In this document: positions 1 through 64,000 of the stretch, piece by piece
Numbering within the stretch: the first letter of the stretch is position 1
How the letters are laid out: each line of letters opens with the position of its first letter
Made by a program: the position numbers and the translations under genes
Assembly: GCF_017094485.1 (NCBI RefSeq)
Contig: NZ_CP064786.1
Coordinates: 496,001 to 560,000, forward strand
DNA from: Natranaeroarchaeum sulfidigenes
GTDB lineage: Archaea > Halobacteriota > Halobacteria > Halobacteriales > Natronoarchaeaceae
Length of the DNA: 64,000 nucleotides
Reading direction: 5' to 3'
Notes under the pieces: generated by a model
What the model saw: the letters and a program-made list of their open reading frames with translations, nothing else
What the model was told of the DNA's origin: nothing
The model's database searches: none

Positions 1-1
1 T

Positions 2-577
2 GACGCCCTCCTTGCCCTGTTCGGTCGCCGGGCGGCAGGCGAGGGCGACGTCGTGGCTGCCCCGCTGAACACCAGCCTCGCGGTAGACGACACGCTCGCC
101 GAGGTCGGTGCGTCGCTCACGCGCACACGCGTAGGTGACGTGTTCGTCGCAGAGCGAGCCCGCGAGGACGACGTGGTGTTCGGCGGGGAGCCAAGCGGTG
201 CCTGGATCTGGCCCGACGAAACGCTGGCTCCGGATGGTCCGCTCGCCGCAGCGAAGCTCGCCACCCTGGTCGACCGGGAGGGGCCCCTGTCGGCGCTGGT
301 CGAGGAGCTTCCGAACTACCCGCTTCGCCGGGAGAGCATCGCAGTCGACGCCAAACGCGAGATCATGAAACGGGTCGCCGCGCGTGCACAGGAGGAGTAC
401 GAGTCCGTCGAAACGCTCGACGGCGTCCGGGTCGAGCGCGAGGATGGCTGGTTTCTCGTGCGCGCCAGTGGGACCCAGCCGCTGGTTCGGGTGACTGCGG
501 AGGGTCGAACTGAGGCCACGACGACGGAGCTGTACGAGGAAGCGCGAGCGCTGGTCGAGGACGCAATTAAGGAGTAG
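2..577 (+). CDS. Phosphoglucosamine/phosphomannomutase, C-terminal part (5' truncated by window)
   Basis: The reading frame is open from base 2, so the gene starts outside the window. The visible 191 residues hold the last two domains of the alpha-D-phosphohexomutase family. A GGEPSG sugar-binding loop lies near base 182, and a RASGTQP phosphate-binding loop near base 460 is the domain IV signature of family members. The enzyme moves phosphate between C1 and C6 of a hexose or hexosamine in the cytoplasm and feeds cell-surface sugar nucleotides. Whether the substrate is glucosamine-6-P (GlmM) or mannose/glucose phosphate cannot be decided without the N-terminal half and its catalytic serine. 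Confidence 0.85.
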   Translation, partial: DALLALFGRRAAGEGDVVAAPLNTSLAVDDTLAEVGASLTRTRVGDVFVAERAREDDVVFGGEPSGAWIWPDETLAPDGPLAAAKLATLVDREGPLSALVEELPNYPLRRESIAVDAKREIMKRVAARAQEEYESVETLDGVRVEREDGWFLVRASGTQPLVRVTAEGRTEATTTELYEEARALVEDAIKE

Positions 578-694
578 CGACTCCAGGACTCCGGAGCAGA
601 GGGGAACGGTATCACTTGACTGTGTCGAATATCAACAGCCGAGATGCTGTTTGGAATAGGCTGTGGCCCCCCGGCAACACAGGAAACGCCTATC

Positions 695-714
695 TGTGAG
701 ACGAGCGTCTCACA
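695..714. promoter_or_regulatory. 20-bp perfect palindrome, putative TetR-type operator
   Basis: TGTGAGACGAGCGTCTCACA has two 9-bp arms and a 2-bp centre. It ends five bases before an ATG (720) that opens a 12-codon frame closing at 758. The arm and spacer geometry matches the second palindrome at 1514-1533 beside the tetR gene, although the sequence differs. It lies downstream of tetR (which ends at 789), so its regulated gene may have been lost. Confidence 0.5.
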
Positions 715-788
715 CAATAATGAGTACTGACACTAATGACGCCATGACAGAATCGTAGGGCGGTTTTCGACCGCAACTGATGGCCGAA

Positions 789-1391
789 TCACTCAGCGTA
801 GACACGCAGCGTCAGGTATTCCTCGACCTCAGAGTGGACATCGATGACCCACTCATCCGACATGGATGTGGCCTGTCGGGTCGAGACGCCGGAGAGAATA
901 GAGAGAAGTGTTTCTGCGACGCTTTCCGGGTCACACTCCTGGAACTCCCCTGTGTTGATTCCGGACTGGATGATTGACACGAGATGTGATCGGAGGATCG
1001 TATCACTGCGTGTGAACAGCTTTCGATACTCCTCGTTGGTAACACCCCGAGCCCGGAGGGCAACGAGTGTCGCCATGAACTGGCGCTCTTCGTCGTCGAG
1101 CTCCGTGGAGAGCATGGACGTAACGAACTCCTCGAGTTGCTCCTGGGGGTTTTCGAGCTCACCACTGGTCTGTTGACTCTCGAAGCCCTCCAGTAGGTAC
1201 TCCAGACAGCTTCGCACGAGGTCGTCTTTTCCCTCGTAATGCCGGTAGATAAGCGACGGGCTCTTCTCGAACTGTTCACCGATCGATTTGATGGTGATAT
1301 CGGCGTAGCCGTCAGTACACAGTGCCCTGTACGTTGCCCCAAGGATCTCCTCTTGTGTCGTCGCCGCGTCCGCAAACGGATCTTCAGCCAT
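789..1391 (-). CDS. TetR family transcriptional regulator
   Basis: This 200-residue protein has an N-terminal TetR helix-turn-helix (about residues 12-60; core TIKSIGEQFEKSPSLIYRHY) followed by an all-helical ligand-binding domain. The start is the ATG at 1391. The frame stays open upstream, but a TATA box (TTTATATA on the minus strand, about 1434-1441) places transcription initiation near 1411. It is divergent from the exported-protein/MMPL operon at 1623-5761, and a perfect 9+2+9 palindrome lies between them at 1514-1533. By family precedent it should repress that exporter operon, probably lifted by a hydrophobic ligand. The ligand is unknown. Confidence 0.88.
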   Translation of the reverse strand: MAEDPFADAATTQEEILGATYRALCTDGYADITIKSIGEQFEKSPSLIYRHYEGKDDLVRSCLEYLLEGFESQQTSGELENPQEQLEEFVTSMLSTELDDEERQFMATLVALRARGVTNEEYRKLFTRSDTILRSHLVSIIQSGINTGEFQECDPESVAETLLSILSGVSTRQATSMSDEWVIDVHSEVEEYLTLRVYAE

Positions 1392-1513
1392 TGTCACGGT
1401 GGTCCACTCTGGGTCGATGGTGACTCTATCTGGATATATAAACAACCAACATCTGTGGAGGTGTGTCCCACCTGTAGCATACTCCAATTTCGATGTCGAG
1501 CACGATAAACAAA

Positions 1514-1533
1514 GTGATTGAATGTTCAATCAC
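1514..1533. promoter_or_regulatory. 20-bp perfect palindrome, likely TetR operator
   Basis: GTGATTGAATGTTCAATCAC has perfect 9-bp arms around a TG centre. It sits directly upstream of an AT-rich TATA-like element (CTTAATAATC, 1538-1547) that drives the plus-strand operon, in the interval between tetR and that operon. Binding here would block TBP/TFB access. This is the natural target of the neighbouring TetR protein. Confidence 0.65.
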
Positions 1534-1566
1534 AATTCTTAATAATCAGGTCCCAAACAAGTGTGC

Positions 1567-1635
1567 ATGAACGACAGCGTGAAGTCGGTCCAAATGGGGC
1601 GTCCTCCCCGACAAGTGAGTAGGTGGTTTCTGTGA
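1567..1635 (+). CDS. Leaderless 22-codon mini-ORF coupled to the exporter operon
   Basis: The ATG at 1567 lies about 25 bases downstream of the TATA-like element at 1538-1547, the spacing expected for a leaderless start. The frame encodes MNDSVKSVQMGRPPRQVSRW plus two residues and stops at TGA 1633-1635. That stop overlaps a GTG (1632-1634) in the frame of the next gene, as a GTGA junction. It may serve to load ribosomes for translational coupling rather than make a functional peptide. The same arrangement recurs before cydA and fbp in this window. No protein family is recognisable. Confidence 0.4.
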   Translation: MNDSVKSVQMGRPPRQVSRWFL

Positions 1636-3266
1636 AAGCGGATCGACGAACTGCTGTTGCGGTCGCGGCGCTGGTTGTCGTTCTGGCCGCTGTTACCATT
1701 GCCGTCCCAGCCGTCCTTGCCCAGCAGTCCGCTCCGGATTCATCGTCCGGCGAGCTGACACGGGGTGAGCCCGACCTCGACGCCTTCCTGCCCGAGCCGG
1801 AGCTCAACGCTGGCACCGAGGAATCGATCGAGATTCAGCTGCAAAACCGGGGCGACCTTGATACTGGCACCCAGAGCGAGCGTGTGACGACCGCCCGTGG
1901 CCTCTCAGTCGAAGTCGTTGATGAGGGGCCGTTTGACGTGAAGTCGGGCCAGTCCTCGCTGGGGTCGTTACCCGAGGGTGAGAGCATCAGCGCAACACAG
2001 CGCATCGAAGCGCCCGATGATCTCGATCCGGGCGAGTACGAGATCACCGTCGAAGCCGACTACGCCTACACGTGGCAGGTGTCGGATAACTCCGGAACGC
2101 GCTCGGACAGGACCAACAGTGAACGGTTCGATCTCACGATCGTCGTTCCCGACGAGCCACGGTTTGACATCTCCAATGTTGACACGGACGTCCAGCCTGG
2201 CGGGGACGGACCGGCAACACTAACTGTCGAAAACGTCGGCGCACAGGCTGCAAACGCGACGCAGGCGACGATCAGTGGTGGCGGCGGCATAACGGTTGAC
2301 GGCGGCACTGCCGAAGAGCTACTCGGCGATCTCGAACCGGATGAGTCAGCATCGGTCACGGTTGATGTGGAGATCCCCCAGACGACAAGTGGCGGCGAAA
2401 AGCCCATCCAGCTTGACCTTAGCTATCGAGATGGCGCCGGGATCGAACGACAGGCCGGGCCCGAAACGGCCAGTCTCGCTCCGGCAGCCGAACAGCGGTT
2501 TGCTATCGATACCATAGAGGATACGCTGTCGGTTGGCTACGACGGCGAGGTCACCGGGAATATCACGAACGAGGGGCCCCGGAACGTTGACGACGCAGTA
2601 CTGATCGTTGAGCCCCAGAGTGAGTCGCTGTTCATCGAGGATACGCGGTACGCACTGCCCGAACTGGATGCAGGGGAGACAACCTCGTTCAGATATCCGA
2701 CTGACGTGAGTGGGCAGGCAGATGAAGGGCCACGCCAGCTCCAGTTCACAGTCGAATACGGCTCCGGGGACCGATCGACGGGACAGGATGGCCCGATCTC
2801 CCAGCGTGTCGTGGTGGATCCTCGGACTGACGAATTCTCGCTGGATGGCGTAGAGACGACAGTTCGGCAGGGTGAGACTGCAGACCTGATCATAGAAATC
2901 ACGAACCAGCGGCCCGAAACACTCTCAAATATCGATGCAGCCCTGTACACGGATAGCCCGCTGGAAAGTGAGGACGACGAGGCGTTCGTCCCCTCGCTTG
3001 CACCGGATGAGTCCGCCGAGATCCGGTTCGATATGACCGCAGCGGAGAACGCACAGGTCCAGACGTATCCGGTCGAGCTCGACTTCCAGTACGATACCGA
3101 GCGTGGTGACACGACTGTCTCCGATACCTACCAGTTCCCGGTCGATGTCGAGGAAGGGGTAGAAGATGATGATGGTGGGCTGCTCGCTCTTCTGTTCCCG
3201 ATCGGCGGTGTCCTCGCGGCTATCGCCGTTGCTGGAGTCTGGTGGCAGCGGCGGGCAAACAGCTGA
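1623..3266 (+). CDS. Exported, membrane-anchored CARDB/COG1361-type surface protein
   Basis: This protein of about 547 residues has an N-terminal signal peptide (basic start then a hydrophobic run, residues 5-34, ending AQQS). Its long acidic extracellular region is made of repeated beta-sandwich (CARDB/NPCBM-like, COG1361) units with recurring phrases such as PEPELNAGTEES, LTVENVGAQ and SYDSPLESE-like loops. A C-terminal transmembrane helix is followed by WWQRRANS. Start codons GTG 1623 and GTG 1632 are both possible; the second overlaps the mini-ORF stop. The gene overlaps the downstream MMPL exporter by 3 bases (TGATG), so the two are co-translated. In haloarchaea this pair is common, and the surface protein may act as an external partner of the exporter. 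The exact role is unknown. Confidence 0.8.
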   Translation: MVSVKADRRTAVAVAALVVVLAAVTIAVPAVLAQQSAPDSSSGELTRGEPDLDAFLPEPELNAGTEESIEIQLQNRGDLDTGTQSERVTTARGLSVEVVDEGPFDVKSGQSSLGSLPEGESISATQRIEAPDDLDPGEYEITVEADYAYTWQVSDNSGTRSDRTNSERFDLTIVVPDEPRFDISNVDTDVQPGGDGPATLTVENVGAQAANATQATISGGGGITVDGGTAEELLGDLEPDESASVTVDVEIPQTTSGGEKPIQLDLSYRDGAGIERQAGPETASLAPAAEQRFAIDTIEDTLSVGYDGEVTGNITNEGPRNVDDAVLIVEPQSESLFIEDTRYALPELDAGETTSFRYPTDVSGQADEGPRQLQFTVEYGSGDRSTGQDGPISQRVVVDPRTDEFSLDGVETTVRQGETADLIIEITNQRPETLSNIDAALYTDSPLESEDDEAFVPSLAPDESAEIRFDMTAAENAQVQTYPVELDFQYDTERGDTTVSDTYQFPVDVEEGVEDDDGGLLALLFPIGGVLAAIAVAGVWWQRRANS

Positions 3267-5761
3267 TGAGTTCAGCAGACACTGATCAGGCGGAGGACTC
3301 CCGTCTCACACGGTGGGTCAACACAGCAATCACAACGCGCCCCTGGACGGTCGTTTTCGTCTTCGTTGTGATCACTGCCGTCTTCCTGGGGGCGATCGCC
3401 GTCAGCGAGGGCGAAGAGGAGGCCGGTGCCGATCAGTTCACCGAAGGCTCGGACGCACAGGAAGCGTTCGATGAGATCCAAGAGGAGTTCCGGGACGAGG
3501 GGCGTGATACCGGCGGGACAACGGCACAGCTGTTCGTGGAGGACGATCGAAACGTCCTCTCGAAGCCGTCGCTGTTACGGATGTTAACCTTCCAGGACCG
3601 TATCGAGACCGAAGACGGGTTGCGTGTCGAGTCCTCGACGAGTCCGGCCTCGCTTGTCGCAGAGCAGCTCGATCCCGACGCGACGACAGCTGAAGACAAG
3701 TATCGCACGATCGAGCGCACGCCACAGCGCCAGCTCGACCAGGCGATTGCGGACGCCGACGAGACGGCTGGGCTGCCCGTCAGCACGGATTTCAAACCGG
3801 AGTCGGGGTCGGCGTCGGTCGCGCAGGTGGCAATCACGTACAATACCCCGCCAAACGCGGAGACGAGTGATACGGCCGATCTCCAGTTCCAGACACAGGA
3901 TATCGCGGACAGCATTGAGGGATACGAGTCCGGCGAGAACGTCATCCTCTTCGGCGATGCGATCATCGAAGAGGAGACACTTCAGTTGCTCAGCGACACG
4001 GCGATCGTCGTCTTCCCCGCGGCGATTATCCTGATCATCTTCTTCCTCGGTGTTGCGTATCGGGATCCGATCGATCTCATGCTGGGGCTCGTCTCCCTCG
4101 TACTGACGTTTATCTGGACGTTTGGCTTCATGACGCTCGCCGAGATCCCGTTCTCGGATCAGCTGATCACCGTCTTCGCGCTGTTGCTCGCCGTCGGGAT
4201 CGACTTCGGAATCCATATTATCAATCGCTATCGGGAAGAACGGGAGCTGGGCAAACAGATCGAGGAGTCGATGCGGATCACCACCCAGCAGCTCCTGATT
4301 GCCCTCCTGATCGTTACGCTGACGACCGTGTTTAGCCTGCTGGCGAACCTCATCAGCGATGTCACCCGTGACTTCGGGATCGTCGGCACTGCCGGGATCA
4401 TCTTTACGTTCCTCATCTTCGGAATCTTCCTCCCCGCCGGGAAGGTGGGCGCTGACACGCTCCGCGAGGGAACGCGATTCCCCGAGTTTGGAACGAGCCC
4501 GCTCGGAAAAGAAGACTCCGCGCTGGGGCGAGTGCTCACGGTGGGTGTGACGATCTCGAAAGTCGCCCCAGTGGTGTTTCTCGTCACAGTGCTCGCACTC
4601 GGTGTCGGGGCGACCGCGTATGGGACCGGCGTCGATACCGAGTTCGACGAGCAGGCCTTCTTCCCGGACGAGGATCGGATCGAGCAGTACGAGTCGTTGC
4701 CCGGACCGCTCCAGCCGGGTGAGTACACGTTCATACAGGTGCTCTCGTATCTCGAAGACGACTTCGAGCAGGGGTTCCAGGACTCGGTGACAATATATGT
4801 CGACGACAATGACTTACGATCCGATCGCGGCCTCACGGAGATCGACCGTGCGCTCTACGACCCCGACGATGCCTTCAAGTCCGAGGGGCGGCAGGCTGAT
4901 GCCGAGTCGATCCTCAGTGTGATCGAGTCCCACGAATCGGCGGATCCCGAGTTCGCCCGAACTGTTCAACGGTACGACGGAAGCGGTGACGGGATCCCGG
5001 ACCGGAACGTCGACGTGGTGTATGATGATCTGTTCGACTCGCCCGCGGGCGATCAGGCACGGGACCGCTTGACGACCGACCGAACTGGGGCTGTGATCGA
5101 CGTGCAGGTCGACGTCGATGCCGAACAGGAGGAGGCAGTGGCTGCCGCCCGCGCGCTCGCGGAGGACATGCGTCTCGATGCGACGGCGACCGGACAGCTC
5201 GTCATCTTCGAGTCGATCCTCGAAGAGATCACGGATGCGTCGTTGAACAGCCTGCTCGTCGCGTTCGTCCTCACCATGGTCTTTCTGGTGCTTTCGTACT
5301 GGTGGCTCGAAGGGCGGGCGGTCTACGGCGTGCTCAACCTCGTCCCGGTGTTGCTCGCCGTGGCGTTGCTGGCCGGGTCGATGCGGGCGTTTGATATCCC
5401 ACTCTCACCGATCAACGCGCCGATTCTGTCGGTGTCGATCGGGCTTGGCGTCGACTACACCGTCCACTTCATGCACCGCTTTGTCGACGAGTTCGAGGAC
5501 GGGAAAAGCATACAGGACGCCCTCCAGACGACAGTGCGTGGGACTGGAGGCGCGCTCACCGGCAGCATGCTGACGACGGTGAGTGGCCTCGGGGTGCTGT
5601 ATCTGGCGTTGATCCCACTGATCATGGAGTTCGGCCTGCTGCTCGCACTGGGTGTCTTCTACGCGTGGCTGAGCTCGGTGCTCGTGTTGCCCTCCGCGAT
5701 CGTCGTCTGGGATCGCGTCTCGACCGGCGAGTTCGTCCCGTCGTGGCTGGCACGGGCGTGA
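3266..5761 (+). CDS. RND/MMPL family exporter
   Basis: This 831-residue polytopic membrane protein has the RND duplication. One helix near residue 30 is followed by a large external domain and about five helices (residues 240-400), then a second helix near 440, a second external domain and five more helices (about 650-825). Paired motifs GIDFGIHIINRYREE and GVDYTVHFMHRFVDE in the two halves are the MMPL signature in transmembrane helix 4. The chosen ATG 3266 overlaps the stop of the upstream gene. An in-frame GTG at 3242 would add eight residues. The protein probably uses ion gradients to export lipids or hydrophobic compounds, under control of the divergent TetR protein. Confidence 0.88.
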   Translation: MSSADTDQAEDSRLTRWVNTAITTRPWTVVFVFVVITAVFLGAIAVSEGEEEAGADQFTEGSDAQEAFDEIQEEFRDEGRDTGGTTAQLFVEDDRNVLSKPSLLRMLTFQDRIETEDGLRVESSTSPASLVAEQLDPDATTAEDKYRTIERTPQRQLDQAIADADETAGLPVSTDFKPESGSASVAQVAITYNTPPNAETSDTADLQFQTQDIADSIEGYESGENVILFGDAIIEEETLQLLSDTAIVVFPAAIILIIFFLGVAYRDPIDLMLGLVSLVLTFIWTFGFMTLAEIPFSDQLITVFALLLAVGIDFGIHIINRYREERELGKQIEESMRITTQQLLIALLIVTLTTVFSLLANLISDVTRDFGIVGTAGIIFTFLIFGIFLPAGKVGADTLREGTRFPEFGTSPLGKEDSALGRVLTVGVTISKVAPVVFLVTVLALGVGATAYGTGVDTEFDEQAFFPDEDRIEQYESLPGPLQPGEYTFIQVLSYLEDDFEQGFQDSVTIYVDDNDLRSDRGLTEIDRALYDPDDAFKSEGRQADAESILSVIESHESADPEFARTVQRYDGSGDGIPDRNVDVVYDDLFDSPAGDQARDRLTTDRTGAVIDVQVDVDAEQEEAVAAARALAEDMRLDATATGQLVIFESILEEITDASLNSLLVAFVLTMVFLVLSYWWLEGRAVYGVLNLVPVLLAVALLAGSMRAFDIPLSPINAPILSVSIGLGVDYTVHFMHRFVDEFEDGKSIQDALQTTVRGTGGALTGSMLTTVSGLGVLYLALIPLIMEFGLLLALGVFYAWLSSVLVLPSAIVVWDRVSTGEFVPSWLARA

Positions 5762-5777
5762 TCCTGATTGTGGCAGG

Positions 5778-6011
5778 CTACTCCGTCTGATTCTTGCCCG
5801 CCTCCTCGATACGCCGGTAGTGCTCGGCGTCAAGTCCGGACTCGCGGGCGGACTGTAACTGTGAGTTGACCAGTCTGTTCTGCTGTGGCCCCCACACCTC
5901 CGGCGGTTGCTCCTCGATAAACTCCACCCACCGATGAATTGCGTCCAGCCGGAGCTCCCGGTTGCGCTCGTGTTTCTCGTCCAGTTGGTCACGAAGATCT
6001 GAGTCGGTCAT
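5778..6011 (-). CDS. Small conserved-looking haloarchaeal protein of unknown function
   Basis: This 77-residue charged protein has no membrane segment. It begins MTDSDLRDQLDEKHERNREL, predicted helical, and contains the phrase WGPQQNRLVNSQLQSARESG near its C-terminus. The ATG at 6011 is preferred over an upstream in-frame start at 6080 because the extra segment is Pro/Arg-rich and unlike the rest. A TATA-like ACTATATAAACC lies on the minus strand at about 6092-6104. It converges on the MMPL exporter with a 16-base gap. I do not recognise the family. Confidence 0.6.
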   Translation of the reverse strand: MTDSDLRDQLDEKHERNRELRLDAIHRWVEFIEEQPPEVWGPQQNRLVNSQLQSARESGLDAEHYRRIEEAGKNQTE

Positions 6012-6326
6012 ACTCCTCCTCGGCGGTGTCTGGAGCTGGGTGTTCGGGATCCAACAGTTACGTACACTGGTGTGAGACAACAGATCCGCTCGCGGTTTAT
6101 ATAGTGAGTCGGACGAATGTCTGACGGTAAGATTTACTTAATTCACCGATATCGTCGACTTCAGGGGTTATGGCACGGTTTACCATGCCCCGAAACCACC
6201 ACAAAGCATTTATAATCATGGTCTAACTTGTATAACGTACCCCTACCCATGGTACCAGCAGTTGAGTATCACGGTCCGCGTGAGAAAGATGCTGATGCCG
6301 ACGACAATGAGATAACACAACAACAC
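6012..6326 (+). promoter_or_regulatory. Promoter and leader region of the S-layer gene
   Basis: This 315-base gap has no independent gene. The strongest element is a TATA box TTTATAAT at 6209-6216, which predicts transcription from about 6240 and a leader of about 87 nt before the ATG at 6327. Just upstream, an imperfect inverted repeat (GGCACGGT-TT-ACCATGCC, 6172-6189, one mismatch) could bind a regulator. A second AT-rich element near 6092-6104 faces the minus strand and fits the small gene at 5778-6011. Long leaders are known for csg genes of Haloferax and Halobacterium. Confidence 0.6.
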
Positions 6327-9300
6327 ATGACAAGCAATACAGAATCATATCGCAAAAAGGGACGCGCAGTGTTCCTGGCCGCGATTATGGTACTTTCGAT
6401 GGTTGCAATGTCCGCATCGTTCGCGGGCGTCGCAGCCGCCAACGAAGCGAGCCTGGAGTTCAATGACCAGGCTGTTGACGGTACTGATATTACCGTCGAG
6501 GATGTAACGGCAGATGCAGGTAATTATGTTGTCGTCCACGAGGGCGACGACACTGACGGAGACGTTGTCGGTATCACACAGGTTGGTGATATCGACGGCG
6601 AAGACGTAGTGGTCACCGTAGCTGAGGACGACGATGTTGACGGCGAGACAGTTGAAGAGGCCTCGCCTGGCGAGCACACGGTTGAGATCTACGAAGATGT
6701 AGATGACCTCAGCGGTGCTCAAGATGTCGATCAGACCGCTACGGTCTTTGGTGGTGTGATCACTTTCGACCCAGCTGATCAGGACGAGCCTGTGACTGAG
6801 CTTGAAGTCGATAATGCAATCCTCAATGACGGCGAAGACGCTGACTACTTCGTCTCCATCACCAACGAGGACGGCGATATCCTCGGCGTCAGTGAAGAGC
6901 AGACTGGTGACGAGGACGACATTGAAGTTGAACTCGATACGGTCCTCACCCACGAGTCTAGTCCATACGACCTAGACGCCAACGTGCACTTCTCCGATGA
7001 CGGCGCAGCTGGCGACATGGTCCCACAGGGCGCTGAAACCCTGAGTGACGATGCGACGCTGACGGTCAACGAGGATACGGAAGCTGACATCGCTGGAGAA
7101 CTCGGCGTTGACGTCTACTACTCCGACTACAGTGATCTGTCCGGATCGCTTGTCTGGAGCGGCCAGGAAATCGCTGTTGACGGCTTCGACAACAACGAAG
7201 ACGTTCAGCTTCGGACCTACGATGATGGGTCTACAAGCCTTGTTACGGAACTGAGTGCAAATAGCGCTGGTGTCGTAACGGTTGATCTTGACCGTGACGC
7301 TGACAACTACTACTTGACTGGTAGTGGCGGTGAGAACGACCCAGATCAGGCTGACACCTTCGAGCTGGCAGTTCAGGACCTCGACGCTGAGTTCGAAGCT
7401 GACGAAGTCAGCGACATCACGGATGACTTTGAGCTTGACGTTGAGTCCAACCGTGGCTCCTACGCGCTCGAAGTGTCCGCTGACGGCCTCGACGAAGAGG
7501 ATCTTGAAGACATCTTCGGCGGCGCTGTCGATAGCGTCGACGAGGATGACGAAACCGTGACGCTCGACCGCGGTAGCGACCGCACGTTCGCGCTTGACTT
7601 CACGGGCGTTGACGCTGACGACTACGACTTCGACTTCGACGTTGTCGACACTACGGCCTCCGACAGCGCCTCTGTGACCGTCACCGAGACGGGTGACGAG
7701 GAAGTCGAAATTGTCGACGCGGAGCTGATCGATCGCGGTGACGTCTCCGAGATCGAGATCGCTCTCGAAGCAACTGACGAAGGCACCATCATCCTCGGCG
7801 ACGAGGATGAGGTCGGCTACGAAACCGAAGTCTTCGTTGAGGACAACGATGACCACGACACCATCACGCTCGAGTTCAACAGCTTCACGGCTGGCGGTGA
7901 TGGTGATTGGGGCGAGCAGTTCGACAGTGAGGATGTCTGGTCCGTTCAGGAAGACGATGTTGACCTGACGGTCGAGGAAGATACGAATCTCAACCGTCCG
8001 CTTGCGGCCGGTGACTACGAACTGTTCGCTGAGACCGCTGCTGGTGACGAGACTGACACTGGCTTCGTGACGATCTCGGAGTACAGTGGTCCGTCCGACA
8101 GCGCAACTTGGACCGCACCTGCTGACGATAACGCCGAGGACCTCGACGATGTCTTCGGTGACGACGCAGTTGTCAGCCAGACTGACGAGTTCGCACACGG
8201 TGATCAGGTCCTCCTGAGCATCGACGACTTCGGTCTGGAAGGCGCTGTTGAACACTTCGACGAAGATGAGCTCGGCGACCTCCTCACCACAGACCGTGAT
8301 GACGAGGGTGCCGTTCTCAGCTTCCTCGAAGGTGATGTCTCCCCGAACGCTGACCCCGACGTCTGGTACGTTGGTAACGACGACAAGTTCGACGACATCT
8401 ACGACACCACCGGTGCCGAAGAAGAGATTGACGTCACCATCCTCGAAGACGGTGACGACAACGAGTACGACGGTACGCTCGTCATCTCCGTTGACGAGCC
8501 TGCCGAGGAGTTCTACGGTGACGACACCGACGAACTCGACGTTGAGTTCGACGTGAACTACAACGTCTTCGAGGATAGCTTCTTCGCCAGTGACGATGAC
8601 GCCCTCACGGGCGAATTCGACATTGAGGACCGCGAACTTGAGTGGGACGACTCCGCTGAGGAAGTGCCCGCTCAGGCTGATGCCGAGATGACTGGTGAGA
8701 CCAACGTTGCAGCTGGCAGCGAGGTCGACACCCGCGCTCGCGCAGCCGGTGTCTTCACGATGACCTCGACCGTTGAAGTCGACGACGACGGTGTCTTCAC
8801 CGCTGTCTACGACTTCGAGGGCGAGGAAGTTGGACAGACGTTCGACCTCCGCGCACAGGACGGTAGCTTCTCGACTGACTACGAAGACGAGATTGAGTCC
8901 ACGCTCGTCGAAGCAGAAGAAGAACCTGAGGAAGAAGAAGCCTTCTTCGAGGTCTCTGACCTCAACCCCGAGGACGCTGAAGTTGATCAGGGCGACCTGA
9001 TCGACGTCTCGGCCACGATCACCAACACTGGTGACGAGGAAGGTACCCAGGACGTCTCCCTCACGCTCGACGGTGACGCCATCGCCACTGAAGAGGTTAC
9101 CCTCGACGGTGACGAGGACTACACTGTTGAGTTCGAGGATGTCGACACTGCTGAGCTCGACGGCGAGTACGAGCACGGTGTCGCCACCGACGATGACAGT
9201 CAGACCGGAACGCTGACCGTCAACGTCGATGAGGACGAGGAAGAAGATGACGACGTCGAAGAAGACGATGACGTCGAAGAAGATGACGACGTCGAAGAGG

Positions 9301-9416
9301 ACGATGACGTCGAGGAACCCGAAGATGACGACGACCAGCCCGGCTTCGGCCTGATGGTCGCTGTCCTCTCGCTCCTCGGTGCTGCACTCCTCGCACGCCG
9401 TCGTAACAACAACTAA
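6327..9416 (+). CDS. csg: S-layer protein (surface glycoprotein family) with PGF-CTERM anchor
   Basis: This is a 1,029-residue secreted protein. Residues 1-38 form the conserved haloarchaeal surface-glycoprotein signal (SYRKKGRAVFLAAIMVLSM then SFAGVAAA). The body is extremely Asp/Glu-rich with beta-domain repeats and almost no lysine or cysteine. A CARDB-like module lies near residues 870-960. It is followed by an acidic stalk of four EEDDDV repeats (9240-9311), then a PGF motif, one transmembrane helix and RRRNNN. This is the PGF-CTERM tripartite signal cut and lipidated by archaeosortase ArtA. The start ATG 6327 fits the signal peptide; an in-frame ATG at 6249 would add 26 residues. Unusually, I find no N-X-S/T sequon and no Thr-rich stalk, so the usual N- and O-glycosylation sites are absent. 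Confidence 0.9.
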   Translation: MTSNTESYRKKGRAVFLAAIMVLSMVAMSASFAGVAAANEASLEFNDQAVDGTDITVEDVTADAGNYVVVHEGDDTDGDVVGITQVGDIDGEDVVVTVAEDDDVDGETVEEASPGEHTVEIYEDVDDLSGAQDVDQTATVFGGVITFDPADQDEPVTELEVDNAILNDGEDADYFVSITNEDGDILGVSEEQTGDEDDIEVELDTVLTHESSPYDLDANVHFSDDGAAGDMVPQGAETLSDDATLTVNEDTEADIAGELGVDVYYSDYSDLSGSLVWSGQEIAVDGFDNNEDVQLRTYDDGSTSLVTELSANSAGVVTVDLDRDADNYYLTGSGGENDPDQADTFELAVQDLDAEFEADEVSDITDDFELDVESNRGSYALEVSADGLDEEDLEDIFGGAVDSVDEDDETVTLDRGSDRTFALDFTGVDADDYDFDFDVVDTTASDSASVTVTETGDEEVEIVDAELIDRGDVSEIEIALEATDEGTIILGDEDEVGYETEVFVEDNDDHDTITLEFNSFTAGGDGDWGEQFDSEDVWSVQEDDVDLTVEEDTNLNRPLAAGDYELFAETAAGDETDTGFVTISEYSGPSDSATWTAPADDNAEDLDDVFGDDAVVSQTDEFAHGDQVLLSIDDFGLEGAVEHFDEDELGDLLTTDRDDEGAVLSFLEGDVSPNADPDVWYVGNDDKFDDIYDTTGAEEEIDVTILEDGDDNEYDGTLVISVDEPAEEFYGDDTDELDVEFDVNYNVFEDSFFASDDDALTGEFDIEDRELEWDDSAEEVPAQADAEMTGETNVAAGSEVDTRARAAGVFTMTSTVEVDDDGVFTAVYDFEGEEVGQTFDLRAQDGSFSTDYEDEIESTLVEAEEEPEEEEAFFEVSDLNPEDAEVDQGDLIDVSATITNTGDEEGTQDVSLTLDGDAIATEEVTLDGDEDYTVEFEDVDTAELDGEYEHGVATDDDSQTGTLTVNVDEDEEEDDDVEEDDDVEEDDDVEEDDDVEEPEDDDDQPGFGLMVAVLSLLGAALLARRRNNN
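9240..9311 (+). repeat. Four 18-bp in-frame repeats encoding the acidic stalk (EEDDDV)x4
   Basis: Four consecutive 18-bp units within the S-layer gene encode EEDDDV four times. GAA/GAG and GAT/GAC alternate between units, so selection appears to act on the protein rather than on the DNA. The segment sits between the last folded domain and the PGF-CTERM helix, where Haloferax and Halobacterium S-layer proteins have a Thr-rich O-glycosylated spacer. Confidence 0.85.
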
Positions 9417-9461
9417 ACTCGACTGACGTAGTCGAGTTCCCTTGCAGTTCCTTTCTTTTGC
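9416..9461 (+). terminator. Intrinsic-like terminator of the S-layer gene
   Basis: A perfect 9-bp stem (AACTCGACT / AGTCGAGTT, loop GACGT, 9416-9438) begins at the last base of the stop codon. It is followed by a pyrimidine stretch TTCCTTTCTTTT (about 9448-9460). This is consistent with strong transcription termination of a highly expressed gene. Confidence 0.65.
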
Positions 9462-9523
9462 GTGCTACACCCGAGAGCGGTAGCTACAGCATCGTTTTGT
9501 GGCAGTAGCGCGAACAACTGAGC

Positions 9524-9802
9524 ATGCGGGAGATTCGGATCGACGACGAGACGAACGCCCGCCTCGAAGCGCTGCAGGCGGAGATACGATGCCAGACCGG
9601 ACAATCCATCACGAAACAGGAGTTACTCACGCGAATTCTCGACACTGCCTGCCGGTCACCGAACGAGATCGTCGACTCGTTCCGGGACAGTGCAGTCCCG
9701 CTTTCGGCATCCGAGAAAGCAACGATGCGCAGTGGACGGATAGCATCGGGAACTGCGACGGACGAGGATGATATCGACGACATACTGTACTCCGGACCGT
9801 GA
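9524..9802 (+). CDS. Ribbon-helix-helix protein, VapB-like antitoxin without a visible toxin
   Basis: This 92-residue protein begins MREIRIDDETNARLEALQAE, a beta strand then helix typical of RHH DNA-binding proteins. It continues with a helical segment (QSITKQELLTRILDTA) and an acidic C-terminal tail (DEDDIDDILYSG) like that used by VapB antitoxins to wrap a PIN toxin. In haloarchaea such genes usually overlap a PIN-domain toxin gene; none follows here. The stop codon lies inside the first copy of a 37-bp direct repeat (9785-9821). Function as an orphan antitoxin or regulator is inferred. Confidence 0.7.
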   Translation: MREIRIDDETNARLEALQAEIRCQTGQSITKQELLTRILDTACRSPNEIVDSFRDSAVPLSASEKATMRSGRIASGTATDEDDIDDILYSGP

Positions 9803-9821
9803 CGTGTTTGCGGATTCCGCC
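9785..9821. repeat. 37-bp direct repeat, left copy
   Basis: This copy shares 34 of 37 bases with 11381-11417. It covers the last codons and stop of the RHH gene (9524-9802) plus 19 bases beyond. The two copies flank a 1.56-kb segment holding DUF433, a winged-helix regulator and an unknown protein. Confidence 0.75.
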
Positions 9822-9885
9822 CGTGGCTGGCAGTCGTCAATTTCGCCCCACAAACGTATTAGTGGAGCCGCGCATACGATTGCGT

Positions 9886-10155
9886 ATGACTATCACCCAG
9901 GACGAAGACGTTCTCAGGGGTGAGCCACGGATCGAGGGGACTCGAATTGCGGTTCGACAGGTCGCCGACATGGTGATCGACGGCGATCAGTCACCGCCCC
10001 ACGTTGCTGATCAGCTCGACGTGGCGCTTGCAGCAGTGTACGAGGCACTCTCGTACTATTATGCACACCCCGACACCATGCGAGAGCTCGCACGGGAGAA
10101 CGCCGACGCGTTCGAGCGGGTTCGCGAAACCGCGCTGAAGCCCAACGTCTCGTGA
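9886..10155 (+). CDS. DUF433 domain protein (antitoxin-like)
   Basis: This 89-residue protein has the DUF433 core: VLRGEPRIEGTRIAVRQVAD, then a SPPHVADQLD helix and VYEALSYYYAHPD. It forms a small winged-helix-like fold. DUF433 proteins commonly pair with a DUF5615 PIN-like toxin, which is absent here. The ATG at 9886 lies about 27 bases after a TATA-like ACGTATTA (9853-9860), giving a leaderless start. It shares the motif GTGGAGCCGC after its TATA element with the gene at 10742. It is the first gene inside the repeat-flanked segment 9785-11417. Confidence 0.8.
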   Translation: MTITQDEDVLRGEPRIEGTRIAVRQVADMVIDGDQSPPHVADQLDVALAAVYEALSYYYAHPDTMRELARENADAFERVRETALKPNVS

Positions 10156-10213
10156 TGGGGCAGTTTTTGATCTGGACCGCCAAGTGAAACAGCTGAAACG
10201 TGGTGCGAAAGTG

Positions 10214-10624
10214 TTAGCGGTCGGGCCGCGGTGCGGTTTCGTACCGCTGGATAGTCTCGGTTTTTTCGATGGTGTTGTATATCTCCCCCAGCGTTTCCTC
10301 CGCACGGAGTAGCCCGTGTTCATCCAGGAACTCACGGCCCTCCTCGCTAAGCCCGTAGAACTTGTACGGGAGGTCGTTTTGCCGCTGGTCTTTCGGCAGC
10401 GCGACTTCCTCAACGATGCCCTCGGTGACGAGTTTCTGGAGGTGCTGGCGAATCGTCGTCTGACTTTTATCCGGGTTGACGTAGTCCAGTTCCTTCAGCG
10501 TCGGCAGTTGGGCAGGATGCCCGAGGATATCCTGAATCAGCGAGAATCGCGTCTCCTGGGTGACGACGTTCAGTCGTTCCCGCACCGTATCGATCCCGCC
10601 CGTCGGGTGGTCTGGTGTGCTCAT
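10214..10624 (-). CDS. Winged-helix transcriptional regulator (PhiH1 repressor-like/MarR-ArsR type)
   Basis: This 136-residue winged-helix protein has a helix-turn-helix segment about residues 36-70 (PTLKELDYVNPDKSQTTIRQ, then HLQKLVTEGIVEEVALPKDQ) and a wing ending in YKFYGLSEEG. The C-terminal part is helical. Haloarchaeal homologues are often annotated as PhiH1 repressor or MarR-like. The ATG at 10624 sits about 27 bases from a TATA element (TACTTAATC on the minus strand, 10648-10656), so the mRNA is leaderless. It is divergent from 10742-11317. A perfect palindrome with an extra half-site lies between them and is likely its operator. Confidence 0.82.
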   Translation of the reverse strand: MSTPDHPTGGIDTVRERLNVVTQETRFSLIQDILGHPAQLPTLKELDYVNPDKSQTTIRQHLQKLVTEGIVEEVALPKDQRQNDLPYKFYGLSEEGREFLDEHGLLRAEETLGEIYNTIEKTETIQRYETAPRPDR

Positions 10625-10670
10625 GTACACTACTTTGGGGAGAACCGGATTAAGTATTTCGCCCAGATAC

Positions 10671-10702
10671 GAATCGGTTATGACTGAATCGGTAACCGAT
10701 TC
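10671..10702. promoter_or_regulatory. Palindromic operator with extra half-site
   Basis: GAATCGGTAACCGATTC (10686-10702) has perfect 8-bp arms around one A. A third half-site, GAATCGGTTA, lies at 10671-10680. The cluster sits between the divergent winged-helix regulator (10214-10624) and the gene at 10742, close to the TATA elements of both. The likely binder is the winged-helix regulator. Confidence 0.65.
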
Positions 10703-10741
10703 GATCACTGCATTAATGTGGAGCCGCAGTCACTACCATAT

Positions 10742-11317
10742 ATGATCGAGGAGAACAGAGCGGCGGAACTTTCGGAAAAAGCCAACGAATACCTCCACGA
10801 TACTTCGTTATCGCCGGAGGAATACGAGGCCCTCAAGCACAGTGTCGCAGAGCTATCTCCGATCTTTTCGGCCGATTGCGCGTACTTCGTACTTGGTGGC
10901 TACGGTCGCCCCGAAATCCACCGACTCCAGCTCGTCAAAGATAGACTGAACCGACGCACCAGCGCGTACGCGTTCTTGATGGTTGATATCCGGCAAGAAT
11001 GGGTGAACACATATCTCAAATTCCGAATTCTTGCCGACTACACCGATTTCATCATCGGTGTTAGCGAACACGATCAGGGCGGTTTCCTCGTCGAACAGGG
11101 CTACTTCACAGCTCTCGAAACGTACTTCCAGAAAACACATGTGCTCAAACGCGAGTACACCGACCTGACACCGGAAGCTGTTGAAACGAACGCGAATACT
11201 GAGAATCCCTACAGTGGGATGCAGACAGCAATCTTTGAGATGCTTGCTGAAGCTGGCCGACTCTATATCTGGACCACCGAAGACGACCTCATCAACGCTA
11301 CCACAGACCTGCCTTGA
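10742..11317 (+). CDS. Protein of unknown function in accessory patch
   Basis: This protein of about 191 residues is soluble, aromatic-rich and of mixed alpha/beta character. No known motif is evident. It starts MIEENRAAELSEKANEYLHD and contains a central stretch YFVLGGYGRPEIHRLQLVKD. The ATG at 10742 follows an AT-rich CATTAATG (10711-10718) by about 27 bases. Codon choice seems less GC-biased than that of the flanking genes, which fits acquired DNA. It is divergent from and probably controlled by the winged-helix regulator through the palindrome at 10686-10702. I do not recognise the family. Confidence 0.6.
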   Translation: MIEENRAAELSEKANEYLHDTSLSPEEYEALKHSVAELSPIFSADCAYFVLGGYGRPEIHRLQLVKDRLNRRTSAYAFLMVDIRQEWVNTYLKFRILADYTDFIIGVSEHDQGGFLVEQGYFTALETYFQKTHVLKREYTDLTPEAVETNANTENPYSGMQTAIFEMLAEAGRLYIWTTEDDLINATTDLP

Positions 11318-11380
11318 TATCTCCTCTGCCCTGATCGGCTGGTTCACGACGAGTAATCTCCATAGCGAGCACGATCTCGA

Positions 11381-11417
11381 CTGTACTCCCGACCGTGACG
11401 TTTTTGCGGGTTCCGCC
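11381..11417. repeat. 37-bp direct repeat, right copy
   Basis: This is the second copy of the 9785-9821 sequence, with mismatches only at repeat positions 10, 22 and 30. It covers the T-rich element (GTTTTTGCG) about 28 bases upstream of the leaderless-type ATG of the PQQ protein at 11432. It may therefore carry that gene's promoter. Confidence 0.75.
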
Positions 11418-11431
11418 TATCTCCATGCATA

Positions 11432-12814
11432 ATGACCCCCTCCACCAGTGACCCCTGGGCCACCAGACGCCGACTCCTCCAGGCGGCGGGCGTGGCGGCC
11501 ACGGCCGGACTCGCGGGCTGTGCGGAGTTCGGCGGCGAGCCGAGCCCCCAGGAGACGATCGAGTGTGATCCCGTGGAACCGGCGAGTTCGGTCTCGGAGT
11601 ACGCAACCCATCCCGACGAGGACGTCTCGATGTTCGGCCGTGGGCTCCGGCGACTGTACTACTACCCCGACGAGCACGTCCCCGAGTCAGTCGAGGTCAA
11701 CTGGTCGACGCCGATGAACTACGTGGGCCATACGGCGGCGAAGGCCAGCCCGGTCCCGACCCCGGCGGGCGATACCATCGTCTTCGCGGGCGATACGGGC
11801 CGGATCGACGCCTACTGCCCGGACGGACAGAAGAAGTGGACCGTCCAGACCGGCGCGACCGACTTTGGCTTTCACGGCTCGGCGGCCATCGTGGGCGACA
11901 CGGCGTACATCGGTGGCTACGACGGCGACGTCTACGCACTGGATATCGACGACGGCGAGATCGTCTGGCACACGCCCTCCTCGGACCTCGACGGGACGCT
12001 TGCGGTCGGCTCCAGCCCGGCGTACTACGAGGGCTCGCTGTACGTGATCGCCGAGTACGGAAGCCCCTCCTCGGGGGCGCTCTGGGAACTCGACGCCGAG
12101 ACGGGCGAGCCGCTGTGGAGCGATGGGCGGATCTGGGGCCAGCCCCATCCCTCACCGACGATCGACCTCGATCTGGGCCGGATCGTGGCGGGCTCGAACG
12201 ACGGCGTCGTCTACTGCTGGGAGTTCCCCTCGATGGAGTTCCTCTGGGAGTTCCAGGCCGATGCCGACGGCGAGGAGCGCGAGGGCGGCGAGTTCCGCGC
12301 GGGTGCGGAGATCAAAGGCACCGTGGCGGCCCACGACGGGCGGGGCTACTTTGGCTCGTGGGACAACAACTTCTACTGTCTCGACCTTGAGGACGGCAGC
12401 GAGGAGTGGGCCGTCGACACCGGCCGGTCGAACATGTCCAACCCCGCCGTCGATCCCGAGCAGGATATCGTCTACGCGGGCGGCGACAGCGGCATCGTGC
12501 GCGCGCTTGAGGCCGACTCGGGCGATGAGATCTGGACCACTAACGTGAACGGGCGGGTGATCGGCGCGCTTACTGCGACTGCGGGCAAAGTGCTCGCAGG
12601 CTCGTACGACAGCCATCTGTACGCGCTGGATCGCGAGACCGGTGACCGGTGCTGGCGGGTCGAGAACCGCGGCCGGGTCACGAGCGCGGCGGTACCCGTT
12701 GACGGTCGCGTCTACTACGCCGAGCGCGGCGTCTTCTCGAACTACTACGACGACGAGGAAGAGACGGTTCTCGAGGAGCCGGGCCACGCGTACTGTCTGC
12801 GGGAAGCACAGTAG
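11432..12814 (+). CDS. PQQ-binding-like beta-propeller Tat lipoprotein
   Basis: This 460-residue protein has a twin-arginine signal (ATRRRLLQAAGV) followed by a lipobox LAGC (Cys about residue 30). It should be exported folded and lipid-anchored to the outer face of the membrane. The rest is a repeated beta-propeller of PQQ/quinoprotein type with blades such as YIGGYDGDVYALDIDDGEIV and YAGGDSGIVRALEADSGDEI. Haloarchaeal proteins of this class usually lack proven PQQ-dependent catalysis and may be scaffolds. It is convergent with a GH16 gene; the stop codons abut as TAGCTA. Confidence 0.88.
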   Translation: MTPSTSDPWATRRRLLQAAGVAATAGLAGCAEFGGEPSPQETIECDPVEPASSVSEYATHPDEDVSMFGRGLRRLYYYPDEHVPESVEVNWSTPMNYVGHTAAKASPVPTPAGDTIVFAGDTGRIDAYCPDGQKKWTVQTGATDFGFHGSAAIVGDTAYIGGYDGDVYALDIDDGEIVWHTPSSDLDGTLAVGSSPAYYEGSLYVIAEYGSPSSGALWELDAETGEPLWSDGRIWGQPHPSPTIDLDLGRIVAGSNDGVVYCWEFPSMEFLWEFQADADGEEREGGEFRAGAEIKGTVAAHDGRGYFGSWDNNFYCLDLEDGSEEWAVDTGRSNMSNPAVDPEQDIVYAGGDSGIVRALEADSGDEIWTTNVNGRVIGALTATAGKVLAGSYDSHLYALDRETGDRCWRVENRGRVTSAAVPVDGRVYYAERGVFSNYYDDEEETVLEEPGHAYCLREAQ

Positions 12815-13678
12815 CTAGTCGGCCCGCTCCCAGACACGCACCCAGTCGATGAGCAGGTGCTCCGACCAGCGTTCCTCCAGGGCCGCCTCCCCGATTCGGT
12901 TGACGTGTGTCGAAAAAATCAGGCCGAACGGCCGCGCTGGTGTGTCGGTAAGCGCGCTGATCATCGGCTGGGAGCCCGACACCGTTCGGACCCGACGGCC
13001 GTTGACGTACCACTCGATCCGGTCTTCGAACCAGGCACAGCCGTAAGTATTGAACCCCGCCGAGACGTCTGCCCCCACGTCGAGGGAGACCGGGTCGTGC
13101 TCGTGTGTCTCCATGTCGTTCGACCTGCCGGACCGACTCCAGTGGACGTCGACCTGTACGCGGTCGGGATCCGTTCCGGGAATCCACTCGACGATATCGA
13201 TTTCCGGTGGCCAGTGCATATTGGCTGGGTGCATCCAGAACGCCGGGAGCACGCCGGGGCGCGTGGGAAGCTGGAGCCTCGCTTCGACGTACTGGCCGGG
13301 GACTGGATCGATCGGGATCCCCACCTCTGGATGGTGGGACTCACCGCCCACACTCGAATTGATGACACCTTGAAAACAGCCCTCCGGCCCGGCCCCGGTC
13401 GACTCGACGGTCAGCCGACACTGTCCGTCGGTGACCGTGACGTGATCGGCACTCACCGTCGCATCGTCGTCGGGGATCCATTCGGCGCGGTCGATAAAGC
13501 CGACCGCCCACCGATCGGTGTCGAACCGCTCCCACTGCTCGTCAACGACGAGTTGCCAGTGATCAGGCTCTGTTTCCGGCGGCGATCCGTCGTCACCTGT
13601 GGGGGCAAGACAGCCAGCACCGGCAAGACAACCGAATGTCACGAGCAACTGCCGTCGCCGTGTCTGGCCAGCGGGCAT
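12815..13678 (-). CDS. Secreted glycoside hydrolase family 16 lipoprotein
   Basis: This 287-residue protein has a short Tat-type signal (GQTRRRQLLVTFGCLAGAGC) with lipobox Cys23. The catalytic GH16 signature EIDIVE is at residues 159-164 (nucleophile Glu159, acid/base Glu164). Flanking hallmarks include FWMHP, VHWS, the FNTYGCAWFEDRIEWYVNGR stretch and a C-terminal DWVRVW strand. GH16 enzymes cleave beta-1,3/1,4-glucans or galactans, and the substrate here is unknown. It lies 63 bases downstream of the membrane GT2 gene on the same strand, so the two may make and trim the same extracellular polysaccharide. Confidence 0.85.
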   Translation of the reverse strand: MPAGQTRRRQLLVTFGCLAGAGCLAPTGDDGSPPETEPDHWQLVVDEQWERFDTDRWAVGFIDRAEWIPDDDATVSADHVTVTDGQCRLTVESTGAGPEGCFQGVINSSVGGESHHPEVGIPIDPVPGQYVEARLQLPTRPGVLPAFWMHPANMHWPPEIDIVEWIPGTDPDRVQVDVHWSRSGRSNDMETHEHDPVSLDVGADVSAGFNTYGCAWFEDRIEWYVNGRRVRTVSGSQPMISALTDTPARPFGLIFSTHVNRIGEAALEERWSEHLLIDWVRVWERAD

Positions 13679-13741
13679 CGGATCACTGCTCTCTGTAGCA
13701 GGCCGGAGCCGATAAAGACCAGGGGCTCCCCGTGAACTCGC

Positions 13742-15001
13742 TCACTCCTGGGGTGCAGGGATCGCATCGTCCTCTGCGTCGACACCCCCGTCCGCGATCA
13801 GCCGATCGGCCCCATCGTGGTGCTCGAATGCCCCCGGTTCGAGTTTCGGGTGTACTCGCTCGATCTCCCGCGGCGAGACGTGCTCTGGAGCGGGCGCTAC
13901 TTTCTCTGTGACGGCAAAGGTGTGGACCGGGGAGATGAGCGCCCAGAGCGCGCCGGCGGTGTTCAACACGACCAGCAGTGGCGTCAGCGGGAGCGCAAGC
14001 AGTGTGACACGCTCGCGGGGGAGATACACAAGCGTCCCCAGCAGCGTGATAAAAAAGAGCACACCAAACAGGCCGAGCGAGCCAAACTGGTACAGGGTTG
14101 ATTCGGGCACGTACTGCGGGACGGCCAGCAATAGGAGTGACAACACTGGGATCAGCGGGGACATGGCCCAGGTGATGAGGCGAAAGCCAAAGAGTAGCTT
14201 GTACCGGCCGGGTAGCAATCCCGACGCGTGCTGGGTTCCCGCGAACCAGCGGCGGCGTTGGCGGAACATCCCCCGCACCGATGGCGGAGCCTGATTCCGG
14301 AACTTCAGGTTCAGCACGCGAAAATCAAGATCGCGGGACTCCGCAGCGCGCCAGACGAAATTCGTGTCCTCGGTGATCGTCTCGACGTCCCACGTGAGCT
14401 CGTCTTCGAGCGATTTCCGGATCGCGACACCGCCGCCCCAGGCGTACAGCGGATACGTGAACCAGCCAAACGAGCGCTGTTCGTACTGGTAGCCGATCCG
14501 GAACGTCTCACAGAGGAAGGCGAGCAAGGAGCCGGTGTACAGGGGCTTTTCGGTGATCTGGACGACGTCCGCGTCGGGCAGGCCCTGAAAGTTCTGGACG
14601 ATCGTGTCCTCGTCGAGATAGAGGATATGTTCTCGAGTACAGGAAACCTCACGGCGGGCCCATTCGAGGGCACGGCCCTTGTGTCGAGCCGCACAGTCGA
14701 ACTCCTCGGGGACGACGTGGACCGTCGCACCGTCGATCTCGATATCGCGTTCGGCGATCACGTGGATGTCCTCGACGGCGTCGGGGACGGAATCAACCGT
14801 TGCCTGGACGACGGCCTCCGCACCGATGGTGAGGATACGCACCTGCACGTCATCGTGGCCGTACGCCAGATCCTCTTCGGAAACGAGCTGGTTCCGCCCG
14901 AGAACGAACACCTGCACTAACCAGGTGAGGATCGACACGGAGTACAGCACGAACACTGTCCAGGCGAGAAACACGAACAGTGTTGAGAGACCGGGGAGCA
15001 T
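13742..15001 (-). CDS. Membrane glycosyltransferase family 2, processive-synthase-like
   Basis: This 419-residue protein has N-terminal helices (about 5-35), a GT-A catalytic domain and four to five C-terminal helices (about 270-360). Catalytic marks of processive GT2 synthases are present: DED at 130-132, TED at about 220-222 and QRRRW at 248-252, as in cellulose and hyaluronan synthases. It likely polymerises a sugar nucleotide and extrudes the glycan. The C-terminal 50 residues are hydrophilic. With the GH16 hydrolase immediately downstream it suggests an exopolysaccharide pair. The polymer identity cannot be told. Confidence 0.82.
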   Translation of the reverse strand: MLPGLSTLFVFLAWTVFVLYSVSILTWLVQVFVLGRNQLVSEEDLAYGHDDVQVRILTIGAEAVVQATVDSVPDAVEDIHVIAERDIEIDGATVHVVPEEFDCAARHKGRALEWARREVSCTREHILYLDEDTIVQNFQGLPDADVVQITEKPLYTGSLLAFLCETFRIGYQYEQRSFGWFTYPLYAWGGGVAIRKSLEDELTWDVETITEDTNFVWRAAESRDLDFRVLNLKFRNQAPPSVRGMFRQRRRWFAGTQHASGLLPGRYKLLFGFRLITWAMSPLIPVLSLLLLAVPQYVPESTLYQFGSLGLFGVLFFITLLGTLVYLPRERVTLLALPLTPLLVVLNTAGALWALISPVHTFAVTEKVAPAPEHVSPREIERVHPKLEPGAFEHHDGADRLIADGGVDAEDDAIPAPQE

Positions 15002-15095
15002 ACACTTCCCCTTTGACTATCCGATGAATAAGCTGACGGTATGTGTGAGAATTCACGAAATATCGTGCGGGGGCGTCACCCACCCAGCCGACCTG

Positions 15096-16421
15096 TCAGG
15101 CGACGTCCTGAACAGCCTGCGCAAGCAACTCCACACCCATCTCGATCTCTCGCTCGGTGACGTCCAGGGGAGGCAGCAAGCGCAACGTTTTGTGACCACA
15201 GCCAAGCGTCAGCAGGCCGTGTGAGAGCGCCGCGCGTACCACGTCTTCACGCCGCTCTTTCGTGTCGAACTCGACGGCAAGCATCAGACCCCGCCCGCGG
15301 ATGTCCTCGACGCCGGGTAGGTAAGCGTCCGAGAGCAGTTCTTTTGCCTGCTTCCCACGTCTCGTCGCGTTCTCCTGCAGGTCGTACTCTTCGATGGCGT
15401 CGACCGTCGCGACGCCCTGGAGCGCCGAGAGGAAATCGCCCGCGCCCCACGTCGAGGAGAGCCGACCCGTCTCGTCGGGGAAGACGTCCGCGCGCCCGAT
15501 CGTCGCGCCGACACGCAGGCCCTTCGCGCTGGCGATGACGTCCGGCTCGATCGGCGTGTGCTCGATCGCCCAGAACTCGCCGGTCCGACCCAGTCCTGAC
15601 TGGATCTCGTCGGCAATGATGTGGATACCGTAGCGCTCACGGATCGTGGCGATGTCCTCCAGAAATCGATCCGAGGGAATCCGATAGCCCCCCTCGCCCT
15701 GAATCGGTTCCAGAATGATGTAGGCCACTTCTTCGGGATCGATGACGCCACGCTCGGGGTGGAGTTTGTCGCCGAGTGCGTTGCCAGCGGGGCCGTCGGT
15801 TTCCCATCCGCAGGTACACTCGTCCTCGCAGGTGCAGTAAGGGACGCTGAGCACGCCGGGGATCTCCGGGTAGCCCTTGCGATGGACCGCCTTCGATCGG
15901 TTGAGCGAGAGCGCACCCAGCGTGCGGCCGTGAAAGGCACCGTCGAAGGTGACGCCACGATGCCCGCGGTCGGCATAACAGATCTTGATGGCGTTCTCGA
16001 CGGCCTCCGCACCCGTGTTCGAGAGGAACACCTGATCGAGCCCGTCCGAGGCGGAGACGAGGCGCTCCATCAGCTGGGTCGGGCCGGGGAACTCTGGGTC
16101 CTCGGGGGGCCAGCCACCGCTGGCGTAGAAGTCCTGCCCGGCGATCTTCGTCGGTTCGGGAATGTCAAACCCCTCCATCGCACGCGTGACTTTGGGGTTG
16201 TTGTACCCAAGCGGTGAGGCCGCAACGTGAGCGGTGAAATCCAGCAAGACGTTGCCGTCGATGTCTGTACAGAACGGACCGATCGACTCGCTCGTCACGT
16301 CCCAGACGAACTCGTAGACGTAGGTGCTCGGGGCAGCGAACTCGTGGTGATACTGGACCCACTCGTCTGCCCGATCGCCGGGAATGTCGGTGACAACCGG
16401 TTCTGCTGTCTTTCTGTCCAT
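15096..16421 (-). CDS. Class III (PLP-dependent) aminotransferase, 4-aminobutyrate/ornithine type
   Basis: This 441-residue fold-type I aminotransferase has the class III signature around IIADEIQSGLGRTGEFWAIE, with the cofactor-binding Asp, and the Schiff-base Lys in VIASAKGL. Length and motifs fit GABA, ornithine or acetylornithine aminotransferases. An insert near residue 200 has five cysteines (YCTCEDECTCGWE), which might bind a metal and is unusual for GabT. The ATG at 16421 is about 27 bases from a TATA-like TTTAACATACC on the minus strand (16441-16451), giving a leaderless start. It could act downstream of polyamine or guanidino catabolism (see 57-63 kb), but that link is only metabolic inference. 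Confidence 0.85.
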   Translation of the reverse strand: MDRKTAEPVVTDIPGDRADEWVQYHHEFAAPSTYVYEFVWDVTSESIGPFCTDIDGNVLLDFTAHVAASPLGYNNPKVTRAMEGFDIPEPTKIAGQDFYASGGWPPEDPEFPGPTQLMERLVSASDGLDQVFLSNTGAEAVENAIKICYADRGHRGVTFDGAFHGRTLGALSLNRSKAVHRKGYPEIPGVLSVPYCTCEDECTCGWETDGPAGNALGDKLHPERGVIDPEEVAYIILEPIQGEGGYRIPSDRFLEDIATIRERYGIHIIADEIQSGLGRTGEFWAIEHTPIEPDVIASAKGLRVGATIGRADVFPDETGRLSSTWGAGDFLSALQGVATVDAIEEYDLQENATRRGKQAKELLSDAYLPGVEDIRGRGLMLAVEFDTKERREDVVRAALSHGLLTLGCGHKTLRLLPPLDVTEREIEMGVELLAQAVQDVA

Positions 16422-16443
16422 AATTATTCCTTATCTTCGCGGT

Positions 16444-16599
16444 ATGTTAAACCAACCGGGCGGATTTGTGGCTGGACTGCTCGCTGGGATTGCAGTACCC
16501 ACGAGAGAGGAGAAGCAGGAGGGAACTGCCGTCCAGACCAGCGGAGGGCAGCCCCCTACGACGGTTGACAGGGTGCCGGTGCCACCCTTTCAGTCGTGA
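16444..16599 (+). CDS. Possible 51-residue membrane-anchored small protein
   Basis: An ATG at 16444 opens a 51-codon frame with a short hydrophobic N-terminus (GGFVAGLLAGIAVP) and a Pro/Thr-rich tail ending PPFQS. It lies divergent to the aminotransferase, and its start overlaps that gene's promoter. No ribosome-binding site or properly spaced TATA box is evident. It may be chance. Confidence 0.25.
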   Translation: MLNQPGGFVAGLLAGIAVPTREEKQEGTAVQTSGGQPPTTVDRVPVPPFQS

Positions 16600-16628
16600 C
16601 CGGTCCGGATCAAGGGATGTTCAGCGCC

Positions 16629-16907
16629 TTACTCGTCGTCGGTGTAGCGAGACTCCCATTCGTCCCGGGCGTCGATTTCGCGCTGCCCGCGTCGCGTGAT
16701 CGAATAGGTGTTCGTCCGGCGGTCGCGCTCGCCTTTCTCCACGAGTCCCTTGTCGACGAGTGTGTCGAGGTTGGGGTAGAGGCGGCCGTGGTGTATCTCC
16801 GACTCGTAGTACTCCTCTAGCTCGTCTTTGACAGCGAGGCCGTGAGGCTCGTCCTTCCCGGCGATGACGTACAACAGATCACGTTGGAACCCTGTTAGAT
16901 CGTACAT
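16629..16907 (-). CDS. PadR family transcriptional regulator
   Basis: This 92-residue protein is a minimal PadR winged helix. It has FQRDLLYVIAG, a recognition segment ESEIHHGRLYPNLDTLVDKG, and a basic wing GERDRRTNTYSITRRGQREI. The ATG at 16907 fits the family N-terminus (MYDLTGFQRDLL). PadR proteins dimerise and respond to small molecules. The nearest candidate targets are its own promoter and the divergent amphi-Trp gene. Confidence 0.88.
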   Translation of the reverse strand: MYDLTGFQRDLLYVIAGKDEPHGLAVKDELEEYYESEIHHGRLYPNLDTLVDKGLVEKGERDRRTNTYSITRRGQREIDARDEWESRYTDDE

Positions 16908-17110
16908 CGTATAACGATTCGAGAGTAACCCTCCCGTGAAAATAAGTGTGTCGTCTTGCATAGATGACGGCGTAACGCTGCACACTCACTGGAACGTCCT
17001 TTTACTGGTCAATTGCCGATCGCTTCTGACAAATTACTACCAATTTGAAACGTTCTGGAAGTGGTTCGATCAGGCAGAGAGTTATGTCGATACGACGCCT
17101 ACTAGAAGGT

Positions 17111-17383
17111 ATGCCAGAAGAAGTGCTGTTCGAGACAGAACGTAAGCAGAGCCGCGCAGAGATCGCTGACACCCTCCGCGCTGTCGCGGATAAACTGGAC
17201 ACAGGGGAGTCGATTACCCTCACGGCGGGCGATCAGTCCGTCGATATGGATCCACCGGAGAACCCGACGTTCGAGATCAAGGCCGAACGCGAGGGGAAAG
17301 CTGGGAGCGAGGAGTTGAGCATCGAGTTCGAGCTGGAGTGGAAGCCCGGCGAGAGCGACGACGCCCCCGTCAGCATCGAGTGA
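17111..17383 (+). CDS. Amphi-Trp domain protein
   Basis: This 90-residue protein matches the amphi-Trp domain. It has MPEEVLFETERKQSRAEIAD at the N-terminus, a TLRAVADKLDTGESITLTAG segment and the terminal alternating strand IEFELEWKPGE, whose Trp gives the family its name. An in-frame ATG at 17084 would add nine residues. The function of the domain is unknown; it is thought to be a membrane- or ligand-interacting beta structure. A second member lies at 47281-47529. Confidence 0.85.
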   Translation: MPEEVLFETERKQSRAEIADTLRAVADKLDTGESITLTAGDQSVDMDPPENPTFEIKAEREGKAGSEELSIEFELEWKPGESDDAPVSIE

Positions 17384-17424
17384 GAAACGAAGCGGTTACT
17401 TCCGGGGCGCGTTCACAATAGCCC

Positions 17425-18408
17425 ATGGACGCCCACTGCGTACGGGTCCCCCGCGAGCGCGGCGAGGAGACGCGTCGTTCGCTCGCCGAGGCCGATCTGG
17501 TCGCCGAGGACGTCGAGATCGTCGCCGAAGATGGGGCGATCTACATCCCGGTGGTCGATCCGGACGCCGTCCCGGAGGAGTATGAGCTCGTCACCCGTGA
17601 CCTCCCCGAACGATCGCTCCCGGAGATGCCCGCCGACATTCTGGGCTACGAGCCGAGCTACGAACGGCTCGGTGATGTCGTGATCCTCGACGAGGACGAC
17701 CCGGAGCGGGCACGCGAGATCGCCGACGCCGTCGACGAGTCCGCCCTCCCCGTCGAGACGGTGCTCGATCGCGCCTCGAAAATCAAGGGCGAACAGCGCG
17801 TCCGCGACTGGACGGTACTGGTCGGTGATAGCACTGAGACGGTACACCGCGAGTACGGCTGTGAGTTCGCACTGGATCTGGACGCGGTCTACTTCTCGCC
17901 GAGACTCGCCACGGAACGCCACCGCGTCGTCGAGCAGATCACGCCCGGCGAGCAGGTCTTCGACATGTTCGCGGGCGTCGGCCCCTTCGCGATCCCTGCG
18001 GCGACCCGCGGTGCCACTGTCGTCGGTACGGACATCAACGAGCGCGCCATCGAGTACTTCCGCGAGAACGCCCGAAGAAACGGCGTTGAACAGCGTGTAA
18101 CGGCGATTGCGGGCGACATCCGTGAGGTCGCCGCGGAGTACAGCGGCTGGGCCGACCGAATCGTGATGAACCTCCCCCACAGCGCCGACGAGTTCCTCGA
18201 TACCGCAGTCGAACTCGCCGGGGAGGACTGTGTGCTCCACTATTACGACATTCAACACGAGGACGACCCGTACGGCCCCGGTGAGCGAGCGATCCGTGCG
18301 GCGGCAGAACCGGCATACGACGTTACGGTCGAGCGCGCTCACACGGTGCGCTCGTATGCCCCCCACGAGTTCAACGTCTGTCTCGACGTCCGACTGACCC
18401 GGGCGTAA
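17425..18408 (+). CDS. trm5: tRNA (guanine37-N1)-methyltransferase Trm5
   Basis: This 327-residue protein of the Met-10+ family has the D1 domain region up to about residue 100, then RVRDWTVLVGDSTETVHREY and the catalytic Rossmann fold with the SAM loop FDMFAGVGPFAIPA, TDINERAIEYF and the NLPH motif near residue 250. It makes m1G37 next to the anticodon, preventing +1 frameshifting. The ATG at 17425 is about 30 bases after a TATA-like GGTTACTT. It lies just upstream of the tRNA-Thr gene on the same strand. Confidence 0.93.
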   Translation: MDAHCVRVPRERGEETRRSLAEADLVAEDVEIVAEDGAIYIPVVDPDAVPEEYELVTRDLPERSLPEMPADILGYEPSYERLGDVVILDEDDPERAREIADAVDESALPVETVLDRASKIKGEQRVRDWTVLVGDSTETVHREYGCEFALDLDAVYFSPRLATERHRVVEQITPGEQVFDMFAGVGPFAIPAATRGATVVGTDINERAIEYFRENARRNGVEQRVTAIAGDIREVAAEYSGWADRIVMNLPHSADEFLDTAVELAGEDCVLHYYDIQHEDDPYGPGERAIRAAAEPAYDVTVERAHTVRSYAPHEFNVCLDVRLTRA

Positions 18409-18452
18409 TTCGCAACCCTTATTGGGGTTTTGCGTCGTATCATTGAGTGAGC

Positions 18453-18527
18453 GCCGGTGTAGCTCAGACTGGCTAGAGCGAATCCTTCGTAAGGATTAGG
18501 CCGGGGGTTCAAATCCCCCCACCGGCT
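18453..18527 (+). tRNA. tRNA-Thr (anticodon CGT)
   Basis: The full cloverleaf is visible. The acceptor stem is GCCGGTG/CACCGGC, the D-stem is GCTC/GAGC, the anticodon stem is AATCC/GGATT around loop TTCGTAA (anticodon CGT, reading ACG), and the T-arm is GGGGG-TTCAAAT-CCCCC. The discriminator is T at 18527. No intron is present and CCA is not encoded. A box A-like CTTATTGG lies about 30 bases upstream. The 3' end is followed by degenerate repeats of itself. Confidence 0.95.
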
Positions 18528-18750
18528 TGTTTCTGCGACGAACGGACGTGAGGAGCGAAGCAACGATTGGGGATTTGTATCAGGGAACAGCTTTGCTGTG
18601 ACCGTGGTTCAAATCCCTCACTGGCTTGCTTTTGCGAGGCTATCGCGAACGTGGTGAGCGATGGCTTGAAGCCGCTGGTCGCTTCGGTGAACGGATGTGA
18701 AGCCCAGAGACTGTACACGGTTCAGATTTCCTCACCGGCCTGCGTTTCCG
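18506..18750 (+). repeat. Three degenerate direct copies of the tRNA-Thr 3' end
   Basis: The T-loop/acceptor end of the tRNA plus flank (18506-18544) is repeated at about 18604-18638 and 18718-18750. The TTC of each copy begins at 18508, 18608 and 18721. The second copy keeps TTCAAATCCC, CTCACTGGCTTG and a TTTTGCGA tail. The third keeps TTCAGATTTCCTCACCGGCC. No copy forms a full tRNA. This pattern is expected where integrating elements that target a tRNA 3' end have come and gone. The rest of the gap up to 18830 shows no gene; the permease promoter (AAATATTTAAGTC) is at 18835-18847. Confidence 0.6.
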
Positions 18751-18876
18751 TATTGATGCCTCTGTCCACTCGTCGGGTCGGTGTCTGACCGAATTGTTAG
18801 ACATGAACGTGTATAGCAGCGTCCAATCGAGAAGAAAATATTTAAGTCTGATCTTCGCCGACTGCACAAACATCCA

Positions 18877-20304
18877 ATGGCAGTGGACCAAGTAGCGGAC
18901 TTTTTCGGCTTCGAGGAGCACGATACTGACATACGAACCGAGATTTTGGCCGGTGTGACGACGTTTCTGGCGATGTCGTATATCATCGTCGTCAATCCGT
19001 TCATTCTCTCCGAAGCGATCGTCATCGACGGCTACAGTCAGGGCGAAGTGATTCAGATGATCGCCATCGCGACGATTCTCTCATCGGCGTTGGCGACGAT
19101 CGTCATGGCGCTGTACGCAAACCGGCCGTTCGGACTCGCCCCGGGCATGGGGCTAAATGCTTTCTTCGCGTTCACCGTCGTCATCGCGCTCGGGATACCG
19201 TGGCAGACTGCCCTCGCTGCGGTGTTCGTCGAGGGGATTCTGTTTATTATCCTCACTGCCATCGGGGCTCGTGAATATATTATCAACCTGTTTCCAGAAC
19301 CGGTCAAGTATGCGGTTGGTGCCGGTATCGGTGTCTTTCTGCTGTTTATCGGTCTCCAGGAGATGCAGGTGATCGTCGGCTACGAGGGCACCCTCGTTGA
19401 GCTCGGCAATATCGCATCGAACCCAGTTGCGACCCTCGGCGTTCTGGGCGTTGCATTAACGCTGATTCTCTGGGCCCGCAATGTCACGGGCGCAATCGTG
19501 ATCGGTATTCTCACGACGACGATCGTCGGCTGGCTGGTTGCCGCATCCGGTCTGACCGATCCGGATACCGTCGTCGACGGTGAACTTTACTCCACGTTCG
19601 CCGAAGAGGGTATCGTCACCGGCCTGTGGAACATCGTGACTGGCGTCCAGTACGACTTTACGCCGATTGCCGGTGCGTTCATCGAAGGACTCGGCGATAT
19701 CGAGCCAGTTACGTTCCTCTTCGTCATGCTGACGTTCTTCTTCGTGGACTTCTTCGACACCGCGGGGACGCTCATCGGCGTCGCGCAGTTCGGTGATTTC
19801 CTCGATGACAAAGGCGAGTTGCCGGAGATGGAAAAACCACTCATGGCCGACGCGGTTGGTACGACCTTCGGTGCGATGGTCGGCACCTCGACCGTGACGA
19901 CGTATATCGAGTCGTCGACCGGTATCGAGGAAGGTGGTCAGACCGGCTTCACCGCGCTCGTCGTTGCAGCCTGCTTCCTGCTTGCGCTCCCGTTCGTTGC
20001 GCTCGTGTCGATTATTCCCGAATACGCCTCGTTCCTCGCACTTGTTGTCGTTGGTATCATCATGTTCCAAGGTGTCACCGACATCGACTGGAGTCACCCC
20101 GCATGGGCGATTTCTGGCGCGCTTACAATCACGATCATGCCGCTGGCGTACTCGATCGCCGATGGTCTCGCGGCAGGCATCATTGCGTATCCAATCATCA
20201 AGGCATCGATGGGTGAAGGTAGCGACGTCCGGCTCGGCCAGTGGGTGCTCGCTGTGGTGTTGGTCGCCTATTATGTGCTCCAGACTGGCGGCTTCATCCT
20301 CTGA
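18877..20304 (+). CDS. NCS2/AzgA-type purine permease
   Basis: This 475-residue polytopic protein has about 12-14 hydrophobic helices. The family hallmarks of AzgA-like adenine/guanine/hypoxanthine permeases are present: EILAGVTTFLAMSYIIVVNP near the start, GLAPGMGLNAFFAF, DFFDTAGTLIGVA and GTSTVTTYIESSTGIEEGGQ. It imports purine bases by proton or sodium symport. The ATG at 18877 lies about 32 bases after the TATA box at 18835-18847. It may support purine salvage; purD lies further downstream but is not co-transcribed. Confidence 0.92.
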   Translation: MAVDQVADFFGFEEHDTDIRTEILAGVTTFLAMSYIIVVNPFILSEAIVIDGYSQGEVIQMIAIATILSSALATIVMALYANRPFGLAPGMGLNAFFAFTVVIALGIPWQTALAAVFVEGILFIILTAIGAREYIINLFPEPVKYAVGAGIGVFLLFIGLQEMQVIVGYEGTLVELGNIASNPVATLGVLGVALTLILWARNVTGAIVIGILTTTIVGWLVAASGLTDPDTVVDGELYSTFAEEGIVTGLWNIVTGVQYDFTPIAGAFIEGLGDIEPVTFLFVMLTFFFVDFFDTAGTLIGVAQFGDFLDDKGELPEMEKPLMADAVGTTFGAMVGTSTVTTYIESSTGIEEGGQTGFTALVVAACFLLALPFVALVSIIPEYASFLALVVVGIIMFQGVTDIDWSHPAWAISGALTITIMPLAYSIADGLAAGIIAYPIIKASMGEGSDVRLGQWVLAVVLVAYYVLQTGGFIL

Positions 20305-20363
20305 GGCGCCGCCGACGCACAGCACCAACGCTTTCTTCCCGAATCACCCCTAACTACCGCTGA

Positions 20364-20609
20364 ATGTCCGATCTGATACTGTACGAACTGCCGGGCTGTC
20401 CGTTCTGTGCGAAAGTCACCTCGAAACTCGACGAACTGGGGCTGGAGTACGAGAGCCGCGAAGTGCCACGCAGCCACTCCGAGCGCACTGAGGTAAAAGA
20501 AGTCAGCGGCCAGACCGGCGTCCCGGTGCTGATCGACGAAACAAACGATGTCCACGGGATGCCCGAAAGCGACGATATTGTCGCGTATCTCGACGAACAG
20601 TACGCATGA
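20364..20609 (+). CDS. Glutaredoxin-like thiol oxidoreductase
   Basis: This is an 81-residue single thioredoxin-fold domain with active site CPFC (Cys12, Cys15) after the first strand. A cis-proline segment GVPVLID and a C-terminal SDDIVAYLDEQYA helix follow. Haloarchaea lack glutathione and use gamma-glutamylcysteine, so it probably reduces disulfides with that thiol system. It is separated from the permease by 59 bases on the same strand. Confidence 0.88.
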   Translation: MSDLILYELPGCPFCAKVTSKLDELGLEYESREVPRSHSERTEVKEVSGQTGVPVLIDETNDVHGMPESDDIVAYLDEQYA

Positions 20610-20680
20610 CGCCACGGCTGCTCACGCTGTGGGCGCGCGTTGCAACTCGGGATGTTCGAGACCAATATCCGAACTGATCC

Positions 20681-21661
20681 TCAGGCTGGCTCTTCCTCGT
20701 ACTCCGCGCGCTCGCGGATGAGATCGCGGAACTCGTCGGGGTCGTCGATGGCTTCGGCTTCCTCGCGCTCGATTAGCGCGGTCCCCTCGATCGAGGTCTG
20801 TTTGGCGCTATCGACGAAGTAGACCGATCGCGTGCCGACGACGCGCCCGACCGAGCCCATGATCCGCGCGCGCTTTTCTGCAGTCCGGGTGTACTCCGAG
20901 TGGCCCGTCAGCACCGTCCCCTCGGCGGGATCGGCGTCGTCTTCTTCCTCACTGACGGCTTTGAACGGCGCGCGCAGGGTGGGATGGACCTCGTAGCCAG
21001 CGCGGGTCATCACCGTAACGATCCGCTGGTCGTCGGGGTCGGCATCGGGTGCGTCGGGAGTCGGGTCGGTCTCCCGGACGTCCTCGGCTCCCTCAAGCAC
21101 GTCGACATTACTGGTCAGTCCAGCGCCAAAGAGCTCTTCGAGCTGCATCGCAACCTCGATGCTTGCGTTCATTCCGTCCTCGTACTTCGAGACTGTACGT
21201 CTGGAGACGCCGAGTTCGCTCGCGAGCTGGCCGAGACTCCAGCCGCGCTCCTCGCGTTTGTCCGCGAGGATATCGCCATCGATACTGACGTACAGCCCGC
21301 CCGGTGCGGCGTATATCAGCGGCGGGACGCCCTCGACGAACAGATCCATCGCGGTGTCGGGGCTCAGTACTGGGACCCCGTGGCGGAAGTAGACGACCTC
21401 GGGTTTTAGCTCTTCGTCCCTGGTTCGGAGGCCGATCACCAGTGGCGTGGCATCCAGATACGCGCCGATGCGGCGCATCTCCTCGCCCGTTTCCGCGTCG
21501 AAGGCGTCGACGTTACCGAGCACTTTCAACAACACGAGTTCGTCGCCGCGGCGGGCCGCGACGTCGAAACTCCGCGGACGCGTCGCACAGCGGTCACTCA
21601 CAGCGAAGCCTGCGTCTTCGAGCATGGCGGTGACGTTGCCGACGAGCGCAGACCGTGACAT
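20681..21661 (-). CDS. COG1395-type archaeal HTH transcriptional regulator
   Basis: This 326-residue protein has an N-terminal nuclease-like fold (residues 1-120, with [18 protein letters not shown]), a Cro/XRE helix-turn-helix at about 132-190 ([20 protein letters not shown]) and an acidic C-terminal domain. This architecture is typical of the archaeal putative HTH-type regulator family COG1395. The ATG at 21661 is about 27 bases from the minus-strand TATA element GCCTATATACC (21685-21693). It is divergent from the ABC exporter at 21817, its nearest possible target. Confidence 0.85.
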
Positions 21662-21816
21662 ATCCGAGTGTAAGCTACTCCCGGTATATAGGCATTTTGG
21701 CGTCTATATTGGCTCTCGTCGGGCGATCTGAGACAAAGAGTCCAGTTGCGGTCCACGCCGGTGAGCTTTCGGCCCGGAACCGAAGGGGGTTTTCCGGCCC
21801 ACTCCCGAGTGAGGGT

Positions 21817-22776
21817 ATGAACGCATTGCTGTCGGCCGACGATGTCTCGAAAGCCTACGGGGGAGTCGAGGCACTCGACGGCGTCTCGCTGTCGATCCAT
21901 GAGGGCGAGGTGTTCGCGCTGATCGGCCCGAACGGCGCGGGCAAGACCACGCTCGTCCGGACGCTCACGGGGACGGTCGAGCCATCCGCAGGGAGCATCT
22001 CCGTGTTTGGTGAGGCTCCGGAGGCCGTCGATTCGGATCGCCTCGGCGTCCTCCCCCAGAGCTTCTCGCCGCCGGGCCGACTCACCGCCCGCGAGCTGCT
22101 CGAGTACTACGCTGGGCTGTACGATGCCCCACTCGATCCCGAGGAGGTGCTGGCGACGGTCGGCCTGGGCGATGCGGGCGACACCTGGTACGAGAACCTT
22201 TCAGGGGGGCAACAACGCCGCGTCTGTCTGGGGAGCGCACTGGTCAACGACCCCGACCTCCTGTTTCTGGACGAGCCGACGACCGGGATCGATCCGGCGG
22301 GCCGTCGTACCGTCGCCGAGCGCGTCGAGACGCTCGCGGCGGGCGGGACAACAGTGCTGTTGACGACCCACGACATGGCAGAAGCCGAGACGCTTGCCGA
22401 CAGAGTGGGCCTGCTCGCCGATGGTGAACTCGTAGCGACAGGGACTCCCGAGGAACTGCTCGACGAATACGGCGGCGAAAGCCGACTGGAGATCGATCTC
22501 GACGCCGAAGCGGAGACTGTTGTGTCGATGCTCGAAGAGAGCGGCTTCGACGCCAAGCCGACACGCCGTGGCGTCGATGTCCACGGCATCGCACCGACCG
22601 AGATCGGACGCGTCGTGGACGTGCTGGAAACGGAGGGGCTTGCCTACACCGCTCTGACGTGGCGCGAGCCGACCCTCGAAGACGTGTACATGACCCTCGC
22701 CGGGGACGAAGAAAGTGGACTGCAAGGAGATGACGTCAGGTCACGTAAAGCACCAGCCGCGGGTGGTGACGCATGA
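21817..22776 (+). CDS. ABC transporter ATP-binding protein (ABC-2/DrrA type)
   Basis: This 319-residue ATPase has Walker A GPNGAGKTTL, a Q-loop (LPQSFSPPGR), signature LSGGQQRR, Walker B LLFLDEPTTGID and H-loop LTTHDM. A C-terminal extension of about 90 residues (residues 220-310) resembles that of DrrA/NatA ATPases. The stop overlaps the start of the permease by 4 bases (ATGA), so both make one exporter. The ATG at 21817 fits the family start; upstream in-frame sequence lacks resemblance. Confidence 0.92.
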   Translation: MNALLSADDVSKAYGGVEALDGVSLSIHEGEVFALIGPNGAGKTTLVRTLTGTVEPSAGSISVFGEAPEAVDSDRLGVLPQSFSPPGRLTARELLEYYAGLYDAPLDPEEVLATVGLGDAGDTWYENLSGGQQRRVCLGSALVNDPDLLFLDEPTTGIDPAGRRTVAERVETLAAGGTTVLLTTHDMAEAETLADRVGLLADGELVATGTPEELLDEYGGESRLEIDLDAEAETVVSMLEESGFDAKPTRRGVDVHGIAPTEIGRVVDVLETEGLAYTALTWREPTLEDVYMTLAGDEESGLQGDDVRSRKAPAAGGDA

Positions 22777-23516
22777 GCACACTTACCCGCATCCGATCGG
22801 AGTTTCACGCCTCCTGGCATTCCTTTCTACGCCGCCGAACCGCGGTCTTTTTCACCTTCTTTTTTCCCGTCCTGCTGATCGTCATCTTCGGGGCGCTCGT
22901 TCGGACGGATCCGGGCGGTGGCGGCCTCTTCACCGAGCCCGCGGAGTACTACGTGCCCGGCTACGTCGCCGTCGTCGTCCTCTTTACTCCCCTCTCGCGG
23001 GTCGGTTCCACGGTTGCCCGGCATCGCGACGGGAACCGCTTCGAGAAGCTGGCGACGACGCCGCTCTCGAAAACGGAGTGGCTCGCCGCCCACACGCTGG
23101 TCAATGTCGTCATCATCGGCATCGCCAGCCTGCTCGTGCTCGTGCTCGTCGCCGTCCTCACTGGCGCGGCGCTTCCCCTCTCACCCCTGCTGGTTCCGTT
23201 CATCATCGCCGGTGTCGTGCTGTTCTGTGGCGTCGGCGCGATGCTCGGGAGCTATACGGAATCTCAGGATGGGGCGATCGCGGCCTCGAACTCGATCGGC
23301 CTTCCCCTCCTGTTCCTTTCGGATACGTTCGTCCCGCCCGACCTCCTGCCGGAGTGGTTCGCACCGCTGATGGAGCTGTCCCCACTCACGTATTTCGCCC
23401 GTGGCGTCCGGGCGCTCTCGACGGGTGGAGACCCGCTCGCCGACCTCGTTGTCCTCTCGGTGCTAGCAGTCGTCTTCTTCGCGCTCGGGGCGTACTCGCT
23501 GCCGCAGGCGGATTGA
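22773..23516 (+). CDS. ABC-2 type transporter permease
   Basis: This 247-residue membrane protein has about six helices and the ABC-2 family pattern. A first helix (TAVFFTFFFPVLLIVIFGAL) is followed by an external loop, and then by LFLSDTFVPPDLLPEWFAPL and MELSPLTYFARGVRAL near the C-terminus. It is translationally coupled to the ATPase at 21817-22776. The substrate is unknown; drug or lipid export is the family norm. Confidence 0.88.
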   Translation: MSTLTRIRSEFHASWHSFLRRRTAVFFTFFFPVLLIVIFGALVRTDPGGGGLFTEPAEYYVPGYVAVVVLFTPLSRVGSTVARHRDGNRFEKLATTPLSKTEWLAAHTLVNVVIIGIASLLVLVLVAVLTGAALPLSPLLVPFIIAGVVLFCGVGAMLGSYTESQDGAIAASNSIGLPLLFLSDTFVPPDLLPEWFAPLMELSPLTYFARGVRALSTGGDPLADLVVLSVLAVVFFALGAYSLPQAD

Positions 23517-23532
23517 AAACGGAGTGGGCGAA

Positions 23533-24831
23533 CTACTCCTGCTCGCCGCGCAGCTCGTCCATGTGGTCGATCCGCTGCTGGACGAGCTCGGCCTTCCCGA
23601 TGTCGTGGCGCACGCGTAGGCCGTCGGTTCCAGCGCGTTCGAGGGCGTCCTCTACGATTTCCTCGGCCTCGCTGATCGTGTCGGCGACGCCGACGACGGC
23701 GTAGGACCGCGACGTCGTCGTGTAGATGCCGTCCTCGCGGGCGTCGACGCTGGCGTAGTACAGCAAGGCGTCGCCAGCGGAGTCCTCGTCGATCGTCACC
23801 AGCGCGCCCGCGTCGGGATCGGTGGGGTAGCCGTCAGGGACCGCGTACTTGCAGACAGTGGCCTGCGCGTCGAACGCGAGTTCTGGCAGGGATTTGCCAT
23901 TGCGAGCCGCCGTCAGCACGTCGAGGAAGTCGGTTTCGAGCACCGGCAGGGTGTTCATCGCCTCGGGATCGCCGAATCGCGCGTTGAACTCGACGACCTT
24001 GACGCCCTCGGCAGTGAGCATGAACTGCCCGTAGAGGACGCCCTTGTAGCCAGTGAGTGCGTCGACGACCGAGCGCATGATGTCGAGCGCCTCGGCGGAG
24101 TCGGCTTTCGTCATGAACGGAAGCTGGAAACTGGCGTCGCTGTAACTGCCCATCCCGCCGGTGTTTGGCCCCTCGTCGCCCTCGTAGGCGCGCTTGTGGT
24201 CCTGGACCGCGGGCGTGATCCGGAGCGAGCCGTTGGCGACGAAGCCCTGAATCGTAAACTCCTCGCCGACGAGACGTTCTTCGAGAACGATCCGGTCGTA
24301 CTCGGAGTCCCGAATATACTGCTTGCCTTCCTCGGGGGTCACCTGATCACCGATCACTTTGACGCCCTTGCCGCCCGTCAGCCCGGCGGGCTTGATGACG
24401 AGGTCGCCGTCGTACTCGTCGATGTACTCGCAGGCGGCCTCGCCGTCTTCGAACACCGCGAAATCGGGACAGCCAGGGACATCGTGCTCGGCCATGAACT
24501 CCCGCTGGAACGACTTGTCAGTCTCGATGCGGGCCTCCGAGGCTTGCGGGCCAAAGGCGTAGACACCAGCCTCGTCGAGCGCGTCAGCGACACCCGCGGC
24601 CAGTGGTGCCTCCGGACCGACGACGGCGAGCGTCGCGTCGACGGATTCGGCATACTCGACGACTGCTTCGGGATCGGTCGTCTCCAGTGTCTCGAAGTCT
24701 GCGGCAATCGCATCGATACCGGGGTTTCGGTTCCCCGCACAGGCGTACACGGTTGCATCACTGTCTTCGAGCGCTCGGGCGATGGCGTGTTCGCGCCCGC
24801 CGCCGCCGACGAGCAACACGGTTTCTGACAT
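23533..24831 (-). CDS. purD: Phosphoribosylamine-glycine ligase
   Basis: This 432-residue ATP-grasp enzyme starts at MSETVLLVGGGGREHAIARA, the PurD N-terminus. It carries the glycine-binding HDVPGCPDF region, IKPAGLTGGKGV, GPNTGGMGSYS and FNARFGDPEAMN. It makes GAR in step two of purine synthesis. The ATG at 24831 is about 28 bases from the minus-strand TATA-like CCTTTACACTG (24856-24866). It converges with the ABC operon across a 16-base gap. Confidence 0.95.
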   Translation of the reverse strand: MSETVLLVGGGGREHAIARALEDSDATVYACAGNRNPGIDAIAADFETLETTDPEAVVEYAESVDATLAVVGPEAPLAAGVADALDEAGVYAFGPQASEARIETDKSFQREFMAEHDVPGCPDFAVFEDGEAACEYIDEYDGDLVIKPAGLTGGKGVKVIGDQVTPEEGKQYIRDSEYDRIVLEERLVGEEFTIQGFVANGSLRITPAVQDHKRAYEGDEGPNTGGMGSYSDASFQLPFMTKADSAEALDIMRSVVDALTGYKGVLYGQFMLTAEGVKVVEFNARFGDPEAMNTLPVLETDFLDVLTAARNGKSLPELAFDAQATVCKYAVPDGYPTDPDAGALVTIDEDSAGDALLYYASVDAREDGIYTTTSRSYAVVGVADTISEAEEIVEDALERAGTDGLRVRHDIGKAELVQQRIDHMDELRGEQE

Positions 24832-24985
24832 ACCCGAAACACCGCCACAGCACAGTGTAAAGGTTGCTGTTCTCGGTACAGCGGCTGTCCATACCATCGC
24901 GGTCTCCCTGACGGACAGATAGTTTACAACACCCATACACAATTAGTCGAAAGAGTAAACACCGTACTCGTCGTACTATCCCGGT

Positions 24986-26506
24986 ATGACTACCTCTCCG
25001 CCTCTTCGTGGCCCGTTGTTCGAGGCAGTCCAGCGGAGCGATATCTTCGAGGACTCGAAGACGTTTGTCGATAGCGTCCCACGTATGGATCCAGACCGGA
25101 TTCACGAGCGGTTTCAGGAACGGCGTCACGACCCGGCGTTCGATCTCCGATCGTTCGTCTACGAACACTTTGAGGTTCCCAACGCGAGCGAGGACACCGA
25201 GTACGACTCGGAACAGACGGCGGAATCGATGGCAGCTCACATCCGGGCGCTCTGGCCCAGACTCGTCGATCATCCCGACGACGAGCAGGCGATCGAATAC
25301 GGCTCACTGATCGGAACGCCCGAGCCGTATATTACGCCCGGTGGGCGATTTCGGGAGCTTTACTACTGGGACAGCTACTTCACCGCGGAGGGGCTCGCAG
25401 CCAGCGATCGCTTCGAGGATGTCGAAAACATCGTGGAGAACTTCGCGTGGGCCGTCGAGGAGTTCGGCTACGTTCCAAACGCCACTCGCGAGTATCAGAC
25501 CACCCGGACGCAACCGCCGTTGTTTGCCGAGACCGTGAAAATCCTCGAACGGGAGCGTGGCACCGAGGCGGTAGTGCCGTACCTCGACGCGCTCGACGCA
25601 GAATACGAGTACTGGATGAGCGGCCGGGAGGAACTCGCCGGCGCAGGAACGGCGACACGGCGGGTCGTCGACCTCGGCGACGCCGTCCTCAACCGCTACT
25701 GGGACGAGTCGTCCGGCCCGCGCCGGGAATCCTACGACGAGGACGTCGAACTCGCCGAACGGGTCCCTGACCGCGATCGGGAGACACTCTACCGGGACAT
25801 CCGTGCGGCCGCGGAATCCGGCTGGGACTTCAGCAGTCGCTGGTGCCGGGACGAGTCGATGGAGACGATTCGCACGACAGAACTGGTGCCGGTGGATCTG
25901 AACGCCCTGCTGTACGGCGTCGAGCGGGATCTGGCCGGCTGGCACGCCCACCTCGGAAACGACGCCGCGAGCGAGGCGTACGTCACCGCAGCGCAGCGCC
26001 GGGCGGAAGCGATCGATCAGTACTGCTGGGACGACGAGGCCGGGTTTTACTTCGATTACAGCTTTGTCGAGGGCGACCGGACCACCAAGTGGACGCTCGC
26101 CGCAACCGTCCCGCTGTACACCGGTCTCGCAAGCGACGAGCAGGCGGCCGCCGTCGCCGACCACCTCCGGGACCAGTTCCTCAGTCGTGGCGGCCTCGTT
26201 ACGACGCTCACCGAAAGTGGCGAGCAGTGGGATGCACCCAATGGGTGGGCACCGCTGCACTGGTTCGCGGTGCTCGGGCTGGAACGGTCCGGCCACGACG
26301 AGCTGGCGCGTGAGATCGCCACCCGCTGGGTCGATCATGCCCGCACTGTCTACGAGCGCACGGGACGCATGGTCGAAAAGTACGACGTGACAGCTGACGG
26401 TCGGCTCGGTGGCGGTGGCGAGTACGAGTTACAGGACGGCTTCGGCTGGACGAACGGCGTGACGATCGCGTTTCAGGAGCGCTACGGACTGTTCGAGCAG
26501 CACTGA
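24986..26506 (+). CDS. Trehalase, GH37 family
   Basis: This 506-residue protein carries both trehalase signatures: PGGRFRELYYWDSYF at residues 118-132 and QWDAPNGWAPLHW at about 414-426. The expected GGGGEYELQDGFGWTNG stretch lies at the end. There is no signal peptide, so it acts in the cytoplasm, hydrolysing trehalose to two glucose. Trehalose is a compatible solute or carbon source in some haloarchaea. It is followed 24 bases later by an MFS transporter on the same strand, which could handle trehalose or another sugar. Confidence 0.93.
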   Translation: MTTSPPLRGPLFEAVQRSDIFEDSKTFVDSVPRMDPDRIHERFQERRHDPAFDLRSFVYEHFEVPNASEDTEYDSEQTAESMAAHIRALWPRLVDHPDDEQAIEYGSLIGTPEPYITPGGRFRELYYWDSYFTAEGLAASDRFEDVENIVENFAWAVEEFGYVPNATREYQTTRTQPPLFAETVKILERERGTEAVVPYLDALDAEYEYWMSGREELAGAGTATRRVVDLGDAVLNRYWDESSGPRRESYDEDVELAERVPDRDRETLYRDIRAAAESGWDFSSRWCRDESMETIRTTELVPVDLNALLYGVERDLAGWHAHLGNDAASEAYVTAAQRRAEAIDQYCWDDEAGFYFDYSFVEGDRTTKWTLAATVPLYTGLASDEQAAAVADHLRDQFLSRGGLVTTLTESGEQWDAPNGWAPLHWFAVLGLERSGHDELAREIATRWVDHARTVYERTGRMVEKYDVTADGRLGGGGEYELQDGFGWTNGVTIAFQERYGLFEQH

Positions 26507-26530
26507 AAGACGGGATCTTTTTCGCATCTG

Positions 26531-27730
26531 GTGGACAATTCACCTGTAGTGACAGACACTCGCGGAGCGACGCCCGACAGCCGATATAGCTGGTTCGTTG
26601 CCATCGTCGGCGCGGTAGCGATGGTGTTTACCTTCGGGACACCGCTATCGTATGGCATCCTCAGAGCCCCGTTATCCGAGGCCTTCGGCGTCCCCGCGGT
26701 CGAGCTATCGGTCGTCTTCTCCGTCATGCTGTTTACCTTCTTTATCGGGTCGGGGCTGATCGGCGTCGTCGCGGCACGGCTTCCTGCACGCGGGATCGTC
26801 CTGGTCTGCGCGGTGACCACCGGACTCGTTGCGCCGACGCTCCTGCTGATCGACTCGATCGTCGGCCTGCTCGTGGTGTTTGCCACCCTCGGCCTCGCGC
26901 TGGGGACCGTGTTCGTGGTCCTGGCATCGGTCATTCCGCGCTGGTTCGACGAGCGCCGTGGGGCCGCGACGGGCCTGATCTTCGTGGGCAACGGACTGGG
27001 ACTGTTCGTCCTGCCGCCGCTGTGGCAGTATGCGATCGATGCCGTGGGGATCGAACGGGCGTTCCTGTTCATCGTGGGCGTCTCGGCGGTGACCTTTCTC
27101 GCGGCCGGAGTAGTCTGCGGTCGCCCGACCTGGACGGGGGCGTCGTCGACGACACTCGGGGAGCTGGGCGGCTGGGTCCGCGGGTTGCTCTGGACGCGGC
27201 GTTTCCACTTGCTGTTCGTCGGTATGGCGCTTGCCTTTGCGTGGTATCAGTTGCTTGCGGCGTACGCAGTCGACCTCTTTGCCGCGCGTGGGCTGACCGA
27301 GGCGGCCGCCTCCATGGCCTTTGGCCTCATCGGTGGCGTGAGTATCATCTCGCGGATCGGGAGCGGCTACGCGGCCGACCGGATCGGGGCACGACGCGGC
27401 TTTCTCATCTCGCTTGCCTGTGCGGCCGCAGGAGTGGCTCTGCTGTTTGCCCCACAGCTACCGATGCTGGTCCCGGCGATCTTCCTGCTCGGGATGGGAC
27501 TCGGCGGCTCGGCGACGCTTTACATCCCGCTCCTGTTGAGCGTCTACGATCCCGAGAAGGACACGGCGATCGTCGGGATCTTCAACGTCGCTGGCGGGGT
27601 GGGCGCGCTGGCGATGCCGCCGCTCGGAGCTGCCAGCGTTGCCTACACGAACGGGTACGTGCTCGCGGTGGCGCTTACCCTCGGTGTGACGCTCGTCGCC
27701 ATCTGGGCAGTCGTCGCCGGTACGCGCTAG
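26531..27730 (+). CDS. MFS transporter (OFA/MCT-like)
   Basis: This protein of about 399 residues has 12 helices in two halves. It has an RWFDERRGAATGL loop between helices 4 and 5 and ADRIGARRGFLI in the second half, which resemble oxalate/formate or monocarboxylate MFS members. Start codons GTG 26531 and GTG 26549 are both possible. It lies directly downstream of trehalase. The substrate is unknown. Confidence 0.85.
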   Translation: MDNSPVVTDTRGATPDSRYSWFVAIVGAVAMVFTFGTPLSYGILRAPLSEAFGVPAVELSVVFSVMLFTFFIGSGLIGVVAARLPARGIVLVCAVTTGLVAPTLLLIDSIVGLLVVFATLGLALGTVFVVLASVIPRWFDERRGAATGLIFVGNGLGLFVLPPLWQYAIDAVGIERAFLFIVGVSAVTFLAAGVVCGRPTWTGASSTTLGELGGWVRGLLWTRRFHLLFVGMALAFAWYQLLAAYAVDLFAARGLTEAAASMAFGLIGGVSIISRIGSGYAADRIGARRGFLISLACAAAGVALLFAPQLPMLVPAIFLLGMGLGGSATLYIPLLLSVYDPEKDTAIVGIFNVAGGVGALAMPPLGAASVAYTNGYVLAVALTLGVTLVAIWAVVAGTR

Positions 27731-27845
27731 ACGGGCCGCTGTGTGGGTCGACGGTGGGAGAACGGCTGGACAGTGTCCGAACGACTGTCACAGTGTACTG
27801 TTTGTGATTTTGTATACAATGTAACATTGTAACATCGGCAAGGGC
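27731..27845. other. AT-rich intergenic segment with 15-bp palindrome
   Basis: This stretch holds no gene. ACAATGTAACATTGT (27816-27830) has perfect 7-bp arms around one A. It might be an operator for the HicBA module or a remnant. The whole gap to 28147 is 417 bases and also contains the tandem repeats and hairpins listed next. Confidence 0.35.
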
Positions 27846-27918
27846 GTCGGGGTGCTGTTGGGATAGCGTCGGGGTGCTGTTGGGATAGCGTCGGGGTGCT
27901 GTTGGGATAGCGTCGGGG
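27846..27918 (+). repeat. Three perfect 22-bp tandem repeats plus a 7-bp partial copy
   Basis: The unit starts GTCGGGGTGCTG and ends GGGATAGC. Copies lie at 27846-27867, 27868-27889 and 27890-27911, and a fourth begins at 27912 and breaks after GTCGGGG. The copies are identical, so expansion is recent or the repeats are being homogenised. There are no spacers, so it is not CRISPR. It leads directly into the hairpin segment. Confidence 0.9.
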
Positions 27919-27994
27919 GAGGTGTTCTGCTGGCGTCACGACGCCTGCCCTCCCCCGTCGAGCACGATCCCACGCTGTCGCGTGGGCCGTGCTC
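27914..27994 (+). ncRNA. Two strong nested hairpins, possible structured RNA
   Basis: The first hairpin pairs GGGGGAGG (27914-27921) with CCTCCCCC (about 27948-27955) and encloses an inner GGCGT-CACG-ACGCC stem. The second pairs GAGCACG (27960-27966) with CGTGCTC (27988-27994), and inside it CCCACGC (27969-27975) pairs with GCGTGGG (27980-27986) around TGTC. No reading frame explains this. It could be a small RNA, a double terminator for the MFS gene or a remnant of a mobile element. No clear promoter is seen. Confidence 0.35.
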
Positions 27995-28147
27995 TCGGCC
28001 CGATTACTGAGATGCGGATCGAAGGCCAGCCCCGCCGACCACCCTGATGCGGTCACTGGCCGTCTGGGGGCGTCCCATACACTGTCGAGGATGTCACAGT
28101 GCAGATTCCAACCGAACGCTTATTTCCCGCCTTCGCTTACTCGAAGT

Positions 28148-28408
28148 ATGGCCAGTGCAACGCGTGACGAGTCTCCCGAAGAAGGCGTGGAGTTTATCCA
28201 CGAGGATGATGGGAAGATCACAGCGCGTGACCTCGAAACTGGCGTTGCTTCTTTCGGAGAGACGAAAACGGAAGCGCTCCGAATGCTCGCGGAGGCGCTT
28301 GAGTTGCACGAGGGGGGTGGGGAGCCAGTCACTGAGCGAGATCTCGAAGAATGGGGGATTGATGGCGTTGAGCCTGGGGATAGTGAGCTCCCCGATTGTA
28401 TGCAGTAG
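28148..28408 (+). CDS. hicB: HicB-like antitoxin
   Basis: This 86-residue protein has the HicB partial RNase H-like fold: VEFIHEDDGKITARDLETGV, SFGETKTEALRMLAEALELH. It has an acidic tail in place of the usual DNA-binding domain. The ATG at 28148 is about 27 bases from a TATA-like GCTTATTT (28118-28125), giving a leaderless start. The HicA toxin gene starts on the next base after its stop. HicB blocks HicA and may repress the operon. Confidence 0.85.
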   Translation: MASATRDESPEEGVEFIHEDDGKITARDLETGVASFGETKTEALRMLAEALELHEGGGEPVTERDLEEWGIDGVEPGDSELPDCMQ

Positions 28409-28633
28409 ATGGTCCGGACGAAATTCTCCGGACGTGAAATCGCGTCCGTGTTGATCGACCACGGGTTCGTCCGGACAGGCCGCGTTGGCAGCCATCTGAA
28501 ACTCCGCTACGAGTCGCCTGACACGGACGAAGTCCGTATCGTGGCCGTTCCGATGACATCGGCAGACGATATTCCAATCGGGACACTTCAGTCAATCGCC
28601 GAGCAGTGTGGTGCAGACGATTTTCACGCCTAG
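28409..28633 (+). CDS. hicA: HicA/YcfA-like mRNA interferase toxin
   Basis: This 74-residue double-stranded-RNA-binding-like domain begins MVRTKFSGREIASVLIDHGF. The conserved catalytic His is in GRVGSHLKLRY (His29), and a VPMTSADDIPIGTLQSIAEQ helix follows. HicA cleaves mRNA and tmRNA in bacterial systems. It is immediately adjacent to hicB (0-base gap), so the two are co-expressed with the antitoxin first. Confidence 0.87.
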   Translation: MVRTKFSGREIASVLIDHGFVRTGRVGSHLKLRYESPDTDEVRIVAVPMTSADDIPIGTLQSIAEQCGADDFHA

Positions 28634-28739
28634 TGTCGGTGGATTAATCAGAATCTGTAACAACACCGTGGGAAGTGTTCTATGATACCCTCACTGTCAG
28701 CAAGGACGCCCTTTAGGGCCGCCAGCGCGTACGGGGTGT

Positions 28740-30878
28740 ATGACCGAACCCACCAGTCGAAACCGCCTCGACGAGGAACAGAGCCCGTATCTCCGACAGC
28801 ACGCGGACAACCCCGTCAACTGGCAGCCCTGGGACGAACAGGCGCTGTCGGCCGCCGAGGAGCGCGACGTACCGATCTTCCTCTCGGTGGGCTACTCGGC
28901 GTGTCACTGGTGTCACGTCATGGAAGAGGAGAGTTTCGAGGACGAGACCGTCGCCGAGAAACTCAACGAGAACTTTATTCCTATTAAAGTCGACCGCGAG
29001 GAGCGGCCCGATCTGGACAGCGTCTACCAGACCGTCTGCCAGCTGGTGAGCGGGCGCGGCGGGTGGCCCCTCTCCGTCTGGCTCACGCCCGAGGGCAAGC
29101 CCTTCTACGTGGGGACGTACTTCCCGCGGGAGAGCCGACAGGGGATGCCCGGCTTTCTCGACCTGCTCGACAACATCGCGAACTCGTGGGAGGAGTCTCG
29201 CGAGGAGATGGAATCGCGTGCCGAGGAGTGGACGAGGGCCGCGAAAGGCCAGCTAGAGGAGACGCCGGGACAGCCGACCGAGGTCGGTGACTCGGTGCTC
29301 GCCGACGCGGCGAACACGGCGCTTCGCGCGGCCGACCGCGACCACGGTGGGTTCGGCTCGGACGGACCGAAGTTCCCCCAGCCGACACGGATTCACCTGC
29401 TCATGCGGGCCTACGAGCGCACCGGCCGGGAGACGTTCCGCGAGGCCGCCATCGAAACGCTCGATGCGATGGCCGACCGCGGGCTCTACGACCACGTTGG
29501 CGGCGGCTTCCACCGCTACGCGACCGACCGGGAGTGGATCGTCCCCCACTTCGAGAAGATGCTCTACGACAACGCCGAGATCCCGCGCGCCTATCTGGCG
29601 GGCTATCAGCTCACCGGCGACGATCGCTACGCCCGCGTCGTCGAGGAGACCTTCGAGTTCGTCGAGCGCGAGCTGACTCACGGGGAGGGCGTCGGCGACC
29701 ACGAGTACGGCGGCTTCTACAGCACGCTCGACGCCCAGAGCGACGGCGAGGAAGGCAAGTTCTACGTCTGGACGCCCCGCCAGATCGAGGGGATTCTCGA
29801 CGCCGATGCCGACCTGTTCTGTGATCGCTACGGAATCACCCGGTCGGGTAACTTCGAGGGCAAGACGGTGCTGACGCTCGCCCGGAGCGCCGAGTCGCTC
29901 GCAGAGGAGTACGACCTCACCGAGAGCGAGGTAAGAGAGCGTCTCGACGACGCGCGCGAGCGGGTGTTCGAGGCCCGTGAAGAGCGGATTCGGCCAGCGC
30001 GCGACGAGAAGATCCTCGCGGGCTGGAACGGCCTGCTGATCTCGGCGCTCGCGGAGGGCGGACTCCTCGACGAGCGCTGGACCGACCTCGCCGCGGACGC
30101 ACTTGCGTTCGTGCGCGAACAGCTCTGGGACGCCGAACGTGGCGAACTCGCCCGGCGGTACAAACCCACCGCGGACGGCGGCGACATCAAGGGAGAGGGC
30201 TATCTCGAAGATTACGCTTTCCTCGCTCGCGGCGCGTTCGACTGCTACCAGGCGACCGGCGAGGTCGAGCACCTCGCGTTCGCACTCGATCTCGCCCGAA
30301 CGATCGAGGCGGAGTTCTGGGACGAGTCGGCAAAGACGATCTACTACACGTCCGAGAGCGGCGAGTCGCTGGTAACCCGGCCACAGGAACGGCGCGATCA
30401 GTCGACGCCGTCGAGCCTCGGCGTCGCGGTCGATGTCCTGCTCTCGCTCGACCCCTTTGTCGATCACGACCGCTTCGACGAGATCGTCGAGACGGTCCTC
30501 TCGACCCACGGCCAGCATATCGAGTCGAGTCCGATGGAGCACACGACGCTGACGCTGGCCGCCGACCGACGGCGGACCGGAGACCTCGAACTCACCGTCG
30601 CCGCCGACTCGCTGCCCGACGCGTGGCGCGAGCGACTTGGCGAGACGTACCTTCCGAACCGGATTCTGGCCCGACGTCCTCCGACAGCCGAGGGGCTGGC
30701 CGAGTGGCTCGACGCGCTGGATCTGGACGAGGCCCCCCCGATCTGGCACGAGCGCGAGGCCGAGGGAGAGCCGACGATCTACACCTGCCGCTCCTTTACT
30801 TGCTCGCCGCCGGTCACGAACATCGACGAGGCCTTGGAGTGGGCCGAGGATCTGGCTCCCGAATACAACCGCTCCTGA
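28740..30878 (+). CDS. YyaL/SPATA20-type thioredoxin-domain protein
   Basis: This 712-residue protein has an N-terminal thioredoxin-like domain (DUF255) with SACHWCHVMEEESFED near residue 57 containing a CHWC motif. A long (alpha/alpha)6-barrel resembling glycosidase or N-acylglucosamine epimerase folds follows, with GGGFHRYATDREWIVPHFEK. The C-terminal part ends with CRSFTCSPPVTNIDEALEWA. The family is universal, cytoplasmic and of unknown function. It is convergent with the AI-2E gene (one intervening base). Confidence 0.9.
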   Translation: MTEPTSRNRLDEEQSPYLRQHADNPVNWQPWDEQALSAAEERDVPIFLSVGYSACHWCHVMEEESFEDETVAEKLNENFIPIKVDREERPDLDSVYQTVCQLVSGRGGWPLSVWLTPEGKPFYVGTYFPRESRQGMPGFLDLLDNIANSWEESREEMESRAEEWTRAAKGQLEETPGQPTEVGDSVLADAANTALRAADRDHGGFGSDGPKFPQPTRIHLLMRAYERTGRETFREAAIETLDAMADRGLYDHVGGGFHRYATDREWIVPHFEKMLYDNAEIPRAYLAGYQLTGDDRYARVVEETFEFVERELTHGEGVGDHEYGGFYSTLDAQSDGEEGKFYVWTPRQIEGILDADADLFCDRYGITRSGNFEGKTVLTLARSAESLAEEYDLTESEVRERLDDARERVFEAREERIRPARDEKILAGWNGLLISALAEGGLLDERWTDLAADALAFVREQLWDAERGELARRYKPTADGGDIKGEGYLEDYAFLARGAFDCYQATGEVEHLAFALDLARTIEAEFWDESAKTIYYTSESGESLVTRPQERRDQSTPSSLGVAVDVLLSLDPFVDHDRFDEIVETVLSTHGQHIESSPMEHTTLTLAADRRRTGDLELTVAADSLPDAWRERLGETYLPNRILARRPPTAEGLAEWLDALDLDEAPPIWHEREAEGEPTIYTCRSFTCSPPVTNIDEALEWAEDLAPEYNRS

Positions 30879-30879
30879 G

Positions 30880-32025
30880 TCACTCGTCGCCGCTGGTCGA
30901 TCCATCGGGTGAGTCAGACGGCGTGGGGTCGGTCGGCTGTCCGGGCTGCTGGCTCGGATCGAACGTATCGACCGGTCCGAGCTCCTGACTGGAGCGTTCG
31001 GCTGCGGCCACGTCGATTGCGGGTTCGCCGACGGTGAGTTCGTCGTAGTCGTCGACGAACGTGACCACCATCGCGACGAAGATACCGAGAACGATCGGCC
31101 CGACGAACAGGCCGACAAAGCCGAGGACGTACACCCCGCCGAAGACGCCGACGAGGATGAGGCCGGGGTTGAGCCGCGCGCGTTTGTCGATCACGATCGG
31201 CCGGGCGTAGTTGTCGACCATACTCACGACGAGCACCCCGTAGAGCCCGAGGAACGTCGCCGAAACGGGATCACCGATAATCACGAGATAGATCACCGCG
31301 GGCCCCCAGACCATGAACGCGCCGATCAGCGGCAGGAAGGCCAGCACGATCATCACGAACGTCCAGAAGACGACGTTTGGAAGCCCGGCGAGCCAGAGGC
31401 CAATGCCGCCGAGAAGGCCCTGCAGGATCGCGACGAAGATGTGACCGATGACGACGCCCCGGGTCGTCTGTTCGATCTGCCCGAAGAGGTTGTCCGTGAC
31501 GGTCCGGGGGAGCGGTGAGTTCTCCTTGATCCACGAGACGAACTCGGGACCGTCCTTGAGCCCGTAGTAGATCAGGAACAGGAGGAGGGCGAGCCCGAGT
31601 GAAGTCCGAAGCGCGAGGGCAACGAAGCCGGTTGCACTCGATGACAGCACTTCCAGCAGTTCGCGCGCACCGGTCATCAGCAACGATTCAATGTCGACGA
31701 TGAGCCCGAACTGGTCGAACAGGGTAGCCTCGACCTCCTCGATTTCGAGTCCCGTCCGCCCCCGGGCGAGGTTCTGGAGGTCACGTATCAGGGCAGTAAC
31801 GATGTAATAGAAGGGTAGTAACGCCGCAATCACGGTTCCAGCAATTAGCAGGATCGGCGATATTCGCTCGCCGACGTGCGGAACGAGGCGGAGATGGAGC
31901 GGGTAGAGGACGTACGCGATCACCAGCGCCGAGAGGACGTACTCGATAAACGGCAGGACAACGATGAATGCCGCGAGCGCGGAGATCGCGATACAGACCA
32001 GCAGAAACGACTGGGAACGATTCAT
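30880..32025 (-). CDS. AI-2E family transporter (first copy)
   Basis: This 381-residue membrane protein has about eight helices. It carries the family loop around residues 140-200 and the C-terminal signature region FWTFVMIVLAFLPLIGAFMV and GPAVIYLVIIGD, with a long hydrophilic tail of about 60 residues rich in Asp/Ser/Pro. AI-2E proteins include TqsA and sodium/proton antiporters in halophiles, so quorum-signal export should not be assumed. A second member is at 32996-34060. Confidence 0.87.
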   Translation of the reverse strand: MNRSQSFLLVCIAISALAAFIVVLPFIEYVLSALVIAYVLYPLHLRLVPHVGERISPILLIAGTVIAALLPFYYIVTALIRDLQNLARGRTGLEIEEVEATLFDQFGLIVDIESLLMTGARELLEVLSSSATGFVALALRTSLGLALLLFLIYYGLKDGPEFVSWIKENSPLPRTVTDNLFGQIEQTTRGVVIGHIFVAILQGLLGGIGLWLAGLPNVVFWTFVMIVLAFLPLIGAFMVWGPAVIYLVIIGDPVSATFLGLYGVLVVSMVDNYARPIVIDKRARLNPGLILVGVFGGVYVLGFVGLFVGPIVLGIFVAMVVTFVDDYDELTVGEPAIDVAAAERSSQELGPVDTFDPSQQPGQPTDPTPSDSPDGSTSGDE

Positions 32026-32127
32026 GCCAGCCTTTATCGCAGTGACGACAAAAAAGGTACTGACAGGGGCGCCGATCGGGAGAACTACACGAAAGTTTAA
32101 TATTTATCCCGGTTCACGTGTAGACAC

Positions 32128-32379
32128 ATGGCAGACAAAGACGATCTCAGAGACCAGATGATCGACGCCTTCGAGGGCGCTGACTACCCGATTTCCAGCC
32201 CGATGGATCTCGTACCGGCGCTGCCGAACGGCCCCGGAACAAAGTTCGAGTCCGGCGATTTCTCGATGACTGCGATGGAGCTCAACACCAAACTCGGCGG
32301 CGGGGACTTCCCCTACGACACGCCGGAGGCCTTCGTCGATGACGTGCTCGCCCAGCTCGAGGAGCAGGACCTGATCTGA
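32128..32379 (+). CDS. MTH865-like family small protein
   Basis: This 83-residue acidic helical protein matches the MTH865 (EF-hand-like fold) family: KDDLRDQMIDAFEGADYPIS, SPMDLVPALPNG and FPYDTPEAFVDDVLAQLEEQ. A TATA box (AAGTTTAATATTTATC, about 32091-32106) lies 22-35 bases before the ATG, so the transcript is leaderless. Function is unknown. Confidence 0.85.
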   Translation: MADKDDLRDQMIDAFEGADYPISSPMDLVPALPNGPGTKFESGDFSMTAMELNTKLGGGDFPYDTPEAFVDDVLAQLEEQDLI

Positions 32380-32488
32380 AGCGGTCGCTCGTCGACTCGG
32401 TTTCTTTCGACCTACTTGCAGAGCGGTGCAGCCGTTGAATCGGAACGTCGTCACAGCCTATTTAATAGTCCGCTTCGCAGGGACGTGT

Positions 32489-32986
32489 ATGCCCGAGATA
32501 GAGATCACCGAGGATCAACAGGAGTATCTTGAGGATCTGCGTTCAGAACTCGAAGCCGACATCGTCGGTCCCTACGGTCACGTCCGCGTCAGCGACGCGG
32601 TGCAGTACCTGATCGACGATCACGATGGGACACTCGACGATGTGCTCGCCGAGGGTGTCGCTGGGGCCGATGCGGATGGGAGCGACGATCAAAACGATGC
32701 CGAGTCCGATATCGACGACGAAGAAACAGACAGCGGCAGTGCCGACGAGGATGCCGAACCCGAGGAGGCAGATAGCGCCGGAGACGAATCGGACAGCGCC
32801 GGAGACGAGGAAAGCCAAAGCGGTGAGGACCGACTCTCCGCGATGATGTCGCTGCTCGACACCCACGACGACAAGTGGCGCGAAACGGACGGCGACGCGC
32901 GCTACGAGGTCGACCTCCCGGATGGGACCACCGAGGACGCCCCGACAAAAGACGACGTGCGGGCAGTGCTGTTCAAAAACTACTGA
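32489..32986 (+). CDS. Acidic haloarchaeal protein of unknown function
   Basis: This 165-residue protein has an N-terminal segment (MPEIEITEDQQEYLEDLRSE, then GHVRVSDAVQYLIDDH) that resembles small helical DNA-binding or RHH-like proteins. A disordered, very acidic middle of about 60 residues follows (E/D/S/G/A), and a C-terminal WRETDGDARYEVDLPDGTTE domain closes it. The TATA-like CCTATTTAATAG (32456-32467) lies about 27 bases before ATG 32489, so the mRNA is leaderless. I do not recognise the family. Confidence 0.65.
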   Translation: MPEIEITEDQQEYLEDLRSELEADIVGPYGHVRVSDAVQYLIDDHDGTLDDVLAEGVAGADADGSDDQNDAESDIDDEETDSGSADEDAEPEEADSAGDESDSAGDEESQSGEDRLSAMMSLLDTHDDKWRETDGDARYEVDLPDGTTEDAPTKDDVRAVLFKNY

Positions 32987-32995
32987 ACGGGACGG

Positions 32996-34060
32996 TCACG
33001 CACTGTGTAGCTTCGGGAACTGCACCTGCAGGAACTGCACCGTGATAACCAGTATGAACGGTCCGAGAAAGATACCGTACCAGCCGAACACGACCGGTCC
33101 GAGTAGATATGCGAACATGATGAGTCCGGTGTGGAAGAGCCGTCCGGACAGGTAAGGTCGCACGTAGGTCCGGATGACGTTGTCGAAGAGGATGCCCATC
33201 ACGACATAGAACACCACTGGGAACCAGAGTGCACGCGGATCGCTCCGGAATGCTGTGATCGCGAGATAGAGCACGACTGAGCCGTACAGAAGGCTCCGAC
33301 CGAACAGCGGAACGACCGAAATAAGCCCGGTAGCGACCCCGAGTAGTATCGCGTGTGGGATCGCGAGTCCCGGCGGCGCGATAAGATTCAGCAGGTTGTA
33401 GATAACCGTGGCGACGAGAGCGATCACGATGATCGTGAGGGTGTACCCGAAGTAGACTGAGGAGAGCCCTCGATCGACCGCACGCAGGTAGACGACGAGG
33501 TCGGTGCCGTCCTCCGCGACAGTCGTTCTGAACCATTCTCCGAGTCGTCGTTCGTCACGGACGAGAAAGAACGCAAAGACGAACGTGAGAAACGCGTTGT
33601 ACGCCTGTGCGGTGAACGTGCCGACGAACCCCCTCGCCAGGGCGACGAGCGTGACCACTGTCGGCTCACTTCGCAAAGTGTCGACGAAGACGTACAGCTG
33701 CTCCTGGCTCGTGGGAATCGCTTCGACGGCGAGACCCGGAAAGAGCGCTTCGATCACTCGTTCGACGTCAGTCGCCTCTATCGCCGCGAGTTCTCCGAGT
33801 ACGAAGACGACGAACACCCCCAGAACCACAACAAAGGGAAAGACGATCAGTCCCAGCGAGAGGGCCGCGGAGAGCCCGGGTGAAACGCCCCGCTGTCGGA
33901 GCCGTCTGGCGACCGGACGCACGACGTAGTACAGAAAGAGTCCGAACACGGCCCAGCCCAGATAGACGGACAGTGTGGTGACCAGAACGAGCGCTAACGC
34001 GAGCGCAAACAGCCACCAGCCGACCCGTTCAGGCCCGCCTGCGTCCGAACGCCAGCGCAT
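32996..34060 (-). CDS. AI-2E family transporter (second copy)
   Basis: This 354-residue membrane protein has the same layout as the copy at 30880-32025: two N-terminal helices, a central loop with RFFLVRDERRLGEWF-like residues, and closing helices including YGIFLGPFILVITVQFLQVQ. ATG 34060 is chosen because the upstream in-frame stretch is Arg-rich noise. The two copies are not close and flank the MTH865-like gene and the acidic gene. Confidence 0.85.
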   Translation of the reverse strand: MRWRSDAGGPERVGWWLFALALALVLVTTLSVYLGWAVFGLFLYYVVRPVARRLRQRGVSPGLSAALSLGLIVFPFVVVLGVFVVFVLGELAAIEATDVERVIEALFPGLAVEAIPTSQEQLYVFVDTLRSEPTVVTLVALARGFVGTFTAQAYNAFLTFVFAFFLVRDERRLGEWFRTTVAEDGTDLVVYLRAVDRGLSSVYFGYTLTIIVIALVATVIYNLLNLIAPPGLAIPHAILLGVATGLISVVPLFGRSLLYGSVVLYLAITAFRSDPRALWFPVVFYVVMGILFDNVIRTYVRPYLSGRLFHTGLIMFAYLLGPVVFGWYGIFLGPFILVITVQFLQVQFPKLHSA

Positions 34061-34272
34061 ACGGTGTATTACTTCGGTTCGAGCACGTATAGACGGCGTT
34101 GGCAAACGCTTTTTACCCGACCGGTGGTCGAACCGACGACCCCACGATTGACGGTTCTCGTCGCACAATCGGTGAGTACCCGGGCCGTCGTCTGCGGCGT
34201 ATACTGCTAGCGCAGGAGGAACGGTAGCCGCTCGGTTCGGGGTCTTGCGTCGAATCCAGCGACAGGAACGTG

Positions 34273-34458
34273 CTACTCGGCGTCGGCGTTCTTTTTCACT
34301 TCGGTGACCATGACGTCCCAGTCGGGATGCTCGTCGCCGTTTCGACAGTCCCACCCGCCTTCGACCTCGACGTCGTTGGCGTCGGCTTTGCGGAGCAGCG
34401 ACGCGAGTGCAGCCTGAAATTCCCCTTCCGAGATGATCGCAGATTCGGTTCGATCCAT
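34273..34458 (-). CDS. Small haloarchaeal protein of unknown function
   Basis: This 61-residue protein is MDRTESAIISEGEFQAALAS followed by a helical segment and DCRNGDEHPDWDVMVTEVKK. It has one Cys, conserved-looking Trp and His residues, and no membrane segment. Its ATG overlaps the stop of the HalOD1 gene (ATGA at 34458), so both are translated from one mRNA. It is probably a partner of the HalOD1 protein. Confidence 0.65.
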   Translation of the reverse strand: MDRTESAIISEGEFQAALASLLRKADANDVEVEGGWDCRNGDEHPDWDVMVTEVKKNADAE

Positions 34459-34796
34459 CAGTTGATACCCTCGGCTATGTCAGCTGCTGGTCCCTCGTCG
34501 GGCGGCGTGAGATCGACGATCCCGTCGGTCGAGACGGAGATCTCGTAGCCCTCGAACTCAAAGGACACGTTCGTATCGTCATCTGCGTGGTCGACCACAT
34601 CATTCAACGCATCGGTGTCTACCGAGTACTGAATCGGTTCTAGCTCGATCGGGTCGACATCTAACACGCTCGAAAGCGAACTCACGACGGCCATATCTGC
34701 CGAACACGTCTCGCGGTCGTACCGGGCACGATAGCTCTGTGACTGGCGCGAAAACTCCAGTGACTGCAGTCGACACCCGTTCCATGTCTTGCTCAT
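34458..34796 (-). CDS. HalOD1 output domain protein
   Basis: This 112-residue protein has a C-terminal HalOD1-type domain: MAVVSSLSSVLDVDPIELEP, IQYSVDTDALNDVVDH and VSFEFEGYEISVSTDGIVDL. HalOD1 is found alone or attached to response-regulator receivers in Halobacteria and is a presumed signalling output. ATG 34796 fits the family. It overlaps the next small gene by 4 bases. Confidence 0.82.
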   Translation of the reverse strand: MSKTWNGCRLQSLEFSRQSQSYRARYDRETCSADMAVVSSLSSVLDVDPIELEPIQYSVDTDALNDVVDHADDDTNVSFEFEGYEISVSTDGIVDLTPPDEGPAADIAEGIN

Positions 34797-34872
34797 AACA
34801 AGTGGTTTAGTCGGCTTGAGCGTTTGAAATTGAGCACTGACTATACAGAATCTATATAAGTAAATCAGCACG

Positions 34873-35514
34873 CTACTCCGTCATCAGTGTGGCGTCGATA
34901 AGCCGTCGATGGCCGCGCCTGAGCCGTGAGGACAGGGATTGCTGGGCGATACCGAGTTCGTCGGCGATCTCCTCGAGCGAGGCGGTCCGGGGCGAATCGA
35001 AGTAGCCCCGTTCGAAGGCCAGCACGAGTGCCTCCTCCTGGGTATCCGTCAGTTCGTAGCCCTCTCCGTGTATGGGTAACAGGGAGTGAACGGCCGTGAT
35101 CGTAATCGGAATATCGTTATCCTGACAGTACGACCGGAACTCGCTGATCTCCGCGCGCTGCTCACTGCGAACCTCGAACTTCCAGCCGTCGGCCGTCCCG
35201 ATCCCCGAGAGAACGACGAGGTTCGTTTCCGCGAGGGCGTCCAGGATCCCCACGTACTCCCGATCCCACTCGACGCGCATGAGATACTCCTGTTCGACGC
35301 TGTCGACGAGTTCGATCTCGTTCGTCCCCTCGTGGGATTTAAACGCCGCCTCGATGTCCGTCGCCTCGGCTCCCCGAACCCAGAAGTACGGGATGATCAC
35401 CGTCTCGTGGGGGATGAGCCGTTCCAGTTCGACGGTCACCGTCGGGAGGGTCTCGAAGACGGTCCCGAGCGGGAACTCGGCGGCCGGGCTGGTGAACTCC
35501 ATGACCGTGGCCAT
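34873..35514 (-). CDS. Bat-type (HTH_10) transcriptional regulator
   Basis: This 213-residue protein has an N-terminal sensory half with alpha/beta pattern (MATVMEFTSPAAEFPLGTVF) and a C-terminal bacterioopsin-activator HTH_10 domain starting at YELTDTQEEALVLAFERGYF, with ASLEEIADELGIAQQSLSSR as the recognition unit. It is divergent from a paralogue at 35692. Palindromic repeats between them are probably their targets. The signal sensed is unknown. Confidence 0.9.
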   Translation of the reverse strand: MATVMEFTSPAAEFPLGTVFETLPTVTVELERLIPHETVIIPYFWVRGAEATDIEAAFKSHEGTNEIELVDSVEQEYLMRVEWDREYVGILDALAETNLVVLSGIGTADGWKFEVRSEQRAEISEFRSYCQDNDIPITITAVHSLLPIHGEGYELTDTQEEALVLAFERGYFDSPRTASLEEIADELGIAQQSLSSRLRRGHRRLIDATLMTE

Positions 35515-35691
35515 AGACTTTCATAGGGTGGTACCGTGTATAACACCAAGTGATGGTGTACCAAGCCACACAGTTGGACACTGACCGGAAGCCGAGCGCC
35601 GCGTTGCGGACTCGAACAGCACCGAACGAGGGGTGCTTGGTATACCAAGCCACCACATTTTGTACGGGCATACTAAATGGGGGAGTACTAA
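35515..35691. promoter_or_regulatory. Divergent promoter region with palindromic repeats
   Basis: GCTTGGTATACCAAGC (35635-35650) is a perfect 16-bp palindrome. Its right part is repeated 84 bases away: TGGTGTACCAAGCCAC at 35554-35569 against TGGTATACCAAGCCAC at 35638-35653, one mismatch. A third element, ACACCA-AGTGA-TGGTGT, is at 35543-35559. These sit between two bat-type regulators and are likely cooperative operators. Confidence 0.7.
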
Positions 35692-36345
35692 ATGAGCGTA
35701 ATTGCGGAATTTCGAGTACCGGCGGGTGAGTTCGAACTCGGGCGTATTCTCACCGTCGCCGGAACCACTTCTATCGAACTCGAAAGTCTCGTTCCGACTG
35801 GCGAAGCGACCGTTCCCCTGTTCTGGATCCACGACGTCTCCCGGGATTCGTTTACCGAGCGGATCGAGGAACATCCGACCGTCAACGACGCGACTACAGT
35901 GGATGTCTTTGAGGGGCGGACGCTGTTTACGCTCGACTGGGACGCAAATCAGGACCACCTGTTTGCCGGAATCGGCGAGTACGATGGCCATCTCCTGAGC
36001 GCCGTGGGCACGGCCGATACCTGGAAGTTCGAGATCCGCTTTCCGGAACACGAGTTGCTCACGAAGTTTACGGATCATTGCGAGCGGGCGTCAATTTCAC
36101 TGGAGATAACGCGCATCTACAATCCGACGGAACCGGATGCCGGGCCGTGGTACGGGCTGACCGAGCGCCAGCGGGAGGCGATGGAACTCGCCATCCAGAT
36201 GGGCTACTACGAGATCCCCCGTGGCTGTACCACGAACGAACTCGCCGCGGAACTGGGCATTTCTGATCAGGCTGTGACCGAACGGCTCCGACGGGCAATC
36301 GTTACGCTGGCGAAAAACACGCTCGTACCGAGCGACTCCGCATAG
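35692..36345 (+). CDS. Bat-type (HTH_10) transcriptional regulator, paralogue
   Basis: This 217-residue protein is co-linear with the divergent gene at 34873-35514. It has MSVIAEFRVPAGEFELGRIL at the start, a shared motif VGTADTWKFEIRFPEH against GTADGWKFEVRSEQ, and the HTH_10 domain YGLTERQREAMELAIQMGYY with CTTNELAAELGISDQAVTER. The pair probably arose by duplication and may cross-regulate. The DUF7344-like gene follows 101 bases later. Confidence 0.9.
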   Translation: MSVIAEFRVPAGEFELGRILTVAGTTSIELESLVPTGEATVPLFWIHDVSRDSFTERIEEHPTVNDATTVDVFEGRTLFTLDWDANQDHLFAGIGEYDGHLLSAVGTADTWKFEIRFPEHELLTKFTDHCERASISLEITRIYNPTEPDAGPWYGLTERQREAMELAIQMGYYEIPRGCTTNELAAELGISDQAVTERLRRAIVTLAKNTLVPSDSA

Positions 36346-36446
36346 TCGCATTGTGTATCAGGGCAAACGGTGAGATGACTCGATAGCGTGGTACTGAGTA
36401 TGAGTGAGACTCTTGGTTGGACGCAGACGACACGGGTGACCCACAA

Positions 36447-36797
36447 ATGACGACGAATACCCCCACCGAAAGTGAAACAGCACCGACGGAGGAACTGTTC
36501 GAGGCAGTTGCCAGCGAACCCCGACAGGTAGCCCTCCACACCATAGCGGCGACCGAGGAGCGGCCGATCGAACTAGATCATCTCGCCGGGCGTGTCGCTG
36601 GAGAGGTACACGTGGGCGGACCGACCATGACCGAGGCAGAGCGCGTTCGAATCGCGCTCCATCACAACCATCTCCCGAAACTGGAAGCGACGGGACTGAT
36701 ACAGTACGATGCGGACGCGAAGACCGTCGACGTGGTGGGGGATGGACTGGACCAACGGATCCTCGCACTGATCGAGCCGAACGGGACGGCTGACTGA
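36447..36797 (+). CDS. DUF7344-like winged-helix protein
   Basis: This 116-residue protein has the haloarchaeal winged-helix pattern LFEAVASEPRQVALHTIAAT, then an ELDHLAGRVAG segment and IALHHNHLPKLEATGLIQYD, ending with a short amphipathic tail. It probably acts as a transcriptional regulator. ATG 36447 is preferred over an in-frame GTG-type start 30 bases upstream. An element similar to one before the bat gene at 34873 (about 36383-36404) lies in its promoter region. Confidence 0.75.
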   Translation: MTTNTPTESETAPTEELFEAVASEPRQVALHTIAATEERPIELDHLAGRVAGEVHVGGPTMTEAERVRIALHHNHLPKLEATGLIQYDADAKTVDVVGDGLDQRILALIEPNGTAD

Positions 36798-36894
36798 GCG
36801 CTCTGTCGGCGGGACACTCCTCGTCAGTATCGGTGGTTCTCGGAGCCTGAGAAACCATGAAACCATTACAATAATCTGGTGAGTAGTGATAGGT

Positions 36895-37326
36895 ATGGAG
36901 TATCTCGTGGCAACCGACGGCTCCGCAGTCAGCGATACGGCGATCGAACACGCGGCCGAGCAGGCCGGACTGGTCGACGCCGACCTGAAAATCGTCCACG
37001 TCCTGACGCCTGAGACCGAACTGGTCGACGGACAGGTCGTGTTGCCCGGCGAGGACGCCGCCTTGGAACAGGGCGAACGGATCGTCGAACACGCGGCGCG
37101 GCTGGCGAAAGACGTGGTCGAAGGGTTCGAGACGGATGTCGAATGTACGACGGAACTGCTCACAGGGCGGCCTGCGGACGCGATCACGACGCACGCCGAG
37201 GAGCAGGGTTTCGACAGTATCTACGTCGGCCACCGGGGCCTGTCGGACCGGTCGGAGTACGTCGTGGGGAGCGTCGCAAAGACCGTCGTCGACAAGACGA
37301 CAGTCCCCGTGACAATCGTCAAATAG
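36895..37326 (+). CDS. UspA-type universal stress protein
   Basis: This 143-residue Rossmann-like protein begins MEYLVATDGSAVSDTAIEHA. The ATP-binding signature G-2X-G-9X-G-S is present as GHRGLSDRSEYVVGS near the end. It is likely an ATP-binding dimer. ATG 36895 is preferred; a GTG three codons upstream at 36886 is possible. Confidence 0.92.
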   Translation: MEYLVATDGSAVSDTAIEHAAEQAGLVDADLKIVHVLTPETELVDGQVVLPGEDAALEQGERIVEHAARLAKDVVEGFETDVECTTELLTGRPADAITTHAEEQGFDSIYVGHRGLSDRSEYVVGSVAKTVVDKTTVPVTIVK

Positions 37327-37350
37327 CCCGGAAAGACGTCGAACACAGGC

Positions 37351-37524
37351 TTACTCGCCCATGGGTGGCTTCGGAGCCATCACGATCCCGAGCGCGATCG
37401 ATAGCAGACCAGCAACGGCTCCGATCAGCAGGATTCCCCACTGTGGGTAGCCCGAGACCGCCGCGCCCGCCGCTGCGGAGACGAGCATGACGCCGATCGC
37501 GATGGGAAGCTGGTGAGAGTCCAT
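37351..37524 (-). CDS. 57-residue two-helix membrane protein
   Basis: This small protein has two hydrophobic helices (LPIAIGVMLVSAAAGAAVSG and WGILLIGAVAGLLSIALGIV) and a short PKPPMGE tail. Its ATG (37524) overlaps the stop of the M50 protease gene by ATGA, so it is co-translated with it. It may be a subunit or regulator of the protease. I know no named family. Confidence 0.65.
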   Translation of the reverse strand: MDSHQLPIAIGVMLVSAAAGAAVSGYPQWGILLIGAVAGLLSIALGIVMAPKPPMGE

Positions 37525-38156
37525 CAGAGACCGAACCCGATCCGGGTGAAGACGAGGTAGGTCAGGAGGAGACACGGTGCGAACACGACGAGGAAGACGG
37601 GCTTGCTCCAGTCGAACACCGTCTTCCCATCGAGCGGGCCAAAGGGGATCATGTTGAACGTCGCCAGGAAGACGTTGATGAAGACGCCAAAGCGGCCGAT
37701 CTGTTCGACGAACACGATCGGGACGAACACGAGCGGGAGGAAGACGGCCGCGAGCGCGAGGTTCACCGCCGGTCCGGCGAGTGCGATCAGGCCGTTCTCG
37801 GCGAGCGTGATCCGGCCACGATGGTGGACCGCGCCGGGTGCGGCGAAGATGAAGCCGATAATCGCACTCATAATTGCGAGAAAGAGCATGCCGTAGTCGG
37901 CGCGGAACTCGGCGACCTGTCCGAACCGGACTGCAGCGACCTTGTGGGCGAGTTCGTGCAGGATAAAGCCGACGCCCACGGTGACCATCGAGAGGACGAA
38001 GATCCCGCCGACGCTTGCCGTGCCACCCGCCATGTGCAGGAAGATGAAGATCGCGAAGGCGACGCCCAGCGCGATCCACGCGATGGCCAGGTCTCGTTTC
38101 TCGTCGGTGCTAAAGGTCAACTCTCGTCGCCGTGTTCGGGTCGGTACGCCTGCCAT
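37524..38156 (-). CDS. M50 site-2-protease family intramembrane metalloprotease
   Basis: This 210-residue polytopic protein has the zinc motif HELAH at about residues 68-72 and a second zinc-ligand motif in MIPFGPLDGKTVF near residue 170. About six helices are visible. Family members cleave transmembrane signals. It is 2 bases downstream of the TraB-family gene and overlaps the small membrane gene downstream, which implies one operon. No substrate-type gene (anti-sigma factor) is adjacent. Confidence 0.87.
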   Translation of the reverse strand: MAGVPTRTRRRELTFSTDEKRDLAIAWIALGVAFAIFIFLHMAGGTASVGGIFVLSMVTVGVGFILHELAHKVAAVRFGQVAEFRADYGMLFLAIMSAIIGFIFAAPGAVHHRGRITLAENGLIALAGPAVNLALAAVFLPLVFVPIVFVEQIGRFGVFINVFLATFNMIPFGPLDGKTVFDWSKPVFLVVFAPCLLLTYLVFTRIGFGL

Positions 38157-38158
38157 GG

Positions 38159-39919
38159 TCAGGGAAGCAGGCCGCGGACGATCTCCGCGCCGTTCCGTGC
38201 GCCGTTGATCAGTTCGTTGCCGACGCCGCTGAGCCCGCCGATCTCGGGTGCCATGTAGGGCACCACGACCGTAATGAAGAGGAAACTGGCGATGATCGAG
38301 CCGATGTTCGTCAGCGCGACAACCGTGATCAGCCGGAACAGTGGCACCTCGAACATCCGGTCGATCAGCTCGGAGATCGGGCTCTCCGTATCGTCGAGGA
38401 TCTCGTTTAGGGTCCCGATGTCGCTGACATTAACGGGGCGCTTTCGCAGTTCCATATAGCCGGTGAACCAGCCGGGTGCGAGCATCGGATTGATGCTGGT
38501 CAGCCACGCGACCGCACCGCCGACGCCCGCGCTCGACCAGTGTGCGCCGCCGAGTCGGGCAAGGCCGAAGGCAAAGACGCCATTGATCAGGAACCACGCG
38601 GCAAACAGCCGCAGGAGAAAGCCGTCTTCGACGCCCGCAAGCAGAAGGAGGACGAAGAAGGCCGCGAAGCCAACAGTAAACAGGTAGCCGACCGCCTTGC
38701 CGATCGAGAATCGGCGTTGTTTCGCGGTCGTCGAGATCGATTGCATATCCGGTAGCGTCGTCGGCTGATCGAGATAGCGCTCGATCCCGGCCTGATGGCC
38801 TGCCCCGACCACAGCGACGACGTTGTATCCGTTTGCACGTAACGCGTTGAGCTTGTGTGCGATGAAGGCGTCCCGCTCGTCGATCAGCGCTTCCGCACCG
38901 CGGGGACTGAACCGGCGGAACTCCTCCATCATCGCCGAGACGACATCGCCGTCGGTGAGCTCCTCGATGTCGAACTCCTCGTCGATCCCCTCGACCTCCT
39001 CCATCGAGGCGTCGAGCGCGAGACCGATCAGCGTGCCGACGAGCAGGCCGACCGCCCCGCCAGCAGCGACGCCAGTGCCGAGCCGGAGCGCCGTGACGCC
39101 GTAGCCCTCGAAGGTTGCCGGGCCGAAGAAGCCAAGCGGAGCGGCCCCGCTCGTGACGAGCGCAACGGCCGCGGCGATACCGGCGACAGCACCGACCAGT
39201 AATCGGGTCGTAAAGCCATCGAGCGGGAGTCCGGGTGGTGGCCGGAGCGTCGGCAAGAAGAGGAAGCCGAGTACGAGCCCGGCGATAGCTCCGAACGAGA
39301 CTGCGCCGACGAGCTGGAGGAGTCCAGCGCTCGTCACCCCCAGCGTCAGCAGTTCGCCGTAACCCAGTGCGGGCGCGAGGAAGACGCCGGCGATCGCGCC
39401 GAGGAACATCCCGATGACGCCGCCGCCGACCACGCCGAGGGTTCGTGGATCGGTGATCCCGAGCGCGAGTCCGCCGACGAGTTTCGCCTTCTCGCCGATC
39501 GAGAGTCTCGTCCAGAAGCGCTGCATCGTGACCTGAATATCCCGGTCGACGAGCGCGACGCCCATCCCGAGTTCTTCGGCCGTGTCGATCCCTGCCCGCA
39601 TGTCCGCGCCCGGTTCGATGTCGAACCTCTCTCCCATGCGTGTCTGGACGTACGATAGCATCCAGTAGGCGAGGAACTGGAAGACGGTGTTACCGCTAAG
39701 CAGGTCCTTGGCCTCGATATCGTCGGGCGTTTCGCCCTGCATCTGCCGATACCGCCCCTCGTCGAGTTCGACCGCGACGACGTCCGGGCGCTCCTCGCGG
39801 ATCTGCGCTTCGACCCGCTCGGCGCTTTCGGCGGAGACGTGGGCCGTCCCGACGACGGTTACGCTCCCTTCCCCCGACGGGACGGCGTCCACGTCCTCGG
39901 CTTCCGCTGCGTCGGTCAT
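38159..39919 (-). CDS. TraB/PrgY-family membrane protein
   Basis: This 586-residue protein has an N-terminal TraB domain with GTAHVSAESAERVEAQIREE and VVAVELDEGRYRQM, and a His-containing VVGAGHQAGIERYL. A long membrane region with about ten helices in two blocks follows. The TraB (Tiki-like) fold is a possible metalloprotease. In bacteria PrgY reduces pheromone activity; in archaea the function is unknown. It is coupled to the M50 protease downstream. Confidence 0.88.
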   Translation of the reverse strand: MTDAAEAEDVDAVPSGEGSVTVVGTAHVSAESAERVEAQIREERPDVVAVELDEGRYRQMQGETPDDIEAKDLLSGNTVFQFLAYWMLSYVQTRMGERFDIEPGADMRAGIDTAEELGMGVALVDRDIQVTMQRFWTRLSIGEKAKLVGGLALGITDPRTLGVVGGGVIGMFLGAIAGVFLAPALGYGELLTLGVTSAGLLQLVGAVSFGAIAGLVLGFLFLPTLRPPPGLPLDGFTTRLLVGAVAGIAAAVALVTSGAAPLGFFGPATFEGYGVTALRLGTGVAAGGAVGLLVGTLIGLALDASMEEVEGIDEEFDIEELTDGDVVSAMMEEFRRFSPRGAEALIDERDAFIAHKLNALRANGYNVVAVVGAGHQAGIERYLDQPTTLPDMQSISTTAKQRRFSIGKAVGYLFTVGFAAFFVLLLLAGVEDGFLLRLFAAWFLINGVFAFGLARLGGAHWSSAGVGGAVAWLTSINPMLAPGWFTGYMELRKRPVNVSDIGTLNEILDDTESPISELIDRMFEVPLFRLITVVALTNIGSIIASFLFITVVVPYMAPEIGGLSGVGNELINGARNGAEIVRGLLP

Positions 39920-40031
39920 CTACGGCGACATATACGGGCGCGGTTTTTACGCTTGTCGTGTCACGGGTTCCGTACCTCCGATATCGACAGCCGATCGTAG
40001 CACACTTGCCACGTCTCCGACGAGTTCGAGT

Positions 40032-40481
40032 ATGCCGACAAACCTCCTCGATTCGTACATCGAGAACCGCGAGATGGTCCAGCCAAACCACGCCAACAGC
40101 CTCGAAACCGCCCACGGAGGCAACGTCGTCAAGTGGATGGACGAGGTCGGCGGGATGGCCGCGATGCGCTTTGCGGGCGAGACCTGCGTCACCGCCCGGA
40201 TGGATCGGGTCGATTTCAAGCGGCCGATCGAGGTCGGCGATACCGCGCTGATCGAGGCGTACGTCTACGCGGCCGGAACGTCGAGCGTCCGCGTGCGAGT
40301 CCAGACCTACCGTGAGAACCCGCGTACTGCCGAGACAGAACAGACCGCAGACTCCTATTTCATCTACGTCGCTATCGACGAGGATCGGAATACCGTGGAA
40401 GTTCCGGATCTCGTCGTCGATTCGGAGCGTGAAGAACAGCTGCGCCAGCAGGCACTGGCCGGAGAAAACGGCGACTACTAA
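40032..40481 (+). CDS. Acyl-CoA thioesterase (hotdog fold)
   Basis: This 149-residue protein has the YciA/BFIT-like hotdog signature: MVQPNHANSLETAHGGNVVK, WMDEVGGMAAMRFAGETCVT and DFKRPIEVGD. It hydrolyses acyl-CoA. The ATG at 40032 fits the family start. It is followed closely by the convergent DUF6159 gene (3-base gap). Confidence 0.88.
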   Translation: MPTNLLDSYIENREMVQPNHANSLETAHGGNVVKWMDEVGGMAAMRFAGETCVTARMDRVDFKRPIEVGDTALIEAYVYAAGTSSVRVRVQTYRENPRTAETEQTADSYFIYVAIDEDRNTVEVPDLVVDSEREEQLRQQALAGENGDY

Positions 40482-40484
40482 CGC

Positions 40485-41399
40485 TCAGTCGTCGACGAAG
40501 GTCCCCGAGATCGGCCCACGACTACTGCCCGTATTTGCTTTCTGTTCGGTCCGTCCCCCGAGCGTCTCGAAGTCGAAGTTGTCGAACTGATCCGGTTTGA
40601 CACCCTCCTGAGCGTAGACGTACAGTGCCGTCTTCGCGATACCCCAGATCGTCTGGCTAAGGAGGTAACTGAAGGTGATCGCGACCGCGACGAAGACGAT
40701 CGCAAGCACGATACCGACGCCGGGGAGCGCCGTCGCCACGACGGCAGACAGCGCAAGCGCAACGACGATGAAGCCAACGCCAAACAGCAAGACGATCCCC
40801 GTGATCCCAAAGCCAGCCCCGAGCGTCTCCCCCCAGGTGTCTTTGAACGTCCCACCGCTCTTTTTGAACATCTCCGTCGTCGAAACGTCCTCGAAGACGA
40901 TGACGGGGACGATAAAGAAGGTCATAATCGACCAGCCCAGTGCGAACAGCGACCGCATGATGGCCGCAACCGGACTATCGGAGTTCTCCAGTATCCGGAA
41001 GAGGATACTGACCGTCGCGGAGATCAGCGCCCAGACGACGATCGGTCCGAGCTGATCGTTGATCGCGGACATGCTCGACCGAATCCCCGGCTCGCGCCCG
41101 TGAAACGCCTCGTTCGAGGCATACACCAGCGCCGCAGAGAAGTACGTGCTGAAGAAGGTCGTCACGAAGTACAGCACGAACAGGACGACGTACTCCAGTC
41201 CACCGCCGATGAACTCCGCAAGCACCATCGGGAGGAAAAAGAGCACGAGAAAGAAGATACTCGAAATCGCCGCCAGAAGCGGGAAGATCATCAGCTTCGG
41301 GTGGTCGCGGATCACACCGACGCTATCCTTCGTGAGCGTCCAGCCGGTCTTCAGGCGGTCAAAAAAGCCCAGTCCGCCCGAGCGTGTGTTGGTTGCCAT
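40485..41399 (-). CDS. DUF6159-type polytopic membrane protein
   Basis: This 304-residue protein has about six hydrophobic helices: IRDHPKLMIFPLLAAISSIF, LFFLPMVLAEFIGGGL and a FFSTYFSAALVYASNEAFHG motif. The C-terminus is hydrophilic. The family has no assigned function. Confidence 0.7.
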   Translation of the reverse strand: MATNTRSGGLGFFDRLKTGWTLTKDSVGVIRDHPKLMIFPLLAAISSIFFLVLFFLPMVLAEFIGGGLEYVVLFVLYFVTTFFSTYFSAALVYASNEAFHGREPGIRSSMSAINDQLGPIVVWALISATVSILFRILENSDSPVAAIMRSLFALGWSIMTFFIVPVIVFEDVSTTEMFKKSGGTFKDTWGETLGAGFGITGIVLLFGVGFIVVALALSAVVATALPGVGIVLAIVFVAVAITFSYLLSQTIWGIAKTALYVYAQEGVKPDQFDNFDFETLGGRTEQKANTGSSRGPISGTFVDD

Positions 41400-41456
41400 A
41401 CCCTGGAGAATACCCCACCTGACTTAATATTGGCGGATGTCGAAGCGAAAAATCTG

Positions 41457-42464
41457 TCAGTACCCGCCCTTGAAGGTGTTCTCGTCGACGGGGCCGGAAA
41501 AGACCGAGTACAGATAGGCGAAATATCCCAGCACGAGCACGAGCACGGGTAGTCCAACGATCGTCGAGACGTTGAGCGGGATCGGCGAGACGACTGCATC
41601 CCGAACTGTTATCTCGGCAGCCGGGTAGACCGTCGGATACAGCAACGAGACCACGACCGCGAGCAAGGCGAGCGCAAGGCCAGCAGTGCTGGCAAACCAC
41701 GCGCCGTCAGCGCCACGCTCGGCAAAGAGGACCGAAGCGATTGTCAGCCCGATCGTCGCGAGGACGATCGCAATGCCGCTGGGTGACGCGACGACCGACC
41801 GGATCGCCCCGGCGTCGAGCACGACGGCGACGGTGAGCAACAGTACAACTGCGCCCAGATAGCTGATCACGGCACCCTGCCCGTACCGTGCCATCCGGTG
41901 CCGGAGCGCGCCGTCGGTCTTGAGACCAAGTAGCGCTGCTCCAGTGCTCAGCGACAGTGCAACCACGACAACGCCAGTCAGGACGGCGGGCAAGGAGAGC
42001 GATCCGGTGCCAAACACCCAGCTGCCCACCAGTGTCCCGAGCAGGAGTGGCGAGACGAAGCTTCCGATGATGAACGATCGGTCGCAGGTCTCCTGCCACG
42101 TGGCGTCTTCGCGTTCGTCACGAAGCTTCGGCGCGACACCCCGCGCGATCAGCGCGAACAGGATCGCGACCGCCAGGAGATAGTGCTCGCTGAGCAGTCG
42201 GGCGTACACCGGGGGGAACGCGGCTATCAGGAACGTACCGAACCCGACAAGCCACACCTCGTTTGCCTTCCAGATCGGCCCGAACGCAGCCATCAGTGTG
42301 TCGCGTTCGGCCTCGGTCTCACAGGTGGCATACAGCATACCGATCCCGAAGTCGAAGCCGTCGAGGAAGACGTACAGTCCCAGCGCGAGCATGACGACAG
42401 CGAACCACAACTCGGGCAGCGAGCCGATGAGATACTCGTCCAGCGAGACGAACAGCGGCGTCAT
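41457..42464 (-). CDS. cydB: Cytochrome bd-type oxidase subunit II
   Basis: This 335-residue polytopic protein has the CydB start ELWFAVVMLALGLYVFLDGF, the DFGIGMLYA motif, and KANEVWLVGFGTFLIAAFPP in the first half. Its ATG overlaps the cydA stop (42461-42464, ATGA). The two subunits form the quinol:oxygen oxidoreductase in the membrane. Confidence 0.93.
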   Translation of the reverse strand: MTPLFVSLDEYLIGSLPELWFAVVMLALGLYVFLDGFDFGIGMLYATCETEAERDTLMAAFGPIWKANEVWLVGFGTFLIAAFPPVYARLLSEHYLLAVAILFALIARGVAPKLRDEREDATWQETCDRSFIIGSFVSPLLLGTLVGSWVFGTGSLSLPAVLTGVVVVALSLSTGAALLGLKTDGALRHRMARYGQGAVISYLGAVVLLLTVAVVLDAGAIRSVVASPSGIAIVLATIGLTIASVLFAERGADGAWFASTAGLALALLAVVVSLLYPTVYPAAEITVRDAVVSPIPLNVSTIVGLPVLVLVLGYFAYLYSVFSGPVDENTFKGGY

Positions 42465-43987
42465 TTGTGGGTGCCCTCCGTGGCTTCGTCCCCGATATTC
42501 GGCTGTTCTGGCGCGTCTTCGTCGTCACGCCGCGCCGTGTTCGCTCCACCGTCAGTGGCGGCGTCAGCGGTTGTCCCCGGGTCGGTGTCGGCACTTTCGG
42601 TCGCAGCGACGCTTTCGATCCGTTCCCGTTCGCGGCCCATGATCCGCCAGATGACGTAGACGAAGATCAGAAACAGTAGCGTGTACACGATGAAGAAAGC
42701 AACAAAGGACAGGAGTGCCTCGGTCGTCGAGAGCGTCTCCGACACACCCTCTTCAACCGTCAGGATGTCCTGGACGATCCACGGCTGGCGGCCGACTTCG
42801 GTGGTGTACCACCCCGAGATCATCGCGATGAACCCGAGCGGCGTCGACAGCATGAATGCGGCCAGTAACCGGTTGCTCTCGGTCAACTGTCCTCGATAGG
42901 CCCGGTAGCCCGCCCACAACGAGAGGGCGATAAACCAGATCCCCAGGCCGACCATCACCCGGAAGGACCAGAACACCACCGCTACCGGGGGTGTATCCTC
43001 GAACTCGTTGAGGCCGGTCACCTCGGTGTCCGCATCACCACCCGTTAACACCGAGGCTAACTCGGGGATACTTATCGTCCAGAGGTTCTCTGCCCGTGGG
43101 TCAGTGAGTCCGTCGAGACTGTTCGGGAACGCGACTATGTGCAGATCGGCCCCAGTCTGAGTCTCGTAGTGGGCTTCCATCGCGGCAAACTTCGCGGGCT
43201 GGGTGTCCTCGACGTGGCGCGCGTACGCATCACCCTGGAGCGCCTGTAGCGGCGCGGTGACGATCAGGACGACGATCGCGATCATCAGGGCGGTTCGCCA
43301 GACCTTCGAGTCGCGGTTGTGCCAGATGAAGTAGGCCGCGATCCCCGCGATCAGCAGGGCAACGGCGATCACAGCCGAGAGCTGCATATGGGCGTACATC
43401 CACGGGAGTCGCGGGGTCAAGAGTGCAGCGACAGGATCAGTCATCGTGGCGACCTCCAGTCCGCTCCCGCCGTCGACGAGTTCGTAGCCCTGAGGTGTCT
43501 GCATCCACGCGTTGACGACGATGATCCAGAACGCCGACAGCCACGCCCCGACTGCAACCAGCACCGACGACAGCACGTAGGTCCGATCGCTGACCCGCTC
43601 GCGGCCAAACAGCAGGATACCGAGGAAGACTGCTTCGAGGAAGAAGGCCATCTTCGCCTCGAAGGCAAGCGGCCCTCCGATCAGCTCGCCGGTCACCTCC
43701 GAAAAGATGGGGAAGTTCGTGCCGAACTGGAAGCTCATCGGGATACCCGTCGCAGTACCCATCACGAAGCCGATCGCGAACACCGTTACCCAGAACTCCC
43801 GAAGCCTGGCGTACCGCTGGCTCCCCGTTCTGACGTCTTTCCACGTAAAGTAGACGACAAATGGTGCGAGCCCGACAGATAGCGACGCGAAAATGATGTG
43901 AATCGTGATCGTCCACGCGAACTGTGACCGACTCAGAAACGTCGGCTCAAGCATTCCCAGTACTGGGGCGAGGGCGGTCCCGAGCAT
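42461..43987 (-). CDS. cydA: Cytochrome bd-type oxidase subunit I
   Basis: This 508-residue protein has the CydA core: RSQFAWTITIHIIFASLSVG with the axial His and FEAKMAFFLEAVFLGILLFG with helix Glu residues. A GWYTTEVGRQPWIVQDILTV motif sits in the quinol-side region. A hydrophilic C-terminal tail of about 60 residues is extra. A 30-codon mini-ORF overlaps its start (TGATG). High-affinity oxygen use at low O2 is the usual role. Confidence 0.95.
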   Translation of the reverse strand: MLGTALAPVLGMLEPTFLSRSQFAWTITIHIIFASLSVGLAPFVVYFTWKDVRTGSQRYARLREFWVTVFAIGFVMGTATGIPMSFQFGTNFPIFSEVTGELIGGPLAFEAKMAFFLEAVFLGILLFGRERVSDRTYVLSSVLVAVGAWLSAFWIIVVNAWMQTPQGYELVDGGSGLEVATMTDPVAALLTPRLPWMYAHMQLSAVIAVALLIAGIAAYFIWHNRDSKVWRTALMIAIVVLIVTAPLQALQGDAYARHVEDTQPAKFAAMEAHYETQTGADLHIVAFPNSLDGLTDPRAENLWTISIPELASVLTGGDADTEVTGLNEFEDTPPVAVVFWSFRVMVGLGIWFIALSLWAGYRAYRGQLTESNRLLAAFMLSTPLGFIAMISGWYTTEVGRQPWIVQDILTVEEGVSETLSTTEALLSFVAFFIVYTLLFLIFVYVIWRIMGRERERIESVAATESADTDPGTTADAATDGGANTARRDDEDAPEQPNIGDEATEGTHK

Positions 43988-44079
43988 CAGCAGTCGTCCT
44001 CCGGTCGAGTGGCTGTCACTTGTCCGTGTGGGTGCTTGATCGTCGTACTCTTCTCCGTGGCGATTCGACTACCGGTCAT
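43987..44079 (-). CDS. Leaderless 30-codon mini-ORF coupled to cydA
   Basis: The ATG at 44079 lies about 27 bases from the minus-strand TATA-like TATTAAG (44106-44111), so it would be leaderless. The frame MTGSRIATEKSTTIKHPHGQ continues for ten residues to TGA at 43989-43987. That stop overlaps the cydA ATG as TGATG. It is a short peptide with two His and a terminal Cys. It is probably a translational coupler or a regulatory leader peptide. Confidence 0.45.
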   Translation of the reverse strand: MTGSRIATEKSTTIKHPHGQVTATRPEDDC

Positions 44080-44143
44080 TGGTGAGCCGTCTCCCACAAT
44101 ACGGCTTAATACCGACGCGGTTTCCCACCCGATGAGAACGTGA

Positions 44144-45007
44144 TCAGTCGTATTCGTAGAACCCCTCACCCGTCTTTTTGCCGAGGTCGCCCGCCGCAAC
44201 TTTCCGCTTGAGCAGATACGCGGGGGTGTACCGATCACCGAGCTCCTCGTGGAGCGTCTCCGAGGCGTGTAAGGCGACGTCTAGCCCGATGTGGTCTGCG
44301 AGTTCGAGTGGCCCCATCGGAACGTTGGTACCGAGTGTCATCCCGCGGTCGATATCCTCCTTGCTGGCGACGCCCTCGTCGAAGGCACGGATTCCCTCAT
44401 TGATCCAGGGTATGAGGATCCGGTTCGTGACGAAGCCGGGTTTGTCGTCGGCTTCCCACGTTTCTTTGCCGAGGTCTTCGGCGAAGGTGTGGGCCAGTTC
44501 CGCAGTCGCCTCGCTCGTCTTCTCGCCGACGACGACCTCGACGCCGTCCATGATCGGGACCGGGTTCATAAAGTGCAGACCGACGACTCGTTCTGACCTA
44601 TCGGTCGCGCTGGCGATCGAGGTGATCGAGAGGGTGCTGGTGTTGGTGGCGAGATAGGTGTCCTCGTCGACCAGGTCGTCCAGTGACGAGAAGAGGTCCT
44701 GCTTGATCTCGATGTCTTCGACGACAGCCTCGATACCGATATCGCAACTCCCCAGGTCGTCGAGATCAGTCGTCCCGTCGATCCGGTCGCGGGCAGCCTC
44801 CGCATCGGCCTCCGTCATGTCGCCGCGATTCACGAGCCGTCCCAGACTGTCGTCGATCCGGTCGAGCCCCTCCTCGACGAGGTCGGGGTCGATATCTCGC
44901 AGTACGACGTCGTAGCCCGCGGTTGCGGCGACCTGTGCGATTCCACTGCCCATCGTCCCGGCACCGACGACACCCACTCGTTCGATGGCATCGAGATCCC
45001 CGTGCAT
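44144..45007 (-). CDS. 3-hydroxyacyl-CoA dehydrogenase
   Basis: This 287-residue protein has an N-terminal Rossmann fold (VGVVGAGTMGSGIAQVAATA) and a C-terminal 3HCDH domain. NTSTLSITSIA and GLHFMNPVPIMDGVEVVVGE contain the catalytic segment around His, and the end is KKTGEGFYEYD. It uses NAD and acts in beta-oxidation or polyhydroxybutyrate metabolism. ATG 45007 is 27 bases from the minus-strand TATA GTTTATCGC (45030-45038), leaderless. Confidence 0.92.
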   Translation of the reverse strand: MHGDLDAIERVGVVGAGTMGSGIAQVAATAGYDVVLRDIDPDLVEEGLDRIDDSLGRLVNRGDMTEADAEAARDRIDGTTDLDDLGSCDIGIEAVVEDIEIKQDLFSSLDDLVDEDTYLATNTSTLSITSIASATDRSERVVGLHFMNPVPIMDGVEVVVGEKTSEATAELAHTFAEDLGKETWEADDKPGFVTNRILIPWINEGIRAFDEGVASKEDIDRGMTLGTNVPMGPLELADHIGLDVALHASETLHEELGDRYTPAYLLKRKVAAGDLGKKTGEGFYEYD

Positions 45008-45156
45008 GGCGCCCAGTAGAACGGCAGCCGCGATAAACGTTTGTTCCTCAGGAAAACTACAGTAACCAATACAAGTCTGACGGATCCAGTCGTATGATAT
45101 CGGGAGCAAGTTTCAAGAACCTGTGTAATAATCCTTGAATAATCAGGTGATAACCC

Positions 45157-45885
45157 GTGAGCGAGGATACACGAGAGGAGTTAGAGGAGTTGCGCTATAT
45201 CGGCCCGGCGACCGCCGAAACGCTGCGAACCGAGAGCGTAGAGGTGGCGGATATCCGCGACAAGCGCGTCTCCTATCAGCAACTTGTCGACGCAGGTATC
45301 AATGCGGGCGTGGCGACGAAGATCAGGCGCTGGCACTCGCTCCCGTGGTCCTTCGGGGGTGAGGGAAGCCAGCTCGACAACCGCTCGAAGAACGTTCGCG
45401 GGCTTCGTGACGGGGAACGAGAGTGGGTTGCGGCGAGTTCGGGAGCTGACGATTCGACTACCGACTCCGCAATGGATGGCGATTGGTCTCCCGCTGGATC
45501 GTCGGCTGGTCACACCGGGAACCGGTCAGAGATTCGAGACGGAGACTGGACGCCGTCCGGAGACATCGACGATACTGACGACTCTTTCACCGAGGACGAC
45601 TGGACGTCCGGGCGCGGAACGACCACTGCAGCGGCCGACGCCGAGACCGATGGAGGAGGGACAGCTGTCGCGGCCGAATCGGCGTGGCGCGAGCGGTCGA
45701 AGTCCGATCCCGTCACTGCGGTTGCTGGGGTCACGGACGACGATGCAGAACTATTGGCCGAGGCGGGAATTACGTCGGTACGCCGGCTTGCCACGGCCGA
45801 TCCCGAACAGGTCGCTGACCTACTCGACATTGAGCACGAGCGAGTCAAGCACTGGCGTTCGGAGGCGACGACGAGTACTCACTAG
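45157..45885 (+). CDS. Helix-hairpin-helix protein (DUF7409-like)
   Basis: This 242-residue protein has two helix-hairpin-helix motifs at the ends: LEELRYIGPATAETLRTESV at the N-terminus and AVAGVTDDDAELLAEAGITS plus TADPEQVADLLDIEHERVKH at the C-terminus. An acidic Ser/Thr/Asp/Gly linker separates them. It likely binds DNA or protein. The start is GTG 45157, with TATA-like GTGTAATAATCC (45121-45132) about 30 bases upstream. Confidence 0.75.
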   Translation: MSEDTREELEELRYIGPATAETLRTESVEVADIRDKRVSYQQLVDAGINAGVATKIRRWHSLPWSFGGEGSQLDNRSKNVRGLRDGEREWVAASSGADDSTTDSAMDGDWSPAGSSAGHTGNRSEIRDGDWTPSGDIDDTDDSFTEDDWTSGRGTTTAAADAETDGGGTAVAAESAWRERSKSDPVTAVAGVTDDDAELLAEAGITSVRRLATADPEQVADLLDIEHERVKHWRSEATTSTH

Positions 45886-46036
45886 CGACGAATTAACTAT
45901 TTCTGTAGTAATCTGCTCTTCGTCAGACAAGCGGCGCAAATAGGAGTATATACCCTGTATTGTTTTCTGCACTCCGTTCTTCCTACTGGCGACCGACCAA
46001 TAGGTATATATATTTGATTACCGGATTACGAAATAG

Positions 46037-46129
46037 ATGAACGCTCCGAGCGACACTTTATACTCGGTACGCACTGCCCCACTAACTCCAGAGTCGACGC
46101 GAACACGGAACGGAGGGACCGGTCGATGA
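46037..46129 (+). CDS. Leaderless 30-codon mini-ORF coupled to the FBPase gene
   Basis: The TATA box TATATATATT (46005-46014) lies about 27 bases before ATG 46037, the exact distance for a leaderless start. The 30-codon frame (MNAPSDTLYSVRTAPLTPES, then TRTRNGGTGR) ends in TGA 46127-46129 and overlaps the fbp ATG at 46126 as ATGA. It is basic and Thr-rich. No family is recognised. It may couple translation, since the FBPase ATG itself has no Shine-Dalgarno. Confidence 0.5.
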   Translation: MNAPSDTLYSVRTAPLTPESTRTRNGGTGR

Positions 46130-47022
46130 GTGACAGTATGAAAACGGTACGAACAGCGACTGCGACGGGTCAGGTGCGGACGTCGATCACTGACCAGGTC
46201 TTCGAGACGGTCGCCGAGAGCACGCCCGAACTGCGCGATGCGATCAGAGGCCGTCGCGGGAAGACTGACTCAACGAACAGAAGCGGTGAGCGACAGCGAG
46301 CAGCCGATCTCTGGTTCGACGAACTGCTCGCCGAGCGGCTCGGCAACATCGATGGAGTGGGAACGTACGCGAGCGAAGAACGCTCGGAACCAGTCGATGT
46401 CGGCGACGGGTTGAGCGTCACCGTCGATCCACTCGATGGCTCCTCGAACCTCGATTCGAACAATCTCGTCGGGACAGTTGTTGGTGTCTACGATGGGCCG
46501 CTGCCGGCGAGCGGTCGTGATCTCGTCGGGGCGGCCTTCGTCGTCTATGGCCCCACGATCACGATGGTCTCGGCGACGGCCGGAACTGTTGCCGAGTACG
46601 AGGTGGTCCACGGTGAGCTAGAGTGCCAGAAACGGGATCTGACACTCCCGTCCGAACCCAGCGTCTTTGGGTTCGGTGGGAGAGTTGACCAATGGTCCGA
46701 ATCCTTCGAGGCGTATGCCGAGGGGATCCGTGAGAACCTGAAGCTCCGGTATGGGGGTGCACTGGTCGGCGACGTCAATCAGGTGTTGGGCTACGGTGGC
46801 GTGTTCGCATACCCGGCACTCGAATCCAAACCAGCCGGAAAGCTTCGCCACCAGTTCGAGGCCGCTCCGATCGCCTATATCGTGGAATGCGCAGGCGGAC
46901 GCTCTAGCGACGGCCGCCGGTCCATCCTCGAGATCGAACCCGGTGATTTACACGAGCGGTGTCCCCTGCACGTCGGTAACAAGACATTGATCGACGAACT
47001 CGAACGCTCGCTCGCCACGTGA
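46126..47022 (+). CDS. fbp: Class 1 fructose-1,6-bisphosphatase
   Basis: This 298-residue protein has the phosphatase motif DPLDGSSN at residues 101-108 that binds the metal ions, a preceding metal Glu in YASEE (about 81-85), and substrate residues in GDVNQVLGYGGVFAYPA and GRRSILEIEPGDLHERCPLH. It dephosphorylates fructose-1,6-bisphosphate in gluconeogenesis. Length is near the usual 290-330. Confidence 0.9.
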   Translation: MSDSMKTVRTATATGQVRTSITDQVFETVAESTPELRDAIRGRRGKTDSTNRSGERQRAADLWFDELLAERLGNIDGVGTYASEERSEPVDVGDGLSVTVDPLDGSSNLDSNNLVGTVVGVYDGPLPASGRDLVGAAFVVYGPTITMVSATAGTVAEYEVVHGELECQKRDLTLPSEPSVFGFGGRVDQWSESFEAYAEGIRENLKLRYGGALVGDVNQVLGYGGVFAYPALESKPAGKLRHQFEAAPIAYIVECAGGRSSDGRRSILEIEPGDLHERCPLHVGNKTLIDELERSLAT

Positions 47023-47040
47023 ACCTGCAGTAATCAGTAC

Positions 47041-47236
47041 CTACTCCCCAGTAGAAACTGTATAACAAAGCGAATACTCCCACTCTTCAGCAAGTGGACG
47101 CAGCAGCGTCCGCCGGCCTGCTGGGGAGACAGGCCATTGCGCGGCCCGCTGGGGAGACGGGCCGCCAGGGGGAAAGAGGAGAGAGGACGGCCGTGTCACA
47201 CGCGCCGCTGAAGGGGGACGGTTCGGCCGTTACCTT
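47041..47236 (+). ncRNA. Candidate structured RNA: consecutive hairpins with identical loops
   Basis: Between fbp and the amphi-Trp gene there is a chain of perfect stems. CTACT-CCCC-AGTAG (47041-47054) is first, then CCACT/AGTGG (47080-47097), which overlaps GGACGC-AGCA-GCGTCC (47096-47111) by two bases, so they are alternatives. GGCCTG/CAGGCC (47115-47135) and GCGGCCCG/CGGGCCGC (47141-47165) share the same 9-nt loop CTGGGGAGA. ACGGCCG (47187-47193) pairs with CGGCCGT (47224-47230) and is followed by TTTT (47235-47238). A TATA-like TGTATAACAA is at 47059-47068, so a transcript of about 47090-47238 would hold the hairpins from 47096 on. The first loop (CCCC) is complementary to the GGGG in the two identical loops. 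No reading frame explains it. Confidence 0.55.
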
Positions 47237-47280
47237 TTAATCACAGTATTACTATTCCGCGTCGACAATGCTGTTGGTTC

Positions 47281-47529
47281 ATGGCAGAACGAACGTCCAG
47301 TTCGGAGACGGTGTCGACCGAAGAGATCGCAGCGTACCTCCGAGAGCTCGCGGACGCCTTCGAGGATGCGGAGACGCGAATTTCGGTCGGAAACAAGTCC
47401 GTCAGAGTGTCTCCGCCCGAGGAAGTCAACTACTCGATCGACGTTATCGAACGCTCGGCGCTGCTCAGAGGGGATCACGAGACGATCGAGATCGAGGTGA
47501 GCTGGAAACCGGCAACGTCCGGGAACTAA
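47281..47529 (+). CDS. Amphi-Trp domain protein (second copy)
   Basis: This 82-residue protein is co-linear with the copy at 17111. It has VSTEEIAAYLRELADAFEDA, TRISVGNKSVRVSPPEEVNY and the terminal EIEVSWKPATS with the conserved Trp. A TATA-like TTTTAATC lies at 47235-47242. It precedes the carboxyltransferase gene by 49 bases on the same strand but probably has its own promoter. Confidence 0.83.
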   Translation: MAERTSSSETVSTEEIAAYLRELADAFEDAETRISVGNKSVRVSPPEEVNYSIDVIERSALLRGDHETIEIEVSWKPATSGN

Positions 47530-47578
47530 TATCACGAACGACCAAAATATTTTATCGGCAGTCGTTCCATTCAGTGAC

Positions 47579-49381
47579 GTGAAAGTTCGTATCGGGAACA
47601 CGGCGACCGACGAGGAGGCCACAGCGATCGCCGCGGCACTTGCGACCCACGTCGACGAGCGGATCGAGGTCTATGTCGGAACGGAGCCGGAACCGACCGT
47701 TACACGTTCTCCAGGTCACGATCCGGACCGACCCCCCCGAGAACACGGCGATATCAGTGGGTCGGAAGCCGACCTTGGACCGACGGACCGGGAACGACGA
47801 CTTCGGGAGGAGATCGACGATATCGAACAGGGCGGTCCGGGGAAGTATCGCGAGCGTCTCGACGAGCAGGGTAAACTGTTCGTCCGCGAGCGTCTGGCGC
47901 TGTGGTTCGGCGACGACGATGTGTCGGACGGGGAAGAGGCCGCCCTCCACTTCGAGGACGGTGCATTCGCCAACTTCGATAGCTGGCATCCGAACAGTCC
48001 CGAGGTCGACGAGTACGATGCCGACACGAGACTACCTGCTGATGGTCTGCTGACAGGTGCTGCGGCGTTTGAGGGACGGGACGTTCACTTCATGGCGAAC
48101 GATTTCACCGTCAAAGCGGGTTCGATGGCCCGACGGGGGGTCGAGAAGTTCCTGCGGATGCAACAGCGGGCGCTCAAATCGGGCAAACCGGTGCTGTACC
48201 TGATGGACTCCTCGGGCGGTCGGATCGACGAACAGACCGGATTTTTCGCCAACCGGGAGGGAATCGGGAAGTATTACTACAACCACTCGATGCTTTCCGG
48301 ACGCGTCCCGCAGATCTGTGTCCTCTACGGGCCCTGTATCGCTGGCGCGGCGTATACCCCCGTCTTCGCCGATTTCACCGTGATGGTCGAGGACGTCAGC
48401 GCGATGGCAATCGCCAGCCCCCGGATGGTCGAGATGGTCACCGGCGAGCGGATCGATCTGGAGGAGCTCGGCGGCCCGAAACTACACATGGAGGAGTCAG
48501 GGAGCGCGGACCTGATTGCCCGCGACGAGGAGCACGCCCGCGAATTGGTTGCGGATCTCATCGGCTACCTGCCCGACAAAGCGGGAGAGAACCCGCCGCG
48601 ATGCGAGGGGCGACCACCGGTGAAGTCCCCCGACGGGATCGATGCCGTCGTCCCCGAGAAACCCAATGAGAGCTACGACGTACTGGACCTGATCGAGCGA
48701 GTCGTCGACGCCGACTCCTTTTTCGAACTTCGAGAGGGCTACGGCAAGGAAATCGTCACCGGGTATGCACGAATCGACGGCCGACCGGTCGGCATCGTCG
48801 CCAACCAGCCCGCGGTACGTGCGGGGGCGATCTTTCCGGACGCCGCCGAGAAGGCCGCGGAGTTCATCTGGAAATCCGACGCCTACGAGATCCCGATCCT
48901 CTATCTCTGCGATACGCCCGGCTTCATGGCGGGGTCGCAAGTCGAGAAGGAGGGTATTCTGGAGCAGGGCAAGAAGTTCATTTACGCCACCTCTTCTGCG
49001 ACCGTCCCACAGCAGACGGTGGTCACTCGCAAGGCCTACGGCGCGGGCATCTACGCCATGGGCGGCCCCGCCTACGACCCCGAGAGCGTCATCGCGCTAC
49101 CCTCCGGCGAGATCGGGATCATGGGGCCCGAGGCCGCGATCAACGCCGTCTACGCCAACAAACTCGACGAGATCGACGATCCAGACGAGCGGGCGGAACG
49201 CGAACAGGAGCTCCGCGAGGAGTACCGCGAGGACATCGACGTCCACCGAATGGCCAGCGAGGTCGTCATCGACGAGATCGTCCCGCCGAGCGATCTCCGG
49301 GCGCAACTGGCCGCCCGCTTTGCGTTCTACGAGGACGTCGAGAAAGAGGTGCCCGAGAAGAAACACGGCACCGTTCTGTAG
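47579..49381 (+). CDS. Acyl-CoA carboxylase carboxyltransferase with N-terminal epsilon/PccX-like extension
   Basis: This protein is about 600 residues, roughly 85 longer than a standard PccB. Residues 1-35 (MKVRIGNTATDEEATAIAAA, then ALATHVDERIEVYVG) resemble the epsilon/PccX small subunit of acyl-CoA carboxylases. A charged linker follows. From about residue 80 the two carboxyltransferase domains run with DSSGGRIDE, GPCIAGAAYTP, CDTPGFMAGSQVEKEG and PSGEIGIMGPEAAINAVYAN. It transfers CO2 from biotin to an acyl-CoA. The biotin carboxylase subunit is not in the window. GTG 47579 lies about 28 bases after the TATA ATATTTTATC, leaderless. Confidence 0.85.
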   Translation: MKVRIGNTATDEEATAIAAALATHVDERIEVYVGTEPEPTVTRSPGHDPDRPPREHGDISGSEADLGPTDRERRLREEIDDIEQGGPGKYRERLDEQGKLFVRERLALWFGDDDVSDGEEAALHFEDGAFANFDSWHPNSPEVDEYDADTRLPADGLLTGAAAFEGRDVHFMANDFTVKAGSMARRGVEKFLRMQQRALKSGKPVLYLMDSSGGRIDEQTGFFANREGIGKYYYNHSMLSGRVPQICVLYGPCIAGAAYTPVFADFTVMVEDVSAMAIASPRMVEMVTGERIDLEELGGPKLHMEESGSADLIARDEEHARELVADLIGYLPDKAGENPPRCEGRPPVKSPDGIDAVVPEKPNESYDVLDLIERVVDADSFFELREGYGKEIVTGYARIDGRPVGIVANQPAVRAGAIFPDAAEKAAEFIWKSDAYEIPILYLCDTPGFMAGSQVEKEGILEQGKKFIYATSSATVPQQTVVTRKAYGAGIYAMGGPAYDPESVIALPSGEIGIMGPEAAINAVYANKLDEIDDPDERAEREQELREEYREDIDVHRMASEVVIDEIVPPSDLRAQLAARFAFYEDVEKEVPEKKHGTVL

Positions 49382-49567
49382 CGGCCGGGGATTTCGGCCT
49401 GGTCGGCACCGGTCGGTGGCCACGTCGTGCACAAATTCCAAACATTGTAGAATGTCTGAACATCGTGCCGTCCGGAACCGGGGCGTTCGGCCGCCCGCGC
49501 GTTGCTGAGGGATTCATTGGGCCACCAGTTCAAAATTTATAAGTACTCCTGTTCACTCCGCTGGATC

Positions 49568-50842
49568 TCACTCCTCAGTGAGGTGGTTGTCGAAAAGTCG
49601 AAGCAGCGTGTCGACGGTCTCCTGATCGTCCTCGGCTGCCGCCCGACGTAGCTCGGACGTCGTGGGATGTAACAGCTTGTTGACAATTGCCATCGAGAGA
49701 TCCCGGACCACAGTCTCCTGGCGTTCCGTGAGCGGCTCCCCCTTTTCGTTGTGTAACCGTGCAAGCGCCCGCTCGGTCTCGGACTCGCGGAGCGTGTGCG
49801 CCTGCGAGTAGATCCGGTCGAGTGTGTCGTCGACACGTTCGACCCGGAGCTGTTCTTCGAGCCGGTCACTCTCCTCGTCGATAATCGCCCGGACGTCGTC
49901 GATCGCCGCCTCGCGCCGTCGTATCTCGCTGTTTCTGACGGCCAACACCTCGTCGATGGTCGTCACCGAGATGTCATCGAGGTCGGCGACAGCCGGATCG
50001 ACATCGCGGGGGTTCGCGAGATCGATCATGATCAGCTCGTGGCCGACAAGCTGGCCGAGCGTGAGGACGCGGTCGTCGGCTCCCGTGGCGGACACCACCA
50101 CGTCCGCACGCTCAAAGTATGCGTTCGACAGATCCGCGATCCGGATGGCCTCCCCATCGACCGTTTCCGCGAGCCGTTCGGCTCCGTGCCGGCTCCGGTT
50201 CGCAACAACGACCGACCCGTCAGTGCCGGTCCGACAGGCGATGGAGTCGACGACCAGCTCCGCGACCTCGCCAGCACCGACGACCAGCACGTCACAGTCG
50301 GCGATCCGGTCTGGCCCCTCGACCGCGGCAAGTTCGTGGTGGATCCGATCGAGGGTGACGCTCCCCAGCGAGACCGCACCCTCATTGATCGCGGTCTCGG
50401 TTCTGGCACGCTCGCCGACGCGGATCGATTTCGAGATGACCGTCTCCAGCCGTCCGTTCACCGCGCCCTCATCAACTGCGTTGTGGTACGCATCACGAAG
50501 CTGTCCAAGCACTTCGTCCTCCCCGAGCACCCCGCTTTCGAGTCCCGAGGCAACCTGAAAGAGATGGGTAACGGCAGCTTCCCCGGTTAGCAACCGACCG
50601 CCGTCCGGCGTGACGTCGACGCCGACGCACCGACCGACCTCCGCGAGTACGCAGCGTGCGCGGGATCCGTATGCATACAGTTCACACCTCTGACACGTAT
50701 TGAGAACAAACGTCTCCTCGATCCCACTCTCCTCGTGGATCGATCGGCGAGCCGTCGGCTCCGCGCCGTCACGGATCGATTCGAGACGGTCGAACCCGTC
50801 GCTTCCGAGCGTCACTGAGAGACCGGCGATATCGTCGTACAT
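49568..50842 (-). CDS. Glutamyl-tRNA reductase-like protein
   Basis: This 424-residue protein has the GluTR three-domain layout. An N-terminal catalytic domain has Cys50 in LNTCQRCELYAY, then LFQVASGLESGVLGEDEVLG, SKSIRVGERARTETAINEGA and SVTLDRIHHEL. The NADPH Rossmann domain has VVGAGEVAELV. The C-terminal dimerisation helix is last. The usual catalytic motif is TCNR, and here it reads TCQR. It makes glutamate-1-semialdehyde for heme. It may be the sole HemA or a divergent paralogue. ATG 50842 is chosen because upstream sequence is unlike the family. Confidence 0.8.
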   Translation of the reverse strand: MYDDIAGLSVTLGSDGFDRLESIRDGAEPTARRSIHEESGIEETFVLNTCQRCELYAYGSRARCVLAEVGRCVGVDVTPDGGRLLTGEAAVTHLFQVASGLESGVLGEDEVLGQLRDAYHNAVDEGAVNGRLETVISKSIRVGERARTETAINEGAVSLGSVTLDRIHHELAAVEGPDRIADCDVLVVGAGEVAELVVDSIACRTGTDGSVVVANRSRHGAERLAETVDGEAIRIADLSNAYFERADVVVSATGADDRVLTLGQLVGHELIMIDLANPRDVDPAVADLDDISVTTIDEVLAVRNSEIRRREAAIDDVRAIIDEESDRLEEQLRVERVDDTLDRIYSQAHTLRESETERALARLHNEKGEPLTERQETVVRDLSMAIVNKLLHPTTSELRRAAAEDDQETVDTLLRLFDNHLTEE

Positions 50843-50896
50843 GTGTGTTCGAAATCCGACGACCCCACGGAACGGGATGTTACCCCGTCGCAACCG

Positions 50897-51059
50897 TTAC
50901 TTCCGCGGGATGTCCGGGCTCTCGAGTTCGAGCATCCGCTGGGCATCTCTGCCCATTTCGACGTCAGGCTCGATGTCAAAGCCCGTTTTTTTCGACTACT
51001 TCAGCCGTCCATTCCTCCCACTCATTGCTTTCGATAGCTGGTGGTGGGCCTCTACTCAT
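50897..51059 (-). pseudogene. Broken small acidic protein gene (single-base frameshift)
   Basis: On the minus strand ATG 51059 opens MSRGPPPAIESNEWEEWTAE followed by VVEKNGL and a stop. Shifting by one base at the AAAAAACGGGC run gives FDIEPDVEMGRDAQRMLELE and ends SPDIPRK at a TAA (50897-50899). Joined, this is a coherent acidic haloarchaeal-looking protein of about 53 residues. Either a one-base insertion has inactivated it, or it is a sequencing error, or these are two short frames. The rest of the 334-base gap between HemA and the heme protein (50843-51176) shows no gene, only a CTGTATATTACAG-type near-palindrome (51097-51109) and a CCGTC/GACGG hairpin (51126-51140). Confidence 0.5.
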
Positions 51060-51176
51060 ACATAACTGTACTAGCGGATCCTGTCTACGCCACTCGCTGT
51101 ATATTACAGCTTTTTAACCGGTGCCTCCGTCACAGAGACGGAAAGAGCGACCGTGGTCGAATCCCCTGTGCGAGGA

Positions 51177-52781
51177 TTATTTGCGCGGCGCCATCGACTC
51201 TTCCAGATCGATCATGCGCTGTGCGAACTCCTCGGGAGCCTCGTCGTGGTATTCCCAGATATTGATCTCGTTGTTTCGGATATCGTCGACCTGAGGGTGT
51301 TCCCCACTGATCATCCATGTCCAGTCAGTTTGACCAGGGTACATCAGCGGAAGTGTGTAGGTCTCGATGTCGTCCCAGTCTGGTTCGCCCTCGATCTCTT
51401 CGGCGACCAGTTCCGATGTGCCGAGTTCATCACTCTCACCCTGGTATTCGGGCTCGACGCCGAGTCCGAGTTTGTACGGATATCCGACCCAGTGCCAGCG
51501 CTGGGCACCTCCACCATGGACCGCCGGTGAGAAGTCGTAGACTTCACCCGGTTCGAATTCCGTTTCACCGAGATACCCCACAGAGAGGTCACGCCACATC
51601 TGGACCGTCCACGTTCCGTCTTCCCAAGTTGCGTCCACTTGCCAGATTGCCCCTGGCCCCTCGACTGCGTCTGGACGGTTGTAGCGTCGGGGGATGACTG
51701 CCCCCTCGTAGACGTCAGCCTCCTCCTCGTCGAACGGCACCATGTTTTCGTTCTCGATCAAGGCGTGCGTATCGGTCTGTAACACTTCCCCTTCGTAAAT
51801 CTCGTCGAGGTCCAATGTCCCTCCATCGACGATATCCGGATCGAACATATACTCGGGGTTGCCGTCCACGAGATCCTGGCTGTTGCGGACCCGCGTCGAG
51901 GGTTCATCCATTGCACCATGACGGTGGTCAAGAATACAGTGTGTCGTGGCGTACCCGCCAGGTCCACCACGGTGTGCCCGGAACATGGGCATATCAAGGA
52001 ACTCTCCGTTTTCTAGCATCTCATCAAGCTCCTCCTGATCTTTGACGTCGTCCCAGTCGTTTTCCCACCACTCGCCGTTTCTGGATTGTGGAATGTACTT
52101 TCTGACGTCGTCATTTTCGAGGATGTCTCCGTGGTGTGGGTGCTCTTCGACTTCCTCACCTTCGACTGCTCCCGGCAGCGTTCGCGTTCCCTCGTGGATA
52201 GTAAGCCAGCCGCCGAAGTTCTCGAACCCTTCGACACTACCGTCATCAATAAAGAAGGCCAGCCTATCCTCGGTAAAGCCACTGAAAATATCGCCGACGC
52301 CGTAGTCCGGATCCGCGGCGCCGGGGTTGGGCTCACCGTACCGTACCCATTCGTCGTCTTCGTACACGAACAGGTCGTGGAACCAACCGTTCGGTACGTC
52401 CCAGTCCCACTCGAAGTTGAAGAAAATCTGCTCGTCGTTGTACGCGACTTGGGTATCGAGTGAGATGACGAGGTCTTTCATCACCCAGTCCGGCATCATC
52501 GTGTCGATTTCGGTGTAATCTGGACGCTCTGTTGTTTCCTCGTCGTCCTCGTCACCGTTTTGTGGCTCCGGATCGTCAGCAGTGTCGTCTTCCGGTTCGC
52601 TGAACAGGCCGAGACAGCCAGCCACGGAGACGGTCCCGAGGCCACCAATGGCACCCAGTAGTCGCCGACGGTGGGTTTCCGAACTCCCCCGCGGCATCGT
52701 GAACGTTCCGTCGAGACTCTCTTCGATCTCTTTTGCTTGCTCTTCGTCTATCGGCGGTTCAGACGGTTGGTCATCGCCCAT
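51177..52781 (-). CDS. Exported ethylbenzene dehydrogenase gamma-type heme protein
   Basis: This protein is about 534 residues. A Tat signal with twin arginine (THRRRLLGAIGGLGTVSVAG) and lipobox Cys56 directs export and lipidation. An N-terminal extension of 28 residues precedes a likely alternative start, M29 (52697). The body matches the EB_dh family that holds heme b with Met/Lys-type ligands, with FNFEWDWDVPNGWFHDLFVY, WTVQMWRDLSVGYLG and GAQRWHWVGYPYKLGLGVEP. Family members pass electrons from a molybdopterin enzyme; no catalytic subunit is in the window. It is divergent from an exported ferredoxin at 53072. Confidence 0.8.
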   Translation of the reverse strand: MGDDQPSEPPIDEEQAKEIEESLDGTFTMPRGSSETHRRRLLGAIGGLGTVSVAGCLGLFSEPEDDTADDPEPQNGDEDDEETTERPDYTEIDTMMPDWVMKDLVISLDTQVAYNDEQIFFNFEWDWDVPNGWFHDLFVYEDDEWVRYGEPNPGAADPDYGVGDIFSGFTEDRLAFFIDDGSVEGFENFGGWLTIHEGTRTLPGAVEGEEVEEHPHHGDILENDDVRKYIPQSRNGEWWENDWDDVKDQEELDEMLENGEFLDMPMFRAHRGGPGGYATTHCILDHRHGAMDEPSTRVRNSQDLVDGNPEYMFDPDIVDGGTLDLDEIYEGEVLQTDTHALIENENMVPFDEEEADVYEGAVIPRRYNRPDAVEGPGAIWQVDATWEDGTWTVQMWRDLSVGYLGETEFEPGEVYDFSPAVHGGGAQRWHWVGYPYKLGLGVEPEYQGESDELGTSELVAEEIEGEPDWDDIETYTLPLMYPGQTDWTWMISGEHPQVDDIRNNEINIWEYHDEAPEEFAQRMIDLEESMAPRK

Positions 52782-52880
52782 ATTCTTCCTTCACTACCTG
52801 TGGGTACATCTATGTGTCTGCATATTTCAGTCATTTATATGATTCCGTACAGCTCGCTGTAACAGCCGCTCGTCCTGAGC

Positions 52881-52920
52881 AAGTGTAAAAAGGAATGTAA
52901 AAGTGTAAAAAGGAATGTAA
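52881..52920 (+). repeat. Perfect tandem 20-bp repeat in a promoter region
   Basis: AAGTGTAAAAAGGAATGTAA occurs twice in direct succession at 52881-52900 and 52901-52920. The motif AAGTGTAAG occurs again at 52961. It sits between the heme protein and ferredoxin genes, next to a TATA-like GTAATATAC (52917-52925). It may be a duplicated activator site. Confidence 0.9.
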
Positions 52921-53071
52921 TATACAGGACAACCCAGACCCGTGAACAGCAGCTATCATTAAGTGTAAGTCACAGCACTCTGACCCCCTCCACGACCACG
53001 CCGATGACAACGATTACCCGAACCGACGTCGCGTCCGTGCCGATCCCGAACGCCGACGCCTGCTAGTTGCG

Positions 53072-53512
53072 ATGGGCGGTGCCGGAACCATCGCGATTTC
53101 GGGTTGTCTCGGCCTGTTCGACGACGAAGAGGACGAACCGGAAGAAGACGAACCCGAAGAGGAAGAAAACGGCGAGGAAGACGAACCCGAAGAAGAGAAC
53201 GGCGAAGAAGAAGCCGCCGAAATGTACGAAGTCGAGTTCCTGGAGTTCGACGAGACCATCGAGGTCGATGAAGAGGAAGCGCTGCTCTACGCCGGACTGG
53301 ACGAGGGGTGGGATCTGCCCTACGCCTGCGAAGCCGGCACCTGTGGCCAGTGTACGGCCCGCTACGACGGGGATGCCAACGAGGTTATTAGCCACGACGG
53401 CAACGAGTACCTCGACGACGAGCAGATCGAGGACGGCTGGTTCCTCACCTGTGTCGGCTACGCCGAGGACGACTTAGCGATGGAAACAAACGTTCATCCC
53501 GACGACGACTGA
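53072..53512 (+). CDS. Exported 2Fe-2S ferredoxin, Tat lipoprotein with start problem
   Basis: Residues from 53072 give MGGAGTIAISGCLGLFDDEE, a lipobox SGC. An acidic linker of about 30 residues and a plant-type ferredoxin domain follow, with CEAGTCGQC and a later Cys in FLTCVGY (CX4CX2C...C). The twin arginines (DPERRRLLVAMGG) lie upstream of this ATG in an open frame that has no ATG, GTG or TTG back to a stop at 52943. An ATG at 53004 is out of frame by one base. If one base were restored after it, the protein would start MDNDYPNRRRVRADPERRRL. So the true gene probably begins at 53004 with a frameshift or error. Confidence 0.75.
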   Translation: MGGAGTIAISGCLGLFDDEEDEPEEDEPEEEENGEEDEPEEENGEEEAAEMYEVEFLEFDETIEVDEEEALLYAGLDEGWDLPYACEAGTCGQCTARYDGDANEVISHDGNEYLDDEQIEDGWFLTCVGYAEDDLAMETNVHPDDD

Positions 53513-53535
53513 GCGCTCTCCGATCTACTCGCGTT

Positions 53536-56007
53536 CTACTTTCTTCTGGTCCGGTCCCACACGACGAGCAGACTCGGTAACACCAGTACACTCGCGAGGA
53601 ACGCGTAGGCAACCACGATTGCAGTGACGATGCCAAAGCGCTGGAGCGATGGCACCAGGGTCAGCGCGAGGAGTCCGAACCCGACGGCGGTCGTGATCGC
53701 GCTGGCGAGGACCGCCCCACCCGTCTCGCGGAGTGTTACCTCCAGCGCGTCGCGCAGTCCTGCCCGCTCGCGCTCGGCGAGGAATCGCTCGGTCAGGTGA
53801 ACGGTGTAGTCCGTGCCGAGTCCGACTGCGATCGCGGTGATCAGTGCTGTCTCGGCGTTGTACGGCAACGAGAGCGCAGCCATCGTCCCTATCAGCCACG
53901 CGATCGCAGCGACCACTGGTGCGACCGTTATCGCCCCGAGAAGCCACGACCGGTGTCGGGATCGGAAGACGACTGTCAACAACGCTCCGATGACGGCGAG
54001 CGCGAGCAGAAACGTCAGCAAGACAGTTTCGAGCACCGCCCGCTCCTGGACATCGTCGAGAATCGGTTCGCCGGTTACGACGGCGGTCAGTTCCGGATGC
54101 GTCTCGACCGCGTCCGTGATCGCCACCGCATCGCTTCGGATAGCCGAGTCATCGGCCGACTCGTCGACGACGACCGAGAGTCTAACCGCCTCGTAGGCAC
54201 CGCCGTCGGTCCGGTTGATCGTCGCCGCCGCGGCATCGCGATCTGCCTCATAGACCGCGTCGAAGACGGTCGCGAGGTCCTCATCGGGGACGCCGTCGCC
54301 GGTCGTATCGTGCTCGTCGACGAGCTCCGCGACCGTTTCGTTCTCTGCCGCCACGTCCTCGATCGTCCCGAGCGGGCTCTCGACCGGGCCCCCGCCGTCG
54401 ACCGGCGTCCCCGTGGTGTCCATCGCCGACGCGTTCGTCTCCGCCGCCTGCAGCGCTTGAGTGACGGAGTCGTCCGTCACGTCCCCCTCGATCCATACCT
54501 CGACGGTCCGGTCAGTGTGGCGCGGGAACGTCTCCTCGAGAAACGTCGCTTGCTCTCTGAGACCGTACGCATCCGGGCGAATCTCCGCCGGTAACTGCTC
54601 CATCCAGCCGGACCGTTCCTCGGGGAAGAAGTCGCTTCGCTCGGTGGAGGTATCTACTGCTGTTGCGCCCATTGCCCCACCGACCGTGAACAGGAACGCG
54701 AGGACGAGGACCGCCAGTGGTGCGCGTGCGACGAGTCGGGCGCACTGATCCAGCGGTCGCGCAACGATACCCAGAGAACCAACCGTTGGCGGAGCCCGAT
54801 CCGACTGTCGTTCTCGCTGGTGGAGCAGTTCGTCGATCTCGACTCTGAGCGCCGGGATCAGGTAGCCGAAGACGACAAACGCCGACACGATGCCAAGGCT
54901 GGCGACCAGACCGAACTCCCGCAGGATCTCGATCGGGCTCACGAGTCCAGTGAGAAAGCCGGCTGCAGTCGTGACCGTCGTCGTCCCGATCGCAACGAGC
55001 ACCCCGGCGAGTGCGATCGACATGGCTGCTGCTGGCCGGAAGGATGGATCATCTCCCCGGGTTTCGCGGTACCGCATCACGACGTGGAGGTAGTAATCGA
55101 TTCCGAGTCCGACCAGTAGACACGGCACAGCGATGAGCAACTGGTTGAACGGACGGCCGAGCCAGCCGAGTATTCCCGCGAGCCAGACGAGGACGACGCC
55201 GATCCCGACGGATGCCAGTAGCACGTCCAGTGGATCACGGTATGCGACAACCAGCATCGTCAGGACGACCAGCACGATCAGTGGGCCGACCACAGCGAAA
55301 CTTTCGGCCGTCGCCTGTCCACCGCGCTCGAAGAGTAACGCTTCGCCGAAGACGAACGAGTCTGTCCGCTCCAGCCGATCGTCGGCGAGCGACTCGATCT
55401 GCTGTTGGGCATCCAGTAGCTCGTCGTCGGTGGCGTCCTCGTCGTGGACGACGATCAGCAACTGTGCGGATGCCGGTTCCTCACCGTGAGCATAGTTCTC
55501 CGGCAGCAGCGCGGACACCGGGGGCTGTCCCTCGGGAGTCATCTCGTCGTCACGAAGGGCAACCGAGAGCGCTGCCGCCGTCTGTTCGTCGGTTCGCCCG
55601 TCCAGTGCACTTGCTTTGTCCGCTATTGTAATCTCTTCGGCAAAGGCGATCCGCGGATCGGACGCGACCGCGACACCGTTTGCGACACCGACCGTCGGTT
55701 GTGGTCCGTCGAGCGTCCCGTTGATTGTTTCGTCATCCCTGATCGCTTGCTGGAGCGTGAGTGTTTCTTCAAGCGCTGCCGTCGAGGCAGTGTCGTTCTG
55801 GTCGGAGGTGATAACGACCTGTGTGATCTGTTGCTCCCCGGTGTCGAAGGATTCAGACAGCTGGTCAGCGGCCGCACGTTCATCGGATTCAACCGCGAAG
55901 GTTGTGATTTCGACCCCACCACCGACAAAGAGGATGCCGCTCCCCAGAGTGACCGTCAGGGCACACAAGAGGACAATTCGTACTCTTCGCCGTCTGGTGG
56001 TGTCCAC
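53536..56007 (-). CDS. RND/MMPL family exporter (second copy)
   Basis: The protein is about 823 residues from GTG 56007. TATA AATATATATT (56031-56040) lies 26-33 bases upstream, so a leaderless GTG is favoured over the long frame to 56151. It has two halves, each with an external domain and six helices. Motifs GLGIDYYLHVVMRYRET and GLGTDYTVHLTERFLAERER are the MMPL helix-4 pair. It is only distantly similar to the copy at 3266, and has no CARDB partner or TetR neighbour. Confidence 0.87.
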   Translation of the reverse strand: MDTTRRRRVRIVLLCALTVTLGSGILFVGGGVEITTFAVESDERAAADQLSESFDTGEQQITQVVITSDQNDTASTAALEETLTLQQAIRDDETINGTLDGPQPTVGVANGVAVASDPRIAFAEEITIADKASALDGRTDEQTAAALSVALRDDEMTPEGQPPVSALLPENYAHGEEPASAQLLIVVHDEDATDDELLDAQQQIESLADDRLERTDSFVFGEALLFERGGQATAESFAVVGPLIVLVVLTMLVVAYRDPLDVLLASVGIGVVLVWLAGILGWLGRPFNQLLIAVPCLLVGLGIDYYLHVVMRYRETRGDDPSFRPAAAMSIALAGVLVAIGTTTVTTAAGFLTGLVSPIEILREFGLVASLGIVSAFVVFGYLIPALRVEIDELLHQRERQSDRAPPTVGSLGIVARPLDQCARLVARAPLAVLVLAFLFTVGGAMGATAVDTSTERSDFFPEERSGWMEQLPAEIRPDAYGLREQATFLEETFPRHTDRTVEVWIEGDVTDDSVTQALQAAETNASAMDTTGTPVDGGGPVESPLGTIEDVAAENETVAELVDEHDTTGDGVPDEDLATVFDAVYEADRDAAAATINRTDGGAYEAVRLSVVVDESADDSAIRSDAVAITDAVETHPELTAVVTGEPILDDVQERAVLETVLLTFLLALAVIGALLTVVFRSRHRSWLLGAITVAPVVAAIAWLIGTMAALSLPYNAETALITAIAVGLGTDYTVHLTERFLAERERAGLRDALEVTLRETGGAVLASAITTAVGFGLLALTLVPSLQRFGIVTAIVVAYAFLASVLVLPSLLVVWDRTRRK

Positions 56008-56242
56008 AGTGAACCTTGTTTCCACAGGAGAATATATATTCTCAATTCTAGGGCCGATCTCTCCGATTGCGTCGGTCTTCCACACCGGAACTCGCGATGC
56101 GCCACACCGCGACTCGATTGAAACATCGGCTTGTGAATGGCGAGTATTCACCTGCCGCCTCAGTAGTTAGCACGGAATTCCACGCTGAATGCTACGTCCT
56201 TTGAGGCGTAGCGTACATAATCCCGGGGACCGTCCCACGAGT

Positions 56243-57004
56243 ATGCGACTCAATAACAAGACAGTTCTTATCACGGGATCGGGCTCGGGAATCGGCCGCG
56301 CGAGCGCGCTCCGCTGTGCTGAGGAGGGTGCGACGGTGATCTCGACCGATGTGGACGGCGACGCGGCCGCCGAAACCGCCGCCGAGATCCGCGAGGCGGG
56401 CGGGAGCGCGGACCACTACGAGTTCGACGTGACAGATGCCGACGCGTTCCGGGCCGCAGTCGAGGACACTGCCGAGACGTACGGGCTTGACGTCCTGGTC
56501 AACAACGCGGGGATCGGCCAGCCACCGAGCAGAATCGAGGACGTCGACAAGTCCGTGCTGGACTACGTGATCGACGTCAATCTCAAGGGACCGTGGAACG
56601 GCACACACGCTGCCCTGCCGATCATGCGAGAACAGGGACACGGCACAATCGTCAACATGTCCTCGCTGGCCGGGCAACTCGGCTTTCCGTACCAGTCGGT
56701 GTATGCGCTGACCAAGGCAGCAGTCATCAACTTCACCCGGGCTACTGCCGCCGAAGCCGGACCCGACGGCGTCCGGGCGAACGCGATCTGTCCGGGCTTT
56801 ATCGACACGCAGCTCGCTGATGCGTACTTTGCCGGTCGAAGCGACCCCGAGGCTGCTCGTGAGGAGATGGTACAGGACTACCCGCTCCGGCGGCTGGGCG
56901 AGGCCGAGGAGATCGCCGACTGCGTTGTCTTTCTCGCTAGCGAAGAATCATCCTTTGTCACCGGCCACGCGTTGACGGCCGACGGCGGGTACTCGATCTC
57001 GTGA
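56243..57004 (+). CDS. Short-chain dehydrogenase/reductase (FabG-like)
   Basis: This 253-residue SDR has the NAD(P) motif TGSGSGIGRAS, the LVNNAGIG motif, catalytic Ser in SSLAGQLG and YxxxK as YALTKAA, and a C-terminal TGHALTADGGYSIS. Asp in STDVDGD after strand 2 favours NAD(H). The substrate is unknown. ATG 56243 lies about 26 bases after a TATA-like ACATAATCC (56214-56222). Confidence 0.92.
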   Translation: MRLNNKTVLITGSGSGIGRASALRCAEEGATVISTDVDGDAAAETAAEIREAGGSADHYEFDVTDADAFRAAVEDTAETYGLDVLVNNAGIGQPPSRIEDVDKSVLDYVIDVNLKGPWNGTHAALPIMREQGHGTIVNMSSLAGQLGFPYQSVYALTKAAVINFTRATAAEAGPDGVRANAICPGFIDTQLADAYFAGRSDPEAAREEMVQDYPLRRLGEAEEIADCVVFLASEESSFVTGHALTADGGYSIS

Positions 57005-57118
57005 CCGGCGGCGTGTATTGCCCGTATCATCGGACAATGTACAGTAATTATGTGGCAATAGTAGAATATGCAGACATTATACCGCGATCTTATACCATTG
57101 TGTCCAATCTGATTCGGC

Positions 57119-58150
57119 ATGGCAACGAACTCCGGACCGGACGCAGAACAACAGCCCACCGACACGGAAGACGACGAGACAACCTCGGATTCGTATCCGA
57201 CGAGTTATGGCGGCATACACACGTTCCTCAGAGCGCCAGCGTGTGAGCCATCGGAACTGACTTCGGATGTCGACGTCGGGTTCGTCGGCATTCCGTTCGA
57301 TGGTGGCGTCACGCGAGAACCCGGCGCTCGTCATGGGCCGTCGGCGCTGCGAAAATCAAGCGCCTGGCAGGGGCGTCGGTTTCACTCGGACACGGAGGCG
57401 GTATCGCTCCCCACCGAGCGGACGGCCAACTACAGCGACGTGACGCTCAGAGATTGCGGCGATGCGCCAGTCGTCCCAAACGACATCGAAGCGACCGCCG
57501 AGAAGGTGACGGAATACATGGAATCGGTCGCGGCGAAGACGATGCCCGTGATGCTCGGTGGCGATCATTACCTCACGTATCCGGCGTTCGTTGGCTATGC
57601 GAACACTGTCAAGGACGATGTTGGTCTGATCCATCTCGATGCTCATTCGGACACGTCTGACGACAGCGATCTCTACGGAAAGCACTATCATGGCTCGCCG
57701 ATGGCCCGGATCGACGAGTCCGAGTATGGTAGCTACGACAACCACGCCATGATCGGTATCCGTGGCCACTCACGCCCCTCGTTTCTCGATATTCTCGAGG
57801 AGCGCGATCTCTACGTTGATTACGCGACCGACGTTCACGACAAAGGGATCGAGGCGAGCGTACAGGGTGCGATCGACCACGTCACCGAGAACGTGGATCA
57901 CGTCTACCTGACGATGGACATCGATGTCGTCGATCCCGGCTTTGCACCGGGCACTGGCACCCCGGAACACGGCGGATTGACCAGCAACCAGTTCCTGCGC
58001 GCTGTCGACCGGCTTGGCGCGTGTGATGCCATCGGTGCTGCCGATCTGGTCGAGGTCGCACCACGACTGGACACCGGCAACACGACCTCACTTCTCGGAT
58101 CGAACGCGGTGAGCCGGTTGCTCGAAGCGAAGTTCTACGAATCTACGTAA
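57119..58150 (+). CDS. Ureohydrolase (agmatinase family), paralogue 1
   Basis: This 343-residue protein is a ureohydrolase with full bimetal site ligands: His150 in GGDH, Asp174/His176/Asp178 in DAHSD, and Asp267/Asp269 in MDIDVVDP. The N-terminal 35 residues are acidic and variable. The loop after DAHSD (DLYGKHYHGSPMARID) is unlike that of classic agmatinases and closer to guanidinobutyrase-like enzymes. It hydrolyses a guanidino group to urea and an amine. ATG 57119 is about 27 bases from CTTATACC (57091-57098), leaderless. Two paralogues follow on the opposite strand. Confidence 0.85.
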   Translation: MATNSGPDAEQQPTDTEDDETTSDSYPTSYGGIHTFLRAPACEPSELTSDVDVGFVGIPFDGGVTREPGARHGPSALRKSSAWQGRRFHSDTEAVSLPTERTANYSDVTLRDCGDAPVVPNDIEATAEKVTEYMESVAAKTMPVMLGGDHYLTYPAFVGYANTVKDDVGLIHLDAHSDTSDDSDLYGKHYHGSPMARIDESEYGSYDNHAMIGIRGHSRPSFLDILEERDLYVDYATDVHDKGIEASVQGAIDHVTENVDHVYLTMDIDVVDPGFAPGTGTPEHGGLTSNQFLRAVDRLGACDAIGAADLVEVAPRLDTGNTTSLLGSNAVSRLLEAKFYEST

Positions 58151-58270
58151 GGTCGTTTCGTGGCTCGTCCCGGGATTGGCTGCGTGAAATGCAGAACGCT
58201 TTTTCACCACGGGAGCTACAAATGGACTCGGCTTTTTTGCCTGTTCCCCGGCTCTACGACCGGCCGTTCA

Positions 58271-59272
58271 CTACTGGGTGTCCTCGTAGAAGTACGATTC
58301 CAGGAATCGCGTGAGAGCGGTCGCACCCACCAGTGAGGTCGTTCCGGCCGGATCCTCCGTCGGGAGCACCTCCACGAGATCGACGGCACCGATCGCGTCG
58401 CACTCGCCGAGCAGGTCCGCAGCCCGGAGGAAATCGTTGCTGGTGATCCCGCCGGGCGAGGGCGTGCCGGTGCCGGGTGCAAACGAGGGATCCACGACGT
58501 CGATGTCCATCGTCAGATACACCTGATCGACACCGTCGGTCGCGTGCTCGATTGCCCCTTCGATACACGCTTCGATCCCCTTCTCGTGGACATCTCTCGC
58601 GAAGTCCACGTACAGTCCCTCGTCGTCGACGATATCGAGGAACTCCATGTCAGCATGGCCCCGGATCCCGACCATCGCGTGGTTCTCGTACCCGCCGTAC
58701 TCCGTCTCGTCGATCCGGGCCATCGGCGAGCCGTGGTAGTGTTCGCCGTAGAGGTCGCTCTCCCCCCAGGTATCCGTGTGTGCATCGAGATGGATCAGGC
58801 CGACATCGTCCTCGACGGCGTTGGCGTAGCCGACGAACGCCGGGTACGTGAGATAATGATCGCCGCCGATCATGATCGGCATCGTCTGTTCGGATACGGT
58901 TTCGGAAAACTCGACGACGGACTCGTAGGTAGCCTCGATATCGTTCGGAACGACCGGCGCGTCGCCACAGTCACGAAACGTGATCTCGTCGTAGGCCGCA
59001 CTTCGATCCGTCGCGATGTTGTAGGATTTCCTGTCGGACTCGAAGGTGTAGGATCCCCGACGGGCAGTTGCCGCGCGGAGCGCCTCCGGGCCGTACCGGG
59101 TTCCGGGCTTGTTCGATACTGCTCCATCGTAGGGGACACCGTACACTGCCGCGTCGACACTGTCGTCTATCTCCTCTGGTTCGGCGGTATCGGCCCCCAG
59201 AAACGTTTTGACACCGGAGTAGCCCGGACTATCACGATCTCTGAACTTCTCTTCTGGCTCAGCTCTGGCCAT
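58271..59272 (-). CDS. Ureohydrolase (agmatinase family), paralogue 2
   Basis: This 333-residue paralogue has intact metal ligands His139 (GGDH), Asp163/His165/Asp167 (DAHTD) and Asp256/Asp258 (MDID). It is closest to the third copy (59555) over its whole length, including the shared start GYSGVKTFLG against GYSGVKTFFG and an identical segment KPGTRYGPEA. ATG 59272 lies about 27 bases from the minus-strand TATA TTCATTAAC (about 59297-59305). It converges with paralogue 1. Confidence 0.87.
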   Translation of the reverse strand: MARAEPEEKFRDRDSPGYSGVKTFLGADTAEPEEIDDSVDAAVYGVPYDGAVSNKPGTRYGPEALRAATARRGSYTFESDRKSYNIATDRSAAYDEITFRDCGDAPVVPNDIEATYESVVEFSETVSEQTMPIMIGGDHYLTYPAFVGYANAVEDDVGLIHLDAHTDTWGESDLYGEHYHGSPMARIDETEYGGYENHAMVGIRGHADMEFLDIVDDEGLYVDFARDVHEKGIEACIEGAIEHATDGVDQVYLTMDIDVVDPSFAPGTGTPSPGGITSNDFLRAADLLGECDAIGAVDLVEVLPTEDPAGTTSLVGATALTRFLESYFYEDTQ

Positions 59273-59554
59273 ACTACCAACTGCCGCCGCATAGAGTTAA
59301 TGAACATAGTTCAAATAATACTTGCAGCAAGGCAAAGCATTAGGTACTAATAGGCATAGTTAGATACGATCGGTCAGCGGTTCGGTATTCTGATCACGGT
59401 TTGCAAAATTATTTACTCGCCGTTGCTGAACGTTCCTCAGAACGCCGGTGCTGTCAGCCGTGCCGCGGACCAAATTGTCGATCACCGGAATCGAGGCGCT
59501 ACTGTCTCTTCCTTGACGAGCGCCGACGCCATGAGCAGACGGGGGAGAGAGCGG

Positions 59555-60541
59555 TCACTCCTCGTAGAAGTACGACTCGAAGAACCGTGATAGCGCGTTC
59601 GCTCCGACCAGCGAGGTCGTTCCGGCCGGGTCCTCGGTCGGAAGCACCTCCACGAGATCGACGGCACCGATCGCGTCGCACTCACCGAGTCGGTCGGCCG
59701 CGCGGAGGAGGTCGTTACTGGTGATCCCGCCGGGAGCTGGCGTCCCGGTTCCCGGTGCGTACGACGGATCGACGACGTCGATATCCATCGTCAGGTAGAC
59801 GTGATCGACACCGTCCGTCGCGTGTTCGATAGCATTCTCGATGCAGGCTTCGATTCCCTTCTCGTGGACGTCTTTGGCGTATTCGATGTGGAGGCCCTCT
59901 TCGATCGCATCGAGGACTTCCATCCGACTGTGCCCCCGGATCCCGACCATCGCGTGGTTCTCGAGGCCACCGTATTCCGTGTCTGCGATACGACTCATCG
60001 GCGAGCCATGATAGTGCTCTCCGTAGAGGTCGCTCGATCCGATATCTTCGTGGGCATCCAGATGGATGATGCCGATATCGTCCTCGACCGCGTTAGCGTA
60101 CCCGACGAAGGCAGGATACGTGAGATAGTGATCCCCACCGATCATCACGGGCATCGCTTCTGTCGCGATCGTCTCGGCATACTCGACGACCGACTCGTAC
60201 GTCTCCTCGGTACTGTTTGGCGTAACAGGCGCGTCCCCACAGTCCCTGACCGTCACCCCATCGTAGGAGGCTGTTCGATCGGTTGCGATACTGTATCGCT
60301 TCTTATCGGAGTCGAAGACGCGCGAATAGCGGTTCGTCGCCGTTCGCACGGCCTCGGGTCCGTACCGTGTGCCCGGTTTGTTCGTTACGGCACCATCGTA
60401 GGGAACGCCGTACGCCGCGACATCGACAGTCCCGTCTAGCTCCTCCGGCTCCACGCTGTCGCCCCCAAAAAAGGTCTTGACGCCCGAGTATCCTGGTCGA
60501 TCCCTGTCCGCGAACCTGGTTGTTTGCTCTGATTTTGCCAC
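59555..60541 (-). CDS. Ureohydrolase (agmatinase family), paralogue 3
   Basis: This 328-residue paralogue has His138 (GGDH), Asp162/His164/Asp166 in DAHED, and the MDID pair, so the metal site is intact. It differs from copies 1 and 2 by a shortened, changed loop after the second motif (DAHEDIGSSDLYGEHYHG), which may alter the substrate pocket. It lies 282 bases upstream of paralogue 2 and downstream of the MFS gene on the same strand. Confidence 0.87.
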   Translation of the reverse strand: MAKSEQTTRFADRDRPGYSGVKTFFGGDSVEPEELDGTVDVAAYGVPYDGAVTNKPGTRYGPEAVRTATNRYSRVFDSDKKRYSIATDRTASYDGVTVRDCGDAPVTPNSTEETYESVVEYAETIATEAMPVMIGGDHYLTYPAFVGYANAVEDDIGIIHLDAHEDIGSSDLYGEHYHGSPMSRIADTEYGGLENHAMVGIRGHSRMEVLDAIEEGLHIEYAKDVHEKGIEACIENAIEHATDGVDHVYLTMDIDVVDPSYAPGTGTPAPGGITSNDLLRAADRLGECDAIGAVDLVEVLPTEDPAGTTSLVGANALSRFFESYFYEE

Positions 60542-60686
60542 AGTTGTACAAACATTCGTGCAGTCATATACGATATTGTTCCCGCCATTTTTGCGATGCG
60601 GCCTCGATATGGACGAATAGGTTTTTCATGACTCGGCAAGCCGGTGGCTGTCGTATTCCGAAGTCAGGATACTTGGAATCGACCGG

Positions 60687-61955
60687 TTAGTCCGCAGCTT
60701 CTACCGTGCTGTCAGTGCCGCCGGTTTTCGGGAACAGCTTCCCCGTCGAAACGTAGAGTCCTACGACCAGCGCAACGCCAGCAAACAGCGGGAACCCTGC
60801 AGAAACGGTGTACACCGGGACGAATCCGATACTCTCGATCAACGGTAACGCAATGATCGGGCCGAGCCCACCCCCGATATCGCTGAACACGTTAGTCGTC
60901 CCGCTCGCCCGTCCCATCCGCTCTTCCGGCGTGAGATCCGCAAGCAACGCCATGTAGGGGCCAAGTGTCCCACCCATGCCTGTGCCGATGACTACACACA
61001 CCGGAGCGAGCTGACGTGCCGACTCCGCCCACGGTAACAGCACGAATCCGACCGTCAGGAGACTCAGAAACACGAGCATGACGGGTACCCGCGAGTCCCA
61101 CGTATCGCTCGTTTTCCCACCGATCAACATCGACACGGCAGCCGACAACACGGTCAGCGCCATGAAGATCCCCGACGAGCCCTGCGCGTCGAACCCGAGC
61201 GCTCCGATACCGGTCGCCTCGAGGAAGAGCACGAGCGACGCAAACAGGACACCCATATACGCAAACCAGATGCCGAAGTTCACCAGGCCAAGCGTCAGCG
61301 TCGGGATGCTCGTGTCGATGTCCCACGGCTTGACCGATCGGCTCGTCCCGTCCTCGACGTGCGTTTCGGGAATCGTCCAGTACGCAAGGCCGGTGGCGAT
61401 GACGGCAAAGACAGCCGCCACGAAAAACGCCGCCGACATGCCGATGAGATCACTGACGACGCCGCCGACCAGCAGTCCGGTCGGGAAGCCGAGGATACTG
61501 CCGCCGCGAATGAGCCCCATTTTCATCCCCCGGGAGTCCCCGACGCTGACGTTTGCTGCGATCGTGTAGGAGGTCGCGAACGTGAGTGCACTGGCGGCCC
61601 CGAGGACGATCCGCGAGCCGAGGAACCACGCCTCCGGGAGCGGCACGTACAGTGCGACGATGTATCCAAACGTCGCGATGGCCTGGATTCCCAGACCGAG
61701 GACGTACGGGGTGCGCGCCCCGAACCGATCGACGATGGCTCCCGCCGGTGCACTACAGATGAGGCGTGAAAAGCGGTTTGCACTCAGTATGACCCCGACC
61801 AGAAACGGCGAGATCCCGAGGATCGTTCCGAGTGCCGGAAAGATGGGGAACACGACGCCGCCGCCAAAGCCCGAGAAGAACGTCGAAACGAGCAGCGAAA
61901 AAATGATGAACCACGAGGATCGCTCTGTCACTGCTCCCTCGTCGTTCTCGCTCAT
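60687..61955 (-). CDS. MFS transporter (DHA1-like)
   Basis: This 422-residue protein has 12 helices. It has SANRFSRLICSAPAGAIVDR and RFGARTPYVLG between helices 2 and 3, and LTPEERMGRASGTTNVFSDI in the second half. This fits drug:proton antiporter-like members. It lies between the ureohydrolases and the Eis-like gene, all on the minus strand. It may export the amine product or another cation. Confidence 0.87.
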   Translation of the reverse strand: MSENDEGAVTERSSWFIIFSLLVSTFFSGFGGGVVFPIFPALGTILGISPFLVGVILSANRFSRLICSAPAGAIVDRFGARTPYVLGLGIQAIATFGYIVALYVPLPEAWFLGSRIVLGAASALTFATSYTIAANVSVGDSRGMKMGLIRGGSILGFPTGLLVGGVVSDLIGMSAAFFVAAVFAVIATGLAYWTIPETHVEDGTSRSVKPWDIDTSIPTLTLGLVNFGIWFAYMGVLFASLVLFLEATGIGALGFDAQGSSGIFMALTVLSAAVSMLIGGKTSDTWDSRVPVMLVFLSLLTVGFVLLPWAESARQLAPVCVVIGTGMGGTLGPYMALLADLTPEERMGRASGTTNVFSDIGGGLGPIIALPLIESIGFVPVYTVSAGFPLFAGVALVVGLYVSTGKLFPKTGGTDSTVEAAD

Positions 61956-62003
61956 AGTGACACTCGGAACGGGGACCCGTGGTTCGTGACGCCGAAATCA
62001 GGG

Positions 62004-63197
62004 TCAGAACCGATCACGAATGTACACCGGTGTAGCGGGGAACAGCCGATCGAGCGTTTCGGTGGCGTTTCCAGTGGCATCCAGCCGCCCGGCCCGGGCG
62101 AGGGCGGTCGCCGAGCGATGTCCCACGGCGAGCTGGGAGAGCGCGGCGATATCGAGCCGTGCAGTCGGGTCCGCGACGGTCGGCTCACAACGGCCAGTAG
62201 CGTCGCTCACTGACAGACGGAATCGCCCGTCGTTCCAGTCGGCGAAATCGTCGCTAACCGACAGGACGATCTCGTCCTCGACCGCGGGATAGGAAAGTGC
62301 CGACAACGTCGATTCGACATCGACGACCCGAACCATCGGCCCCGTACTGAGCGTACACTCGACGTCGTCGGGCGATGTGAGGAGATCTCGAAACACGGAG
62401 TCGTCCGCCGCGTGGAACTCGATCGTATCCGCCTGCGAATCGTGGTTGTAACAGAACGCAAGCACGGCGTGTAACGCTTCCTCGTCCGTGTAGGCGAACT
62501 CCCTGACCTTCATCGTGCGACTGTGGTAGTCACCGGTGAAGCGAAACACGAGATACGCGCGGGGCTCGCCGTCCTTGAACCAGGCATACACGTAGGGGTC
62601 GTTGTCGCGGCTGTAACAGACACGGTGACGCCACCACTCGGCATCCCGTTCGATAGTCAGCGAGTAGTTGTCCGAGAACGACTCGTACACCGGTGCAACG
62701 GTATCGAACGAATCGACGCCGAGTTGTCTATACTCACCAGCAGCGCCGAGAGTCTCGGCCGCGAACGCGAGTGTTTCGACCGGACACTCGTAGTTCCGGA
62801 CTTCGTTGGCAGTATCCCACCCGAACGATCGATAGAAGCCGTAATCGAAGGGGCGAAGGATCGAGAAGTGCCGGTCCCGTTCCTCGTACTCGGTGAGCGT
62901 CTCCGCGAGGATCTCGGAGACGTAGCCGTTTCTGCGGTGTTCAGGCGGTGTGATGACCGAGGTCAGCCCCGCTCCGGGATGGGTCTGTCCGCGGACCGAG
63001 ACGTCGAACCAGTAGTGTCGACAGATTGCAACCGGCTCTTCCTCACCGTCGACGTACAGGCCGCGACGGTCCCCGATCGGTTTCCGAATATCGTCCGGAT
63101 CGAACTCCACGGGGCCGTTCTGCGGCCTGAACCCGTACTGCATGTACTCGTAGACCGTTTCCGCGCCGTCGTCGTCGATCTGTGTGTACTGGCCCAT
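62004..63197 (-). CDS. Eis-like GNAT N-acetyltransferase
   Basis: This protein of about 397 residues has an N-terminal GNAT domain with the acetyl-CoA loop VITPPEHRRNGYVSEILAET and DYGFYRSFGWDTANEVRNYE. A second GNAT-like domain and a C-terminal SCP2-like sterol-carrier domain follow, as in Eis. Eis acetylates amines of aminoglycosides, polyamines or peptides. The ATG at 63197 follows the ABC permease stop by one base, so the two are one operon. Acetylating amines such as agmatine or putrescine would fit the neighbourhood. Confidence 0.87.
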   Translation of the reverse strand: MGQYTQIDDDGAETVYEYMQYGFRPQNGPVEFDPDDIRKPIGDRRGLYVDGEEEPVAICRHYWFDVSVRGQTHPGAGLTSVITPPEHRRNGYVSEILAETLTEYEERDRHFSILRPFDYGFYRSFGWDTANEVRNYECPVETLAFAAETLGAAGEYRQLGVDSFDTVAPVYESFSDNYSLTIERDAEWWRHRVCYSRDNDPYVYAWFKDGEPRAYLVFRFTGDYHSRTMKVREFAYTDEEALHAVLAFCYNHDSQADTIEFHAADDSVFRDLLTSPDDVECTLSTGPMVRVVDVESTLSALSYPAVEDEIVLSVSDDFADWNDGRFRLSVSDATGRCEPTVADPTARLDIAALSQLAVGHRSATALARAGRLDATGNATETLDRLFPATPVYIRDRF

Positions 63198-63198
63198 A

Positions 63199-63993
63199 TT
63201 ACCAGAGCTGCCCATCAAGTTTGAAGTCGATAATCAGGATGATGCCAACTGTTACTACCATGTAGATCACGCTGATCGCCGCGATCGACGGGTCGTAGCC
63301 GTACCGCAGCATCGAGAATATCAGGATCGGGACCGTTTCCGTTCCCGGTCCGCTCACGAACAGCGCGACCAGATATTCGTTGAGGGAGATGATGAACACG
63401 AACAACAGCCCGATGACTACGTTGGATGCGATCAGCGGTACTGTGATGGTCCGGAGCGTCTGCGTCCGGCTCGCACCGAGGATTCGTGCGGCCTCCTCGA
63501 CTGCGCCGTCTATCTCGTCGAGACCGGAGCTGATCATGATAAACGGGAACGGCGAGAAGAGGACTCCATGAGCCAGCACGATCGCAAGAGTTGTCCCCCA
63601 GATATCGATGATCAGGAAAAACGCCATGAGTCCGACGGCGATGATGACCGGCGGTACCAGAATCGGGAGCACGGCCAGTCCCCAGATCGATTTCGAGTAG
63701 CGAATGTCGTATCGGTTGAGACCGAACGCAAGGGCACCACCGAGGGCTGTCGCGAGTATCGACGCCGCGACTGCGACAGTTACCGATAGCTGGATTGCAC
63801 TCAGCCAGTTTGCACTGCCCAGGATTTCAGCGTAGTACTGGAGGGAGAACCCTTCGGGTGGGAACTGCAGGAAATCACCGGCCGTAATCGATACGGCGAC
63901 GATGATCACCAGCGGTATAGCAAGCGCAAGGATCGCTATGGCGATGTACAGATTCGCCAGAATGGACCCGATAGACTGCCACGGAATCGACAA
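63199..63993 (-). CDS. Polyamine/iron-type ABC transporter permease (PotC-like), possibly 5' truncated
   Basis: This frame of at least 264 residues has six helices. The BPD permease EAA loop EEAARILGASRTQTLRTITV is followed by VPLIASNVVIGLLFVFIISL. Only a TTG at 63993 could start it inside the window, and the frame remains open to the edge, so the true start may lie beyond. PotC-like permeases work with PotA ATPase, PotB permease and PotD binding protein, which are presumably further upstream on the minus strand. The substrate may be a polyamine or guanidino compound, given the three ureohydrolases. Confidence 0.83.
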   Translation of the reverse strand: MSIPWQSIGSILANLYIAIAILALAIPLVIIVAVSITAGDFLQFPPEGFSLQYYAEILGSANWLSAIQLSVTVAVAASILATALGGALAFGLNRYDIRYSKSIWGLAVLPILVPPVIIAVGLMAFFLIIDIWGTTLAIVLAHGVLFSPFPFIMISSGLDEIDGAVEEAARILGASRTQTLRTITVPLIASNVVIGLLFVFIISLNEYLVALFVSGPGTETVPILIFSMLRYGYDPSIAAISVIYMVVTVGIILIIDFKLDGQLW

Positions 63994-64000
63994 TCCCGTA

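Follow-up and report, generated by a model that had tools for sequence, protein, structure and literature searches.

The window analysed here is a 64,000-nucleotide stretch of the 3.04-Mb, single-contig genome of Natranaeroarchaeum sulfidigenes (G000), with gene matches that are haloarchaeal; in it, a group of hairpins lies between fbp and an amphi-Trp gene. The features of the locus, in window coordinates, are listed below.

46126-47022: fbp, the upstream neighbour in the window genome
47041-47054, no strand: palindrome CTAC-N6-GTAG (CTACT-CCCC-AGTAG), 5′ of the promoter box
47051-47070, plus strand: GTAGAAACTGTATAACAAAG, predicted promoter (BRE/TATA type) of the small RNA; GTAG-N3-CTSTATWACMAAG within it is kept in four genomes
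47086-47236 (ends approximate), plus strand: predicted small RNA, from promoter spacing, conservation and fold
47094-47113, plus strand: hairpin H1, GTGGACGC-AGCA-GCGTCCGC, from the fold and from pair changes relative to G003
47115-47135, plus strand: G-tetraloop hairpin H2, copy 1, a 6-bp stem (47115-47120/47130-47135) around CTGGGGAGA
47141-47165, plus strand: G-tetraloop hairpin H2, copy 2, an 8-bp stem (47141-47148/47158-47165) around CTGGGGAGA; absent in G001
47178-47189, plus strand: purine block GGAGAGAGGACG, invariant in four genomes; proposed pairing seed
47187-47230, plus strand: 3′ part with alternative small stems whose form is poorly conserved
47247-47258, plus strand: predicted separate TATA-like box TATTACTATTCC of the amphi-Trp gene
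47281-47529, plus strand: amphi-Trp gene (82 aa; TIGR04354, PF20068), downstream of the predicted small RNA
47579-49381: carboxyltransferase gene, called pccB, 3′ of amphi-Trp

The open reading frame upstream of fbp (45157-45885) combines an N-terminal DUF7409 domain with a C-terminal helix-hairpin-helix domain. A second amphi-Trp paralogue (17147-17356, 36% identity) has an upstream region (L017) that showed no such hairpin chain on quick reading. Two perfect repeats lie elsewhere in the window: a 22-bp tandem repeat, GCGTCGGGGTGCTGTTGGGATA, in 3.4 copies (27844-27918, 100% matches) and a 20-bp direct duplication, AAGTGTAAAAAGGAATGTAA, in 2 copies (52881-52920).

All stems listed in the preliminary description of this DNA are present in the sequence, including overlapping alternatives within about 47080-47113 (CCACT/AGTGG and GTGGACGC/GCGTCCGC) and a 7-bp pair, ACGGCCG/CGGCCGT at 47187-47193/47224-47230, which stands shortly 5′ of a TTTT at about 47234-47237. 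The same description held that two unlike stems carry one 9-nt loop. CTGGGGAGA does occur in both H2 copies, but the copies (47114-47135 and 47142-47163) are identical at 20 of 22 positions, the sole difference being one compensatory pair (U-A to C-G), and are therefore a tandem pair rather than independent stems. Moreover, the predicted loop comprises 4 nt and not 9, since RNAfold closes the GGGG with C-G and U-A pairs and leaves the next A bulged.

The hairpins are real and not products of chance. The window has 500 GGGG sites when both strands are counted, and the two H2 copies are the only ones with a stem of 6 bp or longer; a GGGG-tetraloop stem this long appeared in none of 2000 dinucleotide shuffles, and for the GGGG stems of the four genomes discussed below the corresponding counts are 0, 0, 0 and 1 of 2000. 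The bare 9-mer CTGGGGAGA carries less weight: its two occurrences in the window were equalled by 10 of 100 shuffles. The fold z score is -3.3 for the plus strand (0 of 200 shuffles as good) and -2.2 for the minus strand (6 of 200). Rfam 15 at its gathering score gave no match at the locus and only a tRNA elsewhere in the window; below threshold, mir-4435 (E 0.93) and ar7 (E 2.7) were reported at the locus, both on the minus strand.

Comparison with the congener G001 revealed 184 identical positions of 191 (96%) across 47037-47255, together with a 28-nt gap, and 117 of 121 across the predicted RNA (47087-47235) outside that gap. Third codon positions nearby range from 76% to 85% (fbp, 240/297; amphi-Trp, 70/82; aligned part of pccB, 365/482), and the stretch upstream of fbp is identical at 131 of 176 positions. 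Because its identity exceeds that of the neighbouring third codon positions, the intergenic block is concluded to be under strong constraint. A coding reading was rejected, the 28-nt length difference not being a multiple of three. This difference leaves G001 with a single H2 hairpin whose arms resemble copy 1 and whose right flank resembles copy 2; we infer that G001 lost one copy through recombination between copies, while a duplication in the window genome is a possible alternative. One minimum-energy fold is closed by 7 bp at 47085-47091/47207-47213; this stem is broken in G001 and is for this reason not claimed.

A diverged counterpart was found upstream of the same amphi-Trp gene in G003 and G005, which represent a second genus of the family and in which the regions upstream of amphi-Trp and pccB were read. 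In both, GTAG-N3-CTSTATWACMAAG is followed by a GC-rich H1, a GGGG-tetraloop H2 (CCCAATC-GGGG-GATTGGG and CCGAATC-GGGG-GATTCGG) and then GGAGAGAGGACG. The loop had been proposed to be the conserved part; this holds for GGGG, which is kept in both genera, but not for CTGGGGAGA, which is replaced by the context ATC-GGGG-GAT. In the four-genome alignment, the longest invariant run is GGAGAGAGGACG with 12 columns, followed by a run of 4.

Pair changes were counted by structural superposition. Between G000 and G003, five of the eight H1 pairs are changed on both sides, as are five to six of the seven H2 pairs between the two genera; G003 and G005 differ at four H1 pairs and one H2 pair, whereas six H1 pairs are unchanged between G000 and G005, one outer H1 pair of G005 being non-standard. 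The comparison with relatives that the preliminary description had called for thus came out in favour of H1 and H2, both kept with changed bases in the second genus. From one genus to the other the stems are formed by different bases, but the promoter box, the GGGG tetraloop and GGAGAGAGGACG are retained; this favours a structured RNA that has a promoter of its own. One could suppose instead that a GC-rich palindromic block is conserved as DNA, as operators or as a terminator of fbp, given that conserved DNA elements (the palindrome, the promoter boxes) are present and that a stem precedes a T run. However, the stems remain paired while their bases change between genera, and fbp is not the upstream neighbour in the second genus; we regard such a reading as extremely unlikely. 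That a real structured RNA is encoded at the locus we consider very likely, and the earlier proposal of an undescribed plus-strand noncoding RNA starting near 47090 agrees with the missing Rfam match at gathering score, the strong conservation, the conserved TATA-like box and the stems kept with changed bases.

The RNA appears to be restricted to close relatives. A BLAST-type DNA search of 59 genomes returned only the window genome and its congener. The model R1, run on 392 genomes of the order, matched 25 at E ≤ 1, none convincing outside the genus; among the nine genomes of the family, which include five of a third genus, it found G005 at E 0.3, a match that is real by position, and missed G003. 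Of the 18 neighbourhoods of R1 matches outside the genus (L037-L054), only L047 contains CTGGGGAG. Plasmids yielded distant fbp genes only. In G003, an intergenic stretch (L058, C2 near 150470) has a GC-rich hairpin whose loop is CGGGGGA, with AGTGGGGAGAG after it; the model match there is weak (E 0.24).

These searches bear on the idea that the RNA is a protein sponge built on repeated CTGGGGAGA loops. RNAs of the CsrB/RsmZ type carry G-rich loops with a GGA motif on hairpins in a repeat array; CsrA is not known from archaea, as the preliminary description also states. Two hairpins with an identical loop in the window genome would fit this design, but they are the tandem pair described above, the other three genomes (G001, G003 and G005) have a single G-loop hairpin in which the loop is kept only as GGGG, and a hairpin model detected no further convincing copy above background in the nine family genomes. 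The sponge is therefore highly improbable.

The TATA-like box of the predicted RNA stands at a constant 32-33 nt, counted from the start of TATWAC, from H1 in all four genomes. Kissing between the CCCC loop of the palindrome and the GGGG loops had also been suggested. The palindrome, however, lies 5′ of the TATA-like box and so is probably outside the transcript, a DNA element rather than a part of the RNA; its ends (CTAC/TTAC..GTAG) are kept in all four genomes, whereas its middle is not, reading TCCCCA in the window genome and G001, GCGTCA in G003 and CGAGAC in G005. At the other end, TTTT is TTTTT in G001 and is unmatched at that place in the second genus. It could possibly end the transcript, given that a passage of PMC7237163 describes termination at T-stretches, with or without a hairpin, in Haloferax.

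The amphi-Trp gene is the syntenic neighbour of the element in both genera. In the second genus, ABC-transporter-like genes separate fbp from the RNA, which indicates that the RNA goes with amphi-Trp and not with fbp; a connection with fbp or with the control of gluconeogenesis by TrmB was rejected on the same ground, and the part of PMC10817205 relevant here bears on the fbp promoter only. The five third-genus genomes have fbp and pccB, but neither amphi-Trp nor such an element was seen immediately upstream of pccB. Strands in some family neighbourhoods were guessed from stop counts, and the contig of L077 stops before amphi-Trp. The shared orientation and neighbour in both genera might suggest that the hairpins form a cis-acting 5′ leader of the amphi-Trp mRNA. 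Against this, the distance from the purine block to the amphi-Trp ATG ranges between about 100 and about 200 nt, and, as read from the DNA only, a TATA-like box belonging to the gene itself precedes that ATG by 34-35 nt in each of the four genomes; a leader is thus an improbable explanation.

The purine block led to a second locus. The pattern GGGG, 8-36 nt, GGAGAGAGGACGKCY was scanned for in the 392 genomes of the order, with the pattern written backwards as control. It occurs in five genomes (none for the control): each of the four RNA-bearing genomes has a second place besides the RNA locus, set against a background of 1 in the 388 others. The fifth genome, G320, has a single match, which we take for chance. 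Allowing up to two mismatches in a 16-mer, 15 places were found in the four genomes, of which only the RNA locus and this second place recur in all four. The second place lies on the opposite strand directly upstream of rnp4, the gene for RNase P component 4 (Rpp21-like), as identified by Rpr2 (PF04032); NF003045 scored below its cut-off.

Haloarchaeal mRNAs are mostly leaderless. A strongly conserved, hairpin-forming, C-rich leader of about 70 nt precedes rnp4 in 22 of 35 loci read (nine from the family, 12 from another family and 1 from a third). The leader of the window genome lies outside the window (C1:1783450-1783522; L114:1431-1503), and its homologues are in L115-L122 and L140-L162; a second rnp4-like copy in G008 (L123), outside the 35-locus count, has no such leader. 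The leader reads GGGGC..GGA[loop]UCC..GCCCC, then GGAA(U/A)CCCCC..CCCCCC..UUCC near the ATG, with an A/T-rich promoter-like box upstream. Its loop region is CGUCCUCUCUCC in both RNA-bearing genera, CACUCUCUC (once UACUCUCUC) in the third genus and, in the other large group, CUUCUAUCC or something close to it in most cases. Covariation is weak, since most pairs of the hairpin do not vary; one pair does (A-U in 18, U-G in 2, G-U in 1 and A-G in 1). Rfam gave no match up to E 10 for one leader stretch (L100), and literature searches turned up no description of this small RNA or of the rnp4 leader.

The RNA is complementary to its own genome's rnp4 leader over 13, 13, 14 and 16 nt in the four genomes, so that conserved complementarity to a target mRNA, a trait of base-pairing archaeal small RNAs, is present in all of them at the level of primary sequence; for the leaders of the third genus, which lacks the RNA, the figure is 7-9 nt. 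In the window genome, pairing of the seed extends over no more than 13 nt (GGACGGCC against GGACGTCC). A complement of this length is by itself not rare and is expected now and then: another lies in the window at 51630, and 2 of 2888 overlapping control stretches have one. Whole-length duplex energies are not exceptional either, with 13-17 of 200 shuffled RNAs as good (the G003 leader including upstream DNA). The predicted unpaired probability is 0.84 for the leader site in all four genomes, 0.85-0.99 for its C-run and 0.96-1.0 for the GGGG loops; for the seed it is 0.87 in G000 and 0.21, 0.59 and 0.51 in the others, with transcript ends guessed, so that good exposure of the seed is predicted in G000 alone.

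Two further readings of this match have to be weighed. In the first, the small RNA is real, the partner of its G-loops and purine block is a protein or a different set of mRNAs, and the rnp4 match is coincidental. Conservation of the RNA by itself, the expectation of a 13-nt match somewhere in a genome and the varying exposure of the seed would all agree with this. Against it, the match uses the only long invariant block together with an orthologous conserved loop in both genera, and the scan background is low; we judge it somewhat unlikely. In the second, the loci are related: the strand opposite rnp4 would likewise give rise to a G-rich RNA, with its end at TATTTTTT, and the two transcripts would share one binding factor. 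The order GGGG..GGAGAGAGGACGTCC is indeed the same at both loci, GGGGGATTC-GGGG of G005 resembles GGGGGATTCCGGGG, and a T run comes after. Yet no TATA-like box was seen on that strand, where it would fall inside rnp4, and the T run, read in the opposite direction, belongs to a box (AAACAAAAAATACTTG or ..ATATATCC) that every family genome has at promoter distance from the leader. Furthermore, the U-G and G-U leader pairs favour the rnp4 sense strand. This second reading is quite unlikely.

We give weight to pairing with rnp4 because it involves the only long invariant block and an orthologous loop in both genera, because the GGGG and C-run elements follow in the same order, and because the background is 1 in 388. 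Since the four genomes are related and not independent, a single coincidence inherited by all of them may account for the second locus; pairing as such is, in our estimate, as apt to be true as false. Based on these data, the explanation that we put first, with about an even chance of being correct, is that the locus encodes a structured small RNA on the plus strand with its own promoter, which would act by pairing with the rnp4 leader. First, transcription would be driven from the predicted box at 47051-47070 and start near 47086-47090. The transcript is then computed to fold into H1, one or two H2 hairpins, an exposed purine stretch and a variable 3′ part, a step for which the stem-preserving base changes give partial support. 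Next, as their complementarity suggests, GGAGAGAGGACG would pair with the loop of the conserved rnp4 leader hairpin, and the GGGG loops could pair, in correct antiparallel order, with the C-rich stretch that separates this hairpin from the start codon of rnp4. Finally, we speculate that rnp4 translation might be blocked or leader folding altered, the outcome being repression or, less likely, activation by refolding.

More tentatively, this could be a clade-specific RNA that has co-evolved with the rnp4 leader, reads its pyrimidine loop and C-rich stretch at once and tunes tRNA-processing capacity, a proposal that is possible but appreciably less probable than pairing itself. If such co-variation of RNA and leader is true, the leader loop CTTCTATCC would go with RNAs carrying GGATAGAAG beside a G-tetraloop hairpin. 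Few haloarchaeal small RNAs have a defined target. The locus offers a family of small RNAs whose core is conserved, names a predicted target that has a conserved structured leader, and lets the pairing be predicted precisely; if this is right, the supply of one protein subunit of RNase P is linked to a small RNA.

Like CsrB and RsmZ, the predicted RNA presents a G-rich loop on hairpins; unlike them, it has one or two hairpins, GGGG instead of GGA, no repeat array and an invariant block outside the loops. Among archaeal RNAs, it is reminiscent of sRNA132 of Haloferax volcanii, as portrayed in part of PMC6560208, in being haloarchaeal, intergenic and limited to close relatives, with constant neighbours and two predicted pairing regions, although the site described there for sRNA132 is in a 3′-UTR and the site predicted here is a structured 5′ leader. 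In sRNA162 of Methanosarcina mazei, according to a section of PMC3510493, pairing takes place through a single-stranded linker, and a predicted ribosome binding site is masked. The RNA proposed here would share with it the archaeal setting, a single-stranded linker that pairs near the start region and two pairing domains; it would differ in its proposed target, the leader of an RNase P subunit, and in its contacts, loop-to-linker and loop-to-C-run, and we claim no kinship between the two.

Follow-up and report, generated by a model that had tools for sequence, protein, structure and literature searches.

Three Intact Ureohydrolase Paralogues next to Genes for a Pot-Type Importer and Urease at a Candidate Guanidino-Compound Salvage Locus of Natranaeroarchaeum sulfidigenes

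Introduction

Several described ureohydrolases resemble the three proteins considered here, designated U1, U2, and U3. GpuA (3NIP) and GbuA (3NIO) of Pseudomonas aeruginosa have the superfamily, the catalytic residues, and the GTGTP motif in common with U1-U3; however, the lid of U1-U3 is about 9 residues longer, and loop A is gapped differently. GdmH (7ESR/7OI1, 9FEK), whose product is urea, belongs to the same superfamily and has the same metal ligands. The signature of a guanidinase consists of Thr105, His222, Trp313, and Glu344 (N. inopinata numbering, PMC11410670). Metformin hydrolase (8RYI, 8SNF) is encoded by adjoining ureohydrolase genes in a nickel-linked setting, as are U1-U3. Metal ligands have been lost from its beta subunits, and its alpha and beta subunits are 33% identical (PMC11399263). 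In contrast, U1-U3 include no degenerate subunit and are much more alike (62-77% identity).

Two further groups occur in haloarchaea. SpeB of the HVO_2299 type, encoded beside the aIF5A gene, is of the same superfamily and is found in the same genome as U1-U3. It differs from them in its neighborhood, with only about 30% identity, and is linked to aIF5A modification (PMC5178350); in Haloferax volcanii, the speB gene also lies directly behind that of aIF5A (PMC5178350). Closer to U1-U3, at about 41-48% identity, are the "agmatinase family" proteins of a sister clade (clade B), some of whose loci also carry a Pot importer. These differ from U1-U3 in being single copy, in having NrpR-like regulator and aminotransferase neighbors, and in their lid. 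A literature search for guanidinobutyrate use by haloarchaea found no paper.

Results and Discussion

The window analyzed here is a stretch of 64,000 nucleotides (genome positions 496001-560000) from a 3.04 Mb genome in a single contig, termed G000. As shown in Table 1, U1-U3 lie near its end. The initial annotation's description of three agmatinase-family genes with complete dimetal ligands is borne out. All three proteins match PF00491 with 236-241 bits (cut-off 22), and each contains the full HDHDDD set of metal ligands (H139, D163, H165, D167, D256, and D258 in U2 numbering) together with the catalytic H180 and E301 (same numbering). Judged by these residues, U1-U3 are intact and apparently working ureohydrolases. 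Relative to U2, identity is 77% for U3 and 62% for U1, which indicates that the three are tandem duplicates rather than a chance cluster. The dN/dS values between G000 and its congener G046 range from 0.016 to 0.068, consistent with purifying selection and suggesting that all three copies are maintained. AlphaFold2 run on U2 with a three-row alignment gave a mean pLDDT of 35.9.

Table 1. Genes of the ureohydrolase locus. Positions are those of the window unless marked as genome positions.
Feature	Position	Strand	Description
SDR-family dehydrogenase	56189-57004	+	upstream of U1; as a neighbor kept in G046 only
U1	57119-58150	+	ureohydrolase (PF00491), 343 aa; first of the three paralogues to branch; dN/dS 0.046 versus G046 orthologue
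U2	58271-59272	-	ureohydrolase, 333 aa; active-site loop DAHTDTWGESDLYGEHYHG with Trp169; dN/dS 0.016; orthologue in Halovenus sp. LUM.6
U3	59555-60541	-	ureohydrolase, 328 aa, GTG start; loop DAHEDIGSSDLYGEHYHG, 1 residue shorter; dN/dS 0.068; orthologue in Halovenus sp. LUM.6
MFS carrier	60687-61955	-	probably last gene of the Pot-Eis run; beside U3 also in G046 and Halovenus sp. LUM.6
Eis-type N-acetyltransferase	62004-63218	-	Acetyltransf_9, Acetyltransf_17, and SCP2_2 domains; overlaps the potC end
PotC-like permease	63199-64000	-	cut by window edge; genome 559199-560044
PotB, PotA, PotD	genome 560025-563228	-	after PotC, past window edge

None of the three proteins reaches any of three curated ureohydrolase cut-offs. 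U1, U2, and U3 score 153.5, 155.9, and 153.1 bits with the agmatinase equivalog TIGR01230 (cut-off 174.3), 98-113 bits with the arginase model TIGR01229 (cut-off 227.6), and 131-150 bits with the formimidoylglutamase model TIGR01227 (cut-off 229.15). The two other PF00491 genes in G000, speB, directly behind the aIF5A gene, and rocF (arginase), both score above curated cut-offs. Because separate SpeB and RocF proteins are encoded, U1-U3 are not the housekeeping agmatinase or arginase and are surplus to both functions.

The best solved relatives of U1-U3, all of low identity, are 3-guanidinopropionase (GpuA, the best match of U1 and U2), guanidine hydrolases, proclavaminate amidinohydrolase, and guanidinobutyrase; the nearest solved enzymes thus act on guanidino acids, proclavaminate-pathway compounds, or guanidine. 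Specificity residues include Tyr157 of GpuA and Met161 of GbuA. Arg72 of GbuA is another (PMC9772407). Loop A and the lid of U1-U3 differ in length from those of both enzymes, and the alignment at the specificity residues is ambiguous; substrate prediction from single residues was therefore dropped. In our tree, which contains long branches and to which this statement is confined, U1-U3 do not group with GbuA and GpuA, and the haloarchaeal clade forms a separate branch with 100% support (100/100).

A profile of U1-U3 was searched across 392 haloarchaeal genomes. Clade A, defined by E below 1e-120 and including U1-U3, was found in 11 of the genomes, and the sister clade B was found in 75. The lid and loop A of clade A give no confident alignment to any characterized enzyme. 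Among the 392 genomes, the triplet is confined to G000 and G046, and the closest haloarchaeal relatives of U1-U3 are single-copy genes. A collection of named genomes yielded one close relative, a 3 kb contig of Halovenus sp. LUM.6 that carries MFS-U3-U2 and ends there; the remaining loci, of 80 in all, are about 25-33% identical. In the tree, the triplet is united at 100/99 support; U1 splits off first and U2 and U3 separate later, both duplications predating the divergence of the three species. As read from this topology, the triplet is one clade derived from two lineage-specific tandem duplications.

The neighbors of the paralogues extend past the window. PotD, PotA, PotB, PotC, Eis, and MFS are encoded in this order on the minus strand from genome position 563228 down to 556687, and the gene set of a Pot-type importer is complete within this one run. 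The MFS carrier, Eis-type protein, and PotC-like permease reported initially beside the ureohydrolases are all present. The PotC and Eis genes overlap, and the proposed operon of the two is the tail of the longer run. The PotABD components, which had been suggested as neighbors to look for, were found past the window edge, and the neighbors are conserved with the paralogues in G046, which keeps the full PotDABC-Eis-MFS-U3-U2-U1-SDR block. In G386, G169, and G055, PotD-A-B-C is followed immediately by the only clade A gene of the genome; these three, with G000 and G046, make up the Pot-linked genomes. An apparent PotC-ureohydrolase fusion in G386 (a 641 aa open frame) was rejected as an out-of-frame extension, PotC being in another frame.

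Genome positions 563575-572074, just past the window, carry a complete set of urease genes in one operon together with a metal ABC importer and NikR. The operon was read from its ORFs as ureB, C, A, G, D, E, and F, of which UreC alone was scored against a model (828 bits; cut-off 680). Beyond it lie the ZnuA/ABC-3 metal importer and NikR, followed by a second MFS carrier, which is about 15 kb away from the first and 60% identical to it, and by an amidohydrolase. Each of the five Pot-linked genomes has ureC, as compared to 108/392 haloarchaeal genomes overall, with a Fisher p of 0.0015 that serves as a guide only, since the five genomes are not independent, and with the ureC of G386 incomplete in the search. 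In G000, G055, and G169, about 7-12 kb separate the urease from the ureohydrolase, and NikR and a metal importer accompany the urease in G000 and G046. In G046, the urease and its own NikR and metal importer are on another contig, which shows that physical linkage is not obligatory. Clade A members without PotDABC mostly lack urease, which is present in one of six (G027). The metal importer at L007:240-3174 (ZnuA and ABC-3 parts) is divergent from NikR and adjoins the urease; it may be a nickel importer derived from a family of zinc type.

These comparisons also yielded several side observations. Between G000 and G046 (L120), identity across 53000-63200 is a mosaic in which tracts of about 98-100% (53.0-56.2, 58.5-60.5, and 61-62 kb) alternate with about 90%. 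Unlike these tracts, PotABCD is near 80% identity (dS 0.04-0.08 versus 0.8-0.9). To judge from these values, the mosaic looks like recent exchange between species. A further ureohydrolase adjoins the urease in G055 and G386 (L125:16643-17752 and L143:3562-4671), together with neighbors that resemble, by eye, a PhoU-like regulator and an SSS-type symporter. Of the solved proteins, GdmH comes nearest to the G055 protein (E 4e-60), which nevertheless has GTGEP rather than GTGWP. The single-copy Pot-ureohydrolase operons of G386 (L122) and G055 (L125) occur together with BiuH-like isochorismatase-family hydrolases, an amidase, a metallo-beta-lactamase-fold protein, and a cytochrome P450, which suggests a more complex nitrogen compound. 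Another clade A group (L128-L131) is found with a different ABC importer and, by eye, an aldehyde ferredoxin oxidoreductase, and some of its loci also have an FAD oxidase, a nitrilase-family amidase, and an M20 peptidase. Apart from these, and in favor of a nitrogen-salvage role, clade B genes adjoin an NrpR-like nitrogen regulator at 11/29 loci and a GABA-type aminotransferase at 7/29, a setting that, by context, fits nitrogen recovery from guanidinobutyrate-like acids.

Both the gene content of the locus and the way it recurs together with PotDABC and urease argue for nitrogen salvage from one or more linear guanidino compounds, involving the Pot-type importer, U1-U3, and a Ni urease, and we regard this as the probable function. 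The importer (PotD-A-B-C) would take up a linear guanidino compound. U1-U3, as di-metal ureohydrolases of a haloarchaea-specific clade, would convert its guanidino group to urea, releasing an amine, and the urease encoded beside the importer would hydrolyze the urea to ammonia and CO2. The substrate may be a guanidino acid, such as a guanidinobutyrate-like compound, or another linear guanidino compound. The reaction and transport direction are putative, as are a partial split of substrates and the parts played by Eis and MFS. Pot-type importers carry many cargoes, and the specificity of the SBP is unreadable from sequence, which weighs against this reading. The guanidino-compound catabolic locus posited from the window sequence is supported by the single-copy relatives behind PotDABC in three genomes and by urease, which occurs in every Pot-linked genome and nearby in three.

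The same genes could instead handle agmatine or polyamines, with Pot importing agmatine, U1-U3 forming putrescine and urea, Eis acetylating the amine, and MFS exporting it. Eis-type enzymes acetylate amines. PotA scores above the cut-off of its polyamine subfamily, and the nearest match of PotC is spermidine/putrescine PotC; moreover, agmatine is a main polyamine of Haloferax volcanii (PMC5178350). However, PotA scores higher with the aminoethylphosphonate model PhnT2, though below its cut-off, which renders the cargo ambiguous. U1-U3 remain under the agmatinase cut-off that the SpeB encoded elsewhere passes, and Eis and MFS are associated with the locus only in this genus, being absent from the other Pot-linked loci. 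We therefore consider agmatine handling unlikely. A second alternative, which overlaps with guanidino-compound salvage, is that U1-U3 hydrolyze the same compound, the extra copies merely raising dosage or answering to different promoters. The three are in-paralogues (77% and 62% identity), each with its own upstream region, and such redundancy is a serious possibility, although short of an even chance. It is at odds with 22 differences between U2 and U3 that are fixed in three species. Substrate-facing positions (53), comprising the lid, loops A and B, and a strip that runs to GTGTP and slightly beyond it, were delimited with loops picked from published ureohydrolase structures (PMC8125230, PMC9772407). 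Half of the fixed differences (11/22) fall within them, as compared to 13/98 other variable positions (p 0.0004, a value that flatters because the exact borders were drawn with the alignment already seen). In addition, where E. coli agmatinase has Tyr155 and human arginase has Asn130, U2 carries Trp and U1 carries Ser, and the residue is deleted from U3. This pattern makes different substrates plausible and favors some division of substrate range between the paralogues, although loops vary for other reasons too.

Free guanidine is unlikely to be among these substrates. A GdmH-type function would agree with the retained Thr/Ser, His, and Glu of the proposed guanidinase signature and with the urease, NikR, and metal uptake nearby. 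However, the guanidinase-specific Trp is replaced by Thr270 (GTGWP to GTGTP) in all three proteins, on which ground membership in the GdmH guanidinases was ruled out. GdmH also occupies its own long branch in the tree, and an Rfam scan of the locus (E up to 1) gave no match to a guanidine riboswitch or other RNA; hydrolysis of free guanidine is thus very improbable. Accordingly, the earlier suggestion of different guanidino substrates retains the indirect support of the U2/U3 loop differences, but its inclusion of guanidine is not supported. The final alternative is an active heterohexamer of two or three paralogues, as in metformin hydrolase. Ureohydrolases form hexamers in which the lid comes from a neighboring subunit (PMC9772407, PMC8125230), and the paralogues are conserved together. 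In contrast to metformin hydrolase (PMC11399263), no subunit of U1-U3 has lost its metal site, the identities among them are far higher, and the closest relatives are single genes. A mix of working and dead subunits of the metformin hydrolase type is consequently unsupported, and the mixed oligomer raised initially by analogy appears doubtful, although a mixed hexamer made up of working subunits is conceivable.

Conclusions

The chemistry attributed to U1-U3 is of a known kind; the clade and its triplication represent a new variation on it. If guanidino-compound salvage is correct, the locus could, tentatively, represent the first archaeal guanidino-acid utilization system, with a triplicated ureohydrolase split by compound, a dedicated Pot-type importer, and coupling to urease. 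Haloarchaeal genomes contain many "agmatinase" annotations with no assigned substrate. For many clade A and clade B proteins, this name is probably wrong, because they occur in nitrogen-salvage contexts and are distinct from the housekeeping SpeB. The triplet offers a compact test of how ureohydrolase substrates change following duplication.
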